A DNA stretch of 64,000 nucleotides, taken from Allocoprobacillus halotolerans (GTDB lineage: Bacteria > Bacillota_I > Bacilli_A > Erysipelotrichales > Coprobacillaceae). The DNA is taken from positions 2,523,608 to 2,587,607 of the forward strand of contig NZ_CP101620.1 of assembly GCF_024399475.1 (NCBI RefSeq), written 5' to 3'. The notes beneath the pieces were generated by a model, which was not told the origin of the DNA, did not search any database, and saw only the letters and a program-made list of their open reading frames with translations. Position 1 is the stretch's first letter; each line of letters starts with the position of its first letter. Both the position numbers and the translations under genes were made by a program. Shown in pieces: positions 1 through 64,000 of this stretch.

Positions 1-483
<483 letters not shown>

Positions 484-496
484 AGAGCCTCCTTAT

Positions 497-970
497 TTAT
501 TTCAAATTTTTTTGTAAAGCTGTTTCAACAACCGGAGGAACAAGCCCCGTTACAAGATGATGATGAGAAGCCATTTCTTTAACTGACGAAGAGGATATAA
601 ATGAATGATTTGGTCTTGTCATAAAGAAAACCATATCTACACTATCATCCAAGTATTGATTAGAAAAAGCCATCTGCAATTCATATTCAAAATCCATTGT
701 TGCACGTAATCCTCTTACTAATATAGGTGCATTCATTTTTTTAGCATAAGATACCGCCAAATCATTACTAAAATCGACACGCACATTACCCAAAGATTGT
801 GTAACTTCTTTTAATAAAGCAATACGTTCTTCTAAAGAAAACAAAGTTGTTTTTTGTGGATTCACAAAGATAGTAACATATAAAATATCATACATTTTAC
901 TGGCACGTTCAATAATATCTAAATGACCACTTGTGACTGGATCAAAAGTTCCCGCATAAACTGCATTCAT
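497..970 (-). CDS. coaD: Phosphopantetheine adenylyltransferase
   Basis: Fourth enzyme of coenzyme A synthesis: transfers AMP from ATP to 4'-phosphopantetheine to give dephospho-CoA. The 157-residue protein has the family's usual length and begins with the nucleotidyltransferase signature GTFDPVTSGHLDI (T/HxGH motif). The C-terminal ISSSSVKE element, which binds the triphosphate, is present, as is LVRGLRATMDFEYELQMA. Its start overlaps the stop of rsmD by 4 bases, so the two are translationally coupled. The rsmD-coaD pair is conserved across Firmicutes (ylbH-ylbI in Bacillus). Confidence 0.97.
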   Translation of the reverse strand: MNAVYAGTFDPVTSGHLDIIERASKMYDILYVTIFVNPQKTTLFSLEERIALLKEVTQSLGNVRVDFSNDLAVSYAKKMNAPILVRGLRATMDFEYELQMAFSNQYLDDSVDMVFFMTRPNHSFISSSSVKEMASHHHLVTGLVPPVVETALQKNLK

Positions 971-1527
971 GATTCTTTCTCCTTATAAATTAATATTTGC
1001 AAAGATGTTATTCCATAATTTTGTTGTTTTTTTAAAACAAAAGGTTCTTTTACTTCAATCGCTTCCTCTTTTAAATCTTCAATAACAATCATACATTGAT
1101 CATCAAGCATATGATGTTCAACCATAAAATCTAATATTTTCTGATGAACTTTCATACGATAAGGTGGATCTAGTAAAACCAAATCAAAGCGAATATTTTC
1201 CTGCGATAATTTCAATAAAGCCTTACTATAATCCATCTTATAAATATGAACGCTATCTTCAATGTGTAATGCTTTGACATTTTCCTGAATAGTCAAAAAA
1301 GCACGATATTGTTTATCGATACTATATAGTTCATCCATTCCTCGACTCATAGCCTCAATACCTAAACCACCACTTCCAGCAAACAAATCTAGACATATTC
1401 CTCCATCAAAATAAGGACCAATCATATTAAATAAATTTTCTTTATTTTTATCTGTTGTTGGTCTAGTCAGTTTAGAATCAACACTTTTAAGTTGACGGCT
1501 TTTAAATTTTCCTGCAATGACTCTCAT
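967..1527 (-). CDS. rsmD: 16S rRNA (guanine(966)-N2)-methyltransferase RsmD
   Basis: S-adenosylmethionine-dependent methyltransferase that modifies G966 of 16S rRNA during 30S assembly. The 186-residue protein opens with MRVIAGKFKSRQL and RPTTDKNKENLFNM, typical of RsmD. It carries the SAM-binding DLFAGSGGLGIEAMSRG motif near residue 48 and the catalytic LDPPY motif near residue 120. It sits between ylbF and coaD, the order found in Bacillus (ylbF-ylbG-ylbH-ylbI) except that ylbG is absent. Confidence 0.96.
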   Translation of the reverse strand: MRVIAGKFKSRQLKSVDSKLTRPTTDKNKENLFNMIGPYFDGGICLDLFAGSGGLGIEAMSRGMDELYSIDKQYRAFLTIQENVKALHIEDSVHIYKMDYSKALLKLSQENIRFDLVLLDPPYRMKVHQKILDFMVEHHMLDDQCMIVIEDLKEEAIEVKEPFVLKKQQNYGITSLQILIYKEKES

Positions 1528-1536
1528 TTTTCTACC

Positions 1537-1884
1537 TCATAACCGAAAACGTTCTAATTTCAAATCACAACTGATATTTTCAAAAACAGTTTGTGTAACT
1601 TCTTCTAATAAATCATTAAATTGATAATAAGCCTGATAATAACATTGAATATCAGGATGCTGGTTTATTTCACGTTGAATATTTTGTATTTGTTTTTTCA
1701 ATGTTTTTTGTCCCACATCCATTGTATAATCTCTAATTTTTAAATAATCTTCCATTAAACTTTGATACTTTGATAATAACGCCATTGTCTCACTTTGATA
1801 TAATTGGCATTGAGCTTGATGGTAATTTATAAACTCCTCACTCTTCAAAATAGCTGCAATCAATTCATCAATCTTTTCGTACAT
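1537..1884 (-). CDS. ylbF: YlbF/YmcA family regulator
   Basis: A 115-residue helical protein of the YlbF family. In Bacillus, YlbF forms a complex with YmcA and YaaT that affects RNase Y-dependent mRNA processing, and through it competence, biofilm and sporulation. The match rests on the pattern of short helices (LIAAILKSEEFINYHQAQ, IQREINQHPDI, YQFNDLLEEVTQTVF) and on position between ylbE and rsmD. Whether it acts with YmcA/YaaT here cannot be told; those genes are not in this window. Confidence 0.8.
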   Translation of the reverse strand: MYEKIDELIAAILKSEEFINYHQAQCQLYQSETMALLSKYQSLMEDYLKIRDYTMDVGQKTLKKQIQNIQREINQHPDIQCYYQAYYQFNDLLEEVTQTVFENISCDLKLERFRL

Positions 1885-1892
1885 AATTTCAC

Positions 1893-2078
1893 CTATAATA
1901 ACATATCTAACATCTGTAATAACGTCCCGACTCTTTCAATACGATCTGCAAAAGTCATTTTATTTTCAACTTTATATTGCTGAATAAGTGCTGGAAACTC
2001 CTGCGGATAACGTGATAAAATCAAATACCATTTAGGATGCAATCTTAAGTATTGACGTAATTCATCATTAATCATCAT
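1893..2078 (-). CDS. ylbE: YlbE-like protein
   Basis: Small 61-residue protein of the YlbE-like family, function unknown. It keeps the family pattern of an N-terminal LRQYLRLHPKWYLILSRYPQEF segment followed by a basic, helical tail ending LLQMLDMLL. The start codon lies inside the end of ylbD (the ylbD stop is at 2068-2070), so the genes overlap and are probably coupled. The gene order ylbD-ylbE-ylbF matches Bacillus. Confidence 0.8.
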   Translation of the reverse strand: MMINDELRQYLRLHPKWYLILSRYPQEFPALIQQYKVENKMTFADRIERVGTLLQMLDMLL

Positions 2079-2375
2079 ACCACTGACGATTCTGTGATTG
2101 AGTTTGATCTTTTACCACAAATGTACTGACAAGATCTAATATTTTCTGTAAACCCTCAAAACTTTTTGATAAAGCATCTAAATCAATATTTTTTAAAATA
2201 TCAAGCATCCCTGTTAAATCAGTTTTACTTTTTTATAAGGTTCCCACATTGGGTCATCTTTACCATATAAAACATAAAATTCATAAAGTTGTTGCCATGT
2301 ATAACGTCCATTGACAACTTCTTCTCTAATTGCCGGAATTGTTTTAACAAAAGTTTTAAACTCATCTATTTGCAT
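2068..2375 (-). CDS. ylbD: YlbD-like spore coat protein (frameshifted at a T6 run)
   Basis: About 102 residues once one base is added in the T run at 2229-2234. As read, translation stops after 53 residues (ends EPYKKVKLI). The restored protein has the YlbD pattern: DEFKTFVKTIPAIREEVVNGRYTWQQLYEFYVLYGKDDPMWEPYKK, then a helical tail ending NRQWYDD. YlbD in Bacillus is a minor spore coat protein. It lies between ftsW and ylbE and overlaps the ylbE start. The long intact tail in the shifted frame argues for a sequencing error, not decay. Confidence 0.75.
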
Positions 2376-2403
2376 AATCTCACCATTAATAAGATATGCA
2401 ATT

Positions 2404-3618
2404 TTACTCTAATTGTTCTTTTAAAAGATCACGATTATATTTTGCAATTAAAGATTGTGCAACACCTAGTCCCATCATAGCCGCTAAAGTGGATGAACCA
2501 CCTGAAGAAATCAACAGCAATGGAACACCAGTCATCGGAATCAATCCAGATATTCCACCAACATTAACAAGTAAATGAGTAAAGAAATATAGACCGACTC
2601 CATAAAGAATCAATTTACTTTTAGTATCTTTTATTCTTAAACCATAATGAAACATCTTATAAATAATAATGACATAAGGAATTAAAAACAATAAAAAACC
2701 TGCTAAACCTAATTCTTCATAAATAATTGCCACAATAAAATCGTTATGTGATTCAGGAATATAACCATATTTTTGTGTAGAAGCACCAAAACCTTTACCA
2801 AATAAACCACCTGAAGTAAAAGCAACCAATGAATTAATTAATTGCCAACCATCACCTTCAATATCTCCTAAAGGATTCAACCATGTATAAATACGTCCTA
2901 ATTGGTAAGGTTTTAATATGAGTGTTGCTGTCAATAAAATAAAAACAATCACTACTACTAATAAAATCAATGCAAGTTTTTTATACTTTGAATAATAAGG
3001 ACGAGGTGTAATAAAAAACAACATCATACATATAAATGCAAGTATCAATGAACTTCCCATATCTTTTTGCAAGAAAACACCCACAAAAAAGACGACAAAA
3101 ATAGCTAATATGGGTCTAAATATACAATACCATGCCTTACGTTTTTGAAGTTCTTCTCGTTTACGACGACTGATATTTCGGGGAATCTGACAATACTCTT
3201 CGATTTCTCCAAAATGAAATGAAAGAAAGAGAATCATGATAATTTTCATTATTTCAGCAGGTTGCAATGAAAATGGACCTAAACGAATCCAAGCATGTGA
3301 ACCTTTTCCATCTTCAAAGAATAAACACACTAACATCAAAACTAAGCCTATACCATAATAAACCCATGTCGAATTGGCTTCAACCCAACTCTTTTTAAAG
3401 CAACGGGTCAAAAAAATCATGATGCAAAATCCTATCAAAACAAAAACAGCTTGTTTAATCATATTCATTGAAGCATATGTTGGTCCCATTTTAGCAGATT
3501 GCCCTACCGAAGCACTTCCAATCATGACAATTCCATAAATAGATAAAATCACAACACAAAAATAAACAGTCTTATCAACTCCACGTCTTTTAAAAATTCT
3601 TTTTAATAAACTAATCAT
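2404..3618 (-). CDS. ftsW: FtsW/RodA/SpoVE-family peptidoglycan glycosyltransferase
   Basis: SEDS-family polytopic membrane protein of 404 residues that polymerises lipid II glycan strands at the division septum with a partner class B PBP. About ten hydrophobic segments are visible. Family signatures include GSHAWIRLGPFSLQPAEIMKI, LQKDMGSSLI and HNDFIVAIIYEELGLAG. The call FtsW over RodA or SpoVE rests on context: in Bacillus ftsW lies near the ylb genes that follow here. The start overlaps the UPF0223 stop by 4 bases, consistent with coupled translation. Confidence 0.88.
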   Translation of the reverse strand: MISLLKRIFKRRGVDKTVYFCVVILSIYGIVMIGSASVGQSAKMGPTYASMNMIKQAVFVLIGFCIMIFLTRCFKKSWVEANSTWVYYGIGLVLMLVCLFFEDGKGSHAWIRLGPFSLQPAEIMKIIMILFLSFHFGEIEEYCQIPRNISRRKREELQKRKAWYCIFRPILAIFVVFFVGVFLQKDMGSSLILAFICMMLFFITPRPYYSKYKKLALILLVVVIVFILLTATLILKPYQLGRIYTWLNPLGDIEGDGWQLINSLVAFTSGGLFGKGFGASTQKYGYIPESHNDFIVAIIYEELGLAGFLLFLIPYVIIIYKMFHYGLRIKDTKSKLILYGVGLYFFTHLLVNVGGISGLIPMTGVPLLLISSGGSSTLAAMMGLGVAQSLIAKYNRDLLKEQLE

Positions 3619-3884
3619 CGCATGTCAATCCAATCACGATCTTTCGCTTTTTGAAAAACTTGATATATAGAATAATGCGAAACTTTTTGAAAAGCAGCAT
3701 CAATTTGTTTTTGTTCACTTTTAGAATCAACAACTTTTGTATATTGACGATAACATTTCATAAACTCATCTTTAGAGATGCCTTCTTCATATGCCTTTTC
3801 AACAGCGTTGTATAAAGCCATAACATCAATAATATCCTGAGTATCCCAAAATGGACTTAATGGATAATCGTACATTTTCTTCAC
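3615..3884 (-). CDS. UPF0223 family protein
   Basis: An 89-residue protein of the UPF0223 (YktA-like) family, function unknown. It shows the family pattern YDYPLSPFWDTQDIIDVMALYNAVEKAYEEGISKDEF followed by YRQYTKVVDSKSEQKQIDAAFQKVSHYSIYQV. It begins the transcription unit that continues into ftsW, overlapping it by 4 bases. A TATAAT-like -10 is visible about 20 bases upstream, without a clear -35. Confidence 0.8.
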   Translation of the reverse strand: MKKMYDYPLSPFWDTQDIIDVMALYNAVEKAYEEGISKDEFMKCYRQYTKVVDSKSEQKQIDAAFQKVSHYSIYQVFQKAKDRDWIDMR

Positions 3885-3999
3885 TTCCTATCTTTTTTCA
3901 TATTATACATGATATGGATTAAAAATAAAATAAGAATTGGGTAGAAACACTAGCAAATTTGTAAATAAAGAATAGTTTAAAGTGAAAGGAGGTAGTTCA

Positions 4000-4221
4000 A
4001 TGAACTCTTGTTATAATTATGGAGGGTGTGGATGCAATAGCTTTATGCCAACATTTGGATGTAATCCATTTGGTTGTAGTGGATGTTGCAGCTGTAATAG
4101 CTTCCCAGTCATGACAACAAACTGTGGTGGCTTTGGTTATGGTAATGGATGTACTTGGTTTGCTATTGTGTTAGTTGTCTTTTTATTGCTCATTATCTGT
4201 GGTTGCACAAAAATCTGTTAA
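4000..4221 (+). CDS. Small Cys/Gly-rich membrane-tailed protein, YjcZ-like sporulation protein
   Basis: A 73-residue protein with 13 cysteines. The first 50 residues are rich in Gly, Cys, Asn and Phe (repeats such as GCGCNSF, FGCNPFGCSGC). They are followed by one hydrophobic segment, TWFAIVLVVFLLLIICGC, at residues 52-69. The Gly-rich head plus FAIVLVVFLLLII tail matches small spore-associated YjcZ-type proteins; the high Cys content is unusual for them. The start at 4000 is chosen over the upstream in-frame start because GGAGG lies 5-9 bases before it. A strong terminator follows. The sporulation role is inferred from family resemblance and from other spore genes nearby. Confidence 0.65.
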   Translation: MNSCYNYGGCGCNSFMPTFGCNPFGCSGCCSCNSFPVMTTNCGGFGYGNGCTWFAIVLVVFLLLIICGCTKIC

Positions 4222-4224
4222 TCT

Positions 4225-4256
4225 AAAAAATATGCTAGATTTCTAGCATATTTTTT
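4225..4256 (+). terminator. Rho-independent terminator after the YjcZ-like gene
   Basis: Perfect inverted repeat: AAAAAATATGCTAG at 4225-4238 pairs with CTAGCATATTTTTT at 4243-4256 around a 4-base loop, ending in a T run. Confidence 0.9.
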
Positions 4257-4294
4257 TAGTTTATGATACAATACATGGCGAGGTGATTAACAAC

Positions 4295-4864
4295 ATGATT
4301 TTAATGAAAGATATTATTGACGATCACCATCCTTTGATTCGTGAAATTTCTCAACCTGTCACTATGCCTTTAAGTCAGGAAGATGAACAATTATTACTTG
4401 ATATGCATGAATTCCTAGTTAATTCACAGGATGAAGAAATTTCTGAAAAATATCAATTGCGCCCTGCAGTTGGGATAGCTGCTGTCCAACTTGGTATTTT
4501 AAAAAGAATGTGTGCAATTCATGTGCTCACATATGATCAGGATGGAAATATAAAAAAAGCTGATGACTATGCTCTTGTTAATCCTAAAATTGTATCTTAC
4601 ACTGAAAAACAATCTTATTTAAAAGATGGTGAAGGATGTTTAAGTGTTAATGAAGAAAGAGATGGCTATGTTCCTAGACATGCCAAAGTCACAGTCAAAG
4701 GTTATGATGTTTTAACACATCAAGATGTCACAATTGTTGCTAGAGGTTTTTTATCAATTTGCCTCCAGCATGAGCTTGATCATTTTGATGGTGTTCTCTT
4801 CTATGACCATATTAATCAAGACAATCCAAAAGCACCTATTATGAATGCAATGATTGTAGAATAA
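4295..4864 (+). CDS. def: Peptide deformylase
   Basis: Metal enzyme that removes the formyl group from nascent proteins. The three family motifs are present: GIAAVQLG (usually GxGxAAxQ; here preceded by Ala and with Val in place of the common Pro), EGCLSV with the metal-binding Cys, and HELDH with both metal-binding His and the catalytic Glu. At 189 residues with an inserted linker before motif 1 it is the longer Gram-positive type. The ATG at 4295 is preferred over the GTG at 4283 because GAGGTG (4280-4285) lies 9 bases upstream and overlaps that GTG. It is monocistronic between two terminators. Confidence 0.95.
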   Translation: MILMKDIIDDHHPLIREISQPVTMPLSQEDEQLLLDMHEFLVNSQDEEISEKYQLRPAVGIAAVQLGILKRMCAIHVLTYDQDGNIKKADDYALVNPKIVSYTEKQSYLKDGEGCLSVNEERDGYVPRHAKVTVKGYDVLTHQDVTIVARGFLSICLQHELDHFDGVLFYDHINQDNPKAPIMNAMIVE

Positions 4865-4895
4865 AAAAATCATATCACAACGATATGATTTTTTT
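4863..4895. terminator. Bidirectional terminator between def and metY
   Basis: AAAAAAATCATATC (4863-4876) pairs with GATATGATTTTTTT (4882-4895) with a 5-base loop. A and T runs on both sides allow it to serve the convergent def and metY genes. Confidence 0.9.
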
Positions 4896-4897
4896 AT

Positions 4898-6174
4898 TTA
4901 TCCAATTTGTGCAAATGCCTGATTCAAATCATCAATTAAATCATCAACATTTTCTAAACCAACTGAAATACGAATTGTTCCTTGCTGAACGCCTCCAGCC
5001 AATCTTTCTTCTTCACTCATTTGAGCATGTGTTGTAGATGCTGGATGTGTTAATAAACTTCTTGAATCAGCAAAATTAGTGACATGTGTAAATAGTTGAA
5101 TGTGATTAATAACAGATTTTCCAGCTTCTAAACCACCTTTTACTCCAAAAGTGAATAATCCACCAAATCCTTTTGGAAAATATTTTTGGCATAATTCATA
5201 TGATGCATGTCCTTCTAATTCAGCATAACTTACCCACTCTACTTTTTCATGATTTTGTAAGAATTGAGCAATCTTACGTGAATTTTCAACATGTTTTTCC
5301 ATACGTAAAGATAATGTTTCTAGTCCAAGCAAAGTCATATATGCATTAAATGGTGACATACATCCACCTAAATCTCGCAATGTTTTTGCAACAGCTTTTG
5401 TACAAAATGCACTCTGACCTAAATTAGCATAAACAATATCATGATATGCTTTATCAGGAGTTGTCATCAATGGATATCTTTCATTATGCCAATCAAAATT
5501 TCCACTATCAACAATAATCCCCCCATAACATTACCATGTCCAGCAATGTATTTTGTTGTTGAATAAACAACTAAATCAGCACCATGTTCGATTGGTTTAA
5601 ACAAATATGGCGTAGGTGTTGTGTTATCAACCACAAATAATAAGTGATGGCGATGACAGATTTCACTAATCGCATCAAAATCCAACATATCTCCATTAGG
5701 ATTACCAACAGATTCAACAAAAATCATTTTTGTCTTATCATTAATCAATGCTTCCATTGTATCTAAATCACGTGGATCTACAAAATGAGAAATAAATCCC
5801 ATACCTTGCATTGTACCAGATAATGAGCCAATTGTTCCCCCATAAAGATTATTAGCAGCGATAATTTCATCACCACTTTGACAAACTGTCATAATTAACC
5901 CCATAATTGCAGCAGTTCCTGAAGCAAAAGCAACGGCCCCTACTCCTCCATCTAAGGCAGCCATTCTTTGTTGAAGAACATCAACAGTGGGATTAGATAA
6001 ACGTGAATAAAAATATCCACTTTCTTCTAAGGCAAAAATATTTTTAGCCTGGTCGGCATCATCAAAAGTAAAGGCATTAGATAAATAAAGTGGAACACCC
6101 GTTGCTTTTGTAATAGGATCAGGCTTTTGTCCAGCATGTATTTGTAAAGTTTCAAATTGATATTGTTTTGACAT
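4898..6174 (-). CDS. O-acetylhomoserine sulfhydrylase-type PLP enzyme (frameshifted at a C6 run)
   Basis: Cys/Met-metabolism PLP-dependent enzyme of about 425 residues, most like O-acetylhomoserine aminocarboxypropyltransferase (MetY), which makes homocysteine from O-acetylhomoserine and sulfide. Seen: ETLQIHAGQKPDP, YFYSRLSNPTVDVLQQR, FASGTAAIMG, DNTTPTPYLFKPIEHGAD and the PLP lysine in YSTTKYIAGHGNVMGG. After that the frame breaks in six C at 5519-5524; one extra base joins it to TTPDKAYHDIVYANLGQ and the C-terminal HPASTTHAQMSEEE and GTIRISVGLE. A related gamma-synthase or gamma-lyase is possible. AAAGGAGGGG lies before the start. No riboswitch or T-box was seen in the short leader. Confidence 0.88.
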
Positions 6175-6221
6175 TTCTGTCCCCTCCTTTTATGAGGATT
6201 ATTGTAACACAAATTAAATAC

Positions 6222-6248
6222 AAAAAAAGCTATTCATTCTTAATAGCT
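6222..6248 (-). terminator. Terminator after the flavodoxin-like gene
   Basis: On the minus strand AGCTATT (6248-6242) pairs with AATAGCT (6234-6228) and is followed by seven T. It overlaps the stop codon of the upstream gene by one base and separates it from metY. Confidence 0.8.
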
Positions 6249-6673
6249 CAATAATAGTGATTACATATGTTCACCATATCCTCGATATAAACACGTCCCC
6301 CAGAAAGGATATCATCATCCAAACAATGTTTTGTTTTCAATGATTTTTTACATGAATAAGTTTCTCGCATCAATGGTAAATCCTGTTTTAAACAAAGTTG
6401 AATGACTTTTTCCATTTGCTTACTTTTAAAACAAAAAAGATTAAATAATGCTAAATTATGAATATGATGACGTGACAACTGGCAAATGAAATTCTCTAAT
6501 TCCTTATCTTTTATACATGGATATTCTTCAAATCCAATAACCAACAAATCAATATCTTCTTGAAAAGAAAAATCTGTTATTGGTTTTGCATAAGTTCTAG
6601 CATATCTTGCCATATCTTCAGCAAGAAGTTTTGCATCTTTACAATGAGATGTATAAACAACCTGAACTTTCAT
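6248..6673 (-). CDS. Flavodoxin-like protein
   Basis: A 141-residue protein with the outline of a flavodoxin-like alpha/beta fold. It has a first strand and loop MKVQVVYTSHCKDAKLLAEDMARYA where flavodoxins bind FMN phosphate, a DLLVIGFEEYPCIKDKELENFI segment and a later NLALFNLF strand. The phosphate loop (TSHCKDAK) is not a canonical T/SxTGxT, so FMN binding is uncertain. The start at 6673 is chosen because AGGTGG lies 8 bases upstream, rather than the ATG 12 bases earlier. It stands alone before metY, separated by a terminator. Role unknown. Confidence 0.6.
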   Translation of the reverse strand: MKVQVVYTSHCKDAKLLAEDMARYARTYAKPITDFSFQEDIDLLVIGFEEYPCIKDKELENFICQLSRHHIHNLALFNLFCFKSKQMEKVIQLCLKQDLPLMRETYSCKKSLKTKHCLDDDILSGGRVYIEDMVNICNHYY

Positions 6674-6785
6674 ATAACCAGCCACCTTTCTTTTCTATTA
6701 TAAAAATAAAATGTGAACTGAAAATAAACATGTGTCCTTATCATTTCATAAATAAATTCATAAGTTATGATGGAAGGAGGTTATT

Positions 6786-7211
6786 ATGAGTATTTTCCAA
6801 GAAGATAAAAATTATTTTTCACCTTTCTATATGCCTAGTCAATCTCGACAATGTCAACCCGTTCTTTTTGATCCTCAAGAGGCCATTTCATTAGGTAACT
6901 TGTTTAAAGACCTTTATATGTCTTATCAGGGATTTTCTAATTATTGTTTACAACCTGAAAATGCCAGACAACAAGCTTTATTAGAAGTACAAATGTATTA
7001 TTTTGTAGCTCATGAAATCAATCTATACTTAGATACACATCCTAACGATGAAAAAATGATTCAGCTTTATCAAGACTATATCCAAAAAGCCAAACAAGCC
7101 CAAATGGCATTTGAAAAGAGATATGGACCATTAGAGGTCCAAAACAGTGAAAATAAAGTCCCATTTGAATGGATACAAGGTCCTTGGCCTTGGGAATATC
7201 AAACAGATTAA
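6786..7211 (+). CDS. Fused CotJA-CotJB spore coat protein
   Basis: A 141-residue protein joining two coat proteins that are separate genes in Bacillus. Residues about 22-55 match CotJA (QPVLFDPQEAISLGNLFKDLY). Residues about 62-140 match CotJB: a helical ALLEVQMYYFVAHEINLYLDTHPNDEK core, KRYGPLEV and the terminal WIQGPWPWE. A strong GGAGG lies 6 bases before the ATG. CotJC follows after 12 bases, so the usual cotJA-cotJB-cotJC operon is kept in order but with the first two fused. In Bacillus the operon is made in the mother cell under sigma-E. A CATAAGTT element at about 6761 resembles a sigma-E -10, but no convincing -35 was found. Confidence 0.85.
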   Translation: MSIFQEDKNYFSPFYMPSQSRQCQPVLFDPQEAISLGNLFKDLYMSYQGFSNYCLQPENARQQALLEVQMYYFVAHEINLYLDTHPNDEKMIQLYQDYIQKAKQAQMAFEKRYGPLEVQNSENKVPFEWIQGPWPWEYQTD

Positions 7212-7223
7212 GGAGGTTAAAAA

Positions 7224-7805
7224 ATGTGGATTTATAGTAAAAAATTACAATATCCTATTTCAATAAAAAATAAAGATTTGTCTATGGCAAAGTTTATTAT
7301 TACGCAATTTGGTGGACCTAATGGAGAACTTGCTGCTTCAACACGTTATATTACACAACGTTATACAATGCCTGATGAAAAAGGAAAAGCCTTATTAACA
7401 GATATCGGCACTGAAGAACTTGGTCATATGGAAATGGTGTCAACTATGGTTTATCAGTTAACACAAGGAGCGACAATGGAAGAAATCAAAGCCGCTGGTT
7501 TACAAAGTTATTATACTGAACATGGTTGTGCTCTCTTTCCAAATGATGCGAATGGTGTTCCATTTAGCGCAATGGTTTTTGCCTCAACTGGTAATCCCGT
7601 TGCTGATTTAGCTGAAGATTGTGCTGCCGAACAAAAAGCCAGAGCAGTCTATGAAAACTTAATGAATCAGACTCAAGATCCTGATTTACTTGCTCCTCTA
7701 TCTTTCTTACGTCAACGCGAAATCGTTCACTACGAAAGATTTAGAGAACTTTATGAAGAATATGTTCAAAAATACTATCAACCTGATTTTCCATCAAAAT
7801 GTTAA
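7224..7805 (+). CDS. cotJC: Spore coat protein CotJC (manganese catalase family)
   Basis: A 193-residue member of the manganese catalase-like CotJC family. The N-terminus MWIYSKKLQYPI and the helix AKFIITQFGGPNGELAASTRYITQRY are typical. Putative dimetal ligands are visible in GTEELGHMEMVSTMVYQLT, LAEDCAAEQKARAVYENLM and REIVHYERFRELYE. It may protect the spore from peroxide, but in the family it is best known as a coat component. It lies 12 bases downstream of the cotJA-cotJB fusion with AAGGAGG before the start, and ends at a strong terminator. Confidence 0.95.
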   Translation: MWIYSKKLQYPISIKNKDLSMAKFIITQFGGPNGELAASTRYITQRYTMPDEKGKALLTDIGTEELGHMEMVSTMVYQLTQGATMEEIKAAGLQSYYTEHGCALFPNDANGVPFSAMVFASTGNPVADLAEDCAAEQKARAVYENLMNQTQDPDLLAPLSFLRQREIVHYERFRELYEEYVQKYYQPDFPSKC

Positions 7806-7827
7806 AAACCCGAGAAATCGGGTTTTT
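7804..7827. terminator. Bidirectional terminator between cotJC and the membrane protein gene
   Basis: AAAAACCCGA (7804-7813) pairs with TCGGGTTTTT (7818-7827) around GAAA. It overlaps the end of the convergent minus-strand gene. Confidence 0.9.
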
Positions 7828-8302
7828 ATTTTGCATTAGCATAAGCGATAAGTAAACCAATAATAGCAACAAGAGTTGTAAACAAATCACCTGTTAGTAA
7901 AGTTTTAATACTTAAAGTAAACACATCAAAGAATGGAACAGATTGCATACTAACACCTAATTCATGTAAAGGTAGATAGATCATTGTCATTTCTCCAATC
8001 AAATAACATACGACAGTTAAGATAACACTTAAAATAGCCATTTGTTGGGAGTGAATTTGAGATATTTTTGTAACTGTAGTAGATACAACCAAAGCACAAA
8101 TCACATAAAATAATGATGATGTAATCTGTAAAGAATAAATCACAAGACCTAAAACTGCACCAGCTACTATTGCAGCAACCAAACCAAAGCCAATAACTTT
8201 GCTCCACTGAGCTGAATTTAAAAATTGATCATTGTTTGAACGAAAATATTTTTTTGCTTCTTGCTTTTCTTTATACTCTTTATATTTATCTTGAAACGAC
8301 AT
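7826..8302 (-). CDS. Conserved hypothetical membrane protein
   Basis: A 158-residue protein not recognised. A charged N-terminal 30 residues (KYKEYKEKQEAKKYFRSNNDQ) precedes four hydrophobic segments at about residues 34-58, 63-80, 88-108 and 134-155. The gene starts 16 bases after the rhomboid protease gene with AGGAGG before the ATG. It is therefore the last gene of a dprA-rhomboid-membrane protein unit that ends at the 7804-7827 terminator. No catalytic motif was seen. It could be a partner or substrate of the rhomboid protease, but that rests on adjacency alone. Confidence 0.7.
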   Translation of the reverse strand: MSFQDKYKEYKEKQEAKKYFRSNNDQFLNSAQWSKVIGFGLVAAIVAGAVLGLVIYSLQITSSLFYVICALVVSTTVTKISQIHSQQMAILSVILTVVCYLIGEMTMIYLPLHELGVSMQSVPFFDVFTLSIKTLLTGDLFTTLVAIIGLLIAYANAK

Positions 8303-8318
8303 AAGTAACTACCTCCTA

Positions 8319-8963
8319 TTAATGTATAAGACGTTTTTGATGTTTAAACATCAATAATAAATATGTACAAACAAAACCACCAATTAAACCAGATAAATGA
8401 CCAGATAGAGAAATAGATGGAACAAGAAATGAAATGACTAACATCAATACGATATTAGGAGCCAATTGTTTAAAAATATCCATATAAACATATCGATAAT
8501 GAAGCGCTAATGCCCCTAAAGCTCCAATCAAGCCAAATATCACTCCACTAATTCCACCACTAACAACATTCGCTCCCTGCCCTGTTAACATGTAGAAAAG
8601 ATATGGCAATCCTGTAGTTGATAAAGCACTCACAGCAATTAAAATTAAGTATTTTTGAATACCCAATGATTTTTCAATAAACATTCCCAAGCCATATAAA
8701 GAATAACAGTTCATGGCAAGATGAAGAAAACCAAAGTGAATAAAATTAGCTGTGATAAAACGATAATATTCATGTGTGATAACCATATAAATAGGATTAA
8801 ATCCACCAAAATATAAACCTTCTAATGCATCCATTTCTTCACCAAATAAAAAGAAACTAATCAAATAAACAATCACACATATAACAATTAATGAAATTGT
8901 TATCGGATATTTTTTATATTTCCATAAAAAGCGATTTAACATATTACTCATCCAAGAATTCAT
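8319..8963 (-). CDS. Rhomboid family intramembrane serine protease
   Basis: A 214-residue membrane protein with six predicted transmembrane segments. The rhomboid catalytic pair is visible: serine in SGGISGVIFG (about residue 136) and histidine in LSGHLSGLIGGF (about residue 188). The supporting HFGFLHLAMNCYSLYGLG segment supplies the conserved His and Asn. The short cytosolic N-terminus lacks any extra domain. The start overlaps the dprA stop by 20 bases (or 8 if the second ATG is used). A second, broken rhomboid gene lies at 42781-43334. Confidence 0.92.
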   Translation of the reverse strand: MNSWMSNMLNRFLWKYKKYPITISLIVICVIVYLISFFLFGEEMDALEGLYFGGFNPIYMVITHEYYRFITANFIHFGFLHLAMNCYSLYGLGMFIEKSLGIQKYLILIAVSALSTTGLPYLFYMLTGQGANVVSGGISGVIFGLIGALGALALHYRYVYMDIFKQLAPNIVLMLVISFLVPSISLSGHLSGLIGGFVCTYLLLMFKHQKRLIH

Positions 8964-9939
8964 AGATAGACATTTGATCTATCAGAACTTCTTCTACCTC
9001 CTTAACCACTTCATTTTTTTCAATAATCTGATCAAGCGTCAACAATGATAAAATATCATCATAATTCATTTTAATAGCTCCCATTTCTAACAAACGAATA
9101 TTTCCACCATAGCGGCTATCATCCAAAACCATTTGTTTAGTCCAATGATAATGGAAATTTTGAATCGTTGTAAACCAAACAGCCCCACTATTAATATGTG
9201 TTGCTGTAATAATTTGAACATCACTTAAGCCACAAACATAAATATTACGATCCAAAGCATTTGTAACATTAAAATACGCAAAAGGATCAACAGCACTTAA
9301 CAATAACATACGTCCATCCTTAATATACTTAGAAAAAGATTTTTTCTTATCAAACATATGATCACTTACAAAACAAACGGCCTGACCTCCTAAATTTAAA
9401 AACGTTTTTAAAGCATAGGCATCTGTTCCTTTGGTTCCATTAGCAACCAGTACTTTTTCTTCATCATAAATCTTTGTGACTATATTTTTTGTATATGTGT
9501 TTAATCTTTTTTCAAGTTCTTGTGGTCCCACAACCGAAACCATATGATGCTCAGTCAACGACATATTCCCAACATAATATAAATATAAAGGCGCACGTTT
9601 TTTCAAGGTTGTAGCCAAAACTTTTGGATAATTTTCTTCATATTTAGTTGTGATAAAAATACCTTCATTTTCCAAATTAGCCAACGCAAATAACAAGTCA
9701 TTAAGAGTTGTTAAACGTGCTATCATTTTATAAGCAATATATTCTTCTATTCCTAATATATCAATTAATGTATCTTTATTCATTCCAAATAATTTAGACG
9801 GCGTTTTTTTTGATGAACTCCTTAATTTGCGTTCAACATTATACCATTCATCTTGTGAAAGAGGTGCCGTATTATCTACAACTAAATCACCACAAAATAA
9901 AAGAACAGCTAAGCTATCTAAATTCAACTGTATTTTCAT
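8944..9939 (-). CDS. Divergent DprA-like DNA-processing protein
   Basis: A 331-residue protein resembling DprA/Smf, which loads RecA on incoming single-stranded DNA during transformation. The Rossmann-like core is recognisable by order: YPKVLATTLKKRAPLYLYYVGN, SVVGPQELEKR where most DprA have a GSR motif, VLVANGTKGTDAYALKTFLNLGG, and a late NSGAVWFTT. The GSR is replaced by GPQ and the RNRIIAGLS-type segment reads TNALDRNIYVCGLS, so DNA binding may be altered or lost. The ATG at 9939 is preferred over the GTG 15 bases upstream because AGGTGG precedes it closely. It heads an operon with the rhomboid gene. Confidence 0.7.
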   Translation of the reverse strand: MKIQLNLDSLAVLLFCGDLVVDNTAPLSQDEWYNVERKLRSSSKKTPSKLFGMNKDTLIDILGIEEYIAYKMIARLTTLNDLLFALANLENEGIFITTKYEENYPKVLATTLKKRAPLYLYYVGNMSLTEHHMVSVVGPQELEKRLNTYTKNIVTKIYDEEKVLVANGTKGTDAYALKTFLNLGGQAVCFVSDHMFDKKKSFSKYIKDGRMLLLSAVDPFAYFNVTNALDRNIYVCGLSDVQIITATHINSGAVWFTTIQNFHYHWTKQMVLDDSRYGGNIRLLEMGAIKMNYDDILSLLTLDQIIEKNEVVKEVEEVLIDQMSIYEFLDE

Positions 9940-9963
9940 CAATACCACCTGCACTTTGAAATT

Positions 9964-9992
9964 ATTATATCATAGTTAGTGTGATACGTCGA
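9964..9992 (-). promoter_or_regulatory. Promoter of the dprA-like operon
   Basis: Extended -10 TGATATAAT (9972-9964) with a weak TCGACG -35 17 bases upstream (9992-9987). The -35 lies only 3 bases from the 3' end of the group II intron. Confidence 0.55.
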
Positions 9993-9997
9993 TAATC

Positions 9998-10078
9998 GAG
10001 TAGGAGAAAATAAATAATTTTATATTTATTTTCGACCTCTCACACCACCGTACGTGCCGTTCGGCATACGGCGGCTTA
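9998..10078 (-). ncRNA. Group II intron domains V and VI
   Basis: Domain V is at about 10076-10041: the AGC triad, then CCGCCGTATGCC pairing across GAA with the GGCACGTACGGTGG segment. Domain VI follows: a GAAAATAAATA/TATTTATTTTC helix at about 10027-10005 and the CCTACTCGAT end. These are the catalytic heart and branch-point helix of the ribozyme. Confidence 0.8.
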
Positions 10079-10081
10079 AAT

Positions 10082-11398
10082 CTATACTGAAATATGTTTT
10101 AACTGATATTGGGCTACCATTGATGGTAGTCCTTTTCTATATAATAAATCATTAGTTATTCTTGTTTGAAGAAATGTACTTGCACATCTTGCATATGATT
10201 TTCGACTGTTTGCCCAAGTTTTAGCTTGCCATGGTAATGCCCCTAACTTTCTTAGTTGCTTTTCTCTATTCCCTATGGTTTTCCATTTCTTCCATAAGTA
10301 CATACGTATCCTAAATCTTATTTGTGCATCTAGTTTTCTACAGACTTTTATAAAATTTCCAATACGGTAATAGTTAATCCACCCATTTACAAGTTGTCTT
10401 ATCTTAAGTATTCTATATTCCCACGATACTGACCAACTTCTATTTGTTAGTTTCTTTAGTTTTGTTTGCAGTGTTGCGATAGATTTCTCATGTGGTTTTG
10501 CTTTCCACATAGATGAAAAAGAGTCATAATAGAATCCAAATCCTAGATATTTAATATCATTAGGTTTGGAAACTTTACTTTTAGTCATATTTACTTTAAG
10601 TCCTAGTTTCTTTTCTATGAATTTACTAATGTTTTCCATTACTCTATCGGCGGCTTTACTGCTACCCACTAATATAATACAATCATCTGCATATCGTGTG
10701 AATCTTAGTCCTCGTGCTTCCATTTCCTTATCTAGTTCATTGAGAACTATGTTACTGAGTAGCGGACTTAGATTTCCACCTTGTGGTGTTCCTACGACTG
10801 ACTCTTTATATTCATTATCAATCATAATCCCGCTTACTAGATATTTCCTAATTAGGGATACTATTTCTCCACTCTTTACATCTTTCATGACAAGTGAAAT
10901 AAGTTTATCATGATTAACTGTATCAAAGAACTTTTCTAGGTCTATATCTACTATCCACTGATAGCCTTCATTCATATATTCCAATGCTTTGATGATTGCC
11001 ATTTCGCAACATCTATTTGGTCTAAATCCAAAACTATTGTCACTGAATATTGGTTCATAGATAGGTATTAACACTTGGGCTATGGCTTGTTGGACAAATC
11101 TATCAAGTACTGTTGGCACTCCTAGATTTCGTATTCCGCCATCGGGTTTGGGTATTTCTACTCTTCTCACAGGTTGTGGCTTATATGTCTTGTTTCGTAT
11201 ACTGTCCTTAATTTCTTCTAGATGTTTATCTAAATAGTCTTTAAGTTCAGCTACTTCCATTCCATCTACTCCACTTGCACCTTTGTTTCGTTTGACTTGT
11301 GTAAATGCTAGTTCTAGATTAGTATCACTAAGCATTTCCTCAAGCAATGTGTTATCAGTTTTCATATTTTCGTTACCTCCATTTCTTTCGCTATCCAT
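10082..11398 (-). CDS. ltrA: Group II intron reverse transcriptase/maturase
   Basis: A 438-residue reverse transcriptase with maturase (X) domain that aids intron splicing and retrohoming. RT motifs are seen in order: KGASGVDGM, RRVEIPKPDGGIRNLGVP, SFGFRPNR, VDIDLEKFFDTVNHD, GTPQGGNLSPLLSN and the catalytic RYADDCIIL, then the thumb/X region. The C-terminus (RKGLPSMVAQYQL) ends without an HNH endonuclease. The ATG at 11398 follows AAGGTGAG; a second ATG at 11365 follows GGAGG, so either start may be used. Base composition is less AT-biased than the neighbours, as expected for a mobile element. Confidence 0.95.
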   Translation of the reverse strand: MDSERNGGNENMKTDNTLLEEMLSDTNLELAFTQVKRNKGASGVDGMEVAELKDYLDKHLEEIKDSIRNKTYKPQPVRRVEIPKPDGGIRNLGVPTVLDRFVQQAIAQVLIPIYEPIFSDNSFGFRPNRCCEMAIIKALEYMNEGYQWIVDIDLEKFFDTVNHDKLISLVMKDVKSGEIVSLIRKYLVSGIMIDNEYKESVVGTPQGGNLSPLLSNIVLNELDKEMEARGLRFTRYADDCIILVGSSKAADRVMENISKFIEKKLGLKVNMTKSKVSKPNDIKYLGFGFYYDSFSSMWKAKPHEKSIATLQTKLKKLTNRSWSVSWEYRILKIRQLVNGWINYYRIGNFIKVCRKLDAQIRFRIRMYLWKKWKTIGNREKQLRKLGALPWQAKTWANSRKSYARCASTFLQTRITNDLLYRKGLPSMVAQYQLKHISV

Positions 11399-11884
11399 TA
11401 TACTCACCTTCCCTACATTCTTCTTTCGGGTCTTCTAGTGTACTCGTCTATCTCCACGGTTTCGTATAATGAAATCAATTCAAAATTCAATAACTGATAG
11501 ATTTATTCAGTCCTTCGCTCCATGACCATTACAGTCACTTCCTTACTACTACGACTTCTGCTGACTTCTCACTATTCGTTGTTACTGCTGTATCGCTAGT
11601 GAGACCTCCCGGGATAAGGTCATATCTCTTTCCTCCCATATATCCGCCACATTTACATATAATAGTCCTATTCCGCAACCTCTTATGACTTCGTGTTGTT
11701 TTGCACACTTGTCCCTATTATATGCCTGATGTGATTCGTGTTCCTCGGACCAGGACTTTGCCTCCATCTTCTTTCAGATTCCATCTCACGATAGACACCC
11801 TTGATATTGGCTAGTGGTTGGCAGTTGCGACATCGCCCCCACAGTGGACTTTCACCACCTAGATATATGCCATGCCCGGCATAC

Positions 11885-11910
11885 AAAAAAGGTATGATAA
11901 TCATCATACC
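11885..11910 (-). terminator. Terminator of ppdK, target of the group II intron
   Basis: Minus strand GGTATGAT (11910-11903) pairs with ATCATACC (11898-11891), loop 4, then six T (11890-11885). The intron begins at the next base. Confidence 0.9.
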
Positions 11911-11921
11911 TTTATTGCAAA

Positions 11922-14558
11922 TTATTCAATTCCCATTTTTTCTTTAACAGCAGCTTGAGCAGCAGCTAAACGTGCTAATGGCACACGGAATGGAGAACAT
12001 GAAACATAAGTTAATCCTAATTTATGGCAGAATTCAACAGTTGAAGCTTCTCCACCATGTTCACCACAGATACCAAGCTTGATGTCTGGACGAGTTTTAC
12101 GACCTTTTTCAATGGCAATTTTCATTAATTCACCAACACCTTCTTGGTCAACTTTAGCAAATGGATCAGATTCGAAAATTTGTTTACTATAATAATCACC
12201 TAAGAATTTAGCTGCATCATCACGGCTGAATCCATAAGTCATTTGAGTTAAGTCGTTTGTTCCAAAGCTAAAGAATTCAGCTTCTTCAGCAATTTTATCA
12301 GCAGTTAATGCAGCTCTAGGAATTTCAATCATTGTACCAACTTTATATGGTAATTCAACACCAGCTTCTGCAATAATCTTATCTGCTGTATCACATACAA
12401 CTTTCTTTACATATTTTAATTCATGAATATCTCCTACAAGAGGAATCATGATTTCTGGAACAACATTTTGTCCTTCTTTATTAACAGCAATTGCAGCTTC
12501 AATAACAGCTCTTGTTTGCATTTCAGCAATTTCAGGATATGTTACAGCTAAACGGCAACCTCTATGACCCATCATTGGGTTAAATTCTTTTAATGATTCA
12601 ACACGTGCTTTTAAAGCATCGAAAGTCATTCCTAAGCTTTCAGCAAGTGGTTTAATTTCTTCATCAGTATGTGGTAAGAATTCATGTAAAGGTGGATCCA
12701 AGAAACGAATTGTTACTGGATAGATTTCCATAGCTTTAAATAATTCTTTAAAGTCACTTCTTTGATAAGGTAAAATCTTTTCAAGTGCTTCTCTTCTTGC
12801 TTCTTCTGTTTCAGCAGTAATCATACGTCTAAAGTTGAAAATTCTTTCTTCTTCAAAGAACATATGTTCTGTTCTACAAAGACCAATACCTTCAGCCCCG
12901 AATTTACGAGCTTGTAAAGCATCTCTAGGTGTATCAGCATTTGTACGTACTTGTAATTTACGTGCTTCATCAGCCCATTCCATAAATGTTTCAAAGTCAC
13001 CACTAATTTCAGGTTCAACAGTTTTGATTTGTTCACCATAAACATTACCAGTGCTTCCATCTAATGACATATAGTCACCTTCATGATATTGTTTACCATC
13101 AGGTGTAGTTAAAATTTTGTTTTCTTCATCAATTTTTAATGAACCGCATCCACATACGCAGCAAGTTCCCATACCTCTAGCAACAACCGCAGCATGTGAT
13201 GTCATACCACCACGAATAGTTAAGATGCCATGTGCAATGTTCATACCTTCAATATCTTCTGGTGAAGTTTCAAGACGAACCAACAAGATATCTTGAACAC
13301 CATTTTTAGATGCTTCAATAACATCTTCAGCAGTAAAGTAAATACGTCCAGTTGCAGCACCAGGTGAAGCAGCTAAACCAGTTGCTACGACATGTGCACA
13401 ACGTAATGATACATCATCAAAGTTAGGATGTAATAATTGATCTAATTGTTTTGGTTCAACTTTTAATAATGCTTCTTCTTTTGAAATCATTCCTTCGTTA
13501 ACTAAATCAACAGCAATCTTTAATGCTGCAGCAGCAGTTCTTTTTCCGTTACGAGTTTGAAGCATGAATAATTTACCATCTTCAATTGTAAATTCCATAT
13601 CTTGCATATCTTTATAATGATCTTCAAGAATTTTATTGATTTTTACGAATTGATCATAACAATCAGGCATAACGTCTTTTAATGTATCAATTGTTTGAGG
13701 TGTACGAATACCAGCAACAACGTCTTCACCTTGAGCGTTCATTAAGTATTCACCATATAATTTATTTTCACCAGTAGCTGGGTTTCTTGTAAAGGCAACA
13801 CCTGTACCAGAAGTTTCACCACGGTTACCATAAACCATTTCCTGAACGTTAACAGCTGTTCCCCAGCTTCCAGGAATATCATTTAAACGTCTATAAGTAA
13901 TCGCACGATCATTATTCCATGATCTAAATACAGCTTTGATAGCTTCCATCATTTGAACTTTAGGATCTTGAGGGAAATCTACACCAGCGTGTTTTTTATA
14001 TTCCCCTTTATAAATTTCAACAACTTCTTGTAAATCTTCAGCTGTTAAATCAGTATCAAATTCAACACCTTTTTCTTCTTTAACTTTATCAAACATACGT
14101 TCAAATGAGCTTTTTGGGAACCCCATAACAACATCAGCAAACATTTGAATAAAACGACGATAACTGTCATAAACAAAACGAGGGTTTTGAGTAGCTTCAG
14201 TAAATCCTTTAGCCACTTCATCATTCATCCCTAAATTTAAAACTGTATCCATCATACCAGGCATTGAAGCTCTTGCTCCAGAACGTACAGAAACAAGTAA
14301 TGGATTTTGAGCATCACCCATTGTCTTTCCTGTGATCTTTTCTAATTCAGCAAGTTTTTCATAAACTTGGTCTTCAATTTCTTTACTAATCATTTTTCCG
14401 TCTTCATAATATTTAGTACAAGCTTCAGTTGTAACAGTAAAACCTTGAGGTACTGGTAAACCAATATGTGTCATTTCTGCTAAGTTAGCCCCTTTACCAC
14501 CAAGTAAGTTACGCATGTCTTTATTACCTTCACTAAATAAATAGACATATTTTTTCAT
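11922..14558 (-). CDS. ppdK: Pyruvate, phosphate dikinase
   Basis: Full-length 878-residue enzyme interconverting pyruvate + ATP + Pi and PEP + AMP + PPi. In anaerobic Firmicutes it often runs in the glycolytic direction with PPi. Seen: N-terminal nucleotide-binding domain (LLGGKGANLAEMTHIGLPVP, SVRSGARASMPGMMDTVLNLG), the phosphohistidine swivel motif GGMTSHAAVVARGMG near residue 450, and the C-terminal PEP/pyruvate barrel with EGIGLCRTEHMFF, FGTNDLTQMTYGFSRDD and the catalytic-loop CGEHGG. A strong AGGAGG precedes the ATG. It has its own promoter with a cre-like site and its own terminator, so it is monocistronic. Confidence 0.98.
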   Translation of the reverse strand: MKKYVYLFSEGNKDMRNLLGGKGANLAEMTHIGLPVPQGFTVTTEACTKYYEDGKMISKEIEDQVYEKLAELEKITGKTMGDAQNPLLVSVRSGARASMPGMMDTVLNLGMNDEVAKGFTEATQNPRFVYDSYRRFIQMFADVVMGFPKSSFERMFDKVKEEKGVEFDTDLTAEDLQEVVEIYKGEYKKHAGVDFPQDPKVQMMEAIKAVFRSWNNDRAITYRRLNDIPGSWGTAVNVQEMVYGNRGETSGTGVAFTRNPATGENKLYGEYLMNAQGEDVVAGIRTPQTIDTLKDVMPDCYDQFVKINKILEDHYKDMQDMEFTIEDGKLFMLQTRNGKRTAAAALKIAVDLVNEGMISKEEALLKVEPKQLDQLLHPNFDDVSLRCAHVVATGLAASPGAATGRIYFTAEDVIEASKNGVQDILLVRLETSPEDIEGMNIAHGILTIRGGMTSHAAVVARGMGTCCVCGCGSLKIDEENKILTTPDGKQYHEGDYMSLDGSTGNVYGEQIKTVEPEISGDFETFMEWADEARKLQVRTNADTPRDALQARKFGAEGIGLCRTEHMFFEEERIFNFRRMITAETEEARREALEKILPYQRSDFKELFKAMEIYPVTIRFLDPPLHEFLPHTDEEIKPLAESLGMTFDALKARVESLKEFNPMMGHRGCRLAVTYPEIAEMQTRAVIEAAIAVNKEGQNVVPEIMIPLVGDIHELKYVKKVVCDTADKIIAEAGVELPYKVGTMIEIPRAALTADKIAEEAEFFSFGTNDLTQMTYGFSRDDAAKFLGDYYSKQIFESDPFAKVDQEGVGELMKIAIEKGRKTRPDIKLGICGEHGGEASTVEFCHKLGLTYVSCSPFRVPLARLAAAQAAVKEKMGIE

Positions 14559-14588
14559 ATAACTTCCTCCTTTGTTAATACTTCACAT

Positions 14589-14618
14589 ATTATACACTAT
14601 GTGAGTGCTTACATTCAA
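14589..14618 (-). promoter_or_regulatory. ppdK promoter
   Basis: TTGAAT -35 (14618-14613), 18-base spacer and TATAAT -10 (14594-14589), about 30 bases upstream of the ATG. Confidence 0.7.
14599..14614. promoter_or_regulatory. cre-like catabolite operator in the ppdK promoter
   Basis: Minus strand ATGTAAGCACTCACAT fits the CcpA consensus WTGNAANCGNWNNCAW at all but one defined position (A for the central G). It fills the spacer between -35 and -10, where a bound repressor would block transcription. CcpA itself is not in the window. Confidence 0.5.
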
Positions 14619-14636
14619 TAAAAAAATGAAGAAATT

Positions 14637-14675
14637 CAAAAAAGTGATATTGCCTTCTTTTATGCAATATCACCC
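14637..14675 (-). terminator. Terminator of the DEAD-box helicase gene, or of upstream antisense transcription
   Basis: GTGATATTGC (14644-14653) pairs with GCAATATCAC (14664-14673), loop 10, flanked by A and T runs on both sides. It lies between the helicase stop (14710) and the ppdK promoter, both read on the minus strand. Confidence 0.85.
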
Positions 14676-14709
14676 TTTTTTGTATTTTAATTGATTTATT
14701 CATCATTTT

Positions 14710-16270
14710 TTATTCTTCTTGAGCCAATTCCAAACGTACACGTCTTCCTTTTATTTTTTGATTATAACAATAATCAAGCACTTGTTTGGCAGCAGTAGGC
14801 GTTAAATTAACAAACGTAAACTTTCTTTTAATTGTAATATCTCCAATATCTTTTTTAGAAATTTGAGCATAGCGAATAAAAAACTCAATAATATCTTTAA
14901 CATTCACTTTATCCATTGAGCCCACACTCATAAATAAACGTTGTTCTGTTTTATTTATATCATCCATTTCCTGATAATCATAACCAATACGCTGTGAATA
15001 GCACATCGCAAGTAAAGCAGCTAAAGCATCATTTTTCATATGCGAAGGAATATCTTTAGCAATCTTTTGAAAAGGCTCCAGATGTCCTTTCAACATTTTC
15101 TCTTGCACATCAAATAAAAGTTCTTTCATTTTTTGATTAAAAATATCCTCAATGGCTGGAATATCTAATTTTTCAATATGACTATGTGTATGCTTTTCAA
15201 TGGCTTTTAAGAAATTCTTTTCACGAGGTGTGATAATTGAATAAGCTTCCCTTTTTTGTTAGCACGTCCAGTTCTTCCAATACGATGAATGTAAAGTTCT
15301 TCCTCTTGAGGTAATTCATAGTTAATGACATGAGAAATATTATCAACATCAATCCCTCTCGCTGCCACATCAGTCGCTACTAAATATTGAATCTGTCCTT
15401 TTTTAAATCTTTTTAATGTGTTCATTCTTTGATTCTGTGATAAATCACCATGCATTGCTTCAACATTATAATGTTTTTGTTGCATAGCAGCCACCACTTC
15501 ATCTACAGAACGTTTTGTTTTACAGAAAATAATCGCATTATCCATTTCACGTGAATCCAAAATACGACACAACACTTCAAAACGACGATTGAGTTTGGTT
15601 TCAAAATAATATTGTGAAACAGTCGAAGCAGTCATTGTTTTAGCTTTAATTTGAATATGCTGATAATCTTCCTGCATATAAAAACTAGCAATCTTTTTAA
15701 TATCATTTGGCATTGTTGCTGAAAACAAAACAGTGTGTCTTTGCTCAGGAACAGTTTGCAATATAGTTTCAATATCATCAATGAATCCCATATTCAACAT
15801 TTCGTCAGCCTCATCTAAAACAAGCCATTCAACACAATCTAACTTTAATACTTTACGACGCATTAAATCTAAAACACGTCCTGGTGTTCCAACCACGATA
15901 TTTGCACCTTTTTTAAGGTACGAATCTGTTTTTCAATTTCACTTCCACCATAAACACTCACAATTGATAAATTCGTATATTTTCCAATACGTCTTAATTC
16001 CTCATCAATCTGCAAAGCCAATTCACGTGTTGGTGATAAAATTAAAGCTTGAACATCTTTATTATGCTTTTCAATGCATGAAAGCAAAACACTTCCAAAT
16101 GCTAATGTTTTTCCCGTACCTGTTTGTGCCTGACCAATAATATCATGTCCTTCTAATAAAACTGGAATAGCTTTTTCTTGAATAGGTGAAGGAATAACAT
16201 AACCCATCATTTCAATTCCCTGTAAGACTTGTTTTGATAAACCTAAATCATAAAAAGTTTTTTGTTGCAT
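14710..16270 (-). CDS. DEAD-box ATP-dependent RNA helicase (two frameshifts)
   Basis: RNA helicase of about 520 residues of the DeaD/CshA group that unwinds structured RNA in ribosome assembly and mRNA decay. Motifs are in order: Q motif (PSPIQEKAIPVLLEGHD), AQTGTGKT, PTRELALQ, GTPGR, DEAD (VLDEADEMLNMGF), SAT, then the second RecA domain with ATDVAARGID and HRIGRTGRA. The C-terminal 70 residues resemble the DbpA-type RNA-binding domain (RFTFVNL-like KFTFVNLTPTAAKQVLDYCYNQ). The reading is cut at T6 (15909-15914) and at C3/T6 (15249-15257). One extra base in each restores a continuous protein, so sequencing error is likely. Confidence 0.9.
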
Positions 16271-16351
16271 ATAAACCTCTCTTTCATCTACTCTTCATTA
16301 CATTCACCTTCATTCGACAAAATCAAGGCAAACGTCATGCAAACTTTCAAA

Positions 16352-16389
16352 AGAAAAGTCAGGAAAAGATTTTCCCGACTGACTTTTCT
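16352..16389 (-). terminator. Terminator after folC
   Basis: AGAAAAGTCAG (16352-16362) pairs with CTGACTTTTCT (16379-16389). An inner GGAAAA/TTTTCC helix gives a long hairpin, with T-rich sequence after it on the minus strand. Confidence 0.8.
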
Positions 16390-16428
16390 AAAGGATAATA
16401 CCATACTCTTGTCAAAAACACAACTTTT

Positions 16429-18026
16429 TTATTTTATTTTCTTTGCATATTGTAAAATATAGGGCCTCACTTGTGCTAAAAAATAAAGTGAGCCTGTTAT
16501 AAAAACAACACCTTGATGCAAAAAAGCCTCGTCAATCGCTTGATGCCAATCTTTTTGAAGTTTAACCGGAAAATCTTCTGCCAGTTTTTCAACTGTCTGA
16601 GCACGGTAAAAATCAAACTCACAGACAGTAATATCATCCGTTAACTTTAATAATAATTCCATCATCGCATGAGTATCTTTATCTTTTAAAGCACTAAAAA
16701 TAATCTTAATATTTGAATACTTACGTGCTGATTGATAAAAAGCTTCCATGCCTTCTTTATTATGGGCACCGTCAATAATCATCAATGGCTGTTTACAAAC
16801 AATCTCAAAACGTCCAGCCCACATTGCCTCCTTCAAGCCATCTAATAATTGCTTATCACTAAAAGTCAAATAATCATATTCTTTTAAATACTCTAATATT
16901 TCTACTGCCAATGCACTGTTTTGACATTGATAAATAGCACTTGTCTGTAGAGTAATATGATGTCCTCGGTAATCATAAGTTAAAAAACCATCATGATTTT
17001 CAATATTTTGAATTTCTTGCACTTGTATCAATGGACTATGGTGCTGCTGACAAATATCTTCAAAGACATCTAGGCAAACTTGTTTTTTTCACCAGTTACA
17101 AAAGGTATCCCTTCTTTTACAATCCCTGCTTTTGTTCGTGCTATTTTTTCATATGTATCTCCTAAATAGTCAATATGATCCAATCCAATGTTAGTATTCG
17201 CACAAATCAAAGGAGAAACAATATTAGTTGCATCTAATTCGCCTCCCAATCCTACTTCAAAGATCGCAAAATCAACACGATGTTTTATAAAGAACATAAT
17301 TGCAATAAAAACTTCTATTTCAAACATAGATAATTCATATTCCAACCATAAATCCATATATCTATTTGCATAAGTAATAATTTCATCTTCTTGAATATGT
17401 TGATCATTGATACGCATAATTTCTAAACGTGTGACAAGAACCGGCGAAGTAAATGTAGCAACTTTATATCCTGCTTTTTGTAAAACAGATCGCATATAAT
17501 TTGTTGTTGATCCTTTTCCATTTGTTCCACCAATATGAATCGTCTTCAATAAAATTTGAGGAGTGCCCATATCTTGCATAAAATGTCGAAAATTATCCAA
17601 AGCATAAACACGCTGTTTTTGACTTGCAATAAAGTCATGGACTTGTTTATATTCAGTAAAACGTTTCATAATCTTATGATGATAAACAAGTTGATTATCT
17701 CTATCTGTCCTTTGAAAACCTAAAGATAGACATAACTCTTTCCACTGTACAAATGATTCAATATACAAATCATCCTGTGTTAATGTTATTGCCATATTTA
17801 TCAATTGTCTGGCAATATCAACTCGTTGATTTTGTATCCAGAAATAAACAATCTTTTTAAAATCATAAATTCCGATGGCTCCAACAAGTTTTTGATCAAA
17901 AGCCCCAATAAACAATATATCTTTATGATAAGAAGCCATCATGATGTCCATTGAAAACTTTTGGTCATCATTAAATAACTGAGCAAATTCTTTGATTTCA
18001 TGCCCTCTTAATACTCTTAATTCCAC
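16429..18026 (-). CDS. folC: Folylpolyglutamate/dihydrofolate synthase with N-terminal acetyltransferase-like extension (frameshifted at a T7 run)
   Basis: About 532 residues after adding one base in the T run at 17083-17089. From residue ~130 on it is FolC: the ATP loop IHIGGTNGKGSTTNYMRSVL, FEVGLGGELDATN, NIGLDHIDYLG, KAGIVKEG and, after the break, MIIDGAHNKEGMEAF. It adds glutamates to folates and makes dihydrofolate. FolC is normally about 430 residues; the first 120 or so here are extra and look like a GNAT fold (FIGAFDQKLVGAIGIYDFKK, ELCLSLGFQRTDRDNQLVYHHKIM). The GTG start at 18026 follows AAGGAG and comes 1 base after the darA stop; a hairpin lies further upstream. The acetyltransferase call is tentative. 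Confidence 0.85.
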
Positions 18027-18027
18027 A

Positions 18028-18392
18028 CTATTCTCCTTTACAAAGAAAAAACAGCCAAAGCTGTTTTTTAAATTTTTCAAAACGGTCGACATCAACAACA
18101 AAAACAGTTGCTCCACCAACCAATACATCTACCATGATCGGAGTAAAAAATTCTCCCATTTCAGTAGGTGGAACTGTAGGTTCCTTTTCTACACGTTTTC
18201 TTGCATGAGCCTTGATAATTTCAAGGGCTGGATCTACCTTATCATCGTTTGTTCCAATAAAAAAGTCGTATTTCCTTTCTTTAAAAAACCACCAGATGTT
18301 GCTAACTTCGTTACAAAGAAACCACCTTCAGTTAATGCTGTTTGAACTGAATTACTATCATCATTGTTTACAATTGCAATTATGAGTTTCAT
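18028..18392 (-). CDS. darA: Cyclic di-AMP receptor DarA/PstA-type PII-like protein (frameshifted at an A6 run)
   Basis: PII-like c-di-AMP receptor. Seen: MKLIIAIVNNDDSNSVQTALTEGGFFVTKLATSGGFLKKGNTTF, the family core, then after one added base in the A run at 18259-18264 FIGTNDDKVDPALEIIK, a long T-loop region and GGATVFVVDVDRFEKF. Usual length is about 109 residues. Here the frame runs on to about 121 through a terminator hairpin (KKQLWLFF is the hairpin translated), suggesting that a second small error hides the true stop after EKF. It heads the darA-folC unit with its own promoter. Confidence 0.85.
18046..18069 (-). terminator. Terminator at the end of darA
   Basis: AAAAAACAGC (18046-18055) pairs perfectly with GCTGTTTTTT (18060-18069), loop CAAA. 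It lies inside the apparent 3' end of darA and just before the folC ribosome site, so it may attenuate folC. Confidence 0.85.
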
Positions 18393-18415
18393 AGTCTTGC
18401 TCCTTTCTTTCTTCT

Positions 18416-18444
18416 ATCTTATCACTTTTTTAAGATAAGTACAA
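18416..18444 (-). promoter_or_regulatory. darA-folC promoter
   Basis: TTGTAC -35 (18444-18439), 17-base spacer, TAAGAT -10 (18421-18416). It lies next to the end of the dGTPase-like gene (stop at 18450). The spacer also contains a CTTATC/GATAAG inverted repeat. Confidence 0.55.
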
Positions 18445-18449
18445 TTTTT

Positions 18450-19637
18450 TTAATAGTCTTCAATCATTTCACCATGTTGTCGTGGTAAAAAACGTTCTTC
18501 ATAAAAACGCAAGGCATAACTGTCCGTCATACCTGAAAGATAATCACTGACAATTAATTCAATAGGAGTTTGTTGATAAACGGCACTCATTTTTTGTACA
18601 TGAGCACAAATTCCCTTTTGAGGATAATGTTGATATTTTAAATCATCATATAAAACATTGTATAATTCCTTGACCATACGGGTTAATTTTTCATTTTCCT
18701 TTAATAATGTAGGATGATGATGAATATGTGTAGAAATAAAAGTAAATAAAACTTCTAATGCCTGAAAGACTTCTTTGGAAAACTCAAGATAAGGTTTATG
18801 ATAACTATGAATGACCAAATCTCCAATCAAGCGATTAATAATAGCTTTATTATCTTTACCTAGCACCCTGATCACTTCTAATGGTAAATCTTCACTTGAA
18901 ATAATCCCTACTTTTATAGCATCTTCAATATCTTTACCAACATAGGAAATAACATCAGAAATACGCACCACACAACCTTCTAATGTCATTGGTAGAATTT
19001 TCAAAGAATAATCTTTTTCATGCCAGCATTTTTCATATTCATTCCAAAATTGTTCAACTGTTTTTTGACAATCAGGACGATAAACTGGTGATAATATTTC
19101 TCCATTATGACATAAAATACCATCAATAACTTGTAAAGATACATTATATCCCATTCCATTTCTTTCAATAAAAAGCAAATTTCTAACACTATTAGCATTA
19201 TGTGTAAAATAACCAAATTGTCTTTCAACAAGACAATCATTAATAGCTTTTTCACCAACATGCCCGTAAGGTGCATGTCCTAAATCATGTCCTAAAGCAA
19301 TGGCTTCAATTAAATCAAGATTTAAATTCAAACCTCTACCAATTTGTCTGGCAATACGAGAAACCCATTGAACATGTAAAGAACGTTTCGTAATATAAAC
19401 ATTACTAAAAAATGATAAAGCTTGTGTTTTATCAACATAACGACTATAACTTTTAGAATATAAAACACGATCAATATCTTCTTCATAAGGCCATCGAATA
19501 TCAAATTCTGTCCTTTCTTTCTTAGTATTTTTGACTTTAATACATTCACTGTTACGTGTTGCATAAGGTGATAACCTTTCATCAGCACGTTTTGTTTCCT
19601 TTAAAGAATCATGAATAATACGATCTTCAGCTTTCAT
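18450..19637 (-). CDS. dgt: dGTPase-like HD-domain triphosphohydrolase
   Basis: A 395-residue HD-superfamily protein resembling deoxyguanosinetriphosphate triphosphohydrolase, which removes triphosphate from dNTPs. Seen: RWPYEEDIDRVLYSKSYSRYVDKTQALSF (substrate region), the first metal His in SLHVQWVSRIARQIGRGL, HD motif ALGHDLGHAPYGHVGEKAI, and a later metal Asp in RISDVISYVGKDIEDA. Substrate range is not predictable; many family members act on several dNTPs. AAAGGATG precedes the ATG. It diverges from mutY with about 60 bases between them. Confidence 0.88.
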   Translation of the reverse strand: MKAEDRIIHDSLKETKRADERLSPYATRNSECIKVKNTKKERTEFDIRWPYEEDIDRVLYSKSYSRYVDKTQALSFFSNVYITKRSLHVQWVSRIARQIGRGLNLNLDLIEAIALGHDLGHAPYGHVGEKAINDCLVERQFGYFTHNANSVRNLLFIERNGMGYNVSLQVIDGILCHNGEILSPVYRPDCQKTVEQFWNEYEKCWHEKDYSLKILPMTLEGCVVRISDVISYVGKDIEDAIKVGIISSEDLPLEVIRVLGKDNKAIINRLIGDLVIHSYHKPYLEFSKEVFQALEVLFTFISTHIHHHPTLLKENEKLTRMVKELYNVLYDDLKYQHYPQKGICAHVQKMSAVYQQTPIELIVSDYLSGMTDSYALRFYEERFLPRQHGEMIEDY

Positions 19638-19696
19638 TTATAAACACATCCTTTTTCTTTTTACATTTTTTATAGTATAATACAAGCGGTGATTTG

Positions 19697-20722
19697 ATGC
19701 AAAACAATATACAAAACAATTTAATTTCATGGTACAACCAAAATCATCGTCATTTTCCATGGCGAGAAACAAATAATCCTTATTACATCTGGATTAGTGA
19801 AATCATGTTACAACAAACAACAACCGAGGCGGTCATTCCCTACTATATACGTTTTATTGAAACATTTGATACCATTGATAAACTTGCACAGGCTCCATTA
19901 GAAGAAGTTTATAAATTATGGGAAGGACTAGGATATTATCGTCGTGCCAAACATATTCATGAAACAGCAAAATTTATTGTAGAAAACTATCATGGGCAAT
20001 TTCCAACAACCTATCAGGAAATTTTAAAATTAAAGGGAATTGGTCCTTATACTGCTGGAGCCATTTGTTCCATTGCATATGGTTTTTCAACACCTGCCAT
20101 AGATGGTAATGTGTTAAGAATTATTTCGCGTCTATATGCCTTAACAGACAATATCGCTCTTAGTAAAACTCAAAAGAAGATTTCTCAAATTGTCAGCGAA
20201 CTATTAACAGGATATGATGCATCAGCGTTTAATCAGGGATTAATGGATTTAGGAGCAACTATCTGTCGTCCTTTAAACCCACAATGCCAACAATGTCCAA
20301 TCGCCTCTTTTTGTAAAGCAAAACAAACTGGACAAGAGAAAGTATTGCCCATTTCTATTAAAAATATAAAACATAAAGAACTGCAATATATTACAGGAAT
20401 TATTACTTATCAAAATCAATATTTTATGGTTCAAAATCCTGCTGGATTATTAGAAAATCTCTATGGTTTTGTCCAATATGAAATAGAAAGTCCTTATCGT
20501 TTCATAGAAGAATTTGAGAAAGAATATGATATTCCCTTATCTTTGATTTCCTATCACGGACAAGTAAAACATGTTTTTACACATCGCACATGGCACATGC
20601 ATATTTATCATTTTACACTTTCTCAACCATTACTTTCCATGTATGAATTAGATGATATTGCTAAAATTCCTGTTTCTACTGCTCATTTAAAAGTTTTAAA
20701 ACAATATCTTAAACAGATTTAA
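19697..20722 (+). CDS. mutY: A/G-specific adenine DNA glycosylase
   Basis: Removes adenine mispaired with 8-oxoguanine. The 341-residue protein has the helix-hairpin-helix with GVDG-like element (LKGIGPYTAGAICSIAYGF, AIDGNVLRI with the catalytic Asp), the catalytic Glu region EIMLQQTT, and the iron-sulfur ligands in ICRPLNPQCQQCPIASFC. The C-terminal NUDIX-like 8-oxoG recognition domain is present (LLENLYGFVQYEIES, HVFTHRTWHMHIYHF). The ATG at 19697 is chosen over the adjacent TTG; GGTGAT precedes it. A TATAAT lies at 19676-19681 with no good -35. Confidence 0.96.
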   Translation: MQNNIQNNLISWYNQNHRHFPWRETNNPYYIWISEIMLQQTTTEAVIPYYIRFIETFDTIDKLAQAPLEEVYKLWEGLGYYRRAKHIHETAKFIVENYHGQFPTTYQEILKLKGIGPYTAGAICSIAYGFSTPAIDGNVLRIISRLYALTDNIALSKTQKKISQIVSELLTGYDASAFNQGLMDLGATICRPLNPQCQQCPIASFCKAKQTGQEKVLPISIKNIKHKELQYITGIITYQNQYFMVQNPAGLLENLYGFVQYEIESPYRFIEEFEKEYDIPLSLISYHGQVKHVFTHRTWHMHIYHFTLSQPLLSMYELDDIAKIPVSTAHLKVLKQYLKQI

Positions 20723-20747
20723 AAAGTGGTTATTTTCATTTAAAATG

Positions 20748-20805
20748 GTACCTATAGAAAGGACAGTATGTTAACAGTACTGGCACCATCTATAGGTGCT
20801 TTTTT
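20748..20805 (+). terminator. Large structured terminator after mutY
   Basis: GTACCTATAGA (20748-20758) pairs with TCTATAGGTGC (20789-20799; one G-T pair), then six T. Inside the loop a second helix CAGTA/TACTG (20764-20768 with 20778-20782) encloses the palindrome TGTTAACA. It is larger than a simple terminator. Confidence 0.75.
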
Positions 20806-20901
20806 ATTATCAACATTACTGATAGGTGCAACAATTATGGCAAAAGTATTTTCACAGGAAGAAATTGATATTTTAAACAAATCTCTTTTCATACTTTATA
20901 A

Positions 20902-20931
20902 AATAAAAACTGCTGAACAACGTCAACAGTT
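20902..20931 (-). terminator. Terminator after phoH
   Basis: Minus strand AACTGTTGA (20931-20923) pairs with TCAGCAGTT (20916-20908; one G-T pair) followed by TTTTATTT. It begins at the phoH stop codon. Confidence 0.85.
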
Positions 20932-21894
20932 TACATATCATCATTTCTTTCATCATTTTCATAACATTCAATAATTCTTTGTACAACTGGATGTCTAACG
21001 ACATCTAAAGCAGTTAAATGTACAAAACGAATACCTTTCACATCTTTTAAAATATGCATAGCTTTCTTTAAGCCACTACCTACACCTTTAGGTAAATCAA
21101 TTTGTGTAATATCACCAGTAATAATCATTTTAGAATGAAAACCAAGTCTTGTTAAAAACATTTTCATTTGAGCATCTGTTGTATTTTGCGCTTCATCCAA
21201 AATAACATAAGCATCTTCTAGTGTACGTCCACGCATATAAGCCAGTGGTGCAATCTCAATAATACCTTTTTCAATATAACGTTCTGTTTTCTCTTGTCCT
21301 AACATATCATACAAAGCATCATAAAGTGGTCTTAAATAAGGGTCAACCTTTTCTTTTAAATCACCTGGTAAAAAGCCCAAACTTTCTCCAGCCTCAACAG
21401 CGGGTCTTGTCAAAACAATTTTTGGACTTCGTTATTCTTTAAAGCCTGAACTGCAAAAACAACTGCTAAATATGTTTTTCCTGTTCCTGCTGGTCCAATC
21501 CCAAACACAACATCATTGCGTTTCAATGCCTGATAATATTCTTTTTGTCCTAAGGTTTTAGGATAAATCAGTTTTCCATTAGAAGTACGTGCAATTTTAA
21601 TTTGATACAGTTCATCAATCTTATCTAATTGATGATGTTTTGCTAGATTTAAAGAATAAATAATATCTCTTTGAGAAATTGTTTTACCCTGTTTAACAAG
21701 TGTCAATAAAGTACGAATCATATCTTCTACTTGTTGATTTTTTCTTCTGTATCATCCAATACAATTTCATCCCCACGAACAATCAGCTCGCATTGCATGG
21801 CTTCTTCTAATAAATGTATATTTTCTTCCTGACGACCAAATAATCTTGATATTTCATCCATCGTGCATGTTTGTAGTTTTAAGATTTTCTTCAT
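20931..21894 (-). CDS. phoH: PhoH-like ATPase (two frameshifts)
   Basis: PhoH-family P-loop ATPase of about 321 residues, implicated in rRNA/RNA metabolism next to ybeY in many Firmicutes. The N-terminal part ([33 protein letters not shown]) is followed by [16 protein letters not shown], Walker [57 protein letters not shown] (Walker B) and [16 protein letters not shown]. Two breaks, at T6 (21738-21743) and T5 (21419-21423), are each repaired by one added base. The ATG at 21894 follows AAAGGAG and lies 41 bases inside the end of yqfD. Confidence 0.92.
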
Positions 21895-22818
21895 TCTTTT
21901 CTCCTTTGACTGCAATATCTTCAATAAGAGTATAATGCATCTTTAACGTTATTTTACTACGACTCCTTGTCATTTGTAAAACATTTTCTTTATCAATAAT
22001 AGCTCCTATAGGAATTTGACTTCGTATTTTTAATAAAAGCTGATAAAAGGCTTCAGCTCTATCTTGTTTAACATCACTCATACTTGCTTCATATTGATGA
22101 AAAGTATAAGCATAGACATGTCCTTCAACTGGAATAATCTTGGTTTTATTTTGTGTAGAAATAATCGTATTTTCAACTAATAAATCACCTTTTTTAACAT
22201 AATCATTCTTTTTAACCACAACATTTCCACTTTTAACATCTAAAGATTGAATCATGCCATCTTGATTAGCATATAAATTACGATAATCATCTTTTTTAAC
22301 ACTTTCTTGTTTACGTTTTGTATATTCAACGTGAAAAACACTCCCCGTTTGATAAACATTTATATATTCAACCTTATTTTTATATATATCCTTTAATTGT
22401 AATAATAAATCATTTAATTCTTGATAATTTTGAAGTGGTTTAAAAAAAGTAATATTTTCTTTTTGTAATGTCTTTTGAATATCATGATTAAGTTCAGGTA
22501 AAGTTCCATCTATTTGTATATCAAAAATAAGATATGAAGATAGAAAAAGACTGATGAAGAAAAAAGCACACCAATAAAATTTAAGTGCTGTCTTGATAAG
22601 AAAAAAACATATTTCAATAATCCTACAGTTTTGATATATTGATAAGGATATTCCCATTTTCTTAAACTATATCTTTGATAGACGGGTAAATAAAAGAAAA
22701 AATGTGTATCATGTTTTTGCAAATGTAATAATTTCAGTTTCTTCTTTTTAACAAATATTAATAAAGCATAGATAAATGTTTCATCAACACTATAATAATC
22801 ATACCCTATTTTCATCAT
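21854..22818 (-). CDS. yqfD: Sporulation protein YqfD (frameshifted at an A7 run)
   Basis: Membrane protein of about 321 residues of the YqfD family, needed for sporulation in Bacillus. It has a soluble N-terminal ~80 residues, a single strong transmembrane segment (FYWCAFFFISLFLSSYLIF) and a long outer domain with a beta-rich RNLYANQDGMIQSLDVKSGNVVVKKNDYVKKGDLLVEN stretch typical of the family. One base missing from the A run at 22601-22607 splits it. The start at 22818 lies inside the last codons of yqfC. The gene order rpsU-yqfC-yqfD-phoH matches Bacillus. Confidence 0.85.
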
Positions 22819-23002
22819 ACTCAATCACTTTCACATGTCCATGCAAACGGATTTCTTTTTGATCATAGTATTCCATCTGTAAATGATGTCCTCTAATAAT
22901 CAAAGTATAATCACGCATTTGAATTTTAAAAACATGACTATCCATCAAGAAAACCTCAAGAAAATCATATATACATAAACTTTCCTTATCAACAATGAGC
23001 AC
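22799..23002 (-). CDS. yqfC: YqfC/YabP family sporulation protein
   Basis: A 67-residue protein of the YabP/YqfC family, made in the mother cell during sporulation. Seen: the family's beta-rich pattern LIVDKESLCIYDFLEVFLMDSHVFKIQMRDYTLIIRGHHLQMEYYDQKEIRLHGHVKVIEY. The GTG start at 23002 is supported by GAGGTGG 4 bases upstream. Its 3' end overlaps the yqfD start. It follows rpsU after a terminator, so it may have its own sporulation promoter, not identified. Confidence 0.85.
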   Translation of the reverse strand: MLIVDKESLCIYDFLEVFLMDSHVFKIQMRDYTLIIRGHHLQMEYYDQKEIRLHGHVKVIEYDENRV

Positions 23003-23033
23003 AATACCACCTCAGTGGAATATATGATAAAAA

Positions 23034-23062
23034 ACAAAAAAGAAGAACCAAAAGTTCTTCTT
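23034..23062 (-). terminator. Terminator after rpsU
   Basis: Minus strand GAAGAAC (23060-23054) pairs with GTTCTTC (23048-23042), loop of 5, followed by a TTTTTT run. It overlaps the rpsU stop codon and precedes yqfC. Confidence 0.85.
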
Positions 23063-23243
23063 ATCTTTGTTTACCTTTATTTTTTCTAGCAGCTTCTGAT
23101 TTCATTTTACGTTTTAAACCAGGCTTAACATAAAATTCTCTTTTACGAGCTTCTGCAAGGGTACCTGTTCTAGAAACTTGTCTTTTAAAACGACGTAATG
23201 CATCATCTAATGATTCATTTTCTCTTACTACAGTTTTTGCCAT
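23061..23243 (-). CDS. rpsU: 30S ribosomal protein S21
   Basis: Small basic ribosomal protein of 60 residues, the usual length. It has the S21 signature: [49 protein letters not shown]. It binds near the anti-Shine-Dalgarno end of 16S rRNA and aids initiation. GGGGGAA precedes the ATG, and a clear vegetative promoter lies upstream. The terminator at its end isolates it from the sporulation genes yqfC and yqfD. Confidence 0.98.
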
Positions 23244-23282
23244 ATTGAACTTCCCCCTTTACTGACACGAAATACAAGCGTT

Positions 23283-23311
23283 ATTATACCTTGATACTCA
23301 CAGAAAATCAA
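23283..23311 (-). promoter_or_regulatory. rpsU promoter
   Basis: TTGATT -35 (23311-23306), 17-base spacer, TATAAT -10 (23288-23283), about 40 bases upstream of the rpsU ATG. Confidence 0.75.
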
Positions 23312-23354
23312 GTTTTTTTATATATTTCACGCTTGATATTTTCATTTTTTTGCT

Positions 23355-24008
23355 TTATTCATGATTCATCAATGAAATCCCTGATGAAGTTCCAATACGT
23401 GTCGCACCAGCTTCGACCATAGCTTCCATATCAGCAAATGTTTTTACACCACCACTTGCTTTGACTTCACATTGATCTCCTACTGTTTTTTTCATTAAAG
23501 CAACATCATAAACAGTGGCACCACCTGTTGAAAAACCAGTTGATGTTTTTACAAAAGCCGCATGTGCTTTCATTGCTTGTTTACAAGCTATGACTTTTTC
23601 TTCATCTGTTAATAAGCATGTTTCAATAATCACTTTCACACAATGCCCTTGACTCGCATCAACAACATCTTGAATATCTTGATAAACCATTTCAATATCA
23701 CCAGCTTTTAAAGCACCAATATTAATAACCATATCTACTTCATCAGCACCTTCTTCAATAGCTTTTTGAGTTTCAAATGCTTTCACAGTAGAAGTATTGG
23801 CTCCTAATGGGAATCCAATCACTGTACACACTTTGACATCGCTATCTTTTAAATATTCTGCACAATAGTTAACCCATGTTGGATTTACACAAACAGATGC
23901 AAAATCATATTGCTTTGCTTCTTCACATAATTTTGTAATATCATCTTTTGTTGCGTTTGCTTTTAAAACTGTGTGATCAATAAATTTGTTCCATTTCTTT
24001 TCCATCAT
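23355..24008 (-). CDS. deoC: Deoxyribose-phosphate aldolase
   Basis: Class I aldolase that splits 2-deoxyribose 5-phosphate to acetaldehyde and glyceraldehyde 3-phosphate in nucleoside salvage. The 217-residue TIM barrel has [12 protein letters not shown], the aldolase core [33 protein letters not shown], the Schiff-base lysine in [14 protein letters not shown] and [29 protein letters not shown]. Three ATG codons in a row follow AAAGGAG; the second is taken as start. The gene overlaps the end of murE by 32 bases, so it is probably cotranscribed with it. Confidence 0.96.
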
Positions 24009-25457
24009 CATCTTCTCCTTTAAAAATTTTATAAATTGCTTCTAAAGCAACATATTTATCTCCAGGATAAGGATCATTTCCAATGGCAGATGCCATAAAC
24101 TGTTCATGTCCTTTCCCAAGAATCAAAATAATATCATTGCGATTAGCTATTTCAATAGCCTGTTCAATCGCAATACGACGATCTTCTATAATAACACTTA
24201 CAGGTTTTTCAATATATTTTTGAATATCTAAACAAATATCTTGAATATCTTCATCTCGATTATCTTCAGCCGTTAAAATGACCTGATCACAATACTGATT
24301 TGCTAATTTACCAATCTTTTGTCGTTTATTGTAATTCTTTTTACCCGGTGCCCCAAATACAGCAATAATACGACCATCTTTTTTTACTTTTTGGGCAAAT
24401 TGAAAGACTTTTTCAAAGCTTTTAGCATGTTGACAATAATCAACAATCACATGAAATGGATAAGGATGTTTTAAAAGTTCCATACGTCCATCTACACCTT
24501 GAACATTTTCAACCATATTAATGATTTGAGCTATTGGTATTTCTAACGCTAATAAAGCAGTAATGACAGCTAACACATTGGAAATATTGAATCGGCCCAA
24601 AATAGGTACAGAAACATGTCTCATTTCTTCATTAACCTGTAAATCAAATTCAGTATGATCAATAAAAATCTCAATATTTCTTGCCATGACATCTGCCCTA
24701 TGTTCTATTCCATAAGTCAAAATATGACATTTTACTTCATCTTTAACCAGATTATAAAAACGTACTTCATCCGTATTTAAAATAGCATATCCTTTTTCAT
24801 CAAGTAATGAAAATAATTTAGCTTTAGAAGCCATTAGATTTTCCATAGTTCCATGAAAATCAAGATGTTCTTCATAAACATTTGTAAAAATACCTATATC
24901 AAAATGAACACTATCAACTCTTTTTAATGCTAAACCATGACTGGAAACTTCCAATGTTACACCTTTCACATCTTTTTTAACCATATCATTTAAATGTCTT
25001 TGAAGGAAAATTGTTTCAGGTGTTGTATAAGGGCATTGTTCAATAATGCCAGCATATTCAATATTGTTAGTTCCAATATAGCCCATTTTTAAATATTTTG
25101 ATAACGCATTTTTAATCATTAAAGCCACGATTGTTTTGCCACTGGAGCCAGTCACACCAATCATTGTCATCTTGTAACTAGGATGATCATAAAATAAATC
25201 GCAACCCTATTCAATTCATCTAAAACATTATCAACTTTAATATACAAAACATCTTTATGCTTAAATGTGAGAGGTTTAGAATAAACAATACATTTGGCAC
25301 CTTGAAAAATAGCATCTTCAATATATTTATGTCCATCAACACTTAAACCATCAATACAAAAGAATATCGAATCTTTTCCAACATAACGTGAATCACTATA
25401 AATGGATTGAATTTTAAAATCAGCATCAACTGCAAATAATTCATTAATTTTCTTCAC
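23977..25457 (-). CDS. murE: MurE-like Mur ligase, divergent (frameshifted at an A4 run)
   Basis: About 493 residues after one added base at 25191-25194. Mur-ligase motifs are present: [18 protein letters not shown] (MurE-type N-terminal domain), ATP loop [60 protein letters not shown] and GKGHEQF. MurE adds the third amino acid of the peptidoglycan stem. Two places differ from most MurE: the VDYAHTPDSLEK segment reads [12 protein letters not shown], and the DNP(R) amino-acid selector reads AEDNRDED. It could be a second, specialised ligase beside a standard MurE elsewhere. It follows mtaB with a 14-base overlap. Confidence 0.82.
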
Positions 25458-26750
25458 TCACAACACTTCCTATCAATATCGTATCTTGACATTCTTCAAT
25501 CAACACACGATAAATATGCCCTACTGAATCTTTTGATAATTTTGTTTTCACTTTTAAATAATTCGATGCATGACCAATCATTGCATCACCATCAGGTTCT
25601 TCAATTAAGACTTCTAAAGTTTTTCCAATTTGCTTATAAGCAAAATCATGTTGTAATTGATGTGATAACTCCATCAATGTTTTCACTCTTTGATGTTTGG
25701 TTTTTCCATCTACCTGTTCTTTCATTCTAGCAGCTGGTGTGCCTTTTCGTGGTGAGTATGGAAAAACATGTAATTGGTTAAAATGCATCTCTTCAATCCA
25801 TTTATATGTAGATTGAAAATCTTCATCTGTTTCACCAGGGAAACCAACAATCACATCAGTTGTAATAGATAAACTTGGTAACTTAACTTTAAGTTCCTGA
25901 ATTTTTTGAGCGAATTCTTTCGTTGTATAATGACGATTCATCTTCTTTAAGATTTTATCACATCCTGATTGAATAGGAATATGTAAATGATCAACAATGA
26001 TTGGAGATGTCGCAATTAAATCAATGATTTCATGAGTGATTTGACTCATTTCAATAGATGAAATTCTCAGTCTTTTTAACCCTTTAACTTGTGTAGTTAA
26101 ATCAACCAATAAATCATAAAAACTATAATCATCAAAATCTTGACCATAGCCAGCTGTATGAATACCTGTTAAAACAATTTCAACAAAACCATGTTCCACT
26201 AATTTTTGAGCTTGTTTTAAAACACTATCTTTATCTCTTGAACGAATTCTCCCCTTGCATAAGGAATAATACAATACGTACAAAAGTTATTGCAACCATC
26301 TTGAATCTTTAAAAAGGCTCGTGTATTTCTTGTAAATTCATCAATATCTAAATCTTCAAAACGTGATAGTTTCATCACATCTGCCACATGAATAACAGTT
26401 TGTTTCGTACGTCTATATTCTTCGACAAATTCCACAATACGATTTCTAAACTGCGTTCCTAAAACAACGCCAACTCCTTCAATTTGAGCGACCTCTTCAC
26501 TGGCTACTTGACTATAACATCCCACAACACATACTGTCGCTTGAGGGTTTTGTCGAATCGCTTTACGAATCATTTGACGTGATTTAGAATCACCCGTATT
26601 GGTTACAGTACATGTATTTATCACATACACATCAGCCAATTCTTTAAAATCAACACTCTCATATCCGGCATCATGAAAAAGCTTCAGCATTGCTTCCGAT
26701 TCATACGTATTGACTTTACAACCCAATGTTAAAAATGCAACTTTTTTCAT
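25444..26750 (-). CDS. mtaB: tRNA t6A37 methylthiotransferase MtaB (frameshifted at a C4 run)
   Basis: Radical-SAM methylthiotransferase of about 435 residues that converts t6A37 to ms2t6A37 in tRNA. The N-terminal domain holds the auxiliary iron-sulfur cysteines (FLTLGCKVN, NTCTVTN, VVGCYSQ). The radical SAM motif is DGCNNFCTYCIIPYARG. A C-terminal TRAM-type segment (KTLEVLIEEPDGDAMIGHASNYLKVK) follows. The frame breaks just after the radical SAM cysteines in four C at 26251-26254; one more base restores GRIRSRD. In Bacillus the same neighbours (rsmE, mtaB, then rpsU) occur. Confidence 0.93.
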
Positions 26751-26761
26751 AAAAATCCTTT

Positions 26762-27496
26762 CTACTTATATTTCTTAATAATTTTCTTATAATTTTTTAA
26801 AGATATATATTCTAAATCTTTCAATTTTTCTAAACAATCACGATATAAATAATTTTCAATATCATAAGCAATCTGTTTCACATCATCTAATAATACATCA
26901 CATTTAGCTTTATCATCTTGAATAATCACTTTATTTAAAAATTCATGATTATCTTTTTTAAAGATATAAATTGTTTTTAACGGATCAAAATACATACAAA
27001 TATGACGTTCATCTTCATAAACATTTTGCAAAGATGTAAAACCTGTTCGAAAAATACCATAACCATACATATCAATAGGTGTTTGCAGATTAACTTGAAA
27101 ATTTTGAACATATTCACGATGTTGTTTTAATAATAACATTTGATAATCATGTGTATATCGTTGATTGACAAAAGGTTCAAGATATGGAATATAAATCGTT
27201 ACTTGACTTTCTTGATCAACAAAATGTGGTGCTGTTTCTAGTAATTTAGCAATATCATTATTAAACATTTTTCGTTTTTCATCATAATTTAAATAATCTA
27301 ATAAATCATAATGTTGATTTAAAAAAGCTTCATATATATTTTCAATTTGATTTTGTGTTAATAAACCACGATAAATAATTTCATATGAAAATAAATCAAA
27401 TGCAGATTTGATCTTAGAAGATAAACCCATCTTTTCTAGAAAAGAACGATGATTTTCTATATCTTGATATAATTGTGTTTGAGAAAGTAATATCAA
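26762..27496 (-). CDS. Hypothetical protein between rsmE and mtaB
   Basis: A 244-residue soluble protein not recognised. No signal peptide, membrane segment or nucleotide-binding motif is visible. It is rich in Tyr, Asp, Asn and Lys and looks mainly helical in the first 100 residues (SQTQLYQDIENHRSFLEKMGLSSKIKSAF). The middle part has YIPYLEPFVNQRYTHDYQ and YGYGIFRTGFTSLQNVYEDERHICMYFDPLKTIYIF, which may be a beta sheet. It lies in a run of tRNA/rRNA modification genes, which is the only hint of role. Confidence 0.75.
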   Translation of the reverse strand: MILLSQTQLYQDIENHRSFLEKMGLSSKIKSAFDLFSYEIIYRGLLTQNQIENIYEAFLNQHYDLLDYLNYDEKRKMFNNDIAKLLETAPHFVDQESQVTIYIPYLEPFVNQRYTHDYQMLLLKQHREYVQNFQVNLQTPIDMYGYGIFRTGFTSLQNVYEDERHICMYFDPLKTIYIFKKDNHEFLNKVIIQDDKAKCDVLLDDVKQIAYDIENYLYRDCLEKLKDLEYISLKNYKKIIKKYK

Positions 27497-27517
27497 CTCC
27501 TATCTTATTCAAACTTT

Positions 27518-28263
27518 CTATAAATCCCATGATGACATCAACTCCCTACTAAATCCTATGACACTTAACATGTATAACGGCGCTGTTTCACTGCGTAAAA
27601 TTCTTTTTCCTAATGCACAGCTTTCAAAACCATAATCCTTCATTTTTACAATTTCACTTTCATCAAAGCCACCCTCAGGCCCAATCACAATGGTGATAGA
27701 TTGATAATTCTTTTGCAATGCTTTTTCAAAGGTCGTTTTTTCACCTTGACGACTTTCTTCTTCATAAGCGACTAGATTCACATCACTTAAATAATCTTTT
27801 AATTGTGATAGTTTCGCTAATGATGTTAATTCAGGTATTCTTTGACGACAAGATTGTTCACTCGCTTCTTTTAAAATACGTAAATAACGTTCACGCTTTT
27901 TTCAAAGTTTTTTTCATCTGTTTTAATAACACTACGCTTTGATAAAAATGGAACAATTCTTGAAACACCTAATTCTGTAGCTTTTTGTAATACCCATTCA
28001 AATTTATCATTTTTAGGTAAGCCATAGATTAAAGTCACTTCAACATCTAATTCGTTATTCTCTATTAATTCTTCTTTTTGTTGGAGAATACCTTTTTCTA
28101 TATCCATAATTTCATATATGTAAACATGCTGATCAGGTAAAATACAAATCACTTGATCACCTTGACGATAACGCATGACACGTTGCATATGTTTATGATT
28201 ATAAGGGTCAATATGAATCAATGTTCCCTCTATATTTTTATCATCTATAAAATATCTTTGCAT
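27518..28263 (-). CDS. rsmE: 16S rRNA (uracil(1498)-N3)-methyltransferase RsmE (frameshifted at a T6 run)
   Basis: SPOUT-family methyltransferase of about 248 residues. The N-terminal PUA-like part (MQRYFIDDK, HIDPYNHKHMQRVMRYRQGDQV) and the SPOUT part (LIYGLPKNDKFEWVLQKATELGVSRIVPFLSKRSV, VIGPEGGFDESEI, LGKRILRSETAPLYMLSVIGF) are typical. One base missing from the T run at 27897-27902 splits the gene between them. AGGAGGAAGTT precedes the ATG. It starts the rsmE-hypothetical-mtaB-murE-deoC series. Confidence 0.93.
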
Positions 28264-28304
28264 AACTTCCTCCTTTGGCTATTTTAACATATTTTATAAG
28301 ATAT

Positions 28305-28331
28305 AAAAAGGAAAAAGAAATGCTCTTTTTC
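28305..28331 (-). terminator. Terminator after toxN
   Basis: GAAAAAGA (28311-28318) pairs with TCTTTTTC (28324-28331), loop of 5, followed on the minus strand by CTTTTTAT. It lies between the toxN stop and rsmE. Confidence 0.65.
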
Positions 28332-28372
28332 TATGAATCGACCTTTTCTTCATATGAAACTTTTATTGAATA

Positions 28373-28882
28373 TTATTTTTCTGTATTTTTGGAATATTCA
28401 ATACATTTTTGTTCTAATAACTTTAAATCACAACATCTGTTTTTTATTCTTCGTGGTAGTGTATCATTTATTCTATTTTCATAGAGTTTCTTTGCTTTAT
28501 ATCTTAGATTCACACCATGACGATTCAACCAATGTAATTGATTTCTTAATAAAATTCTATACTTTCTCTCATGTGTCATCAATATGAATATTTGCATACT
28601 TATACTCACCATCGATTACAGGTATCATATTATTGAGATTAATAGCTCCAAGTTTACCACGATCAATCTTATAAAAATCTATTTGATTTTTCATAAGCAT
28701 ATGTTTTGCCTTAGGAGATGAAAGAGGCGCAAAATATTTACATGAATTGATTTCAAACAAAACACCCACAAAACGTCTCAATTTTTTTGTACCTAAATTA
28801 TAACTCACTCTATAATCAAATTGTCTTAAATAGTCACAATATTGACTACTACTAACCTATACATTTCATTATTTTTGCTCAT
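28373..28882 (-). pseudogene. toxN: ToxN/AbiQ-family type III endoribonuclease toxin, disrupted by two frameshifts
   Basis: Type III toxins are ribonucleases held inactive by a repeated RNA. Three consecutive frames together give about 170 residues of a ToxN/AbiQ protein: MSKNNEMYRLV, then QYCDYLRQFDYRVSYNLGTKKLRRFVGVLFEIN, YFAPLSSPKAKHMLMKNQIDFYKID, GKLGAINLNNMIPVIDG, then YRILLRNQLHWLN and IKNRCCDLKLLEQKC. The order and motifs (APLSSPK, NLNNMIPV) are diagnostic. Breaks lie near 28845-28850 (in a TAG-repeat stretch) and near 28577 (in ACACAT). Neither is at a long homopolymer, unlike the other frameshifts in the window, so real inactivation is possible. The start follows AGGAA and a terminator-like hairpin. 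Confidence 0.8.
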
Positions 28883-28894
28883 ACTGTTTTTCCT

Positions 28895-28928
28895 AATAAA
28901 TAAGGACTAGAGTTTATTTCTCTAGTCC
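28895..28928 (-). terminator. Hairpin between antitoxin RNA and toxN
   Basis: GGACTAGAG (28904-28912) pairs perfectly with CTCTAGTCC (28920-28928), followed on the minus strand by TTATTTATT. A leaky terminator between antitoxin and toxin is the standard type III layout. Confidence 0.8.
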
Positions 28929-28930
28929 AA

Positions 28931-29110
28931 CTTTTTTGTTCCCTCTTTATGATGGTGGGGATCACCGCTTTTTTGATACATTTTGTATCTTTTTTAGAAC
29001 TGTTTTTAATTGGAACAGAAAAACCAATTTTGATACATTCCAATACCTCTATCAGTATACCCATAATACTACAAAATTTCTCAGAATTCAAAGATCTATA
29101 TTTTAAATTC
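28931..29110 (-). ncRNA. Putative type III antitoxin RNA (ToxI-like)
   Basis: The 409-base gene-free stretch upstream of toxN. A 37-base unit is bounded by two AAAAAAG boxes (minus strand; CTTTTTT at 28968 and 28931). It can fold as an H-type pseudoknot: GGTG pairs with CACC, and CCC in its loop pairs with GGG further on. This is the form of known ToxI units, which toxins cut at A-rich joints. A third AAAAAAG box lies 21 bases upstream, and ATGTATCAAAA occurs twice 57 bases apart. A second possible pseudoknot (TTGG/CCAA with CTGTT/AACAG) lies at about 29026-28999. Beyond 29110 only AT-rich sequence and a TATAAT at about 29110-29120 are seen. Confidence 0.5.
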
Positions 29111-29249
29111 ATTATAATATTTTAAGCCAAATAAAATGTTACCACAAATTTTATCAATTCTTTCAACATACATAATATCATAAATAATCAATATTATTAT
29201 TCAATTTCAATAATAGTTGATAACAAATTTTGTATTTTATGAACTTATA

Positions 29250-29284
29250 AAATAAAGGTTAGTAAAATCATCTTCTACTAACCT
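29250..29284 (-). terminator. Terminator after clpB
   Basis: AGGTTAGTA (29256-29264) pairs with TACTAACCT (29276-29284), loop 11, followed on the minus strand by TTATTTTAT. Confidence 0.8.
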
Positions 29285-29291
29285 GTTTATC

Positions 29292-31862
29292 TTATACCTT
29301 TTGAATCACAAATTGTTGATTTTGATAATCAATCATAATGTTATCATCTTTTTGAATTGTTCCTTTAATCATTTCTTTTGCGACTAATGTTTCAATATGA
29401 CTTTGAATAAAACGTTTTAAAGGTCTTGCACCAAATGTTGGATCAAATCCTTCTAATGCAATTTCTTCTTTCGCTGCCTGAGAAACTTGAACAGAAATAT
29501 TTTGTTGTTCTAGACGAGAAGAAAGTTGCCCAATAAACTTATCAATAATCTTATAAACAATTTGATGATCTAATGAGTTAAACATAACAATTTCATCTAT
29601 ACGATTTAAAAATTCTGGTTTAAAATGGGCTTTTAATTCCATTTCCACTTGTTTTCTTGTTTCTTCATTATTACCTTGTAACAAATATTGAGAACCAATA
29701 TTAGAAGTCATAATGATAATGGTATTCTTGAAGCTAACAACATTTCCTTTAGAATCAGTTATACGACCATCATCTAAAACTTGTAATAAAACATTAAAGA
29801 CTTCAGGATGAGCTTTTTCAATTTCATCCAATAAAACAATACTATATGGTGCACGTCGAACAGCTTCTGTTAACTGTCCGCCTTCTTCATAACCAACATA
29901 TCCTGGAGGTGCTCCTAATAAACGAGATACACTAAACTTTTCCATATACTCACTCATATCAATACGGACTATATTTTTCTCACTATCAAATAATTGTTCA
30001 GCTAAACTCTTTGCGACTTCAGTTTTTCCCACTCCTGTTGGACCTAAGAACATGAATGAACCAATTGGTCGATTTTCATCATTAATACCAGCACGTGATC
30101 TTAAAATCGCATCACAGATTTTTTCAATCGCTTCATCTTGTCCAATGACTCTTTTTCTTAATGTATCATCAAGATGTAATAATTTTTCTCTTTCGGATTC
30201 CATTAATTTTTGAATAGGAATACCTGTCCATCTGGCAATCACTTCACTAACTGTATCAACACTGACTTTTTCTTGTAACAAGGCATCATCTGATTCTTGA
30301 GATTGATAATCAGCAATTTCTTTATTAATACGAGGTAATGTTTCGTATTTGATTTTTGAAGCTTCTTCTAAATTACCTTCCGTTTCATATTTATCCTTTA
30401 AAGCTTCATATCTGACTTTTTGATCTTTTAATTCTTTAATATGATCCAAAGCCTTCTTTTCGTCTTTCCATTTGTCTGTTAATCCTGTCACCTGTTCATC
30501 TAAAGATGCAATACGACTTTTAATTTCATCTAAACGTTTTTCATTATCTGCATTTTTATCTTCTTTTTCAATGGAAATACGTTCCATTTCCAAACGATTC
30601 TTTTCTCTTGTAATAACATCTAATTCTTCAGGTAAAGAATCAATTTCCATACGTACAGAAGCACAAGCTTCATCAATCAAATCAATCGCTTTATCTGGTA
30701 AAAAACGATCAGTAATATAACGTTCACTCATATTCACAGCTGCCACAATAGCACTATCTGTAATTTGTACACCATGATGAGATTCAAAACTATCTTTTAA
30801 TCCACGTAATATTGCGATTGTATCATCACTATCAGGTTCATCAACTTGAACTTTTTGGAAACGTCTTTCTAAAGCAGCATCTTTTTCAATATACATACGA
30901 TATTCATCTAAAGTTGTGGCTCCAATACAATGCAATTCTCCACGTGCTAACATTGGTTTTAATAAGTTTGCTGCATCCATAGCACCATCTGTTTTTCCAG
31001 CACCAACCAATTGATGAATTTCATCAATAAATAAGATGATATTTCCTTCAGATTTTTTAATTTCATTTAAAACTGCTTTTAATCTTTCTTCAAATTCACC
31101 ACGATATTTTGCTCCAGCGACTAATGCGCCTAAATCAAGTTCATACAATGTTTTATTTTGTAAGCTGACAGGCACATCATTTTTAAAGATACGCCATGCC
31201 AAACCTTCAACAATAGCTGTTTTCCCTACACCTGGTTCACCGATTAAAATAGGATTGTTTTTTGTTTTACGTGAAAGAATTTGAATGACACGTCTAATTT
31301 CTTCATCACGTCCAATAACTGGATCTAATTTTCCATCTTTTACATCTTGAATTAGATCTCTACCATATTTTGTTAAAACTTCATATTGATTTTCTGGTTG
31401 TGGATTATCGACCATATTGCCACCTCGCATTTCTTTAATAATCTTTTCAATTTCTTTTTTATTTAAATGATATTGGCGAATCATATCTTGAATAAAACTT
31501 GATTGCACTTCAAACATTGCCATAATCAAATGTTCAACACTTGTATATTCATCTTTATAGTCACTCATCACTTTTTGAGCTTTGATGAATAATTGATTTA
31601 AATCATATGAAATTCTCATTTGACTTTCATCAATACCATTGACTCTTGATTTTTGTTGTTGTTTATTTCTTAAAAATGTTGTTAACTGCTGAATATTTAC
31701 ATTTGCTTTAGAAAGTACACGATAGAAGATACCACTTGTATCTTCTAATAAAGCCAAAAGAAAATCTTCCACATCAACAACTTGACAAGACATACCTAAA
31801 GCTTGTTGCATTGCCTTTTGCATAGCTTCTTGCATGGCTGTTGTCCATTTTTCAATATTCAT
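29292..31862 (-). CDS. clpB: ATP-dependent chaperone ClpB
   Basis: Hsp100 disaggregase of 856 residues that works with DnaK to rescue aggregated proteins. It has an N-terminal repeat domain, AAA-1 with Walker [10 protein letters not shown] and [12 protein letters not shown]-type Walker B (ILFIDEIHQ), the coiled-coil middle domain (about residues 400-520), and AAA-2 with GPTGVGKTE and [13 protein letters not shown], ending in the ARPLKRFIQ sensor region. The ATG at 31862 is used because GGAG lies 8 bases upstream. The longer in-frame start 33 bases earlier would fall in the CIRCE operator. It is controlled by tandem CIRCE sites. Confidence 0.97.
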
Positions 31863-31875
31863 ATCGATCACTCCT

Positions 31876-31902
31876 TTAGCACTCTTTATACTCAAGTGCT
31901 AA
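31876..31902. promoter_or_regulatory. CIRCE operator 1 (HrcA site), clpB leader
   Basis: TTAGCACTC, nine bases, AAGTGCTAA: the HrcA consensus TTAGCACTC-N9-GAGTGCTAA with one mismatch. It lies between the -10 and the clpB ribosome site. Confidence 0.92.
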
Positions 31903-31906
31903 CTAT

Positions 31907-31934
31907 AGTATAGCACGTTTTTTAGCACTGTCAA
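31907..31934 (-). promoter_or_regulatory. clpB promoter
   Basis: Perfect TTGACA -35 (31934-31929), 16-base spacer, TATACT -10 (31912-31907). The -35 is inside the upstream CIRCE copy. Confidence 0.85.
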
Positions 31935-31948
31935 CAATAAAGTGCTAA
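31922..31948. promoter_or_regulatory. CIRCE operator 2 (HrcA site), overlapping the clpB -35
   Basis: TTAGCACTG, nine bases, AAGTGCTAA: the HrcA consensus with two mismatches, centred 46 bases from operator 1. The two sites bracket the promoter. Confidence 0.85.
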
Positions 31949-31992
31949 AATTATATTTCTTTTTTAGCTTGTTTCGTTTTTTGAAAACTATA

Positions 31993-32023
31993 CAAAAAAT
32001 CTTTAGGAATTATTCCTAAAGAT
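31993..32023 (-). terminator. Terminator after degV
   Basis: ATCTTTAGGAA (31999-32009) pairs with TTCCTAAAGAT (32013-32023), loop TTA, then TTTTTTG on the minus strand. It includes the degV stop codon. Confidence 0.9.
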
Positions 32024-32909
32024 CATATTTTTTAATATACCGACTCCAATTGGATAAGGTCCAGTATGCACACCAATGGTAGCACCAATTTGTTGAATCA
32101 AAATAGGCACATCATAATCAGGAAAAGCTTGCAATAAAGCTGTCTGTAACTTTTCTTTGAATACTTCTCCTTCTACACGATCATAACCATAGCCAACACA
32201 AAAACGATAATCACAAGGAGAAAGTTGATTGTCTTTAAAATATTGAATTGTTTTTTCTAATACTTTCTGTTTAGATTTTTCTCGACCACGTGTGACACCC
32301 ACCGCAAAGATTTCACCATCATGAAGAACAATCAAGGGACGAATGCCCAATGTTTTTGCTGCTACACCTGCAACTTTTCCAATTCTACCACCATGAATCA
32401 AATATTCAAAATTACCTACAGTAAAGAAAATACGTCCTGTTGTTTTGATTTCTTCGATTTTTTGTATAACTTCATCATAAACAAGACCGTTTTCTTTCAT
32501 TTTAGCAGCTTCAATCACTAATAATCCTTGTAAAACAGTATTTACAGTTGCATCGATAATTGTGATACGACGTTCTGGGTATTTGTCTTCTAGCATCATT
32601 TTGGCATTCATGGCACTATTATATGAACCAGAAAATTTTGTTGTAATACAAATGCAAATAATATCTTCTTGTTGATCTAAAATTTTAGTAAATGTCTGTA
32701 TGTAATCTTCAATGGAAGGCATGGATGTTTTAGGAAAGACATCTTTATGATCAACCATGTATTGATAAAAAGCATGCACTTCAATATCTTTTTTCTTTTT
32801 GATGGTGAACACCATCAACCGTAATATAAAATGGTACAACCTGAATATGATATTTTTCAACAAGTGATTGTTCTAAATCACATGAACCATCTGAAACTAT
32901 TTGATACAT
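32003..32909 (-). CDS. DegV family fatty-acid-binding protein (frameshifted near the N-terminus)
   Basis: About 300 residues. DegV proteins bind a fatty acid between two domains and serve as FakB-type partners of fatty acid kinase. Seen: N-terminal MYQIVSDGSCDLEQSLVEKYHIQVVPFYITVDG, then ICITTKFSGSYNSAMNAKMM (ligand Ser), IHGGRIGKVAGVAAKTLGIRPLI and GVHTGPYPIGVGIL. The frame breaks at two adjacent A runs (T6 at 32789-32794 and T5 at 32796-32800). Here either one base is surplus or one base is missing from each run, unlike the simple one-base losses elsewhere. The start at 32909 follows AGGAAGG. Confidence 0.88.
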
Positions 32910-32923
32910 ATTTCCTTCCTCCT

Positions 32924-33517
32924 TTATGATCGAGATTGAATGAAAAGTATGGTTTGACTATTTTCAATATAAGCATATTCGCCATTCATTTGATTAGATA
33001 CACATAGTGGATCATTTCTTTTTAAATGATAGTGCTGTAATGGATAATGACAATCAGTTAAAGTTATAACACTTTCATCAAAGGCAAAGATAGAAAAATA
33101 ATAATACTGTTCCTTAAAAATTTGATGCTTACCAGGTTTTAAAACAAAGATTTTATTCCATTCATCATAAACAGTTATTGCTATATCCTGATATTTTTCT
33201 AATAGACATAAAACAGCCATAAAATGATCCATTCTTTGATGTGTAACACCATATAAATCAATACAATCATAACCATGATCAATAGCATATTGAATAGCTA
33301 AAGCTGTATCTGTGTCATCTTTAATGCTGGAATAACGTCGAATCTGAAGATGATTTAAAATATTATCATCTTCAATTGAATCCATATCTCCAATAGCAAT
33401 GATTGGTGTAATACCTTGATGATAAAGATGGTAGACACCTTGATCAACCCCAATATAATCAATTGTATCATCATGAACACAACCAACATTCATGCTACCA
33501 TAAATTCCTATTTTCAT
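32924..33517 (-). CDS. thiN: Thiamine diphosphokinase
   Basis: Transfers pyrophosphate from ATP to thiamine to make thiamine diphosphate. The 197-residue protein has the family motifs GVDQGVYHLYHQGITPIIAIGDMDSI, SSIKDDTDTALAIQYAIDHG and LYGVTHQRMDHFMAVLCLL (usually GGRxDH). It is a little divergent at the C-terminal thiamine-binding half. It overlaps the rpe stop by 4 bases and keeps the Bacillus order rsgA-rpe-thiN. Confidence 0.93.
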   Translation of the reverse strand: MKIGIYGSMNVGCVHDDTIDYIGVDQGVYHLYHQGITPIIAIGDMDSIEDDNILNHLQIRRYSSIKDDTDTALAIQYAIDHGYDCIDLYGVTHQRMDHFMAVLCLLEKYQDIAITVYDEWNKIFVLKPGKHQIFKEQYYYFSIFAFDESVITLTDCHYPLQHYHLKRNDPLCVSNQMNGEYAYIENSQTILFIQSRS

Positions 33518-34157
33518 TTTAATGAATCAATTGCAGCCTTTCGATTTTCAGCATGAAAAACATAACTTCCAGCTACTAAAACATCTGCTCCAGCTTGTTT
33601 ACATAATAACCCTGTAGAATCATTGATACCACCATCCACTTCAATCAAAAAGGAATGATTTTGACGCAACTTGCAAAGTTGTTGAATCTTGGCTAATGCC
33701 TGTTCTTGAAATTTCTGTCCACCAAAACCTGGTTCTACACTCATAACCAAAATCAAATCCAACATATCTAAATACGGAAGCAGTGATTCAACTGGTGTAG
33801 CCGGTTTGATACTTAAACCAACATCAATACCTTGCAAATGTACATGTTGAATAAACGCTTTGACTTCTTCTTCACTATCAAATGCTTCTATGTGGGCTGT
33901 TATTAATGATGCATGAGCTTGAATAAATTCATCAACATATTTCATTGGCTTTTCAATCATTAAATGAACATCAAGATATAAATCTGTCACTTTTGAAATA
34001 TCATTTAAAATACTATATCCAAAAGAAATATTAGGAACAAAATGTCCATCCATGACATCATAATGGATCCAATCAGCTCCACATTCTTTGATAGAGTCTA
34101 AATTTTTTTTAACTCAGCAAAATTTGCCGATAAAACTGAAGGTGCTACCTTAACCAT
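33514..34157 (-). CDS. rpe: Ribulose-phosphate 3-epimerase (frameshifted at a T8 run)
   Basis: Pentose phosphate enzyme interconverting ribulose 5-phosphate and xylulose 5-phosphate. About 214 residues after one added base in the T run at 34103-34110, which falls at codon 20. Seen: MVKVAPSVLSANFAELKK, then DWIHYDVMDGHFVPNISFG with the metal His and Asp, DVHLMIEKP, MSVEPGFGGQKF and EVDGGIN. AAAGGAG precedes the ATG. The start overlaps the rsgA stop by 8 bases. Confidence 0.94.
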
Positions 34158-35025
34158 ATTTTTTCTCCTTTAATAACTTACTTTCTTTTAAGAATGTTAA
34201 ATAGTGTTCATATCTTGAAGCAGCAATCTCACCATTTTCAACTGCTTCTTTAACAGCACAATGAGGTTCGCTTTCATGTAAACATCCTCGAAACTTACAC
34301 TGTTTTGAAAGTTTAGCAAAATCATGATAACTTTGGGCTAATTCAGTTGGTTCAATCTTTAATTCCAATGATGAAAAACCAGGTGTATCAGCCACATAAC
34401 CATCATACATCGCAATTAATTCCACATGTCTAGTCGTATGTTTCCCTCGACCTAAAGCTTTAGAAATCTCATTGGTATCAATCTGTAAATGAATATCTAA
34501 AGCATTCAGTAAACTTGATTTTCCAACTCCACTTTGCCCCGTAATCACTGTTATTCGATCTTTAAAAATCTTTTTCACTTCTTCTATTCCTTGTTTTTCC
34601 TTAGAACTCACATAAATAACATGATATCCAGCCTCTTCATAAGGCTTCATTAAACTATGAATATGACTTTCATCAACCAAATCCATTTTGGATATACAAA
34701 TCACTGGTTGAATTTGAAGATGCTCAATTAAAATCAAGAAACGATCCAACAACAAAAGATTCATATCTGGCTCTTTTGCTGAAAAAACAAGTAAAGCTTG
34801 ATCAACATTACAGATAGGTGGACGAATCAAACTATTTTGACGTGGCAACAGACGTAAAATATAGCCCTCAGTTTCATTTTCAATTGAGAATTCACAATAA
34901 TCTCCAACTAACGGTTTTAATGCATCTTTTCTAAATTTCCCACGTGCTTTACATTGATAGACCTGTCCATTAGATTCTACATAATAAAATCCTGCAAGTG
35001 CTTTAATAATTTGTCCTTTTTGCAT
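34150..35025 (-). CDS. rsgA: Ribosome small subunit-dependent GTPase RsgA
   Basis: Circularly permuted GTPase of 291 residues that checks late 30S maturation. It has an OB-fold N-terminus (GQIIKALAGFYYVESNGQVYQCKARGKFR), G4 before G1 (CISKMDL, then GQSGVGKSSLLNAL), the G3 motif DTPGFSSLEL and a C-terminal zinc knuckle C-C-H-C (QCKFRGCLHESEPHCAVK). In Bacillus the equivalent CpgA is a substrate of PrkC, whose gene lies directly upstream (9 bases away). Confidence 0.96.
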   Translation of the reverse strand: MQKGQIIKALAGFYYVESNGQVYQCKARGKFRKDALKPLVGDYCEFSIENETEGYILRLLPRQNSLIRPPICNVDQALLVFSAKEPDMNLLLLDRFLILIEHLQIQPVICISKMDLVDESHIHSLMKPYEEAGYHVIYVSSKEKQGIEEVKKIFKDRITVITGQSGVGKSSLLNALDIHLQIDTNEISKALGRGKHTTRHVELIAMYDGYVADTPGFSSLELKIEPTELAQSYHDFAKLSKQCKFRGCLHESEPHCAVKEAVENGEIAASRYEHYLTFLKESKLLKEKKYG

Positions 35026-35034
35026 TTATCTCCC

Positions 35035-36849
35035 TCATTGTCCTGTTGTTGTTTGTTCACCTGCTGGCTGCGTATTAGCAGGTGTATCTGTACTTGGTGT
35101 CGTTGTATTGTTATTGTTGTTATTATCTGTTGGTGTTTCAGGTATTTCAGGTTTCGTATTATAATAATACAGTGTAATCTTTTCACCTTTTTTATATACC
35201 GTTGTAAAAGCATCTAAAGATTGTCTTTCAACAACATTTAATTTCATGGTTTTGATAACTTCCACTGAAGTTGGAGGATCTAATACACTTAAGTTCACCA
35301 CAAAACCAGCATCTTCTAAAATGCTTTTAGCTTTTTGAATATCTTGCCCATAAACATTAGGAACGACTGCACTATATCCTTTTGACACAACAAAAGATAT
35401 GGTTTTATTTTGACTATTTGGATCTATTTTTTCGCCTACTTCAAGCGATTGCTCTAGGATTGTTCCCTTAGTTTGTTCGTCTATTCTTTCTTCTTTCTTA
35501 ACATCAAAACCAAGCTCTTTTAATTCCTCAGCTACTGTATCATAATTTTTCCCAACATAATTACCAATAACAACATATTGTCCTGATGATACAACCAAAC
35601 TGATTTCGTCACCTTTTTTCACTTGTGTTTTAGCGATAGGATCACTGGAAATAACTTTTCCTTCTTCTACATCATCGCTTAATTCATAAGTAATATTTTT
35701 ATCCACTTGGAGTTCTTTTTGTTCTAATAAAGTGATAGCTTCCTGTTCAGTTAAATTCAAAACATCAGGCATTTCAAAAGATTGAGATGGCTGCATAAAT
35801 AAGAAATATACAGCTAATAAAATAGCCAAAACCCCAATAACACTCGCTCCAATAATCATTATCATTTTCTTATGAGAACGTTTTGGTGCCTTTTCTTCAT
35901 CTTCTTCAATAGGAAGATGTGTATGTGACTGTGTTTGAGTGAAAAAATCTTTATCTTCAGCCACAATTGTTGCTAATTCCTGATCTTCTTCATAATCAAA
36001 CGATATTTTTTCGTCATTAATATGTTCAGCCTCTAAACAATGAACTAAGTCTTCTAACATCTGTGAAGCACTATAATAACGATCTTTTATATTTTTGGCT
36101 GTTGCCTTAATAATAATATTTTCTACTGATTGAGGAATTGATGGATTAAAAGCACGTACAGACGGCATATCATCGCGCATATGTTTTAAGGCAATATTGA
36201 CGGGTGATTCACCATTAAAAGGAACTTCACCTCTTAATAACTCATAAAATACAATTCCTAAAGCATAGATATCGCTTTGTGCTGTTGCTTTTTCCCCACG
36301 TGCAATTTCTGGAGCCAAGTAATGAAGCGAACCCATAATCGTATCAGTTTGTGTTACTTGAGATAATGATTGAATAGAAGCAATTCCAAAATCACCAATT
36401 TTTACAACCCCACTATCTGTTACCATGATATTTTGAGGTTTTAAATCACGATGAATAATTCCTGTAGAATGAGCTTTTGCTGTCGCACTGACAACCTGTT
36501 TCATAATATCAACAGCCTCAACATAATGCAAAGCCCCACGCTTATGAATCAATTCTTTTAACGTTTGCCCAGGTACATATTCCATAACAATATAATAATC
36601 GTCTTTTTCATCACCGACATCATAAATTTCAACAATATTTTTATGTGATAAAGCGGCAGCTGCACTCGCTTCACGATGGAAACGTGTCACATAAACAGGA
36701 TCTCCAGTTAGAGAAGAACGCATAATTTTAACAGCTACTGTTCTTTGTAGAATCATATCCTCAGCCTCGTAGACATCTGCCATTCCACCTTGTCCAATGA
36801 GTCTTTTTAATTGATAACGTCCAGCTATTTTTTTATTGACTAAACTCAT
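35035..36849 (-). CDS. prkC: PASTA-domain serine/threonine protein kinase
   Basis: Transmembrane Hanks-type kinase of 604 residues that senses peptidoglycan/lipid II and phosphorylates division, wall and metabolic proteins. Kinase domain: RLIGQGGMADVYEAEDM, VAVKIMR, HRDLKPQNIM, KIGDFGIA and GSLHYLAPEIA (about residues 1-270). An acidic linker is followed by one membrane segment (MIMIIGASVIGVLAILLAVYFLF, about 331-353). Three outside PASTA repeats follow, then a Pro/Thr/Asn tail (PETPTDNNNNNNTTTPST) that probably spans wall. The start overlaps the phosphatase stop by 4 bases. Confidence 0.96.
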   Translation of the reverse strand: MSLVNKKIAGRYQLKRLIGQGGMADVYEAEDMILQRTVAVKIMRSSLTGDPVYVTRFHREASAAAALSHKNIVEIYDVGDEKDDYYIVMEYVPGQTLKELIHKRGALHYVEAVDIMKQVVSATAKAHSTGIIHRDLKPQNIMVTDSGVVKIGDFGIASIQSLSQVTQTDTIMGSLHYLAPEIARGEKATAQSDIYALGIVFYELLRGEVPFNGESPVNIALKHMRDDMPSVRAFNPSIPQSVENIIIKATAKNIKDRYYSASQMLEDLVHCLEAEHINDEKISFDYEEDQELATIVAEDKDFFTQTQSHTHLPIEEDEEKAPKRSHKKMIMIIGASVIGVLAILLAVYFLFMQPSQSFEMPDVLNLTEQEAITLLEQKELQVDKNITYELSDDVEEGKVISSDPIAKTQVKKGDEISLVVSSGQYVVIGNYVGKNYDTVAEELKELGFDVKKEERIDEQTKGTILEQSLEVGEKIDPNSQNKTISFVVSKGYSAVVPNVYGQDIQKAKSILEDAGFVVNLSVLDPPTSVEVIKTMKLNVVERQSLDAFTTVYKKGEKITLYYYNTKPEIPETPTDNNNNNNTTTPSTDTPANTQPAGEQTTTGQ

Positions 36850-37595
36850 AAATCAACAACTCCTTTTGTGATAATAAGTGCAAAACTGATATTGTCCTGA
36901 CCTCCATATGTATTAGCTGTATCAATTAATTGACAAGCTTTTGTTTCAAGATCGTCAGGCAAATGTAAAATATCTAAAATTTGTATATCACTTAATGAAT
37001 TATACAAACCATCAGAACAAATCAATAACATACCCTGATTCATTTGTTTTGTTATGAATGAAGGATTTAAAGCATCACTGACACCTACTGCTTGTAATAA
37101 TATATTCTTTTGTGGATGAACTTTTGCTTCAGCTTGCGAAATAGTTCCTGAATCAACAAGTACATTGACAAGCGTATCATCTTTCGTTAACTGGATTAAT
37201 TCATCACTAACCTGATAGACACGTGAATCTCCAACATGAGAAATATAAACCTGATCATCAACGCATAAAACCAAAGCAATCGTTGTTCCCATACCTTCAT
37301 AGGCAGGTGATTCATGACTTTTGGTTGCTACCATATGATGAGCATGATAAATAGCTGATAACATCCAGTCATGAATATGCTGTTCATCTGTAAGCAGCTC
37401 ATGATTACGATAATTGTCAATAATATCATCACATACCATTTGCGATGCAATCTCACCAGCATTATGCCCACCCATACCATCACATAAAACAATCAAGCAT
37501 TCATGATCATTTTTTTGATAAAAACGGACATCATCCTGATTGACTTTTCTGACACGTCCAATATCACTTTTAACGATGATTTGCATTTTGTTCAC
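36846..37595 (-). CDS. prpC: PP2C-type serine/threonine phosphatase
   Basis: A 249-residue PPM-family phosphatase that reverses PrkC phosphorylation. Metal-binding motifs are present: VRKVNQDDVRF, VLCDGMGGHNAGEIAS, YISHVGDSRVYQVSD, LLICSDGLYNSLSD and YGGQDNISFALI. The gene overlaps the end of rlmN by 26 bases and the start of prkC by 4, as in the conserved rlmN-prpC-prkC-rsgA operon. Confidence 0.96.
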   Translation of the reverse strand: MNKMQIIVKSDIGRVRKVNQDDVRFYQKNDHECLIVLCDGMGGHNAGEIASQMVCDDIIDNYRNHELLTDEQHIHDWMLSAIYHAHHMVATKSHESPAYEGMGTTIALVLCVDDQVYISHVGDSRVYQVSDELIQLTKDDTLVNVLVDSGTISQAEAKVHPQKNILLQAVGVSDALNPSFITKQMNQGMLLICSDGLYNSLSDIQILDILHLPDDLETKACQLIDTANTYGGQDNISFALIITKGVVDL

Positions 37596-38613
37596 CTACT
37601 TTCATGGCACGTAACTGTCCACATGCTCCATCTATATCACTACCATGTTCTTTGCGTAATGTCACATTGATTTTTAAACGTAACAATTCACTTTTAAACG
37701 CTTCTACATCCTGAGGTCGAGATTGTTGATAACCATGCTCATCCACTGCATTATAAGGAATCAAATTGACATAGGCATTGAGTCCTCTGATATAGTGTGC
37801 CAATTGTCTGGCATGTTTCAATTCATCATTAACCCCTCTTAAAAGAATATATTCAAAAGTCACACGTCGATTCGTTTTTTTAATATAATCATCGATTGCT
37901 TTTCTTAAAACATCCATTGGATAGCGTTTATTGATTGGCATTAACTGATCCCTAATTTCATCATTAGGGGCATGTAAAGAAATCGCTAAATTGGTTTGAA
38001 TGCCTTCATGACTATAACGTTCAATAGCTTCACATAAACCACAAGTTGAAATCGTAATATGTCTAGCCCCAATCGCTAATCCTTTGGGATGATTGATAAT
38101 ACGTACAAAATCCATCACAGCATCATAGTTATCAAAAGGTTCCCCCGTTCCCATAACAACCACATGACTGACTCTTTCATTCGTATCTAGCATCACAGTT
38201 AAAACCTGATTAACCATTTCACCTGCAGTTAAATTTCTTTGTTTCTTCAACAAACCACTGGCACAAAAACGACATCCCATATTACAGCCTAATTGACTAG
38301 TAACACAAAGACTTCTACCATAATCATGAATCATCAAAACTGTTTCAATCAATCCTCCATCACTTAATTCCAGAAGATATTTGATTGTCCCATCTTTTGA
38401 AACCTGTTTTTCAACAATCTTAAAAGGTCCAATACAATAAGTTTGAGATAATTTATCTCTTAAACTTAAAGACAAATTATTCATTTGTTCAAAAGATTGT
38501 ACATTTTGACGATATAGCCATTCAAAGACTTGAGTCGCTCTAAATTTCTTTTCACCTAATTCTTGAAAAGCATCAATCATTTGTTCTTGGGTATAATCAT
38601 AAATCAATTTCAT
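37570..38613 (-). CDS. rlmN: 23S rRNA m2A2503/tRNA m2A37 methyltransferase RlmN
   Basis: Radical-SAM RNA methyltransferase of 347 residues. Seen: FRATQVFEWLYRQNVQSFEQMNNLS, the 4Fe-4S cysteines in CNMGCRFCASG, VVMGTGEPFDNYDAVM, HITISTCGL with the substrate-handling Cys, and the C-terminal GSDIDGACGQLR with the catalytic Cys. AAAAGGAATG precedes the ATG; this sequence also holds the end of rsmB (stop 38618). Confidence 0.97.
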   Translation of the reverse strand: MKLIYDYTQEQMIDAFQELGEKKFRATQVFEWLYRQNVQSFEQMNNLSLSLRDKLSQTYCIGPFKIVEKQVSKDGTIKYLLELSDGGLIETVLMIHDYGRSLCVTSQLGCNMGCRFCASGLLKKQRNLTAGEMVNQVLTVMLDTNERVSHVVVMGTGEPFDNYDAVMDFVRIINHPKGLAIGARHITISTCGLCEAIERYSHEGIQTNLAISLHAPNDEIRDQLMPINKRYPMDVLRKAIDDYIKKTNRRVTFEYILLRGVNDELKHARQLAHYIRGLNAYVNLIPYNAVDEHGYQQSRPQDVEAFKSELLRLKINVTLRKEHGSDIDGACGQLRAMKVGEQNANHR

Positions 38614-38617
38614 ATTT

Positions 38618-39862
38618 TCATTCCTTTTCTAATAAACACATATAAAAACCATCACTATGATACTTATATGGTAAAATCGTTAATTCTTTTCTTTTTTCAT
38701 ATCAGGATACTTTATCATGAATTTTTCTATTTGTTTTTCATTTTCTTTTTTATTGATTGTACAGGTACTATATACAATATTACCACCTTTTTCAATAAAA
38801 AATATGCATTTTCCAATAATTTTTCTTGAATCGCCATAATTTCATCCATAGCACTGCTGTCATGATACTTAATTTCTGGTTTTCTAGCTAAAACACCAAG
38901 TCCACTACATGGTGCATCACATAAAATTTTATCAAATGTTTGTGCTGGATAAATCTCTTTTAACATTGTTGCATCCCCAACATGTGTTTTCACATTTATC
39001 ACATGTAGACGTTCCATTTGTTGTTTGATTAATTCTATTTTATGTTCGTATAAATCATAGGCTTCAATACATCCCTGGTTTTGCATTAACATCGCTAAAT
39101 GTGATGTCTTACTCCCTGGTGCCGCACACATATCCAAAACATAATCCTCAGCGTTAGGATTTAACAACCTGGCAACAAGTTGACTTGATTCATCTTGAAT
39201 CGTCACATAGCCTTTTACAAAAGCTTCTGTTGAGGCAATATGATGTTCCCTGTAATAAAGACCATCCGGTGATAATTTGGCTTTTTGCCATTTATCATCT
39301 TGTAACATTTCAACTTGTGAAGTTAAAAGTGTATTGACTCTAGCACAATGGCCTGGCACATCTAAAAATGCTTGGCAGATACGCACTGTTTCCTCATAGC
39401 CATATTGTTTATTCAACATCTTTACAAGCCATAGAGGATGACTTGTTTCAATGGATAATCTTTCTAATGGTGGTAAATCATCCAATTGATAAGACGATTG
39501 AAAAACATTTTGTAGAATCGCATGAATAAAACGTGCTGTTTTCATTCCTTTTTCTTTTTCGCAAGTTCGACAGCTTCATTGATAATTGCATAATCAGGAA
39601 TATTATCCATCATTTCATGTTGATAAATGCTCATTAATAAAAGCATTTTTTCAAAAGCTTTGACACGCATATGTAAATGTGGTTTTAAAATATATTCCAA
39701 CAACAACATATTTTGAACTGTTCCATAGACAACTCTTGTTATAAAATCTTTTTGTTGGCGTGTTAATGAATAACGTTTAAAATACTGATTAATCGTTAAA
39801 TTCAAATAACTTTGTTCTTGTTTGAATTTTAATAATATTTCTAATACTAATTGTCTTTCCAT
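38618..39862 (-). CDS. rsmB: 16S rRNA (cytosine(967)-C5)-methyltransferase RsmB (three frameshifts)
   Basis: About 415 residues. The N-terminal NusB-like domain (RQLVLEILLKFKQEQSYLNLTINQYF, NEAVELAKK) is followed by the methyltransferase: CAAPGSKTSHLAMLM, GDATML, DAPCSGLGVLARKPEIKY and, after repair, GGNIVYSTCTINKKENEKQIEKF. Three one-base losses are needed to read it: near 39547-39553, in T5 at 38788-38792 and in T4 at 38687-38690. All three lie at short runs, and every segment stays in family register. The gene sits in the usual priA-rsmB-rlmN order, so function is probably intact in the organism. Confidence 0.9.
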
Positions 39863-39864
39863 AA

Positions 39865-42051
39865 TTATATTTGTGAATAAGGGTTAAAATCACACACAAC
39901 CCTAACCTTTCCTTTTTGTTGTTTATTATAATAATCATTAACAGCATTTAATGCCTCATAAATATCTTGTAAGTGTAAAAACTTAACTAATATACGTTCA
40001 CGATAAATATCCTGCATTTTATAGATTGTACTTTTGGCTGGACCTAGGATAATTGTTTGTTGACTATGACTCTGTAAATAATTTTTCACATCCATTGCTA
40101 CTTGATGAATCCATTTTTCTTGTTTCGACTGAATTAAAATACTGACCATATGACAATATGGAGGGTATTTTGCTTTTTGACGATATTTCATTTCCTGATG
40201 AAAGAAAGATACATAGTCATGTTTGGCTGCACAGGTTAAAGCGTAATGGTCAGGATTATAGGTTTGAATAATCACATGTCCCTGTTTTTGCCCTCGACCA
40301 CTTCTGCCAGAAACCTGGCATAACAATTGAAATGTTCTTTCACTGGCACGAAAATCAGGAATATTCAAACTTAAATCAGCGTTCAAAACACCAACAAAAG
40401 TGACATCTTCAAAATCTAATCCCTTCGCAATCATCTGCGTACCTAGTAAAATATTCGCTTCTTTATTTCTGAATTTTTCTAATAATTTTAAATGACCATT
40501 TTTTTGACGAGTCGTATCCACATCATAACGAATCACACTGGCACCATGAAACATCTTTTCAATTTCTTCTTCAATCTTTTGCGTTCCATAACCAACACTT
40601 TTTAAATGTGTAGAACCACAATGAGGACAAATATCAGGATAATCCATCATATACTCACAATAATGACATTTCAATTTATGTTCACTACGATGATCTGTCA
40701 ATGTCACATCACAATGAGGACATTTTAAAACCTCACCACAATCTTGACATTGAACATAGGTTGCATAGCCTCTTTTATTCAATAAAAGAATGACTTGTTC
40801 CCCTTTATCAATCGTTTGTTGAATACTTTGTTGCATCTTTTTTGAAAATAAAGAATAGTTACGTTGACGGGTTTCTTGAATCATATCAACAATTTCCACC
40901 TGTGGTAATGGTTTTTGATTAATACGTTCAGGTAACTCATATAAATCATAAACACCTTTTAAAGCTCTCGCGTAGCTTTCAAGAGAAGGTGTTGCACTTC
41001 CTAAAACAACACTGGCATGATGTGTCTTCGCACGTATTTTTGCTAATTGAGATGTTAAATAACGTGGTTTACTTTCTTGTTTATAACTTGAATCATGTTC
41101 CTCATCTAAAATAATGATACCAATATTTTCTAATGGCGCAAATATAGCGGATCTCGCCCCCACCACAACGCCAACTTCCTGACGCTTAATACGACGGTAT
41201 TCATCATATTTTTCACCTTGTGATAATCGCGAATGCAAAATAGCGACCTGATTACCAAAACGCTCTCTAAAAACTTCTACCATCATCGGTGTTAAAGAGA
41301 TTTCTGGCACCAACATCATCACAGTTTGATTTTGTTTTAAATAATGAGCAGCTAATGTTAAATAAACTTCTGTTTTTCCTGACCCAGTAACACCATGCAA
41401 TAAAGCCACTCTTCCTTGATGTGCAATAATACCATCTACGACTTTTTGTTGTTGTGGAGTGAGTTGAATATGTTTGGCTTGATGTTTGATGGAAAAAGGT
41501 TGGCGATAAACTTCTTTTTCAATGATTTGAATACAGCCTTGTTTTTCTAAATTCTTTAATAAAGCTCGACTATAAGGTACTTCTTTTAAAGGAATATCAG
41601 AATGTTCTTTTAAATAAGTCATACACTCTTGTTGTTTGGGTGTCTTTGCAACTTTATCTATAATAACTTGAACACATAGCTGAGTTTTAACGCCAACAGA
41701 TTGATGTGTCGCTGGTTTTAACTGCGTCGGCAACATCGCCTGTAAACATGAAATACGTGGTGATAAGGTCATACGTGATAATTGGTAGGCTAGTGCCTGT
41801 AATTCATCATTTAATAATGGTTCTTCGTCAATCACTTCTAAAATATATTGATAGCGAAAACCAGATTGCGTTTCTAATTCTTCTTTAGACAATTTTGTTT
41901 CTTCAATACTTTCCACATATCCCATAATCTTTTGATAACCAAAACGAATCCATACACGAATACCTTTTAATAATGGTTCATGACTTAAATAATCAAATGT
42001 CGTATCTAAAGAATGTACAGGATGTTCAACCAATACTTTCACAATATACAT
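39865..42051 (-). CDS. priA: Primosomal replication restart helicase PriA
   Basis: A 728-residue superfamily 2 helicase that restarts stalled forks. Seen: N-terminal DNA-binding domain (VLVEHPVHSLDTTFDYLSH), Walker A GVTGSGKTEVYL, DEEH box ILDEEHDSSYKQ, GSATPSLES, the paired zinc-binding cysteines (CQDCGEVLKCPHC, CHYCEY, CPHCGS), and GTQMIAKGLDFEDVTFVGVLNAD with QVSGRSGRG. The ATG at 42051 is preferred over an in-frame start 12 bases earlier because GGTGAGG lies just before it. It is followed 2 bases later by rsmB. Confidence 0.97.
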   Translation of the reverse strand: MYIVKVLVEHPVHSLDTTFDYLSHEPLLKGIRVWIRFGYQKIMGYVESIEETKLSKEELETQSGFRYQYILEVIDEEPLLNDELQALAYQLSRMTLSPRISCLQAMLPTQLKPATHQSVGVKTQLCVQVIIDKVAKTPKQQECMTYLKEHSDIPLKEVPYSRALLKNLEKQGCIQIIEKEVYRQPFSIKHQAKHIQLTPQQQKVVDGIIAHQGRVALLHGVTGSGKTEVYLTLAAHYLKQNQTVMMLVPEISLTPMMVEVFRERFGNQVAILHSRLSQGEKYDEYRRIKRQEVGVVVGARSAIFAPLENIGIIILDEEHDSSYKQESKPRYLTSQLAKIRAKTHHASVVLGSATPSLESYARALKGVYDLYELPERINQKPLPQVEIVDMIQETRQRNYSLFSKKMQQSIQQTIDKGEQVILLLNKRGYATYVQCQDCGEVLKCPHCDVTLTDHRSEHKLKCHYCEYMMDYPDICPHCGSTHLKSVGYGTQKIEEEIEKMFHGASVIRYDVDTTRQKNGHLKLLEKFRNKEANILLGTQMIAKGLDFEDVTFVGVLNADLSLNIPDFRASERTFQLLCQVSGRSGRGQKQGHVIIQTYNPDHYALTCAAKHDYVSFFHQEMKYRQKAKYPPYCHMVSILIQSKQEKWIHQVAMDVKNYLQSHSQQTIILGPAKSTIYKMQDIYRERILVKFLHLQDIYEALNAVNDYYNKQQKGKVRVVCDFNPYSQI

Positions 42052-42121
42052 AGCCTCACCCACCTATTGCCCTATTCTATCATAAATTCACTCTTTTTAA
42101 AATATTTCCTGATATTTTCAT

Positions 42122-42148
42122 ATAAAAAAACAGACTTCATGTCTGTTT
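42122..42148 (-). terminator. Terminator after cdd
   Basis: AAACAGAC (42128-42135) pairs with GTCTGTTT (42141-42148), loop TTCAT, then a T7 run on the minus strand. Confidence 0.88.
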
Positions 42149-42152
42149 AATA

Positions 42153-42577
42153 TTATTGATTTTGATATTTCTCTTCACCCCACCATAATGGTATCAGTTC
42201 TTTTAATGTCACAATTTGACGTGTCTGATAATCCACCATAATTTCCATATCCTGTTTTTTTCATTTAACTGCATAAAGAACTCTCGACAAGCACCACAAG
42301 GCATACCACTGCCTTCTCCATAAGGAGGCTTATCACGAAAAGCAATCATTCTTTTGACAACGGTCTGACCACTTTGCATATACATATTAAGTCCTGCAAC
42401 CCTTTCAGCACATAAATCCATCACACCAGAACAACTTTCAATACAAAACCCAGTATAAATATCACCATTTTCACTTTGTAAAGCACATACAACATGATGG
42501 GCATAAAGAAATGGTGACACAACTTCTGGATGATATTGTTCCTTTGCTTTTAAATATAATTCTTCCTATATATCCAT
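42153..42577 (-). CDS. Cytidine deaminase-like protein (early in-frame stop and a T7 frameshift)
   Basis: Zinc-dependent deaminase of about 141 residues resembling cytidine/blasticidin-S deaminases. Seen: YAHHVVCALQSENGDIYTGFCIESCSG, the zinc motif CAERVAG (usually H/CxE) and PCGACREFFMQL. The C-terminal part is recovered by one base in the T run at 42255-42261. The natural start by ribosome site (GGGGAG) is ATG at 42577, but its fourth codon is TAG, which is also the stop of the upstream zinc-ribbon gene. Coding pattern (EELYLKAKEQYHPEVVSPFLYA) continues right after it. Either the stop is an error or mutation, or a GTG at 42520 is used and the protein is short. Confidence 0.65.
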
Positions 42578-42784
42578 ATCAGTCACTCCCCTTACATTTT
42601 TTAAATCATTTTCAACAACATAAGATTCTATATAGCCACAATCCTGACAAATATATTTATCCACATCCACAGTATGATAACCACTTGTAATCCGATGATA
42701 ACTATTACGTTTCCATAATCCCTTATTATGAACATGTAAAATATGTTGACTACCACATTTTGGACAAAGACCAGTTTTTTTCAT
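42566..42784 (-). CDS. Small zinc-ribbon protein
   Basis: A 72-residue protein with two CxxC pairs, CPKCGS near the N-terminus and CQDCGY at about residue 48, typical of a zinc ribbon. Between them lie a basic stretch (HNKGLWKRNSYHRI) and a beta-rich YHTVDVDKYI. Function unknown; such proteins are often annotated as nucleic-acid-binding or domain of unknown function. The ATG overlaps the TGA of the broken rhomboid gene (ATGA), with AAGGAG upstream. The frame runs into the start of the cdd gene. Confidence 0.65.
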   Translation of the reverse strand: MKKTGLCPKCGSQHILHVHNKGLWKRNSYHRITSGYHTVDVDKYICQDCGYIESYVVENDLKNVRGVTDMDI

Positions 42785-43334
42785 GGCATTGACTCCTTAA
42801 ATATCCATTTTTTATAAATCATTCCACTCATCATTCCTACACCAAACGCAATCAAATGGATAACTAATGTCGACATATTCATAACATAAATAGGAACTTA
42901 ACAAAAAACAATATAAACAATAAGCCACAAGCTATACTTTGATGAAATCTGAAAAACAGGTAATCTAGAATACATGATACAAATCAATCCTAATAAAACA
43001 AAAATAGCTGGTGAACCGCCAACGCTTGTCATTTCAGGATAAATATAGCTAAATATAAAATTCGTTATTATGCCACCAATAAAAGAAATAATAAACAAAT
43101 GCCATGCCTTGATATAATGATCAATATAAATATCAAGATAAGTCATAGTTATCGCATTGAGGAACATATGAAAAATATTGACATGAAAAAAAGACTTGTC
43201 ACGAAACGATAATATTCTCCATTGATGAGATGCAATCCTTTATTACTTAATAAATCTACCCAAGGATCATTCATCAAACACACTAAAAGTAAACACCAGA
43301 TAACAATCCATAAATAACTCATTTTCATTTTCAT
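42781..43334 (-). pseudogene. Second rhomboid-like protein, broken by a frameshift and a stop codon
   Basis: About 184 codons of a rhomboid-like membrane protein. Seen: YLWIVIWCLLLVCLMNDPWVDLLSNKG, YYRFVTSLFFHVNIFHMFLNAIT (frameshift at an A7 run, 43186-43192), a putative nucleophile in SVGGSPAIFVLLG (not the usual GxSG) and a last segment STLVIHLIAFGVGMMSGMIYKK. An in-frame TAA after VYIVFC (about 42898-42900) precedes that last segment, and one indel cannot explain it. The restored end overlaps the next gene as ATGA, suggesting the gene was once whole. It lies between gmk and priA where Bacillus has no rhomboid. Confidence 0.65.
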
Positions 43335-43394
43335 CAGCTTCACCCACCCTATGATTAGGGGGACATAAATCTTATAAATTTGTTAATTCATTCA

Positions 43395-43417
43395 TAAAAA
43401 AACACCAGTAAGGTGTC
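43395..43417 (-). terminator. Terminator after gmk
   Basis: ACACC (43402-43406) pairs with GGTGT (43412-43416), loop AGTAA, followed on the minus strand by a T7 run. Weak stem but well placed just after the gmk stop. Confidence 0.65.
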
Positions 43418-43978
43418 TTATAAATTCTCTTGAATGATTTGAGCAATTTTTTCTTTGGCTGCCACAACATCATCATTTTCTACAACATATTTATATTCGT
43501 CTTTTGTTGCAATTTCTTTTCTTGCCTTTGCAAGTCTTTCCTGTACAATACTTTCTTCTTCAGTACGACGACCACGAATACGACGTTCTAATTCTTCTAG
43601 TGATGGAGGTACTAAAAAAATCGTTAAAGCATGTGGGCATTTTGCCATAACTTGCAATGCTCCTTGCACTTCAATCTCTAAAACGACATTTTTACCTTCA
43701 TCTAATAATTTTTCAACATAAAATTGCGGTGTTCCATAATAATTCCCTACAAACTGGGCATATTCCAATAATTCACCTTTTTCAATCTTATCCTTAAATT
43801 CTTCTTCACTAACAAAAAAATAATCAATTCCCTCTTTTTCAGTTGGACGAGGTTTTCTTGTTGTCATTGAAATAGAATAAGCTAAATTTAAACTTTCATC
43901 TTTAAAAAGTTCCTGACGCACTGTTCCTTTCCCAACACCACTTGGTCCACTTAAAATAATCAAAAGTCCCTTTTTCAA
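43418..43978 (-). CDS. gmk: Guanylate kinase
   Basis: Phosphorylates GMP to GDP. The 186-residue protein has the P-loop LLIILSGPSGVGKGTVRQEL, the GMP-binding region YSISMTTRKPRPTEKEGIDYFF, LEYAQFVGNYYGTP and LEIEVQGALQVM, then the lid (RIRGRRTEEESIVQERL). The TTG at 43978 is taken as start: GGTGGAG lies just upstream and the N-terminus then matches the family (KKGLLIILSGPSG). Upstream in-frame codons would add 8 unmatched residues. It diverges from rqcH; a palindrome covers its promoter. Confidence 0.95.
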   Translation of the reverse strand: MKKGLLIILSGPSGVGKGTVRQELFKDESLNLAYSISMTTRKPRPTEKEGIDYFFVSEEEFKDKIEKGELLEYAQFVGNYYGTPQFYVEKLLDEGKNVVLEIEVQGALQVMAKCPHALTIFLVPPSLEELERRIRGRRTEEESIVQERLAKARKEIATKDEYKYVVENDDVVAAKEKIAQIIQENL

Positions 43979-44003
43979 TCTCTCCACCACCTTTTGAAAC
44001 AAT

Positions 44004-44032
44004 GTTACATGAATGTAACTTTAATGTCAATT
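44004..44032 (-). promoter_or_regulatory. gmk promoter with a palindromic operator
   Basis: TTGACA -35 (44030-44025 region), 17-base spacer and a weak TAACAT -10. A perfect palindrome, GTTACAT GA ATGTAAC (44004-44019), covers the spacer and -10, where a repressor could act. The regulator is unknown. Confidence 0.5.
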
Positions 44033-44071
44033 CTTTTTGAAATATGTTATACTATTTATCGGTGATGAAAG

Positions 44072-45712
44072 ATGGCTTATGATGGAATGATGTTATCTCG
44101 TGTTGTAGAACAACTACAAAACCAACTGACACGAGGAAGAATTAATAAAATATATCAAATTTCACAATATGAACTATTGTTTCATATTCGTTCACAAAGG
44201 GAGAATTATAAATTATTGATTTCCATTCATCCTGTTTATGCAAGAATTCAATTAACACAATTAACTTATCCAACACCAGCTACCCCAAATGCTTTAACGA
44301 TGTTATTAAGAAAACATTTAGAAGGTGCTTATATTGAAAAGATTTCACAGGTACAGTTAGATCGTATTGTGGATATTGAACTGATAGGAATGAATGAACT
44401 CAAAGATACAGTCAAATACCATATTTATTTAGAAATCATGGGAAAACATTCTAATGCAATTTTAACCCATGACAACAATAAAATCATTGACTGTTTAAAA
44501 CGCGTTTCTCCTTCTATGAGTACACGTATTTTACAACCAGGAGCAACTTATCAAAAACCTCCGTTAATTGATAAATATAATCCTTATACAAGTGGTTGGA
44601 TTGAAACTGATAATTTAACCAAAACTTATCAGGGATTTTCTCCCGAATTATCCAAAGAAGTTTTATATCGCCTTCATCAAGGTGAAGATTTTCAGGAAAT
44701 TATGAACTTATGCAAACATTCTCAAACACTTTATATTCATAAATATCAAGATAAAGAATATTTTCATATAATTCCTTTAACTCATTTACAATGCGATTAT
44801 ACAACTTATCCATTGTTTGAAGGTTTAGATCAGCATTATGATTTAATTGATGAAAAAGATCGTATTAAACAACAAACTTCTGATTTAGCAAAATTTATTC
44901 AAAATGAATATCAAAGAAATATTAATAAATTGAATAAACTTCAACAAACATTGTTTGAATCACAAAATAGTGATGATTTACGTATTAAAGGAGATTTATT
45001 ATTTGCTAATCTACACTTAATTTCTAAAGGACAAAAAGAAGTAATAGTTGAAAATTATTATGATGGAACAATGATGACTATTGAATTAGATGAAAGATAT
45101 GATGGAAAAACAAATGCCAATAAATATTATGCGAAATATCAAAAAGCGAAAAAAGCTTTATCACATCTTCAAGAGCAAATCAATATTACAGAAAATGAAA
45201 TTCGTTATTTTGACACTTTAATAACATTGATGGATAATGCCTCTTATTATGATGCTTTAGAAATGAAAGAAGAATTAGAAAACTTAGGTTATTTAAAGAA
45301 GAAAAAATCAAAGCAAGTCCATCGTCCTAAAAAACTACATGTAGAAACCTATATCACAAAAGATCAGATTCCTATTTATGTAGGTAAGAATAATCTACAA
45401 AATGATTATCTTACCTTTAAGATGGCTTCCAAAAATGATATGTGGTTTCATGTCAAAGACATGCCTGGAAGCCATGTCGTTGTGCATAGTCAAAATTTAG
45501 ATGAATATACAATTCGTCTTGCTAGTCAAATGGCAGCATATTTTTCTAAAGGAAAACATAGTTCTTCAGTACCAGTCAATTATACTTTAGTCAAAACCTT
45601 AAAGAAACCACAAGGTGGTAAACCTGGTCAAGTAATATTGTCACATTATTCAACAATATATATTGATCCTGATGAAAGTCTTTTTAACGACATCCAAAAG
45701 ACGAATTCATAG
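44072..45712 (+). CDS. rqcH: Ribosome quality control protein RqcH (NFACT/Rqc2 family)
   Basis: A 546-residue NFACT protein that binds stalled 50S-peptidyl-tRNA and adds alanine tails; also known as FbpA-like fibronectin-binding protein. Seen: NFACT-N (MAYDGMMLSRVVEQLQNQLTRGRINKIYQ), the conserved DR pair in VQLDRIVDIE, the coiled-coil middle (about residues 270-430), and NFACT-R (YVGKNNLQNDYLTFKMASKNDMWFHVKDMPGSHVVV). It diverges from gmk, the same arrangement as yloA and gmk in Bacillus. Its end overlaps the convergent cotD-like gene by 29 bases. Confidence 0.95.
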   Translation: MAYDGMMLSRVVEQLQNQLTRGRINKIYQISQYELLFHIRSQRENYKLLISIHPVYARIQLTQLTYPTPATPNALTMLLRKHLEGAYIEKISQVQLDRIVDIELIGMNELKDTVKYHIYLEIMGKHSNAILTHDNNKIIDCLKRVSPSMSTRILQPGATYQKPPLIDKYNPYTSGWIETDNLTKTYQGFSPELSKEVLYRLHQGEDFQEIMNLCKHSQTLYIHKYQDKEYFHIIPLTHLQCDYTTYPLFEGLDQHYDLIDEKDRIKQQTSDLAKFIQNEYQRNINKLNKLQQTLFESQNSDDLRIKGDLLFANLHLISKGQKEVIVENYYDGTMMTIELDERYDGKTNANKYYAKYQKAKKALSHLQEQINITENEIRYFDTLITLMDNASYYDALEMKEELENLGYLKKKKSKQVHRPKKLHVETYITKDQIPIYVGKNNLQNDYLTFKMASKNDMWFHVKDMPGSHVVVHSQNLDEYTIRLASQMAAYFSKGKHSSSVPVNYTLVKTLKKPQGGKPGQVILSHYSTIYIDPDESLFNDIQKTNS

Positions 45713-45980
45713 GGGTATTGACAAAAGTTTGTTCATAAACAGGATAAAATACTGGATAATGCATACAGTGATTAACACGACGACATTCGATTGGACAAAT
45801 AATTGGTTGTGGAACTGGTGTGATTTGATTTGTTACGCAAACTCTTTTAGGTGCAACTAAAGGTTGTGGACGAGGACAACCATTCACGTTTCCAAAATTC
45901 ATTTGTTGTGCTTGGTATGAACATCCGTTCATATTTCGACAACCGCAAGATTGACAACCACAAGATTGTTGAAACATCAT
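45684..45980 (-). CDS. CotD-like inner spore coat protein
   Basis: A 98-residue Cys/Pro-rich protein. The N-terminal part is Cys/Asn/Gln-rich (MMFQQSCGCQSCGCRNMNGC); the core PLVAPKRVCVTNQITPVPQPIICPIECRRVNHCMHYPVFYP resembles CotD (a P...V(T)...H repeated strand pattern). The ATG at 45980 follows GGAGGG. An upstream CATACATTA matches the sigma-K -10 CATANNNTA, with ACC 15 bases before it, which fits late mother-cell expression as for Bacillus cotD. It overlaps the end of rqcH tail to tail. Confidence 0.7.
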   Translation of the reverse strand: MMFQQSCGCQSCGCRNMNGCSYQAQQMNFGNVNGCPRPQPLVAPKRVCVTNQITPVPQPIICPIECRRVNHCMHYPVFYPVYEQTFVNTPMNSSFGCR

Positions 45981-45995
45981 TAATCCCTCCTTCAA

Positions 45996-46030
45996 TACTT
46001 AATGTATGTAAAAATCAAAAAAAGGTAGGG
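45996..46030 (-). promoter_or_regulatory. Possible sigma-K promoter of the cotD-like gene
   Basis: Minus strand CATACATTA fits sigma-K -10 CATANNNTA, with TACC about 15 bases upstream as -35 element. It lies 20-50 bases before the ATG. Single-site inference. Confidence 0.35.
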
Positions 46031-46050
46031 CATATGAAAGGAGTTATATT

Positions 46051-46805
46051 ATGAAATTAATAGAATGGAAATGTTTTGATGAAATAGAAGCTTATACAAC
46101 TTGCAGTTATGATGATAAGTATCTTATGAATATGAGTTTTAATGGCATTGATGATCAACAAGTTTTAAAAAATCGTCAACAACTCGCAAAAACTTTAAAT
46201 ACAGATTTATCTCAAATGGTAGCAACTTTACAACAACATACAACCCATTTTATTGAAGTACATTCCAATGATGGAGGTAGAGGCATGTTCAGTCGTGATG
46301 ATGCCTTGATTGGCTATGATGCTATGTATACAAGAGATCGTCATTTATGGTTATGGACATTTCATGCTGATTGTTGTCCTGTTTTACTTTATTGTCGTGA
46401 TCAAAAAATTGTTGCTGCTATTCATTCTGGTTGGAAAGGAACGGTTGGTGAAATTGTTAAAAAAGTTGCTCAGCATTTGATTGAGAATGAACATTGTCAT
46501 CCTCAATATATGTATGCATATATTGGACCATCCATTGAACAAAGAAATTTTGAAGCCAAAGATGATATTATTGATTTGGTCAAAAAAATGTCTTTTGATA
46601 CTCGTGATTTTTATATTCAAAAAGAAGATGGAACTTATTTATTAAACAGTAAAGGACTTATTCAACAACAATTATTAGAATTACAAGTCCCCAAACAAAA
46701 CATAACAATATCACCCTATTGTACAATTGAAAATGAGGACCTTTTTTCTCATATCGTAGAAATAAAAGTCCTCATCGTAATATTACATTGATTTCGTTAA
46801 AGTAA
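46051..46805 (+). CDS. pgeF: Laccase-domain (PgeF/YlmD) protein (frameshifted near the C-terminus)
   Basis: About 251 residues of the YfiH/YlmD family. Members act on purine nucleosides, and PgeF removes wrongly incorporated L-serine from peptidoglycan precursors in E. coli. Zinc-site residues are visible in TLQQHTTHFIEVH, TFHADCCPVLLYC and AAIHSGWKGTVGEIV, with IGPSIEQRNFE following. As read it ends in VEIKVLIVILH. One base added in the T6 run at 46742-46747 gives the family's FFSYRRN motif and an end 14 bases later. GGAG precedes the ATG. Confidence 0.9.
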
Positions 46806-48285
46806 CTTTCGGGTTACTTTTTATAATCTTATTCATTGTATTAGGAAGATATTCAATTAAGCGAGATGGAATCACAGTATAATCATTTTCAGCCAATATA
46901 TCACCTGTATAGCCATGAATAAATACACCTAACATAGCAGCCTGCAACGCACTGTATCCTTGTCCTAAAAAACTAACAATAATACCTGCCAAGACATCCC
47001 CCATACCACCTGTCGCCATAGCCTTATTACCCGCCATAATACGATAGGATTCTTGGCCATTTGTGACAATTGTATAAGGACCTTTTAAAACCAATGTGAG
47101 ATGGTATGCTCTTGCAAAGCTTTGAGCCACTTCTAACATATCATCCTGATCATCAAAAGCACATAGACGTTTAAATTCACCTAAATGTGGTGTCAAAATA
47201 ATATCTCGTTTTTGTTGTTTCAACAAATCAATATGTGCTGATAAAATTGTTAAAGCATCACCATCAATAACCAATGGTTGATTTGTTTTTTCTAATACAT
47301 CAATCACACAACGATAACTATCTAAACTTTGTCCTAACCCACACCCAATCAATAAAGCATGATAACGTGAAAAATCTTCTTTTTGTACAATCGGTGGCCT
47401 TAATACCGTTGTTGCTTCTGGACAATAATGCGATAAAGCCTGAATGACACTTTCTTCACTCATCACAGTTGTAATGCCACTACCACTATATACACAACTT
47501 TTCGCACTTAACAATGCCGCTCCTTTATACTCCTGGCATCCTGTTATTAAACAAGTATAACCATAAGTTCCTTTATATCCATCAAACACCCTTTCCTTCA
47601 ATAATGGAAATATAACTGTCTGATCTGCCATCTGATATAAACCAGCATCCACACTCACATCTTTAGCCTCTAATTTTTCAAGTATTATTTCACCTGTAAA
47701 AAAACGACTATCTGGATTTAAAAAGCCATTTTTCAAAGCACTTAAAGTAATAGTTTTTGTAGCATAAACAACACTTTGATAAGGTTTTCCAGTATTACAG
47801 TGTAAACCAGTTGGAATATCTACTGCGATGACTTCTTTGTCATATAATTGATTCATGACTTCAATAACACTTTGATAGATACCTCTTGGTGAGCTATTCA
47901 ATCCAAATCCAAAAATCGCATCAACAATTGTATCACATGACTCCATATACTGCATCATTTCATCCAAGTTTTCCTGTTTAAATAAATGTACGCAAAGAGA
48001 TAAATCATAGCATTTCTGTAAATAATAAGCATTGGCTTTAGAAAGATGTTGACTATTTTCAAAAATAAAAACATGAACATTTTTTTCTTGTTGATAAAGT
48101 TTAATGGCTAACGATAAACCATCGGCACCATTATTACCCGGACCACAAACAATCGCAAAAGCATTTCCTTGCATATGTTTTAATAAACAGTCACTAGCTT
48201 TATCAACCAGTTCTTCTATGGCATAACCTTGTTTCAATAAACATTCATCGTATTTTTTCATTAAAAATTGACTTCCAATATACAT
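46783..48285 (-). CDS. nnrDE: Bifunctional NAD(P)H-hydrate epimerase/dehydratase
   Basis: Repairs hydrated NAD(P)H. The 500-residue protein has an N-terminal epimerase (NnrE/YjeF) domain with FAIVCGPGNNGADGLSLAIKLYQ and VDAIFGFGLN, and a C-terminal ADP-dependent dehydratase (NnrD) domain with GTYGYTCLITGCQEYKGAALLSA, LVIDGDALTIL, LTPHLGEFKRL and GNKAMATGGMGDVLAGIIVSFL. The ATG at 48285 is chosen because GAGGTGAG lies 6 bases upstream. It overlaps the repaired end of pgeF by 23 bases, tail to tail. Confidence 0.96.
   Translation of the reverse strand: MYIGSQFLMKKYDECLLKQGYAIEELVDKASDCLLKHMQGNAFAIVCGPGNNGADGLSLAIKLYQQEKNVHVFIFENSQHLSKANAYYLQKCYDLSLCVHLFKQENLDEMMQYMESCDTIVDAIFGFGLNSSPRGIYQSVIEVMNQLYDKEVIAVDIPTGLHCNTGKPYQSVVYATKTITLSALKNGFLNPDSRFFTGEIILEKLEAKDVSVDAGLYQMADQTVIFPLLKERVFDGYKGTYGYTCLITGCQEYKGAALLSAKSCVYSGSGITTVMSEESVIQALSHYCPEATTVLRPPIVQKEDFSRYHALLIGCGLGQSLDSYRCVIDVLEKTNQPLVIDGDALTILSAHIDLLKQQKRDIILTPHLGEFKRLCAFDDQDDMLEVAQSFARAYHLTLVLKGPYTIVTNGQESYRIMAGNKAMATGGMGDVLAGIIVSFLGQGYSALQAAMLGVFIHGYTGDILAENDYTVIPSRLIEYLPNTMNKIIKSNPKVTLTKSM
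46800..46822 (+). terminator. Terminator after pgeF
   Basis: AAGTAAC (46800-46806) pairs with GTTACTT (46813-46819), loop TTTCGG, followed by Ts. It lies inside the 3' end of nnrDE. Confidence 0.7.
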
Positions 48286-48320
48286 ATATCTCACCTCTTT
48301 TGCTTATATTATAACAAAAT

Positions 48321-48349
48321 AAAAACTGTAATGAAATCATTCATTACAG
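48321..48349 (-). terminator. Terminator after the NlpC/P60 gene
   Basis: CTGTAATGAA (48326-48335) pairs perfectly with TTCATTACAG (48340-48349), loop ATCA, then TTTTTATTTT on the minus strand. Confidence 0.92.
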
Positions 48350-48359
48350 CTTTTATTCA

Positions 48360-49784
48360 TTAATATCTTACGCCACAAGTGAATCCACTTAAACTTGTAT
48401 AGCTAACAACAGCTCCACTATGAGGTGCGTGAATAACTCTTCCACCACCTACGTAGATTCCTACGTGACCTGGTCTCCATACAATATCACCTGGTTTAAC
48501 ACTAGATAGAGAAATTCTTGTTCCTCCACTCTTTTGAGCTCCAGATGTACGTGGGATACTCTTACCATTTTTACGATATACCCATTGAGTAAATCCTGAA
48601 CAGTCAAATGAACTTGGTCCAGTCGCACCCCATTTATATGGACAACCTAATCGTGATTTAGCAGTAGCTACCATTCCCTGATTAGGAGCGATATCATCCG
48701 GATTAACAACTGTGACTTTCAAAGATTTAGAAGTTGAATTTCCAGCTTTGTCAGATACACTATATGTGACTGTATATTTACCAGCTTTTTTCGTGTTAAC
48801 TGAACTACTGATTTTGACTTGAGAAGCCAGATTTCCATCTTTGTTGTCAGTTGCGCTTTCTAGATAATTCTTCGCATCAAAGCTCTTACCTTTAGTAATT
48901 TGCACTGAAGATTTAGATAAACTAATCTTTGGTGCACTTAAGTCTCCAACTTTAACTGTTAATGATTTTTCAGATGTATTACCTGATGAATCCTTAGCAG
49001 TGATTTTTAAAGTTGTTTCACCATCTTTTTTCGTATTCACTGTACCATCTACATCAATAGATTTTACAGTCTTATCAAAGTTATCAGTAACTTTGATATA
49101 ATCTGAATAGTCAAACTGAGAACCATAGTCTACTGTAACTGTAGATCCCTTCTTGTAACTAATAGTAGGTGCAGTCGTATCAGAAACATAGAATTCATAT
49201 GTTTGCTCTGTTGTATTTCCAGCATTGTCAGAAACACTCAATGCAATCATTTGTGATCCTAGTTTTGATGTGTCAAGTTTCTTGTTAGATTCAATGAACG
49301 CTGTGACATCTCCATCAACATTATCAGATGCACTGACATATTGAGTAATGTTTTGACTTCCATTTGCTTCTACATCAATCACATAACCTTGACCTTCTCC
49401 TACTGGCTTCAATTCAGGAGCTGTTTTATCAACAACTTCTACTTGAACAACCTTGGTATTTAAATTTGAAAACATATCGGTTGCAGTTACTTCGACGTTA
49501 TATATACCTAATTGATATGCATCATATGATGTATCATCAATCTTAACATCCATAGCGTCTAGGGAATCACGATTATCAGAAATAGCGAACATCGTTTTGT
49601 CTAGCTTTGTCCCATAAAGAACTTCAATCTTATTTGCTTCGATTGTCGGTTTTTCTTTATCGACAGCTGCATAACCAACTAAACCAAATGTTGAAATACA
49701 TAACATCGGAATGAACATAGCTTTACGTTTTAAAACATGTTCTTGCATGATTTCTAATAAATTCGTCTTAATATTACTATCCAT
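48360..49784 (-). CDS. Secreted NlpC/P60 peptidoglycan hydrolase with Ig-like repeats
   Basis: A 474-residue exported wall enzyme. After a charged N-terminus and a hydrophobic signal/anchor (FIPMLCISTFGLVGYAAVD, about residues 24-42) come about four bacterial Ig-like/DUF5011-type repeats of 75-80 residues (motifs APTISYKKGSTVTVDYGSQFDYSDYIKVTDN and KAGKYTVTYSVSDKAGNSTSKS). The C-terminal NlpC/P60 domain has Cys in SSFDCSGFTQWVY, His in RPGHVGIYVGGG and polar HAPHSG. It probably cuts peptide stems. AAAGGAGG precedes the ATG, and tandem palindromes lie upstream of its promoter. It is monocistronic. Confidence 0.92.
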   Translation of the reverse strand: MDSNIKTNLLEIMQEHVLKRKAMFIPMLCISTFGLVGYAAVDKEKPTIEANKIEVLYGTKLDKTMFAISDNRDSLDAMDVKIDDTSYDAYQLGIYNVEVTATDMFSNLNTKVVQVEVVDKTAPELKPVGEGQGYVIDVEANGSQNITQYVSASDNVDGDVTAFIESNKKLDTSKLGSQMIALSVSDNAGNTTEQTYEFYVSDTTAPTISYKKGSTVTVDYGSQFDYSDYIKVTDNFDKTVKSIDVDGTVNTKKDGETTLKITAKDSSGNTSEKSLTVKVGDLSAPKISLSKSSVQITKGKSFDAKNYLESATDNKDGNLASQVKISSSVNTKKAGKYTVTYSVSDKAGNSTSKSLKVTVVNPDDIAPNQGMVATAKSRLGCPYKWGATGPSSFDCSGFTQWVYRKNGKSIPRTSGAQKSGGTRISLSSVKPGDIVWRPGHVGIYVGGGRVIHAPHSGAVVSYTSLSGFTCGVRY

Positions 49785-49818
49785 TCGTTGCCTCCTTTCA
49801 ATAATATACCCATTTAGA

Positions 49819-49876
49819 ATTATAAAACAATGTTCACAAAAAGTCCACAACTTTCTTAAGAAATTCTTAAGAAATT
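49819..49876 (-). promoter_or_regulatory. Promoter region of the NlpC/P60 gene with tandem palindromes
   Basis: TATAAT -10 (49824-49819) with a weak GTGGAC -35 18 bases upstream (49848-49843). Directly upstream, TTCTTAAGAAA occurs twice in tandem (49853-49863 and 49864-49874). The copies are 11 bases apart, so they face the same side of the helix. This suggests an activator or repressor site of unknown type. Confidence 0.45.
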
Positions 49877-50033
49877 AAAATTATGTTGATTATATCAGTG
49901 TTTTTTTAATTAAGTTTTTTTGATGTTTTTTTATTTTCTCCCAGTTTCCATACAAATTATGGACTTTTTAGTTATTGTTTAGACATATTTTTACATCTCT
50001 TTTCATAAAATAAAAACACCAAAGGAGAATGTC

Positions 50034-50540
50034 ATGATCATTGTTTATTTTTCAATTTATTGTTTTTTAGGTTATTGGATTGAATCTTTTTATATTTCAT
50101 TGTTCAAGAAAAGATGGTTTTCATCAGGTTTATTAAAAGGTCCATTTATACCCCTCTATGGTTTTGGTGCTTGTCTTTTAATACTGAGTCAACCTTTCCT
50201 TATCAAACTACACCCTCTTTTTTCAAGTCTTCTAGGTGGCTTACTTATGACGCTTTTAGAATTATTGAGCAGTTATTATATTGAAAGATTTTTTCATACC
50301 CATTGTTGGGACTATTCACATCATCATTTACACTATCAAGGAAGAATTTGTTTAGTATATTTTTTATTATGGTGTTTATTAAGTGGGGTATTTTTATATT
50401 TTATTCACCTCTTCATCCTTTCCCTTCATTTCCCTCGTGATGCTTGTTATTTAATAAGTCTTATTTATATTTCTTTTATATTAAAGGCTTATAGTGAACG
50501 CCTTTTTGCCAATCAGCAAGACGGTGTGAAAATTCATTAA
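50034..50540 (+). CDS. Putative ABC-transporter type IV (CmpB-like) membrane protein
   Basis: A 168-residue membrane protein with four to five hydrophobic segments. It matches the CmpB-like putative ABC-transporter family: YCFLGYWIESFYISLFKKRWFSSGLLKGPFIPLYGFGA, then HCWDYSHHHLHYQGRICLVYFLLWCLLSG. Function is unknown despite the name. AAAGGAG precedes the ATG. It stands alone, convergent with livF. Confidence 0.75.
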   Translation: MIIVYFSIYCFLGYWIESFYISLFKKRWFSSGLLKGPFIPLYGFGACLLILSQPFLIKLHPLFSSLLGGLLMTLLELLSSYYIERFFHTHCWDYSHHHLHYQGRICLVYFLLWCLLSGVFLYFIHLFILSLHFPRDACYLISLIYISFILKAYSERLFANQQDGVKIH

Positions 50541-50564
50541 AAAAAGAAGATTTTTCAATCTTCT
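50538..50564 (-). terminator. Terminator after livF
   Basis: AGAAGATT (50545-50552) pairs with AATCTTCT (50557-50564), loop TTTC, then a T7 run on the minus strand. Confidence 0.88.
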
Positions 50565-51269
50565 CTAACCTAAATAAGCTTCTTTTACTTTTGGGTTATC
50601 AGCGACTTCTTTTGCTTGACCAGATACGATAACATTTCCTGTTTCTAACACATAAGCACGATCTGCAATAGAGAGTGCTTTATTTGCATTTTGTTCAACC
50701 AAAAGCACAGTGACACCATCTTTATTAATACTTTTGATAATATCAAAAATTTCATTGACCAAGATAGGTGATAATCCCATTGATGGCTCATCCAATAATA
50801 ATAATGATGGCTTAGACATTAAAGCACGCCCCATCGCTAACATCTGTTGTTCACCACCAGATAATGTTCCAGCAAGTTGATTTTTACGTTCTTCCAAACG
50901 TGAAAAGCGTTTAAAAACTTTTTCCAAATCTTTTTGAATATTTTCTTTATCTTTTCTTAAATAAGCACCCATTTCCAAATTTTCAAGAACTGTCATTTCC
51001 GTGAATACATGACGGCCTTCAGGAACTTGAACCAAGCCCAGTCCAGGAATTTTATGCGATGCAACTTTAGAAATATCTTTTCCATCAAAATGAATAGATC
51101 CACTACGAGAACGAATCAAACCACTGATTGTATGCATAATAGAAGTTTTACCTGCCCCATTGGCTCCTATCAAAGCCACAATTTCTCCTTGATTAACTTC
51201 AAAAGAAACATTCTTAATAGCATGAATCACACCATAATAAACATTAATATCTTTAACTTCTAATAACAT
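50565..51269 (-). CDS. livF: Branched-chain amino acid ABC transporter, ATP-binding protein LivF
   Basis: ATPase subunit of 234 residues with Walker A LIGANGAGKTSIMHTISG, signature TLSGGEQQMLAMGRALM, Walker B LLLLDEPSMGLSP and the LivF-typical NANKALSIADRAYVLETG. The ATG at 51269 follows GAGGGGG. It is the last gene of the liv operon, 1 base after the end of livG. Confidence 0.96.
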   Translation of the reverse strand: MLLEVKDINVYYGVIHAIKNVSFEVNQGEIVALIGANGAGKTSIMHTISGLIRSRSGSIHFDGKDISKVASHKIPGLGLVQVPEGRHVFTEMTVLENLEMGAYLRKDKENIQKDLEKVFKRFSRLEERKNQLAGTLSGGEQQMLAMGRALMSKPSLLLLDEPSMGLSPILVNEIFDIIKSINKDGVTVLLVEQNANKALSIADRAYVLETGNVIVSGQAKEVADNPKVKEAYLG

Positions 51270-51270
51270 A

Positions 51271-52053
51271 TTATTCCCCCTCATCGCTACCTAAATATGC
51301 AGCAATAACTTCTGGATTATTTTTGATTTCATCAGGTGTTCCAGTTGCTAAAACCTGTCCAAAATTTAATACTGTAATTTTTTCACATATACCCATGACA
51401 AATTTCATATCATGTTCAATTAATAAAATAGCTAAAGAAAATTTGTCTCTAACAATTTTAATTGTTTCCATTAATTCAGCAGTTTCAGTTGGATTCATTC
51501 CTGCTGCTGGTTCATCTAACAATAAGAGTTTAGGATGCGTTCCTAAAGCACGAGCAATCTCCAATTGTCTTTGCTTTCCATAAGGTAAATTACTAGCCTT
51601 GACATTGGCAAACTGATCAAGACCAAAAACACGTAATAAACTCATTGCCATTTCTTCAATTGCTTTTTCTCCATTACGGAACTTAGGAAGTTTTAAAATA
51701 CTATCCAACAAGTTATAGCGAACAGAATCATGCAAAGCCACTTTAACATTATCTATAACTGTTAAATCCTTAAATAAACGAATATTTTGAAAAGTTCTGG
51801 CAATTCCTAAACGATTCACAGACACAATAGATTCTTTTGTAATATCTTGTCCATTAAGATAAATATGGCCATGAGTTGGTTCATATACTTTCGTCAACAA
51901 ATTGAAAACAGTTGTTTTTCCAGCCCCATTGGGACCAATTAAACCATATATTTGCTGTGGTTTCATTTCAATATCAAAATCTTTAACAGCAGTTAGACCA
52001 CCAAATTCAATACCAAGATTCTCTGTTTTTAATATTAATTTTTCATTAGTCAT
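51271..52053 (-). CDS. livG: Branched-chain amino acid ABC transporter, ATP-binding protein LivG
   Basis: ATPase subunit of 260 residues: Walker A LIGPNGAGKTTVFNLLT, the LivG insertion with GIARTFQNIRLFKDLTVIDNV, signature-type LPYGKQRQLEIARALGT, Walker B LLLLDEPAAGMNP and LLIEHDMKFVMGICEKITVLNFG. The start overlaps livM by 8 bases, suggesting coupled synthesis with the membrane subunit. Confidence 0.96.
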   Translation of the reverse strand: MTNEKLILKTENLGIEFGGLTAVKDFDIEMKPQQIYGLIGPNGAGKTTVFNLLTKVYEPTHGHIYLNGQDITKESIVSVNRLGIARTFQNIRLFKDLTVIDNVKVALHDSVRYNLLDSILKLPKFRNGEKAIEEMAMSLLRVFGLDQFANVKASNLPYGKQRQLEIARALGTHPKLLLLDEPAAGMNPTETAELMETIKIVRDKFSLAILLIEHDMKFVMGICEKITVLNFGQVLATGTPDEIKNNPEVIAAYLGSDEGE

Positions 52054-53109
52054 TGTCCAACTCCCCTTTTATTTTATTCTTTTTGAATATTTTCTTTATG
52101 AATTGGCTAATTGTTGGATTGTTTGTTACAATCATGATAACAATTAAAACAATAGCATAAATTAACATACGATAATCTGCCATAAATCTTAAAAGTTCTG
52201 GAAGTAAAACAAGAATAAATGTTGAAATAATTGTTCCCAACATATTTCCTAGTCCACCTAAAACAACATAGACGAGAATTAAAATAGATTGGTTAAAATC
52301 AAATTTAGCAGGAACCAAAGTAGAAAAGTTCAAACCATAAAGAACGCCAGCCGCTCCAGCAATACCTGCTGATAATACAAAAGCAATTGTCTTGGTTTTG
52401 ACAATGTTGATACCTACAGATTCAGCTGCAATACGATCATCTCTTGCCGCCATAACATTACGACCATAACGACTATTAATAAAATGGAAAATAACAAATA
52501 GTGTAATAATTAACATAATCACACCCACTGTAAAAGTTGAGATACGATCAGTGGCAGTAGCACCAATTGGGCCATTAATTAACATTTTTCCACCTGGTGC
52601 TAAATCAACTGTATTAGTAATAAAACTAAAATGGAATCCAGCTGAATCAAATCCTAAAAAGTATTATTAATTAAACTTTTAATAATTTGACCAAATGCTA
52701 ATGTAACAATCGCAAGATAGTCTCCTTGTAGTTTTAAAACTGGGATACTGATTAAAAAGCCAAAGAAAGCAGCCACAATCGCTCCCATAATAATAGAAAC
52801 AACAAGTCTTAAAATATCATTAGGAATAATATTAGCCATAACATTAGATACAATAACACCTGTAAAAGCACCAATACTCATAAAGCCAGCATGACCTAAA
52901 CTTAATTCTCCAGAAACACCGACAACTAAGTTCAAAGCTAAAGCAACAATAATATAACTTGTAACAGGAACTAATAAATTAATAAATAAACTTTTTAAAG
53001 ACCCTGTGTACATTAATATTTCTATAATAATGTAAGCAAGCAAAACAACGCCTACACAAATATGACATTTTTTATTCTGACCAAGAAAGGCAGTTTTTAT
53101 TTTCTCCAT
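52046..53109 (-). CDS. livM: Branched-chain amino acid ABC transporter permease LivM (frameshifted at an A5 run)
   Basis: Polytopic permease of about 354 residues. Seen: [53 protein letters not shown], then after one base in the A run at 52656-52660 the second half with [26 protein letters not shown] (ATPase-coupling loop) and [15 protein letters not shown]. The ATG at 53109 follows AGGTGG; the upstream in-frame start lacks a ribosome site. Confidence 0.93.
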
Positions 53110-53119
53110 AAGATTCCAC

Positions 53120-54004
53120 CTACACTTTCTCACTTATTTTTTTACCTAATAAACCAGTTGGTTTAATCAATAAAACAATAATCAATACTAAAAAAACAAT
53201 CGCATCAGACATTTGTGAAGAGATATAAGCTTTTGCAAGGGTTTCTAAAATTCCCAATAACAACCCACCAATAAAAGCACCAGGAATAGATCCAATCCCT
53301 CCAAACACAGCCGCTGTAAAGGCCTTAATACCAGGCATTGATCCTAAAGTCGGATTAACCGCTGGGTATGTAGCACACAATAAAACAGAGGCAATGGCAG
53401 CTAATCCAGAACCAATTGCAAATGTAATAGATATTGTTGTATCAACATTAATACCCATTAATTGAGCTGTTGGTTTATCTTCTGAGCAGGCACGCATCGC
53501 TTTTCCAACCTTTGATTTATTAATAAATAAAGTTAAAACAATCATAATAACAATACAAATCAATATGGTAATAATTGTTAAAATAGAAATTTGTAATTGA
53601 TTATTAAACAAGCTCAAATTACCAAAATTAAACTTTGCAGGAAAAATCTTTGTATCAGTTCCCCATAAAATCTGTGCCGCATTCTGTAAAAAATAACTAA
53701 CACCAATAGCCGTAATCAATACTGATAAAGCAGAGGCTTTACGCAATGGTTTATAAGCCATTCTTTCAATCAATACACCTAAAGCTGTACATACAAAAAC
53801 CGACATTAAAACTGCAACAAGAGCCGGCATATTATATTTTCCAACTGCAAAAAAAGCAACATAGGCACCAACCATAATGACATCACCATGTGCAAAATTC
53901 AGCATTTTCGCAATTCCATAAACCATTGTGTACCCTAACGCAATAATCGCATAGACACTTCCCAGTCCTAAACCTGTAATTAGAAACGATAGAAAGTCCA
54001 TCAT
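53120..54004 (-). CDS. livH: Branched-chain amino acid ABC transporter permease LivH
   Basis: Second permease, 294 residues, with about eight membrane segments. Seen: [40 protein letters not shown], the coupling loop [25 protein letters not shown] and [30 protein letters not shown] precedes two ATGs. An attenuator-like hairpin separates it from livJ upstream. Confidence 0.96.
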
Positions 54005-54052
54005 CTATTTCCCCCTTCACATAAAATTCTTCTTTTTCAGCCTTAAAATTTG

Positions 54053-54091
54053 ATAAAAGAAGAGGTTAACAATTTTCATGCTAACCTCTTT
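54053..54091 (-). terminator. Hairpin between livJ and livHMGF
   Basis: AGAGGTTA (54061-54068) pairs with TAACCTCT (54082-54089) around a 13-base loop, followed on the minus strand by TCTTCTTTTAT. It probably lowers transcription into the membrane and ATPase genes relative to the binding protein. Confidence 0.75.
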
Positions 54092-54103
54092 TCATACTAT
54101 AGA

Positions 54104-55273
54104 TTAGTCTTCTACACCTACATATACACCATCTTTAATCATAACAGCTTTTGGTGATTTGCTGACTTCACCATTTTCAGACCATGTTACATTATTACCT
54201 GTAATTCCATCAAAAGTCATTGTTGTAAACTGTTTGATTAAAATATCAGCAAGTTCAGAATTTGTCATATCTGGTGTTGCTTTTCCAGCTTCTAATGCAT
54301 TATAGATTGCATAAATACTATCATAAGCGTCAGCAGCAAATTGATTAGGTGTTTCTCCATACTTTTCTTTATAATTCTTAACAAAATTAGCAGTTAATTC
54401 ATCAGTAGCATCTGCAGAGAAAGGAGTTAATAAATAAACACCTTCAGCTAATTTTGTATCAAAACCATCTAATGTTAAAATACCATCCATACCATCAACA
54501 CCAAAGAATGTTGGTTGGTATCCCATTTGGTTCGCTTGTGTTAAGATTAATGAAGCTGGTTGATAATAAATTGGTAAATAAACAATGTCAGCTCCTTTTG
54601 ATTGTGCATCTTTTAATTGAACATTGAAATCAGTTGCACTTGAGTTATCAAAAGATGTTTCAGAAACAACATCCAAACCAACTTTTTTAGCCTCAGAAAC
54701 AAATTTTTGATAAATACCTGTTGAATAGTTATCATCACTCTTATAAATAACAGCTACTTTTGTTCCTAATTCAGTATGTTCTTTTAAATAATCAGCTGAA
54801 GCAAGTCCTTGGTTAGGATCAGTAAAACACATTTGATAAACATATTTATATGATTGTGTATTGTCAGCATCACTATAAATAACTGTTGTAGATGAAGATG
54901 ATGGTGTTAAAGCAAATGTTTCATCATCTGTATAGTTTTGAGATACCGCTGCACCAGCACCTGAAGTTACAGTTGCTAAACCAATTTGCATACCCCAATC
55001 TTTTAATGTTCCATAAGCTGTTGGTGCTTTTTCTGGATCAGCCTGATCATCTTCCATTTTAAATTCTAGTTTGATATCACCTTTTGCATTGACTTCTTCA
55101 ACGGCTAATTCAACTGCATTTTTAACAGCGTTCCCATAAACAGCGTTATCTCCTGTTAATGGACCAGAAGTCCCAATTTTAAATGATGTATTTCCACTTG
55201 ATGTATCATTACCACCACAAGCAACGAGCATACTTGCAACAGCAAGTGTGGAAAAAATCTTTTTTAAATTCAT
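54104..55273 (-). CDS. livJ: Branched-chain amino acid-binding lipoprotein LivJ-type
   Basis: Periplasmic-binding-type protein of 389 residues, anchored as a lipoprotein: signal peptide with lipobox MLVAC (Cys near residue 19). The type I fold starts FKIGTSGPLTGDNAVYGNAVKNAVELAVEEVNAKG, with ligand-site patches GLATVTSGAGAAVSQ, FALTPSSSSTTVI and KVAVIYKSDDNYSTGIYQKF. Ligand is assumed branched-chain amino acids from operon membership; related proteins bind other amino acids. It is first in the livJHMGF operon. Confidence 0.94.
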   Translation of the reverse strand: MNLKKIFSTLAVASMLVACGGNDTSSGNTSFKIGTSGPLTGDNAVYGNAVKNAVELAVEEVNAKGDIKLEFKMEDDQADPEKAPTAYGTLKDWGMQIGLATVTSGAGAAVSQNYTDDETFALTPSSSSTTVIYSDADNTQSYKYVYQMCFTDPNQGLASADYLKEHTELGTKVAVIYKSDDNYSTGIYQKFVSEAKKVGLDVVSETSFDNSSATDFNVQLKDAQSKGADIVYLPIYYQPASLILTQANQMGYQPTFFGVDGMDGILTLDGFDTKLAEGVYLLTPFSADATDELTANFVKNYKEKYGETPNQFAADAYDSIYAIYNALEAGKATPDMTNSELADILIKQFTTMTFDGITGNNVTWSENGEVSKSPKAVMIKDGVYVGVED

Positions 55274-55305
55274 ATTTCTCTCCCCTTTTTTTAAATATAT
55301 TCAAT

Positions 55306-55333
55306 ATTATACTTAACATTTTATACAAGTCAA
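55306..55333 (-). promoter_or_regulatory. livJ promoter
   Basis: TTGACT -35 (55333-55328), 16-base spacer, TATAAT -10 (55311-55306), about 33 bases before the ATG. Confidence 0.75.
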
Positions 55334-55356
55334 TAAAAAAATAACATTATTTTTTA

Positions 55357-55371
55357 AATATTCTAAAAATC
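55357..55371. promoter_or_regulatory. CodY-box-like sequence upstream of livJ
   Basis: AATATTCTAAAAATC matches 12 of 15 positions of the CodY box AATTTTCWGAAAATT, 24 bases above the -35. The region is very AT-rich, so chance matches are easy. Confidence 0.3.
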
Positions 55372-55415
55372 ATAAAAATATTTATCTATTTAATAAATAT
55401 ATAGATTTTTTATAT

Positions 55416-55439
55416 AAAAAGAGTGATTTATACCACTCC
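55416..55439 (-). terminator. Terminator after the ABC exporter permease
   Basis: GAGTG (55421-55425) pairs with CACTC (55434-55438), then TTTTTATA on the minus strand; short stem right after the gene. Confidence 0.6.
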
Positions 55440-55444
55440 TTTTA

Positions 55445-58400
55445 CTATTCAATACTCTTTAATGATTCAACCATATCTACTTTATTTAAAACATGACGCA
55501 TTGTCAAATTAATAAAATAAGTAAAACCTAGAGTAATGAAAACAGCATATATATAACTGCTTATATTCAATTGTCTTACAAACATTGTCATATCCAATTC
55601 AACAGTCATAATAATAAATTTGTGTAAGAAATACCCAAACACTATACCTACTAGTGAACCAATGATTGACAATAAGACGTTTTCTCTAAAAATATAATCA
55701 TAGACTTCTTTACGCCTAAAGCCTAGCACCTTAATTGTTGCAATTTCACTTTTACGTTCCTGTATATTAATGTTTGTTAAATTATAAAGGACAATAAAAT
55801 TTAAAGCACCTGCACAAACAATCAAAATCACTACAACCAAATTCACACTTTGAACCTGTTTATCAAATTCTTCACCAATCGTAGATACATTTGAAATATT
55901 GCCATACCCTTTATCCTTCATATAATTTTCCAAAGTTTTTAGGCTAGACTGATCATCATCTTGCAAAATCATAAAGGCATTATTGACTTCTAAATCCTGT
56001 AATGTTATAGATTCATAAAGCGTTTGTGACATATAAATATAATTCATAAAGTAATTTTCAGTAATTCCTGAAACTTTCACATTATATTTCGTTTCATCCA
56101 ATTCAATATCAATCGTGTCGTTTTCTTCAACTCCTAAGAGTTCGGCTGCCTTTGCAGTCAAAATAACACTTTCATCATCCAAGACTAAATCTTTATAAGT
56201 TTGATAATTTCTAAACTGCACAAAGTTTTTCATATTATCCATAGATTGATAAACAATCAATGAACCATATAAATCTTCTTTATCTTTTAAAAGATTGACA
56301 CTTTTATTGAAAACATATTCCACCTTAGCCACTTCACTACGATTAAGCAGATCATTTTGATAGTCTTGAGCGGTATTCGTTGATACACTTTCTTCCATAC
56401 GAACAAGGAGATCATATGTGAAAACATCCTGATATTGTTTATCCACAACTTGTGATACTGATGACTTCACACCAAACCCCGTAATAATCAAAGCTGTACA
56501 TCCAGCAATACCAATGACAGACATAAAGAAACGTTTCTTATATCTAAAAATATTACGCATTGTCACTTTTTGATTAAATGATAATCGTTTCCAAAGCCAA
56601 GTTATTCTTTCTAAAAGAATACGTTTTCCAATCTTAGGAGCCTTTGGTCGCATTAAAACAGCTGGCATTAAATTCAATTCACTCATACAAACAAATAATG
56701 TCACTGCCAAAATAACAATAACTGAAATAAAGACTGTTTCAAATGAAATCCACAAACTGGAATATATCAAAATTGGAGCCTCTACAGAAAACAACATCAA
56801 ATTATATAAATAATAAATAATTCGTGGAAAAAACTGTGTCCCAGAAACAATTCCTAAAAGCGAGGCAAAGAAAGTAGCAAAAGTCACATAAACAATATAT
56901 TGTTTCACAACATCCCATTTAGAATAACCTAAAGCACGTAAAGTCCCACTTTGACTTCTTTGTTCTTCGACCATTCTTGTCATTGTTGTTAAAGAAACAA
57001 GGGCAGAAACAAGGAAAAACATCAATGGGAAGATATCTGCTATTGAAGCAATAGAATCTTTATTAGAATCAAAATTAACCAATCCAGCATTTTCATGACG
57101 TGTCAAAGTATAGAGTCTGCCTTTAGGAATCTGATTCACTTGTTCTCTGGCATCATTTAATTGCCCTTTAGCATCATCTAGCTGTGTTTGTGCTTTTTCT
57201 AGCTCGTTATTTGTTTTCAATTCTTCTAAAGTTAATTTGTTTTCCTGTTGTTGAATTTCTAACTTTGCTTTTTCAATCGCAATAGAAGCTTCATTTAATT
57301 GTGATAAACCATCTAATGAAGTTGAAGCATTCTGTAATATATTCCCCATCTTTTCAAGACTTTCAATAGATTTTTGAACTTCAGGAGAAATGGTTTCAGT
57401 ATTATCGTTTTGATAATTTTCAAGTTCCTTTTGTAAACTTTCTAAATTCCCTTTTAATTCTTGACTTGTACTTTCAATTGTTCCAAGCATTTCTTGAATT
57501 TGTGAAGATGCAGTTGATTGCGCTTTAAGATATTCTGATTCTTTAGTAGCCAGTGTTATTTTCGCATTTGTTAACTGAATTTTCGCTTCTAAAATCTTTT
57601 CATCAAATAAATTCTTAGAATCATTATATGTTTTATATCCTTCATCATATTCTTTTTGGGCTTTATCTAGCTTTGCTTTTGCATCACTTGTTAAATCTTC
57701 GTATAAACGACTCATTTTTAAAGATAAAGTACTTTTTATTTTTGTATTAACATCTTCAATATAATCATCATATTCCTCACTAAAAACATTGTATGACTGT
57801 GCACCTTTGACACAAACAGAAATCTGATTATATAAAACATCTTCCTCACGTAAATCATATAAATCTTCAGGCATCGCTAAAAATGCATTGTTTTCATTTA
57901 AAATTTCAATATACCCTGAATTTGTTCCATCCCCAAGAGAATTCGTTCCACGATCAGTCACCGCAATATAACGCACATCATTAACAATTCCTACGATTTG
58001 AAAACTTTTTTCTCCCTGATCATTATGAATCAAAATTTTATCACCTATTTGGTAATCTTCAGCCAACATTTCCTCATCTATCACACATTCATCATCTTTT
58101 TGTGGATAACGTCCCTCAACAAGATAAGGCTGATTAATCATATCCTCACTATATTGTTGACTGGCATAAACCGTTACACCAGAAAGCGAATCATTATGAT
58201 TTATTAAAGCATCAAACTGATAACCATATTGAATATTTTCAACATCTTCTATATTTTGGATTTCCTTTATATCATCTTCAGCAAATCCTAACGAAGCCAT
58301 ATAAGTCAAATCAGCATAGTGATATTTATCTAAATAATGATCCATCGATTTTGTCATTGTACCAGGAGTATTCCTTAAACCTGCAAAAAAGGCTGCACCT

Positions 58401-58498
58401 AAAAACACAATCGCAAAAATAGAGAAAAATCTCGCTTTAGAGGCAATAATGGACTTTCTGAGATTTTTCCAATATGCTTTTTTCTTTCTTTTTACCAT
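55445..58498 (-). CDS. FtsX-like ABC exporter permease with large extracytoplasmic coiled coil
   Basis: A 1017-residue permease. A first membrane segment (FSIFAIVFLGAAFFAGLR, about 21-38) leads to a MacB-type outer domain with GRYPQKDDECVIDEEMLAEDYQIGDKI. It is followed by a long helical coiled coil (about residues 255-455). FtsX domain 1 comes next (DIFPLMFFLVSALVSLTTMTRMVEEQRSQSGTLRALGYSKWDVVKQY), then a second outer domain and FtsX domain 2 (NIQERKSEIATIKVLGFRRKEVYDYI). Such proteins export peptides or lipids or transmit force to wall enzymes; the substrate is unknown. It overlaps its ATPase gene by 7 bases. Confidence 0.92.
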   Translation of the reverse strand: MVKRKKKAYWKNLRKSIIASKARFFSIFAIVFLGAAFFAGLRNTPGTMTKSMDHYLDKYHYADLTYMASLGFAEDDIKEIQNIEDVENIQYGYQFDALINHNDSLSGVTVYASQQYSEDMINQPYLVEGRYPQKDDECVIDEEMLAEDYQIGDKILIHNDQGEKSFQIVGIVNDVRYIAVTDRGTNSLGDGTNSGYIEILNENNAFLAMPEDLYDLREEDVLYNQISVCVKGAQSYNVFSEEYDDYIEDVNTKIKSTLSLKMSRLYEDLTSDAKAKLDKAQKEYDEGYKTYNDSKNLFDEKILEAKIQLTNAKITLATKESEYLKAQSTASSQIQEMLGTIESTSQELKGNLESLQKELENYQNDNTETISPEVQKSIESLEKMGNILQNASTSLDGLSQLNEASIAIEKAKLEIQQQENKLTLEELKTNNELEKAQTQLDDAKGQLNDAREQVNQIPKGRLYTLTRHENAGLVNFDSNKDSIASIADIFPLMFFLVSALVSLTTMTRMVEEQRSQSGTLRALGYSKWDVVKQYIVYVTFATFFASLLGIVSGTQFFPRIIYYLYNLMLFSVEAPILIYSSLWISFETVFISVIVILAVTLFVCMSELNLMPAVLMRPKAPKIGKRILLERITWLWKRLSFNQKVTMRNIFRYKKRFFMSVIGIAGCTALIITGFGVKSSVSQVVDKQYQDVFTYDLLVRMEESVSTNTAQDYQNDLLNRSEVAKVEYVFNKSVNLLKDKEDLYGSLIVYQSMDNMKNFVQFRNYQTYKDLVLDDESVILTAKAAELLGVEENDTIDIELDETKYNVKVSGITENYFMNYIYMSQTLYESITLQDLEVNNAFMILQDDDQSSLKTLENYMKDKGYGNISNVSTIGEEFDKQVQSVNLVVVILIVCAGALNFIVLYNLTNINIQERKSEIATIKVLGFRRKEVYDYIFRENVLLSIIGSLVGIVFGYFLHKFIIMTVELDMTMFVRQLNISSYIYAVFITLGFTYFINLTMRHVLNKVDMVESLKSIE

Positions 58499-59202
58499 TC
58501 AATTTCCTCGATTGGTTGAGGATTTTCATTTAATTCAATGCCATTCACTTTACCATTTTTTAAGTGAATCACACGATCTGCCATAGGTGCCAAAGCAGAA
58601 TTGTGTGTAATAACGATAACTGTCATTTGATACGTCAAACACATTTCTCTTAATAACGCTAAAATAGCTTTTCCGGTCTGATAATCCAACGCTCCAGTAG
58701 GTTCATCACATAATAAAAGTTTTGGATTTTTTGCAATCGCTCTGGCAATGGCTACCCTTTGTTGTTCACCACCAGAAAGTTGTGCTGGAAAGTTCATCAT
58801 ACGCTCAGATAAACCCACTCTTTCTAAAACATGTCGTGCATCTAATGGATTTTGAGAAATCTGTGATGCCAGTTCGACATTTTCTAAAGCGGTTAGATTT
58901 TGAACAAGGTTATAAAATTGAAAGACAAAACCAATATCATTACGACGATATTCAGTTAATTTCTTTTCATCATATAGTGCTATATTTTCACCATCAACAA
59001 GAATTGAGCCACTGGTTGGTGAATCCATACCACCTAATAAATTTAAAATTGTCGTTTTCCCGGCCCCAGAAGCACCAACAATCACGACAAATTCCCCTTT
59101 ATTCACAACAAAATTAACACCATTGCTAGCATTAATTGTTATATCCCCCATTGTATAGCTTTTCACTATATTTTTAAACTCAATTAAAGCACTCATATTC
59201 AT
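58492..59202 (-). CDS. MacB-type ABC transporter ATP-binding protein
   Basis: A 236-residue ATPase of the LolD/MacB group: Walker [47 protein letters not shown], signature [18 protein letters not shown], Walker [13 protein letters not shown] and [23 protein letters not shown]. It pairs with the FtsX-like permease that follows, overlapping by 7 bases. The second ATG (59196) may be the true start, with AAGGTGG upstream. Confidence 0.95.
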
Positions 59203-59273
59203 ACCACCTTTCTATAAGTTTAACACATTTTTTGCTAAAAAAAACAATGACACAAGAATAACGTAAATTTCCA

Positions 59274-59304
59274 TAAAAAAGAAACTGCCCAGTGACAGTT
59301 TCTT
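59274..59304 (-). terminator. Terminator after the secreted hypothetical gene
   Basis: AAGAAACTG (59279-59287) pairs with CAGTTTCTT (59296-59304), then a T7 run on the minus strand. It is a near copy of the one at 60106-60136. The rest of 59203-59475 shows nothing else. Confidence 0.85.
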
Positions 59305-59475
59305 ACTTTGATATTATAAAATGGACAATGATATCAATCAATTTATACATTACATTTTTCAAATAACATTATCATCCATTTATTTTTTATATTCTTAAAA
59401 ATTACAATTAAATATCCAATCATAATCTAAACATGATGATAAAAATCATTATGACAATATATTTTATTCATTTTT

Positions 59476-59900
59476 CTATTTGTTAGATTGAATAACTTCT
59501 AAAACTCGATCTGTACTAGCATCATCATAATATAGCACAAGATAACGCTCTTGATTCATACGGACATAAATGTAAGTATCATCATCTTGATTGACATAAA
59601 CATCTCTATTCATATATCCTAAATCATAGGTTGATAAATCAGGATAATCGTCTTTCATTGAAAAATCTACATATTCGTTGATTGTTCCATAATATGTAAA
59701 GTTTTTTCAACCTGATGGACTTCATCTTCTTCTCTATCATAGCGTGTATAATAACCATGATTCAGTACATAGCATGCTGGAATTGGTAAGCCAGCTTCTG
59801 ACTCTTCCTCTTTTTCGTTTGTTGGATTCAAGAAAAGATAAATCATACCTCCTGATAAAATCATCAACCATATCAATATCACTATTATCACTTTTTTCAT
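59476..59900 (-). CDS. Hypothetical exported protein (frameshifted at a T6 run)
   Basis: About 141 residues once one base is added in the T run at 59702-59707. An N-terminal signal anchor (VIIVILIWLMILSGGMIYLFLN, about 4-25) is followed by an acidic, Tyr/Asp-rich outer domain (CYVLNHGYYTRYDREEDEVHQVEKNFTYYGTINEY, DLGYMNRDVYVNQDDDTYIYVRMNQERYLVLYYDD). It looks beta-rich. No family recognised. GGGAGG precedes the ATG, and a TATAAT lies about 85 bases upstream. It stands between trkH and the ABC exporter, with terminators on both sides. Confidence 0.65.
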
Positions 59901-60105
59901 ATATCTTTTATCCTCCCATTTTCATTAAATACACTATAGACACCTTTACTTAAAACAACAATTATTTTTTTGTTACTATTATATAGCTATTTTGATTTTA
60001 ATAAATTTATCAATTCCCTCTTTTCATTGTCTTTTCATATAATTGATTAAAGCCAAAACATTTGTCTTTTATCATTAATTTAAGTATAACATATTATTTC
60101 TTAAA

Positions 60106-60136
60106 TAAAAAAGAAACTGCCTAGTGACAGTTCCTT
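60106..60136 (-). terminator. Terminator after trkH
   Basis: AAGAAACTG (60111-60119) pairs with CAGTTCCTT (60128-60136) with one mismatch, then Ts on the minus strand. It overlaps the trkH stop codon. Confidence 0.75.
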
Positions 60137-61574
60137 ATTTTTTCCATAATGAACGAGAAAAGAACATCAACAATGGGAAAATTTCTAAACGTCCAGCTAA
60201 CATATCAAGTGATAATACAACCTTAGATAAATCAGTTAAACTTGAAAAATTACCCACTGGACCAACAATTCCTAATCCTGGACCTACATTGTTAAAACAA
60301 GTCGCAACAGCACTAAAAGCTGAAATAAAATCAATATTTTGTAAAGATACAAATAAAAATGATAATCCAAACAATAAAAAGTATAAAACCCAATAAACAT
60401 GAATATTGCTTAATGTATTAGAAGATAAATACTTATCTTCAAATTTTACAGAAACAACACTATGAGGATGAATCATACGTTTCATTTCAGCCATAGCACT
60501 TTTGACACCAATAATAATACGTGAAACCTTCATCCCACCACCAGTAGAACCGGCACTAGCACCAATAAACATCAATAAAACAAGAATTGTTTGTGAAAAT
60601 AATGGCCATTGTCCATAATCAGCAGTCACATAACCAGTTGTGGTAATGATTGAACCTACCTGAAAAATCGCATAACGGAAAGCTTCAAAGATAGAGTTAT
60701 ATAACGGTAAAATATTGAATGAAATAGCAAATGCTGCCGCAAAGATAATGATTAAATACCAGCGTAATTCTTCACTTTTTAATGCTGCTTTGAATTTTTT
60801 TATCGCAAAGAAATAAATCAAATTGAAATTAATACCAAATAAAATCATAAAGAATGTAATGATACCATCACAATAAGCACTGTTATAATAGGCTATGGAA
60901 GTATTTTTAATTGCAAAGCCACCTGTTCCAGCAGTTCCAAAACTATTTAATAAACTATCAAAAAATGGCATACCACCTAACATTAATAAAACCACTTCAA
61001 TAATTGTGAGAACCGTATAAATTTGATAAAGAATACGTGATGAAACAGTAATTTTAGATACCAGTTTTCCAACAATTGGACCTGGCATTTCAGCTTTTAA
61101 AATATGTAAAGTGGAACCACTAGCATCAGGCAAAAAGGCAACAACAAAGACCAAAATTCCCATTCCACCAATCCAATGTGAAAAACTTCGCCAGAAAAGA
61201 CTTGCATGGGATAAAGATTCAACATCTGTTAATATGGATGACCCCGTTGTCGTAAAACCTGAAACAGCTTCAAACAAAGCATCAATATAAGATGGAATTT
61301 CTCCTGTCATACAAAAAGGAATAGCACCAAAGACAGATAGAAAAATCCAAGCTGCTGCAACAACAACAAAGCCTTCTTTTGCATAAATGATTTTATTGTG
61401 TGGCTTACGTAAACTCATCAGATGTCCTAATACCAAAAGCATCATCGCAACAATCAAATAAATCCAACATTCTTGTTCCTGATAAATCACTCCTGTTAAA
61501 AATGGTAAAAGCATTAACAATCCCTCAATCATTAACATTTTTCCAAGAGTGTATAAAATCATTAACCTATTCAT
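60135..61574 (-). CDS. trkH: Potassium uptake protein TrkH
   Basis: Potassium-translocating subunit of 479 residues with ten or so membrane segments and the four pore-loop signatures: SGFTTTGSSIL, FGTAGTGGFAIKN, ITTTGYVT and FNNVGPGLG. Gating needs the TrkA ring. It overlaps trkA by 4 bases (trkA first). In these bacteria Trk/Ktr systems are often inhibited by c-di-AMP; darA in this window shows that signal is used here. Confidence 0.96.
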   Translation of the reverse strand: MNRLMILYTLGKMLMIEGLLMLLPFLTGVIYQEQECWIYLIVAMMLLVLGHLMSLRKPHNKIIYAKEGFVVVAAAWIFLSVFGAIPFCMTGEIPSYIDALFEAVSGFTTTGSSILTDVESLSHASLFWRSFSHWIGGMGILVFVVAFLPDASGSTLHILKAEMPGPIVGKLVSKITVSSRILYQIYTVLTIIEVVLLMLGGMPFFDSLLNSFGTAGTGGFAIKNTSIAYYNSAYCDGIITFFMILFGINFNLIYFFAIKKFKAALKSEELRWYLIIIFAAAFAISFNILPLYNSIFEAFRYAIFQVGSIITTTGYVTADYGQWPLFSQTILVLLMFIGASAGSTGGGMKVSRIIIGVKSAMAEMKRMIHPHSVVSVKFEDKYLSSNTLSNIHVYWVLYFLLFGLSFLFVSLQNIDFISAFSAVATCFNNVGPGLGIVGPVGNFSSLTDLSKVVLSLDMLAGRLEIFPLLMFFSRSLWKK

Positions 61575-62941
61575 GCGTATTCTTCCTCAAAAATATCATT
61601 AATATCTTTAAGAGGGGTATGATAAGCAATTACAATAATACGATCTCCCCTACGTAAAACATCCTGACCTTTAGGAATAATCGTTTGATTTTGACGAATA
61701 ATACTACCAATCAATAAATCTTTTTTTGTATTCACATTAGCTAATGGAATATCACAATATTTTGTCTTTTCATCAACAATAAATTCTACAGCTTCCACTT
61801 CCTCATTAACAATCTTATATAATGTTTGAATACTTGTAGAACGATTATCATTTTCTTTGACACGAATATAACGAATAATCTGCGATGTAACTAATGCTTT
61901 AGGTTCAACAATACTATCAACATCAAGATGGTCAATAATGCCATTAAGATTCATACGATTCACTTTAGCGATAGATTTTTTGACACCTAACTGTTTCGCT
62001 GCCAAGACTAAAACAATATTTTCTTCATCTATTCCTGTCAAACCAACTAAAGCATCACTTTTATGAATACCTTCTTCTTTTAAAATATTTTCATCACTAC
62101 CATCACCTTCAATAATGATTGAATAAGGTAAAAGTTCTGATAATTGAACACAACGTTCATGATTTTTTTCGATAATTTTTGTTTTAATACCGTGAACAGA
62201 TAATTGTCTAGCCAAATAATAAGCAATTTTACTACCACCAATAATCATGACGTTTTTAATTTTCTGTGATGCAAAACCAGTTTCTAAACAAAATTTTGTT
62301 AAATCCTTATGTGAACCAATAACACAAATATGATCTTGAGCCTTTAAAATGAAATCTCCATCAGGAATAAAAACTTTATCTTCTCGCTTGACAGCACAAA
62401 TTAAAACTTGTGAATGACACACACTTGAAAGTTGATTTAAAACCAATGAATCTAAAGGCATCCCATTAGCAATACGCAATTCAACAATTTCTACCCTACC
62501 TTTATCAAACGTATCAATACGCATTGCTGATGAAAACATAATTGTTCTTCTAATATCATTCGCCGCCTCTAATTCAGGATTAATTAACATTGAAAAACCT
62601 AACTGTTCTTTTAAAATTTGACTCTGTAAAGAATAATCTGGATTTCTAACACGAGCAATGATATGTTTCGCTCCAAGTTGTTTGGCTAACAGACAAGAAA
62701 GTATATTCAATTCATCAGAAGTTGTCACTGAAATCACAACATCTGCCTGCTCAACACCAGCTTCCTGTAAGACATGGAAATTGGCACCATTTCCACTAAT
62801 ACCTAAAACATCGTCCTGATTCACAACATTTTCTACTTTTTGATTATTTTGATCAATAACGACAACATTATGCCCTTCATTAGATAAATAACGCGTTAAC
62901 ATCTGGCCAACTTTCCCCAGACCAATAATAACAATATTCAT
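61571..62941 (-). CDS. trkA: Trk system potassium uptake protein TrkA
   Basis: Cytosolic regulatory subunit of 456 residues with two RCK units. RCK-N 1 has IVIIGLGKVGQMLTRYLSNEGHNVVVIDQN; the second starts about residue 225 (NVMIIGGSKIAYYLARQLSVHGIKTKIIEKN) with a less canonical GGSKIA in place of GxGxxG, so only the first half may bind NAD(H) well. Each is followed by an RCK-C (TrkA-C) domain, e.g. DHICVIGSHKDL and RGDRIIVIAYH near the ends. It is coupled to trkH downstream. Confidence 0.95.
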   Translation of the reverse strand: MNIVIIGLGKVGQMLTRYLSNEGHNVVVIDQNNQKVENVVNQDDVLGISGNGANFHVLQEAGVEQADVVISVTTSDELNILSCLLAKQLGAKHIIARVRNPDYSLQSQILKEQLGFSMLINPELEAANDIRRTIMFSSAMRIDTFDKGRVEIVELRIANGMPLDSLVLNQLSSVCHSQVLICAVKREDKVFIPDGDFILKAQDHICVIGSHKDLTKFCLETGFASQKIKNVMIIGGSKIAYYLARQLSVHGIKTKIIEKNHERCVQLSELLPYSIIIEGDGSDENILKEEGIHKSDALVGLTGIDEENIVLVLAAKQLGVKKSIAKVNRMNLNGIIDHLDVDSIVEPKALVTSQIIRYIRVKENDNRSTSIQTLYKIVNEEVEAVEFIVDEKTKYCDIPLANVNTKKDLLIGSIIRQNQTIIPKGQDVLRRGDRIIVIAYHTPLKDINDIFEEEYA

Positions 62942-62952
62942 AATTTCTCCAC

Positions 62953-64000
62953 CTATTTATAGCTTTTTAAAATATTTTCAGCACACATAATACCATCAAT
63001 CGCTGATGACATAATACCACCAGCATACCCAGCACCTTCGCCAATAGGATATAATCCTTTGAACGTAGATTGATAATTTTCATTTCTTAAAATACGAACA
63101 GGTGCACTACTTCTCGTTTCAATACCCGTTATAATAGTATCTTCATCAATAAAACCAGGCATTTTTTGATTCATTAATTGTAAACCAGTATGCAAAGCCT
63201 GATTGATAAACTCAGGAAAAAGTGCATTCAAATCACAAATTTGATAACCGGGCTGATAAGTCGGTTTAATTTTCCCCAATGGCTGTACTTCATGATGAAA
63301 ATAATCGACAACTCTTTGCACAGGAGCTTGATAGTTGCCACCACCTAGCAAGAAAGCTTTATGCTCCAATTCTCTTTGAAATTCAATACCGGCTAAAGGA
63401 TGATCACTTGCAAAATCATCAGTTGAAATAGTAACCAAAATAGCACTATTAGCATTTTGACCATCACGTGCATAATAACTCATTCCATTAACACAGATTG
63501 TTTTGTCTTCATGATGTGATGGAACTACCACACCACCAGGACACATACAGAAAGTATAAACACCTCTTTTACCACTTTGAACAGCCAGTTTATAACTAGC
63601 CGCCTTTAAATAAGGTGATGAAGCACTTTTCTTATATTGAATCTGATTGATTTTTTGTTGTGACTGTTCAATACGAACACCTATCGCAAAAGCTTTTTGG
63701 TCTAAAGGAACACCTTTTTGATACAACATTTCATAAGTATCTCTAGCACTATGACCAATCGCAAGAACAAGCAAATCTGTATCCAATTTTTGAATGTGTT
63801 GATGCTGTGAAACTGTCACTTGATAGCCTGAATCTAAGACTTCAAAATCAACCATTTTGGTTTCAAATAGAAAAGTGACACCCTTTGAAACCAAAAATTG
63901 ACGCATGTTTTGTATCACTTGACGTAAATAATCTGTTCCAATATGTGGTTTATTTAAATACAAAATATCTTTTGGTGCACCAAATTGTACAAATGTTTCT
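62953..64000 (-). CDS. FAD-dependent dehydrogenase (COG2509-type), C-terminal part
   Basis: Runs off the right edge; the last ~348 residues are present. Seen: FGAPKDILYLNKPHIGTDYLRQVIQNMRQFLVSKGV, LLVLAIGHSARDTYEMLYQKGV, YTFCMCPGGVVVPSHHE, FLLGGGNYQAPVQRVVDYF and a C-terminal FAD-binding GLYPIGEGAGYAGGIMSSAIDGI. This matches uncharacterised FAD-dependent dehydrogenases. The N-terminal GxGxxG is outside the window. It ends 11 bases before trkA and is probably in the same operon. Substrate unknown. Confidence 0.85.
   Translation of the reverse strand, partial: ETFVQFGAPKDILYLNKPHIGTDYLRQVIQNMRQFLVSKGVTFLFETKMVDFEVLDSGYQVTVSQHQHIQKLDTDLLVLAIGHSARDTYEMLYQKGVPLDQKAFAIGVRIEQSQQKINQIQYKKSASSPYLKAASYKLAVQSGKRGVYTFCMCPGGVVVPSHHEDKTICVNGMSYYARDGQNANSAILVTISTDDFASDHPLAGIEFQRELEHKAFLLGGGNYQAPVQRVVDYFHHEVQPLGKIKPTYQPGYQICDLNALFPEFINQALHTGLQLMNQKMPGFIDEDTIITGIETRSSAPVRILRNENYQSTFKGLYPIGEGAGYAGGIMSSAIDGIMCAENILKSYK

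Follow-up and report, generated by a model that had tools for sequence, protein, structure and literature searches.

On the minus strand of the window, by which the whole analysed stretch of 64,000 nucleotides is meant, a reading frame lies open from position 18128 to 17070, and the folC gene within it, fused to an N-terminal GNAT-type domain, starts at the GTG at 18026 (Table 1). The earlier note had proposed this start codon together with a good ribosome site, and the proposal was confirmed: AAAGGAG precedes the GTG in the window sequence, the relatives start at the same alignment position, and their Shine-Dalgarno sequences are conserved, with an exact match of at least four bases at 31 of 33 starts.

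Table 1. Coordinates of the features at the fused folC locus (positions of the window).
Feature	Position	Strand	Basis
GNAT-type (pseudo-acetyltransferase) domain, residues 1-118	17673..18026	-	PF13673 match; AlphaFold2 model; PDB fold matches
Place of the acetyl-CoA pyrophosphate loop, residues 67-72	17811..17828	-	QRVDIA instead of Q/RxxGxG/A (alignment)
FolC, N-terminal part (P-loop GTNGKGS); shares the GNAT frame and ends at a premature stop	17070..17672	-	TIGR01499, 204 bits
A run near the folC frame break, probably an assembly indel	17083..17089	-	Sequence; two-frame tblastn match
FolC C-terminal part (DGAHN region), other frame	16429..17103	-	Frame reading; profile; tblastn
Shine-Dalgarno AAAGGAG of the fused gene	18033..18039	-	Sequence; comparison with relatives
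Terminator-like hairpin between darA and the fused gene	18046..18069	.	Aligned relatives
darA (c-di-AMP receptor), upstream neighbour, split over two frames	18073..18392	-	tblastn

The FolC part was recognized by profile TIGR01499 from residue 144 onwards, the N-terminal piece alone reaching 204.4 bits against a cut-off of 162.65. The P-loop GTNGKGS and the DGAHN motif, both invariant in the 32 full-length rows of alignment A2, are present in the window, although in two frames. The likeness to bacterial FolC/FPGS (TIGR01499; T. maritima 1o5z, L. casei 1jbw, E. coli 1w78) thus comprises profile, fold, P-loop and DGAHN. The listed relatives outside Coprobacillaceae, unlike the fused gene, are without the N-terminal GNAT domain of about 118 residues. 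A full-length model of the fused protein of one relative (L006; pLDDT 91.0, pTM 0.89) matched FolC 1o5z at E 3.4e-29 and is consistent with a set domain arrangement.

In the window, folC does not form a single intact frame, while full-length fused genes are intact in relatives. The frame stops at a TAG (17072-17070) just past the A run, and the C-terminal half follows in the other frame. By tblastn and frame reading, darA, a DEAD-box gene and the second folC of the genome are likewise split between frames, and every break that was read falls at or close to a run of A or T. Since several genes are split at or near homopolymers, the splits point to assembly indels, and the break in the window folC is probably an assembly error. 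Such a break does not bear on descent in the family, and the gene was still filed as FolC. The runs concerned are located at 15909-15914 for the DEAD-box gene, at the A run of Table 1 for folC and at about 18283-18288 for darA; the split second folC is found in L036.

The N-terminal domain and its acetyl-CoA loop

Residues 1-119 gave a weak match to Pfam Acetyltransf_10 (PF13673; 21.8 bits, E 1.9e-4), which for the domain alone misses the gathering cut-off of 23.6 bits. NCBIfam contained no match for the GNAT domain of the window, and a single-protein search of the PDB with it returned one match only, a non-GNAT at E 1.3. Among family members scanned singly, PF13673 was matched at E <= 0.01 by 27 of 33, with a best E of 1.4e-29, and a profile built from the 33 members retrieved GNATs of solved structure from the PDB, the best at E 6e-10.

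The AlphaFold2 model of the window domain (pLDDT 90.3, pTM 0.81) was placed among GNATs by Foldseek and VIA-align 2, with 30 matches at E <= 0.001. Its comparison with RimI (5isv) yielded a Z score of 14.0 over 126 residues and that with PaiA (1tiq) a Z score of 13.2, so that by model and RimI match the domain belongs to the GNAT fold. The earlier note had read these residues as an acetyltransferase-like domain fused to FolC and had named structure prediction and profile search as checks; profile, fold and conservation all agree with this reading, and a lack of GNAT similarity, raised there as a counter-argument, does not hold. The domain resembles the GNAT superfamily in predicted fold and in the family-wide profile signal; it differs in its fusion to FolC and in an acetyl-CoA loop that is altered in 21 of the 33 copies, including that of the window.

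In GNATs, the acetyl-CoA pyrophosphate loop carries the motif Q/RxxGxG/A, and in active GNATs the motif-B Tyr serves as general acid. The full loop motif was found in 12 of 33 copies. At the motif-B position, most relatives have Tyr or Phe and the window has Cys; some relatives, L006 among them, combine the full loop with the motif-B Tyr. Both the loop motif and the motif-B Tyr are therefore absent from the window protein, which, given the missing loop motif, was not filed as an active acetyltransferase; the loop sequence by itself is, at the same time, no proof that CoA binding is lost. The earlier note had also suggested that the fusion could link folate status to acetylation, and had asked for the loop residues to be inspected. 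With QRVDIA in place of the signature and Cys at motif B, such a link is unsupported for the window protein. Since 12 relatives retain the full loop, some of them may be active. When the loop state was followed on the FolC tree, at least five changes were counted, two of them forced by well-supported branches.

Distribution of the fusion and its gene neighbourhood

The same fusion was observed in 39 of 43 genomes of the window's family among the matches listed, counting G014; two of the 39 have shorter frames, one being the broken window copy (G000) and the other lying at a contig edge (G002). The family genomes without the fusion are G005 (69% complete), G006, G008 and G013. Long open frames (497-577 residues) turned up across the family when 60 relatives were searched. 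Named carriers include Massilimicrobiota, Candidatus Stoquefichus, [Clostridium] spiroforme, Faecalibacillus and Eggerthia, which we take to be members of Coprobacillaceae; the window's own genus includes G003 and G004. In no FolC relative that was read do the two parts stand as neighbouring genes of their own in the order of the fusion; the second objection foreseen for the fusion thus falls with the first. The domain is shrunken, part of it being lost, in four copies (L024, L025, L027 and L028) and absent in one (L026, from G006), where it may have been lost or may never have been present.

Outside the family, no FolC frame exceeded 483 residues. This holds for 139 genomes of the class, of which 108 had a match, and for a sample of 130 genomes, of which 79 had a match; the genomes listed from the latter sample all belong to the window's own class, and other classes were covered by 80 named loci. 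Absence from the sister family rests on the matches listed and on FolC frame lengths. The long frames of G395 (483 residues), G409 (474), G059 (473) and G046 (458), measured from stop to stop, were judged by eye to be upstream read-through and not GNAT.

A motif scan of the 80 named loci gave a FolC frame in 49, and 12 of these (L041-L052) are GNAT fusions; four more long frames among the 49 (L060, L068, L075 and L114; 482-496 residues) stand outside the fusion count. The sole other FolC fusion read among these 49 resolved loci is that of a Eubacteriales MAG (L073:3608-5413). It is likewise N-terminal, but its partner reads by eye as DHFR, a folate-pathway enzyme, and not as GNAT. In a Bacillota MAG (L053), two folC genes lie in tandem and are placed apart in the FolC tree.

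A two-gene precursor was not found: beside 11 unfused sister-family FolC genes no GNAT stands directly before FolC, and around 14 darA loci from 12 fusion-free genomes the place directly before FolC is likewise free of a GNAT, as is the same strand immediately downstream of darA. A GNAT near darA on the opposite strand (L144) and GNAT-like genes downstream of FolC (L127 and L133) were inspected by eye and rejected as precursors.

By tblastn, the fused gene directly follows darA both in the window and in 32 of 32 fused loci among L002-L034. A darA gene was found neither beside the domain-free copy L026 nor beside the 11 sister-family FolC genes. An intact darA relative (in L041) scored 120.8 bits against NF058593, under the cut-off of 140. 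Most of 13 aligned sequences, though not L011, retain the hairpin that separates darA from the Shine-Dalgarno site; it could attenuate the fused gene.

Most genomes of the family carry a second, unfused FolC, which adjoins ung wherever its surroundings were read. Downstream of the fused gene, folT, encoding a folate transporter component, was present in at least 7 of 33 loci (L015, L017, L020, L023, L024, L025 and L027), a count that is a lower bound because many loci end before folT would show. HPPK and DHPS were each found in only one of 40 genomes (G008). From this scarcity it follows that the family probably salvages folate and that its FolC is probably a polyglutamate synthase. In a passage of a 2007 comparative study (PMC1971073), monofunctional FPGS was predicted in salvage-dependent organisms. 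The sole carrier of HPPK and DHPS has three FolC genes (L130, L131 and L132); one unfused FolC of this genome follows darA and sits on a very long branch of the FolC tree.

Selection on the domain and its interpretation

In 18 of 19 pairs the dN of the domain was 1.8-6.5 times that of FolC; the exception was L033/L034, at 0.7 times. The bootstrap upper bound of the domain dN/dS was below 1 in 10 of 12 pairs, these being rough Nei-Gojobori estimates: codons were few, several pairs approached saturation at synonymous sites, and several had a sequence in common. The two pairs compatible with a dN/dS of 1 both belong to the window's genus. Unlike the other pairs, L033:4721-6295 and L034:4730-6304 have a loop-less domain as constrained as FolC, with a dN/dS of 0.05. 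Such constraint despite the lost loop suggests a positive role of the domain in these two sequences, not decay.

The reading that we favour, and that we hold to be rather probable, is that of an old GNAT-FolC fusion in which acetyltransferase chemistry was lost repeatedly while a folded pseudo-GNAT was kept in cis with FolC. The N-terminal domain would descend from a GNAT acetyltransferase, and FolC would probably act as a folylpolyglutamate synthase on salvaged folates. In the window species, acetyl-CoA binding and acetylation by the domain would be gone, and the folded module would remain attached to FolC, perhaps because it aids stability or packing. Because the cofactor signature is lost and the fold is still predicted, the window domain probably persists as an attachment rather than as a working acetyltransferase. 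Part of the reason for its retention may lie in translation: an in-frame internal start with a Shine-Dalgarno match of at least five bases was found in only one of 33 fused genes, so that FolC seems to be without a start site of its own and would be translatable only through the domain. The alternative offered in the earlier note, a relic module, fits better than the acetylation link does, although most of the pairs tested still show selection on the domain.

Dependence on the upstream start also lends itself to a different explanation, according to which the domain is a functionless neutral passenger that persists because FolC is translated through it and that is slowly being lost. The near absence of independent FolC starts agrees with this, as do the repeated loop changes, the shrunken copies and the one domain-free copy, the faster change of the domain in all pairs but one, and the two pairs in which a dN/dS of 1 is possible. 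Against it stand the upper bounds below 1 in the other pairs, the strong constraint in L033/L034, and the confident predicted fold of the loop-changed copy. A pure passenger of this kind is considered rather unlikely.

Enzymatic or sensory activity of the domain may persist in some lineages. An active bifunctional enzyme, whose GNAT part, at least where the loop is intact, acetylates a protein or an amine related to folate, would account for the copies with a full loop, some of them with the motif-B Tyr (e.g., L006), and for the strongest of the PF13673 matches. Since the loop is altered in the majority of copies, the window's among them, and the neighbouring genes suggest no substrate for acetylation, we regard this as unlikely.

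A sensor, in which binding of acetyl-CoA or a different ligand to the domain would control FolC allosterically, is suggested by the attachment in cis, by the high global confidence of the full-length L006 model and by the constant adjacency to darA, itself the gene of a signalling protein; with a ligand loop that is unconserved across the family, it appears improbable. We are equally doubtful of a ligand-responsive module that, where the loop is intact, would couple the polyglutamylation of folate to acetyl-CoA or some other metabolite, and that in other lineages, e.g., L033/L034, with a lost loop and a strongly constrained domain, would have been rewired to a CoA-independent input. That a frame error merely joins two separate genes, as the breaks near homopolymers in the window assembly might suggest, is practically ruled out by the fusion being open in many independent assemblies, including those of named isolates.

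Returning to the folded pseudo-GNAT kept in cis, its fusion to FolC represents a domain architecture of a core folate enzyme of which no description was found in the PMC literature searched. Within one family, intact, degenerate, shrunken and absent states of the domain can be compared, which makes the family a natural setting in which to ask what keeps a fused domain in place once its chemistry has gone. The architecture also bears on how common gut bacteria with a probable need for imported folate salvage this vitamin.

Within the window's genus, conservation of the domain was 76% in the beta1-alpha1 segment, 61% in beta2-beta3 and 42% in the CoA-loop region. Translation initiation may account for the conservation of the first 16 residues.
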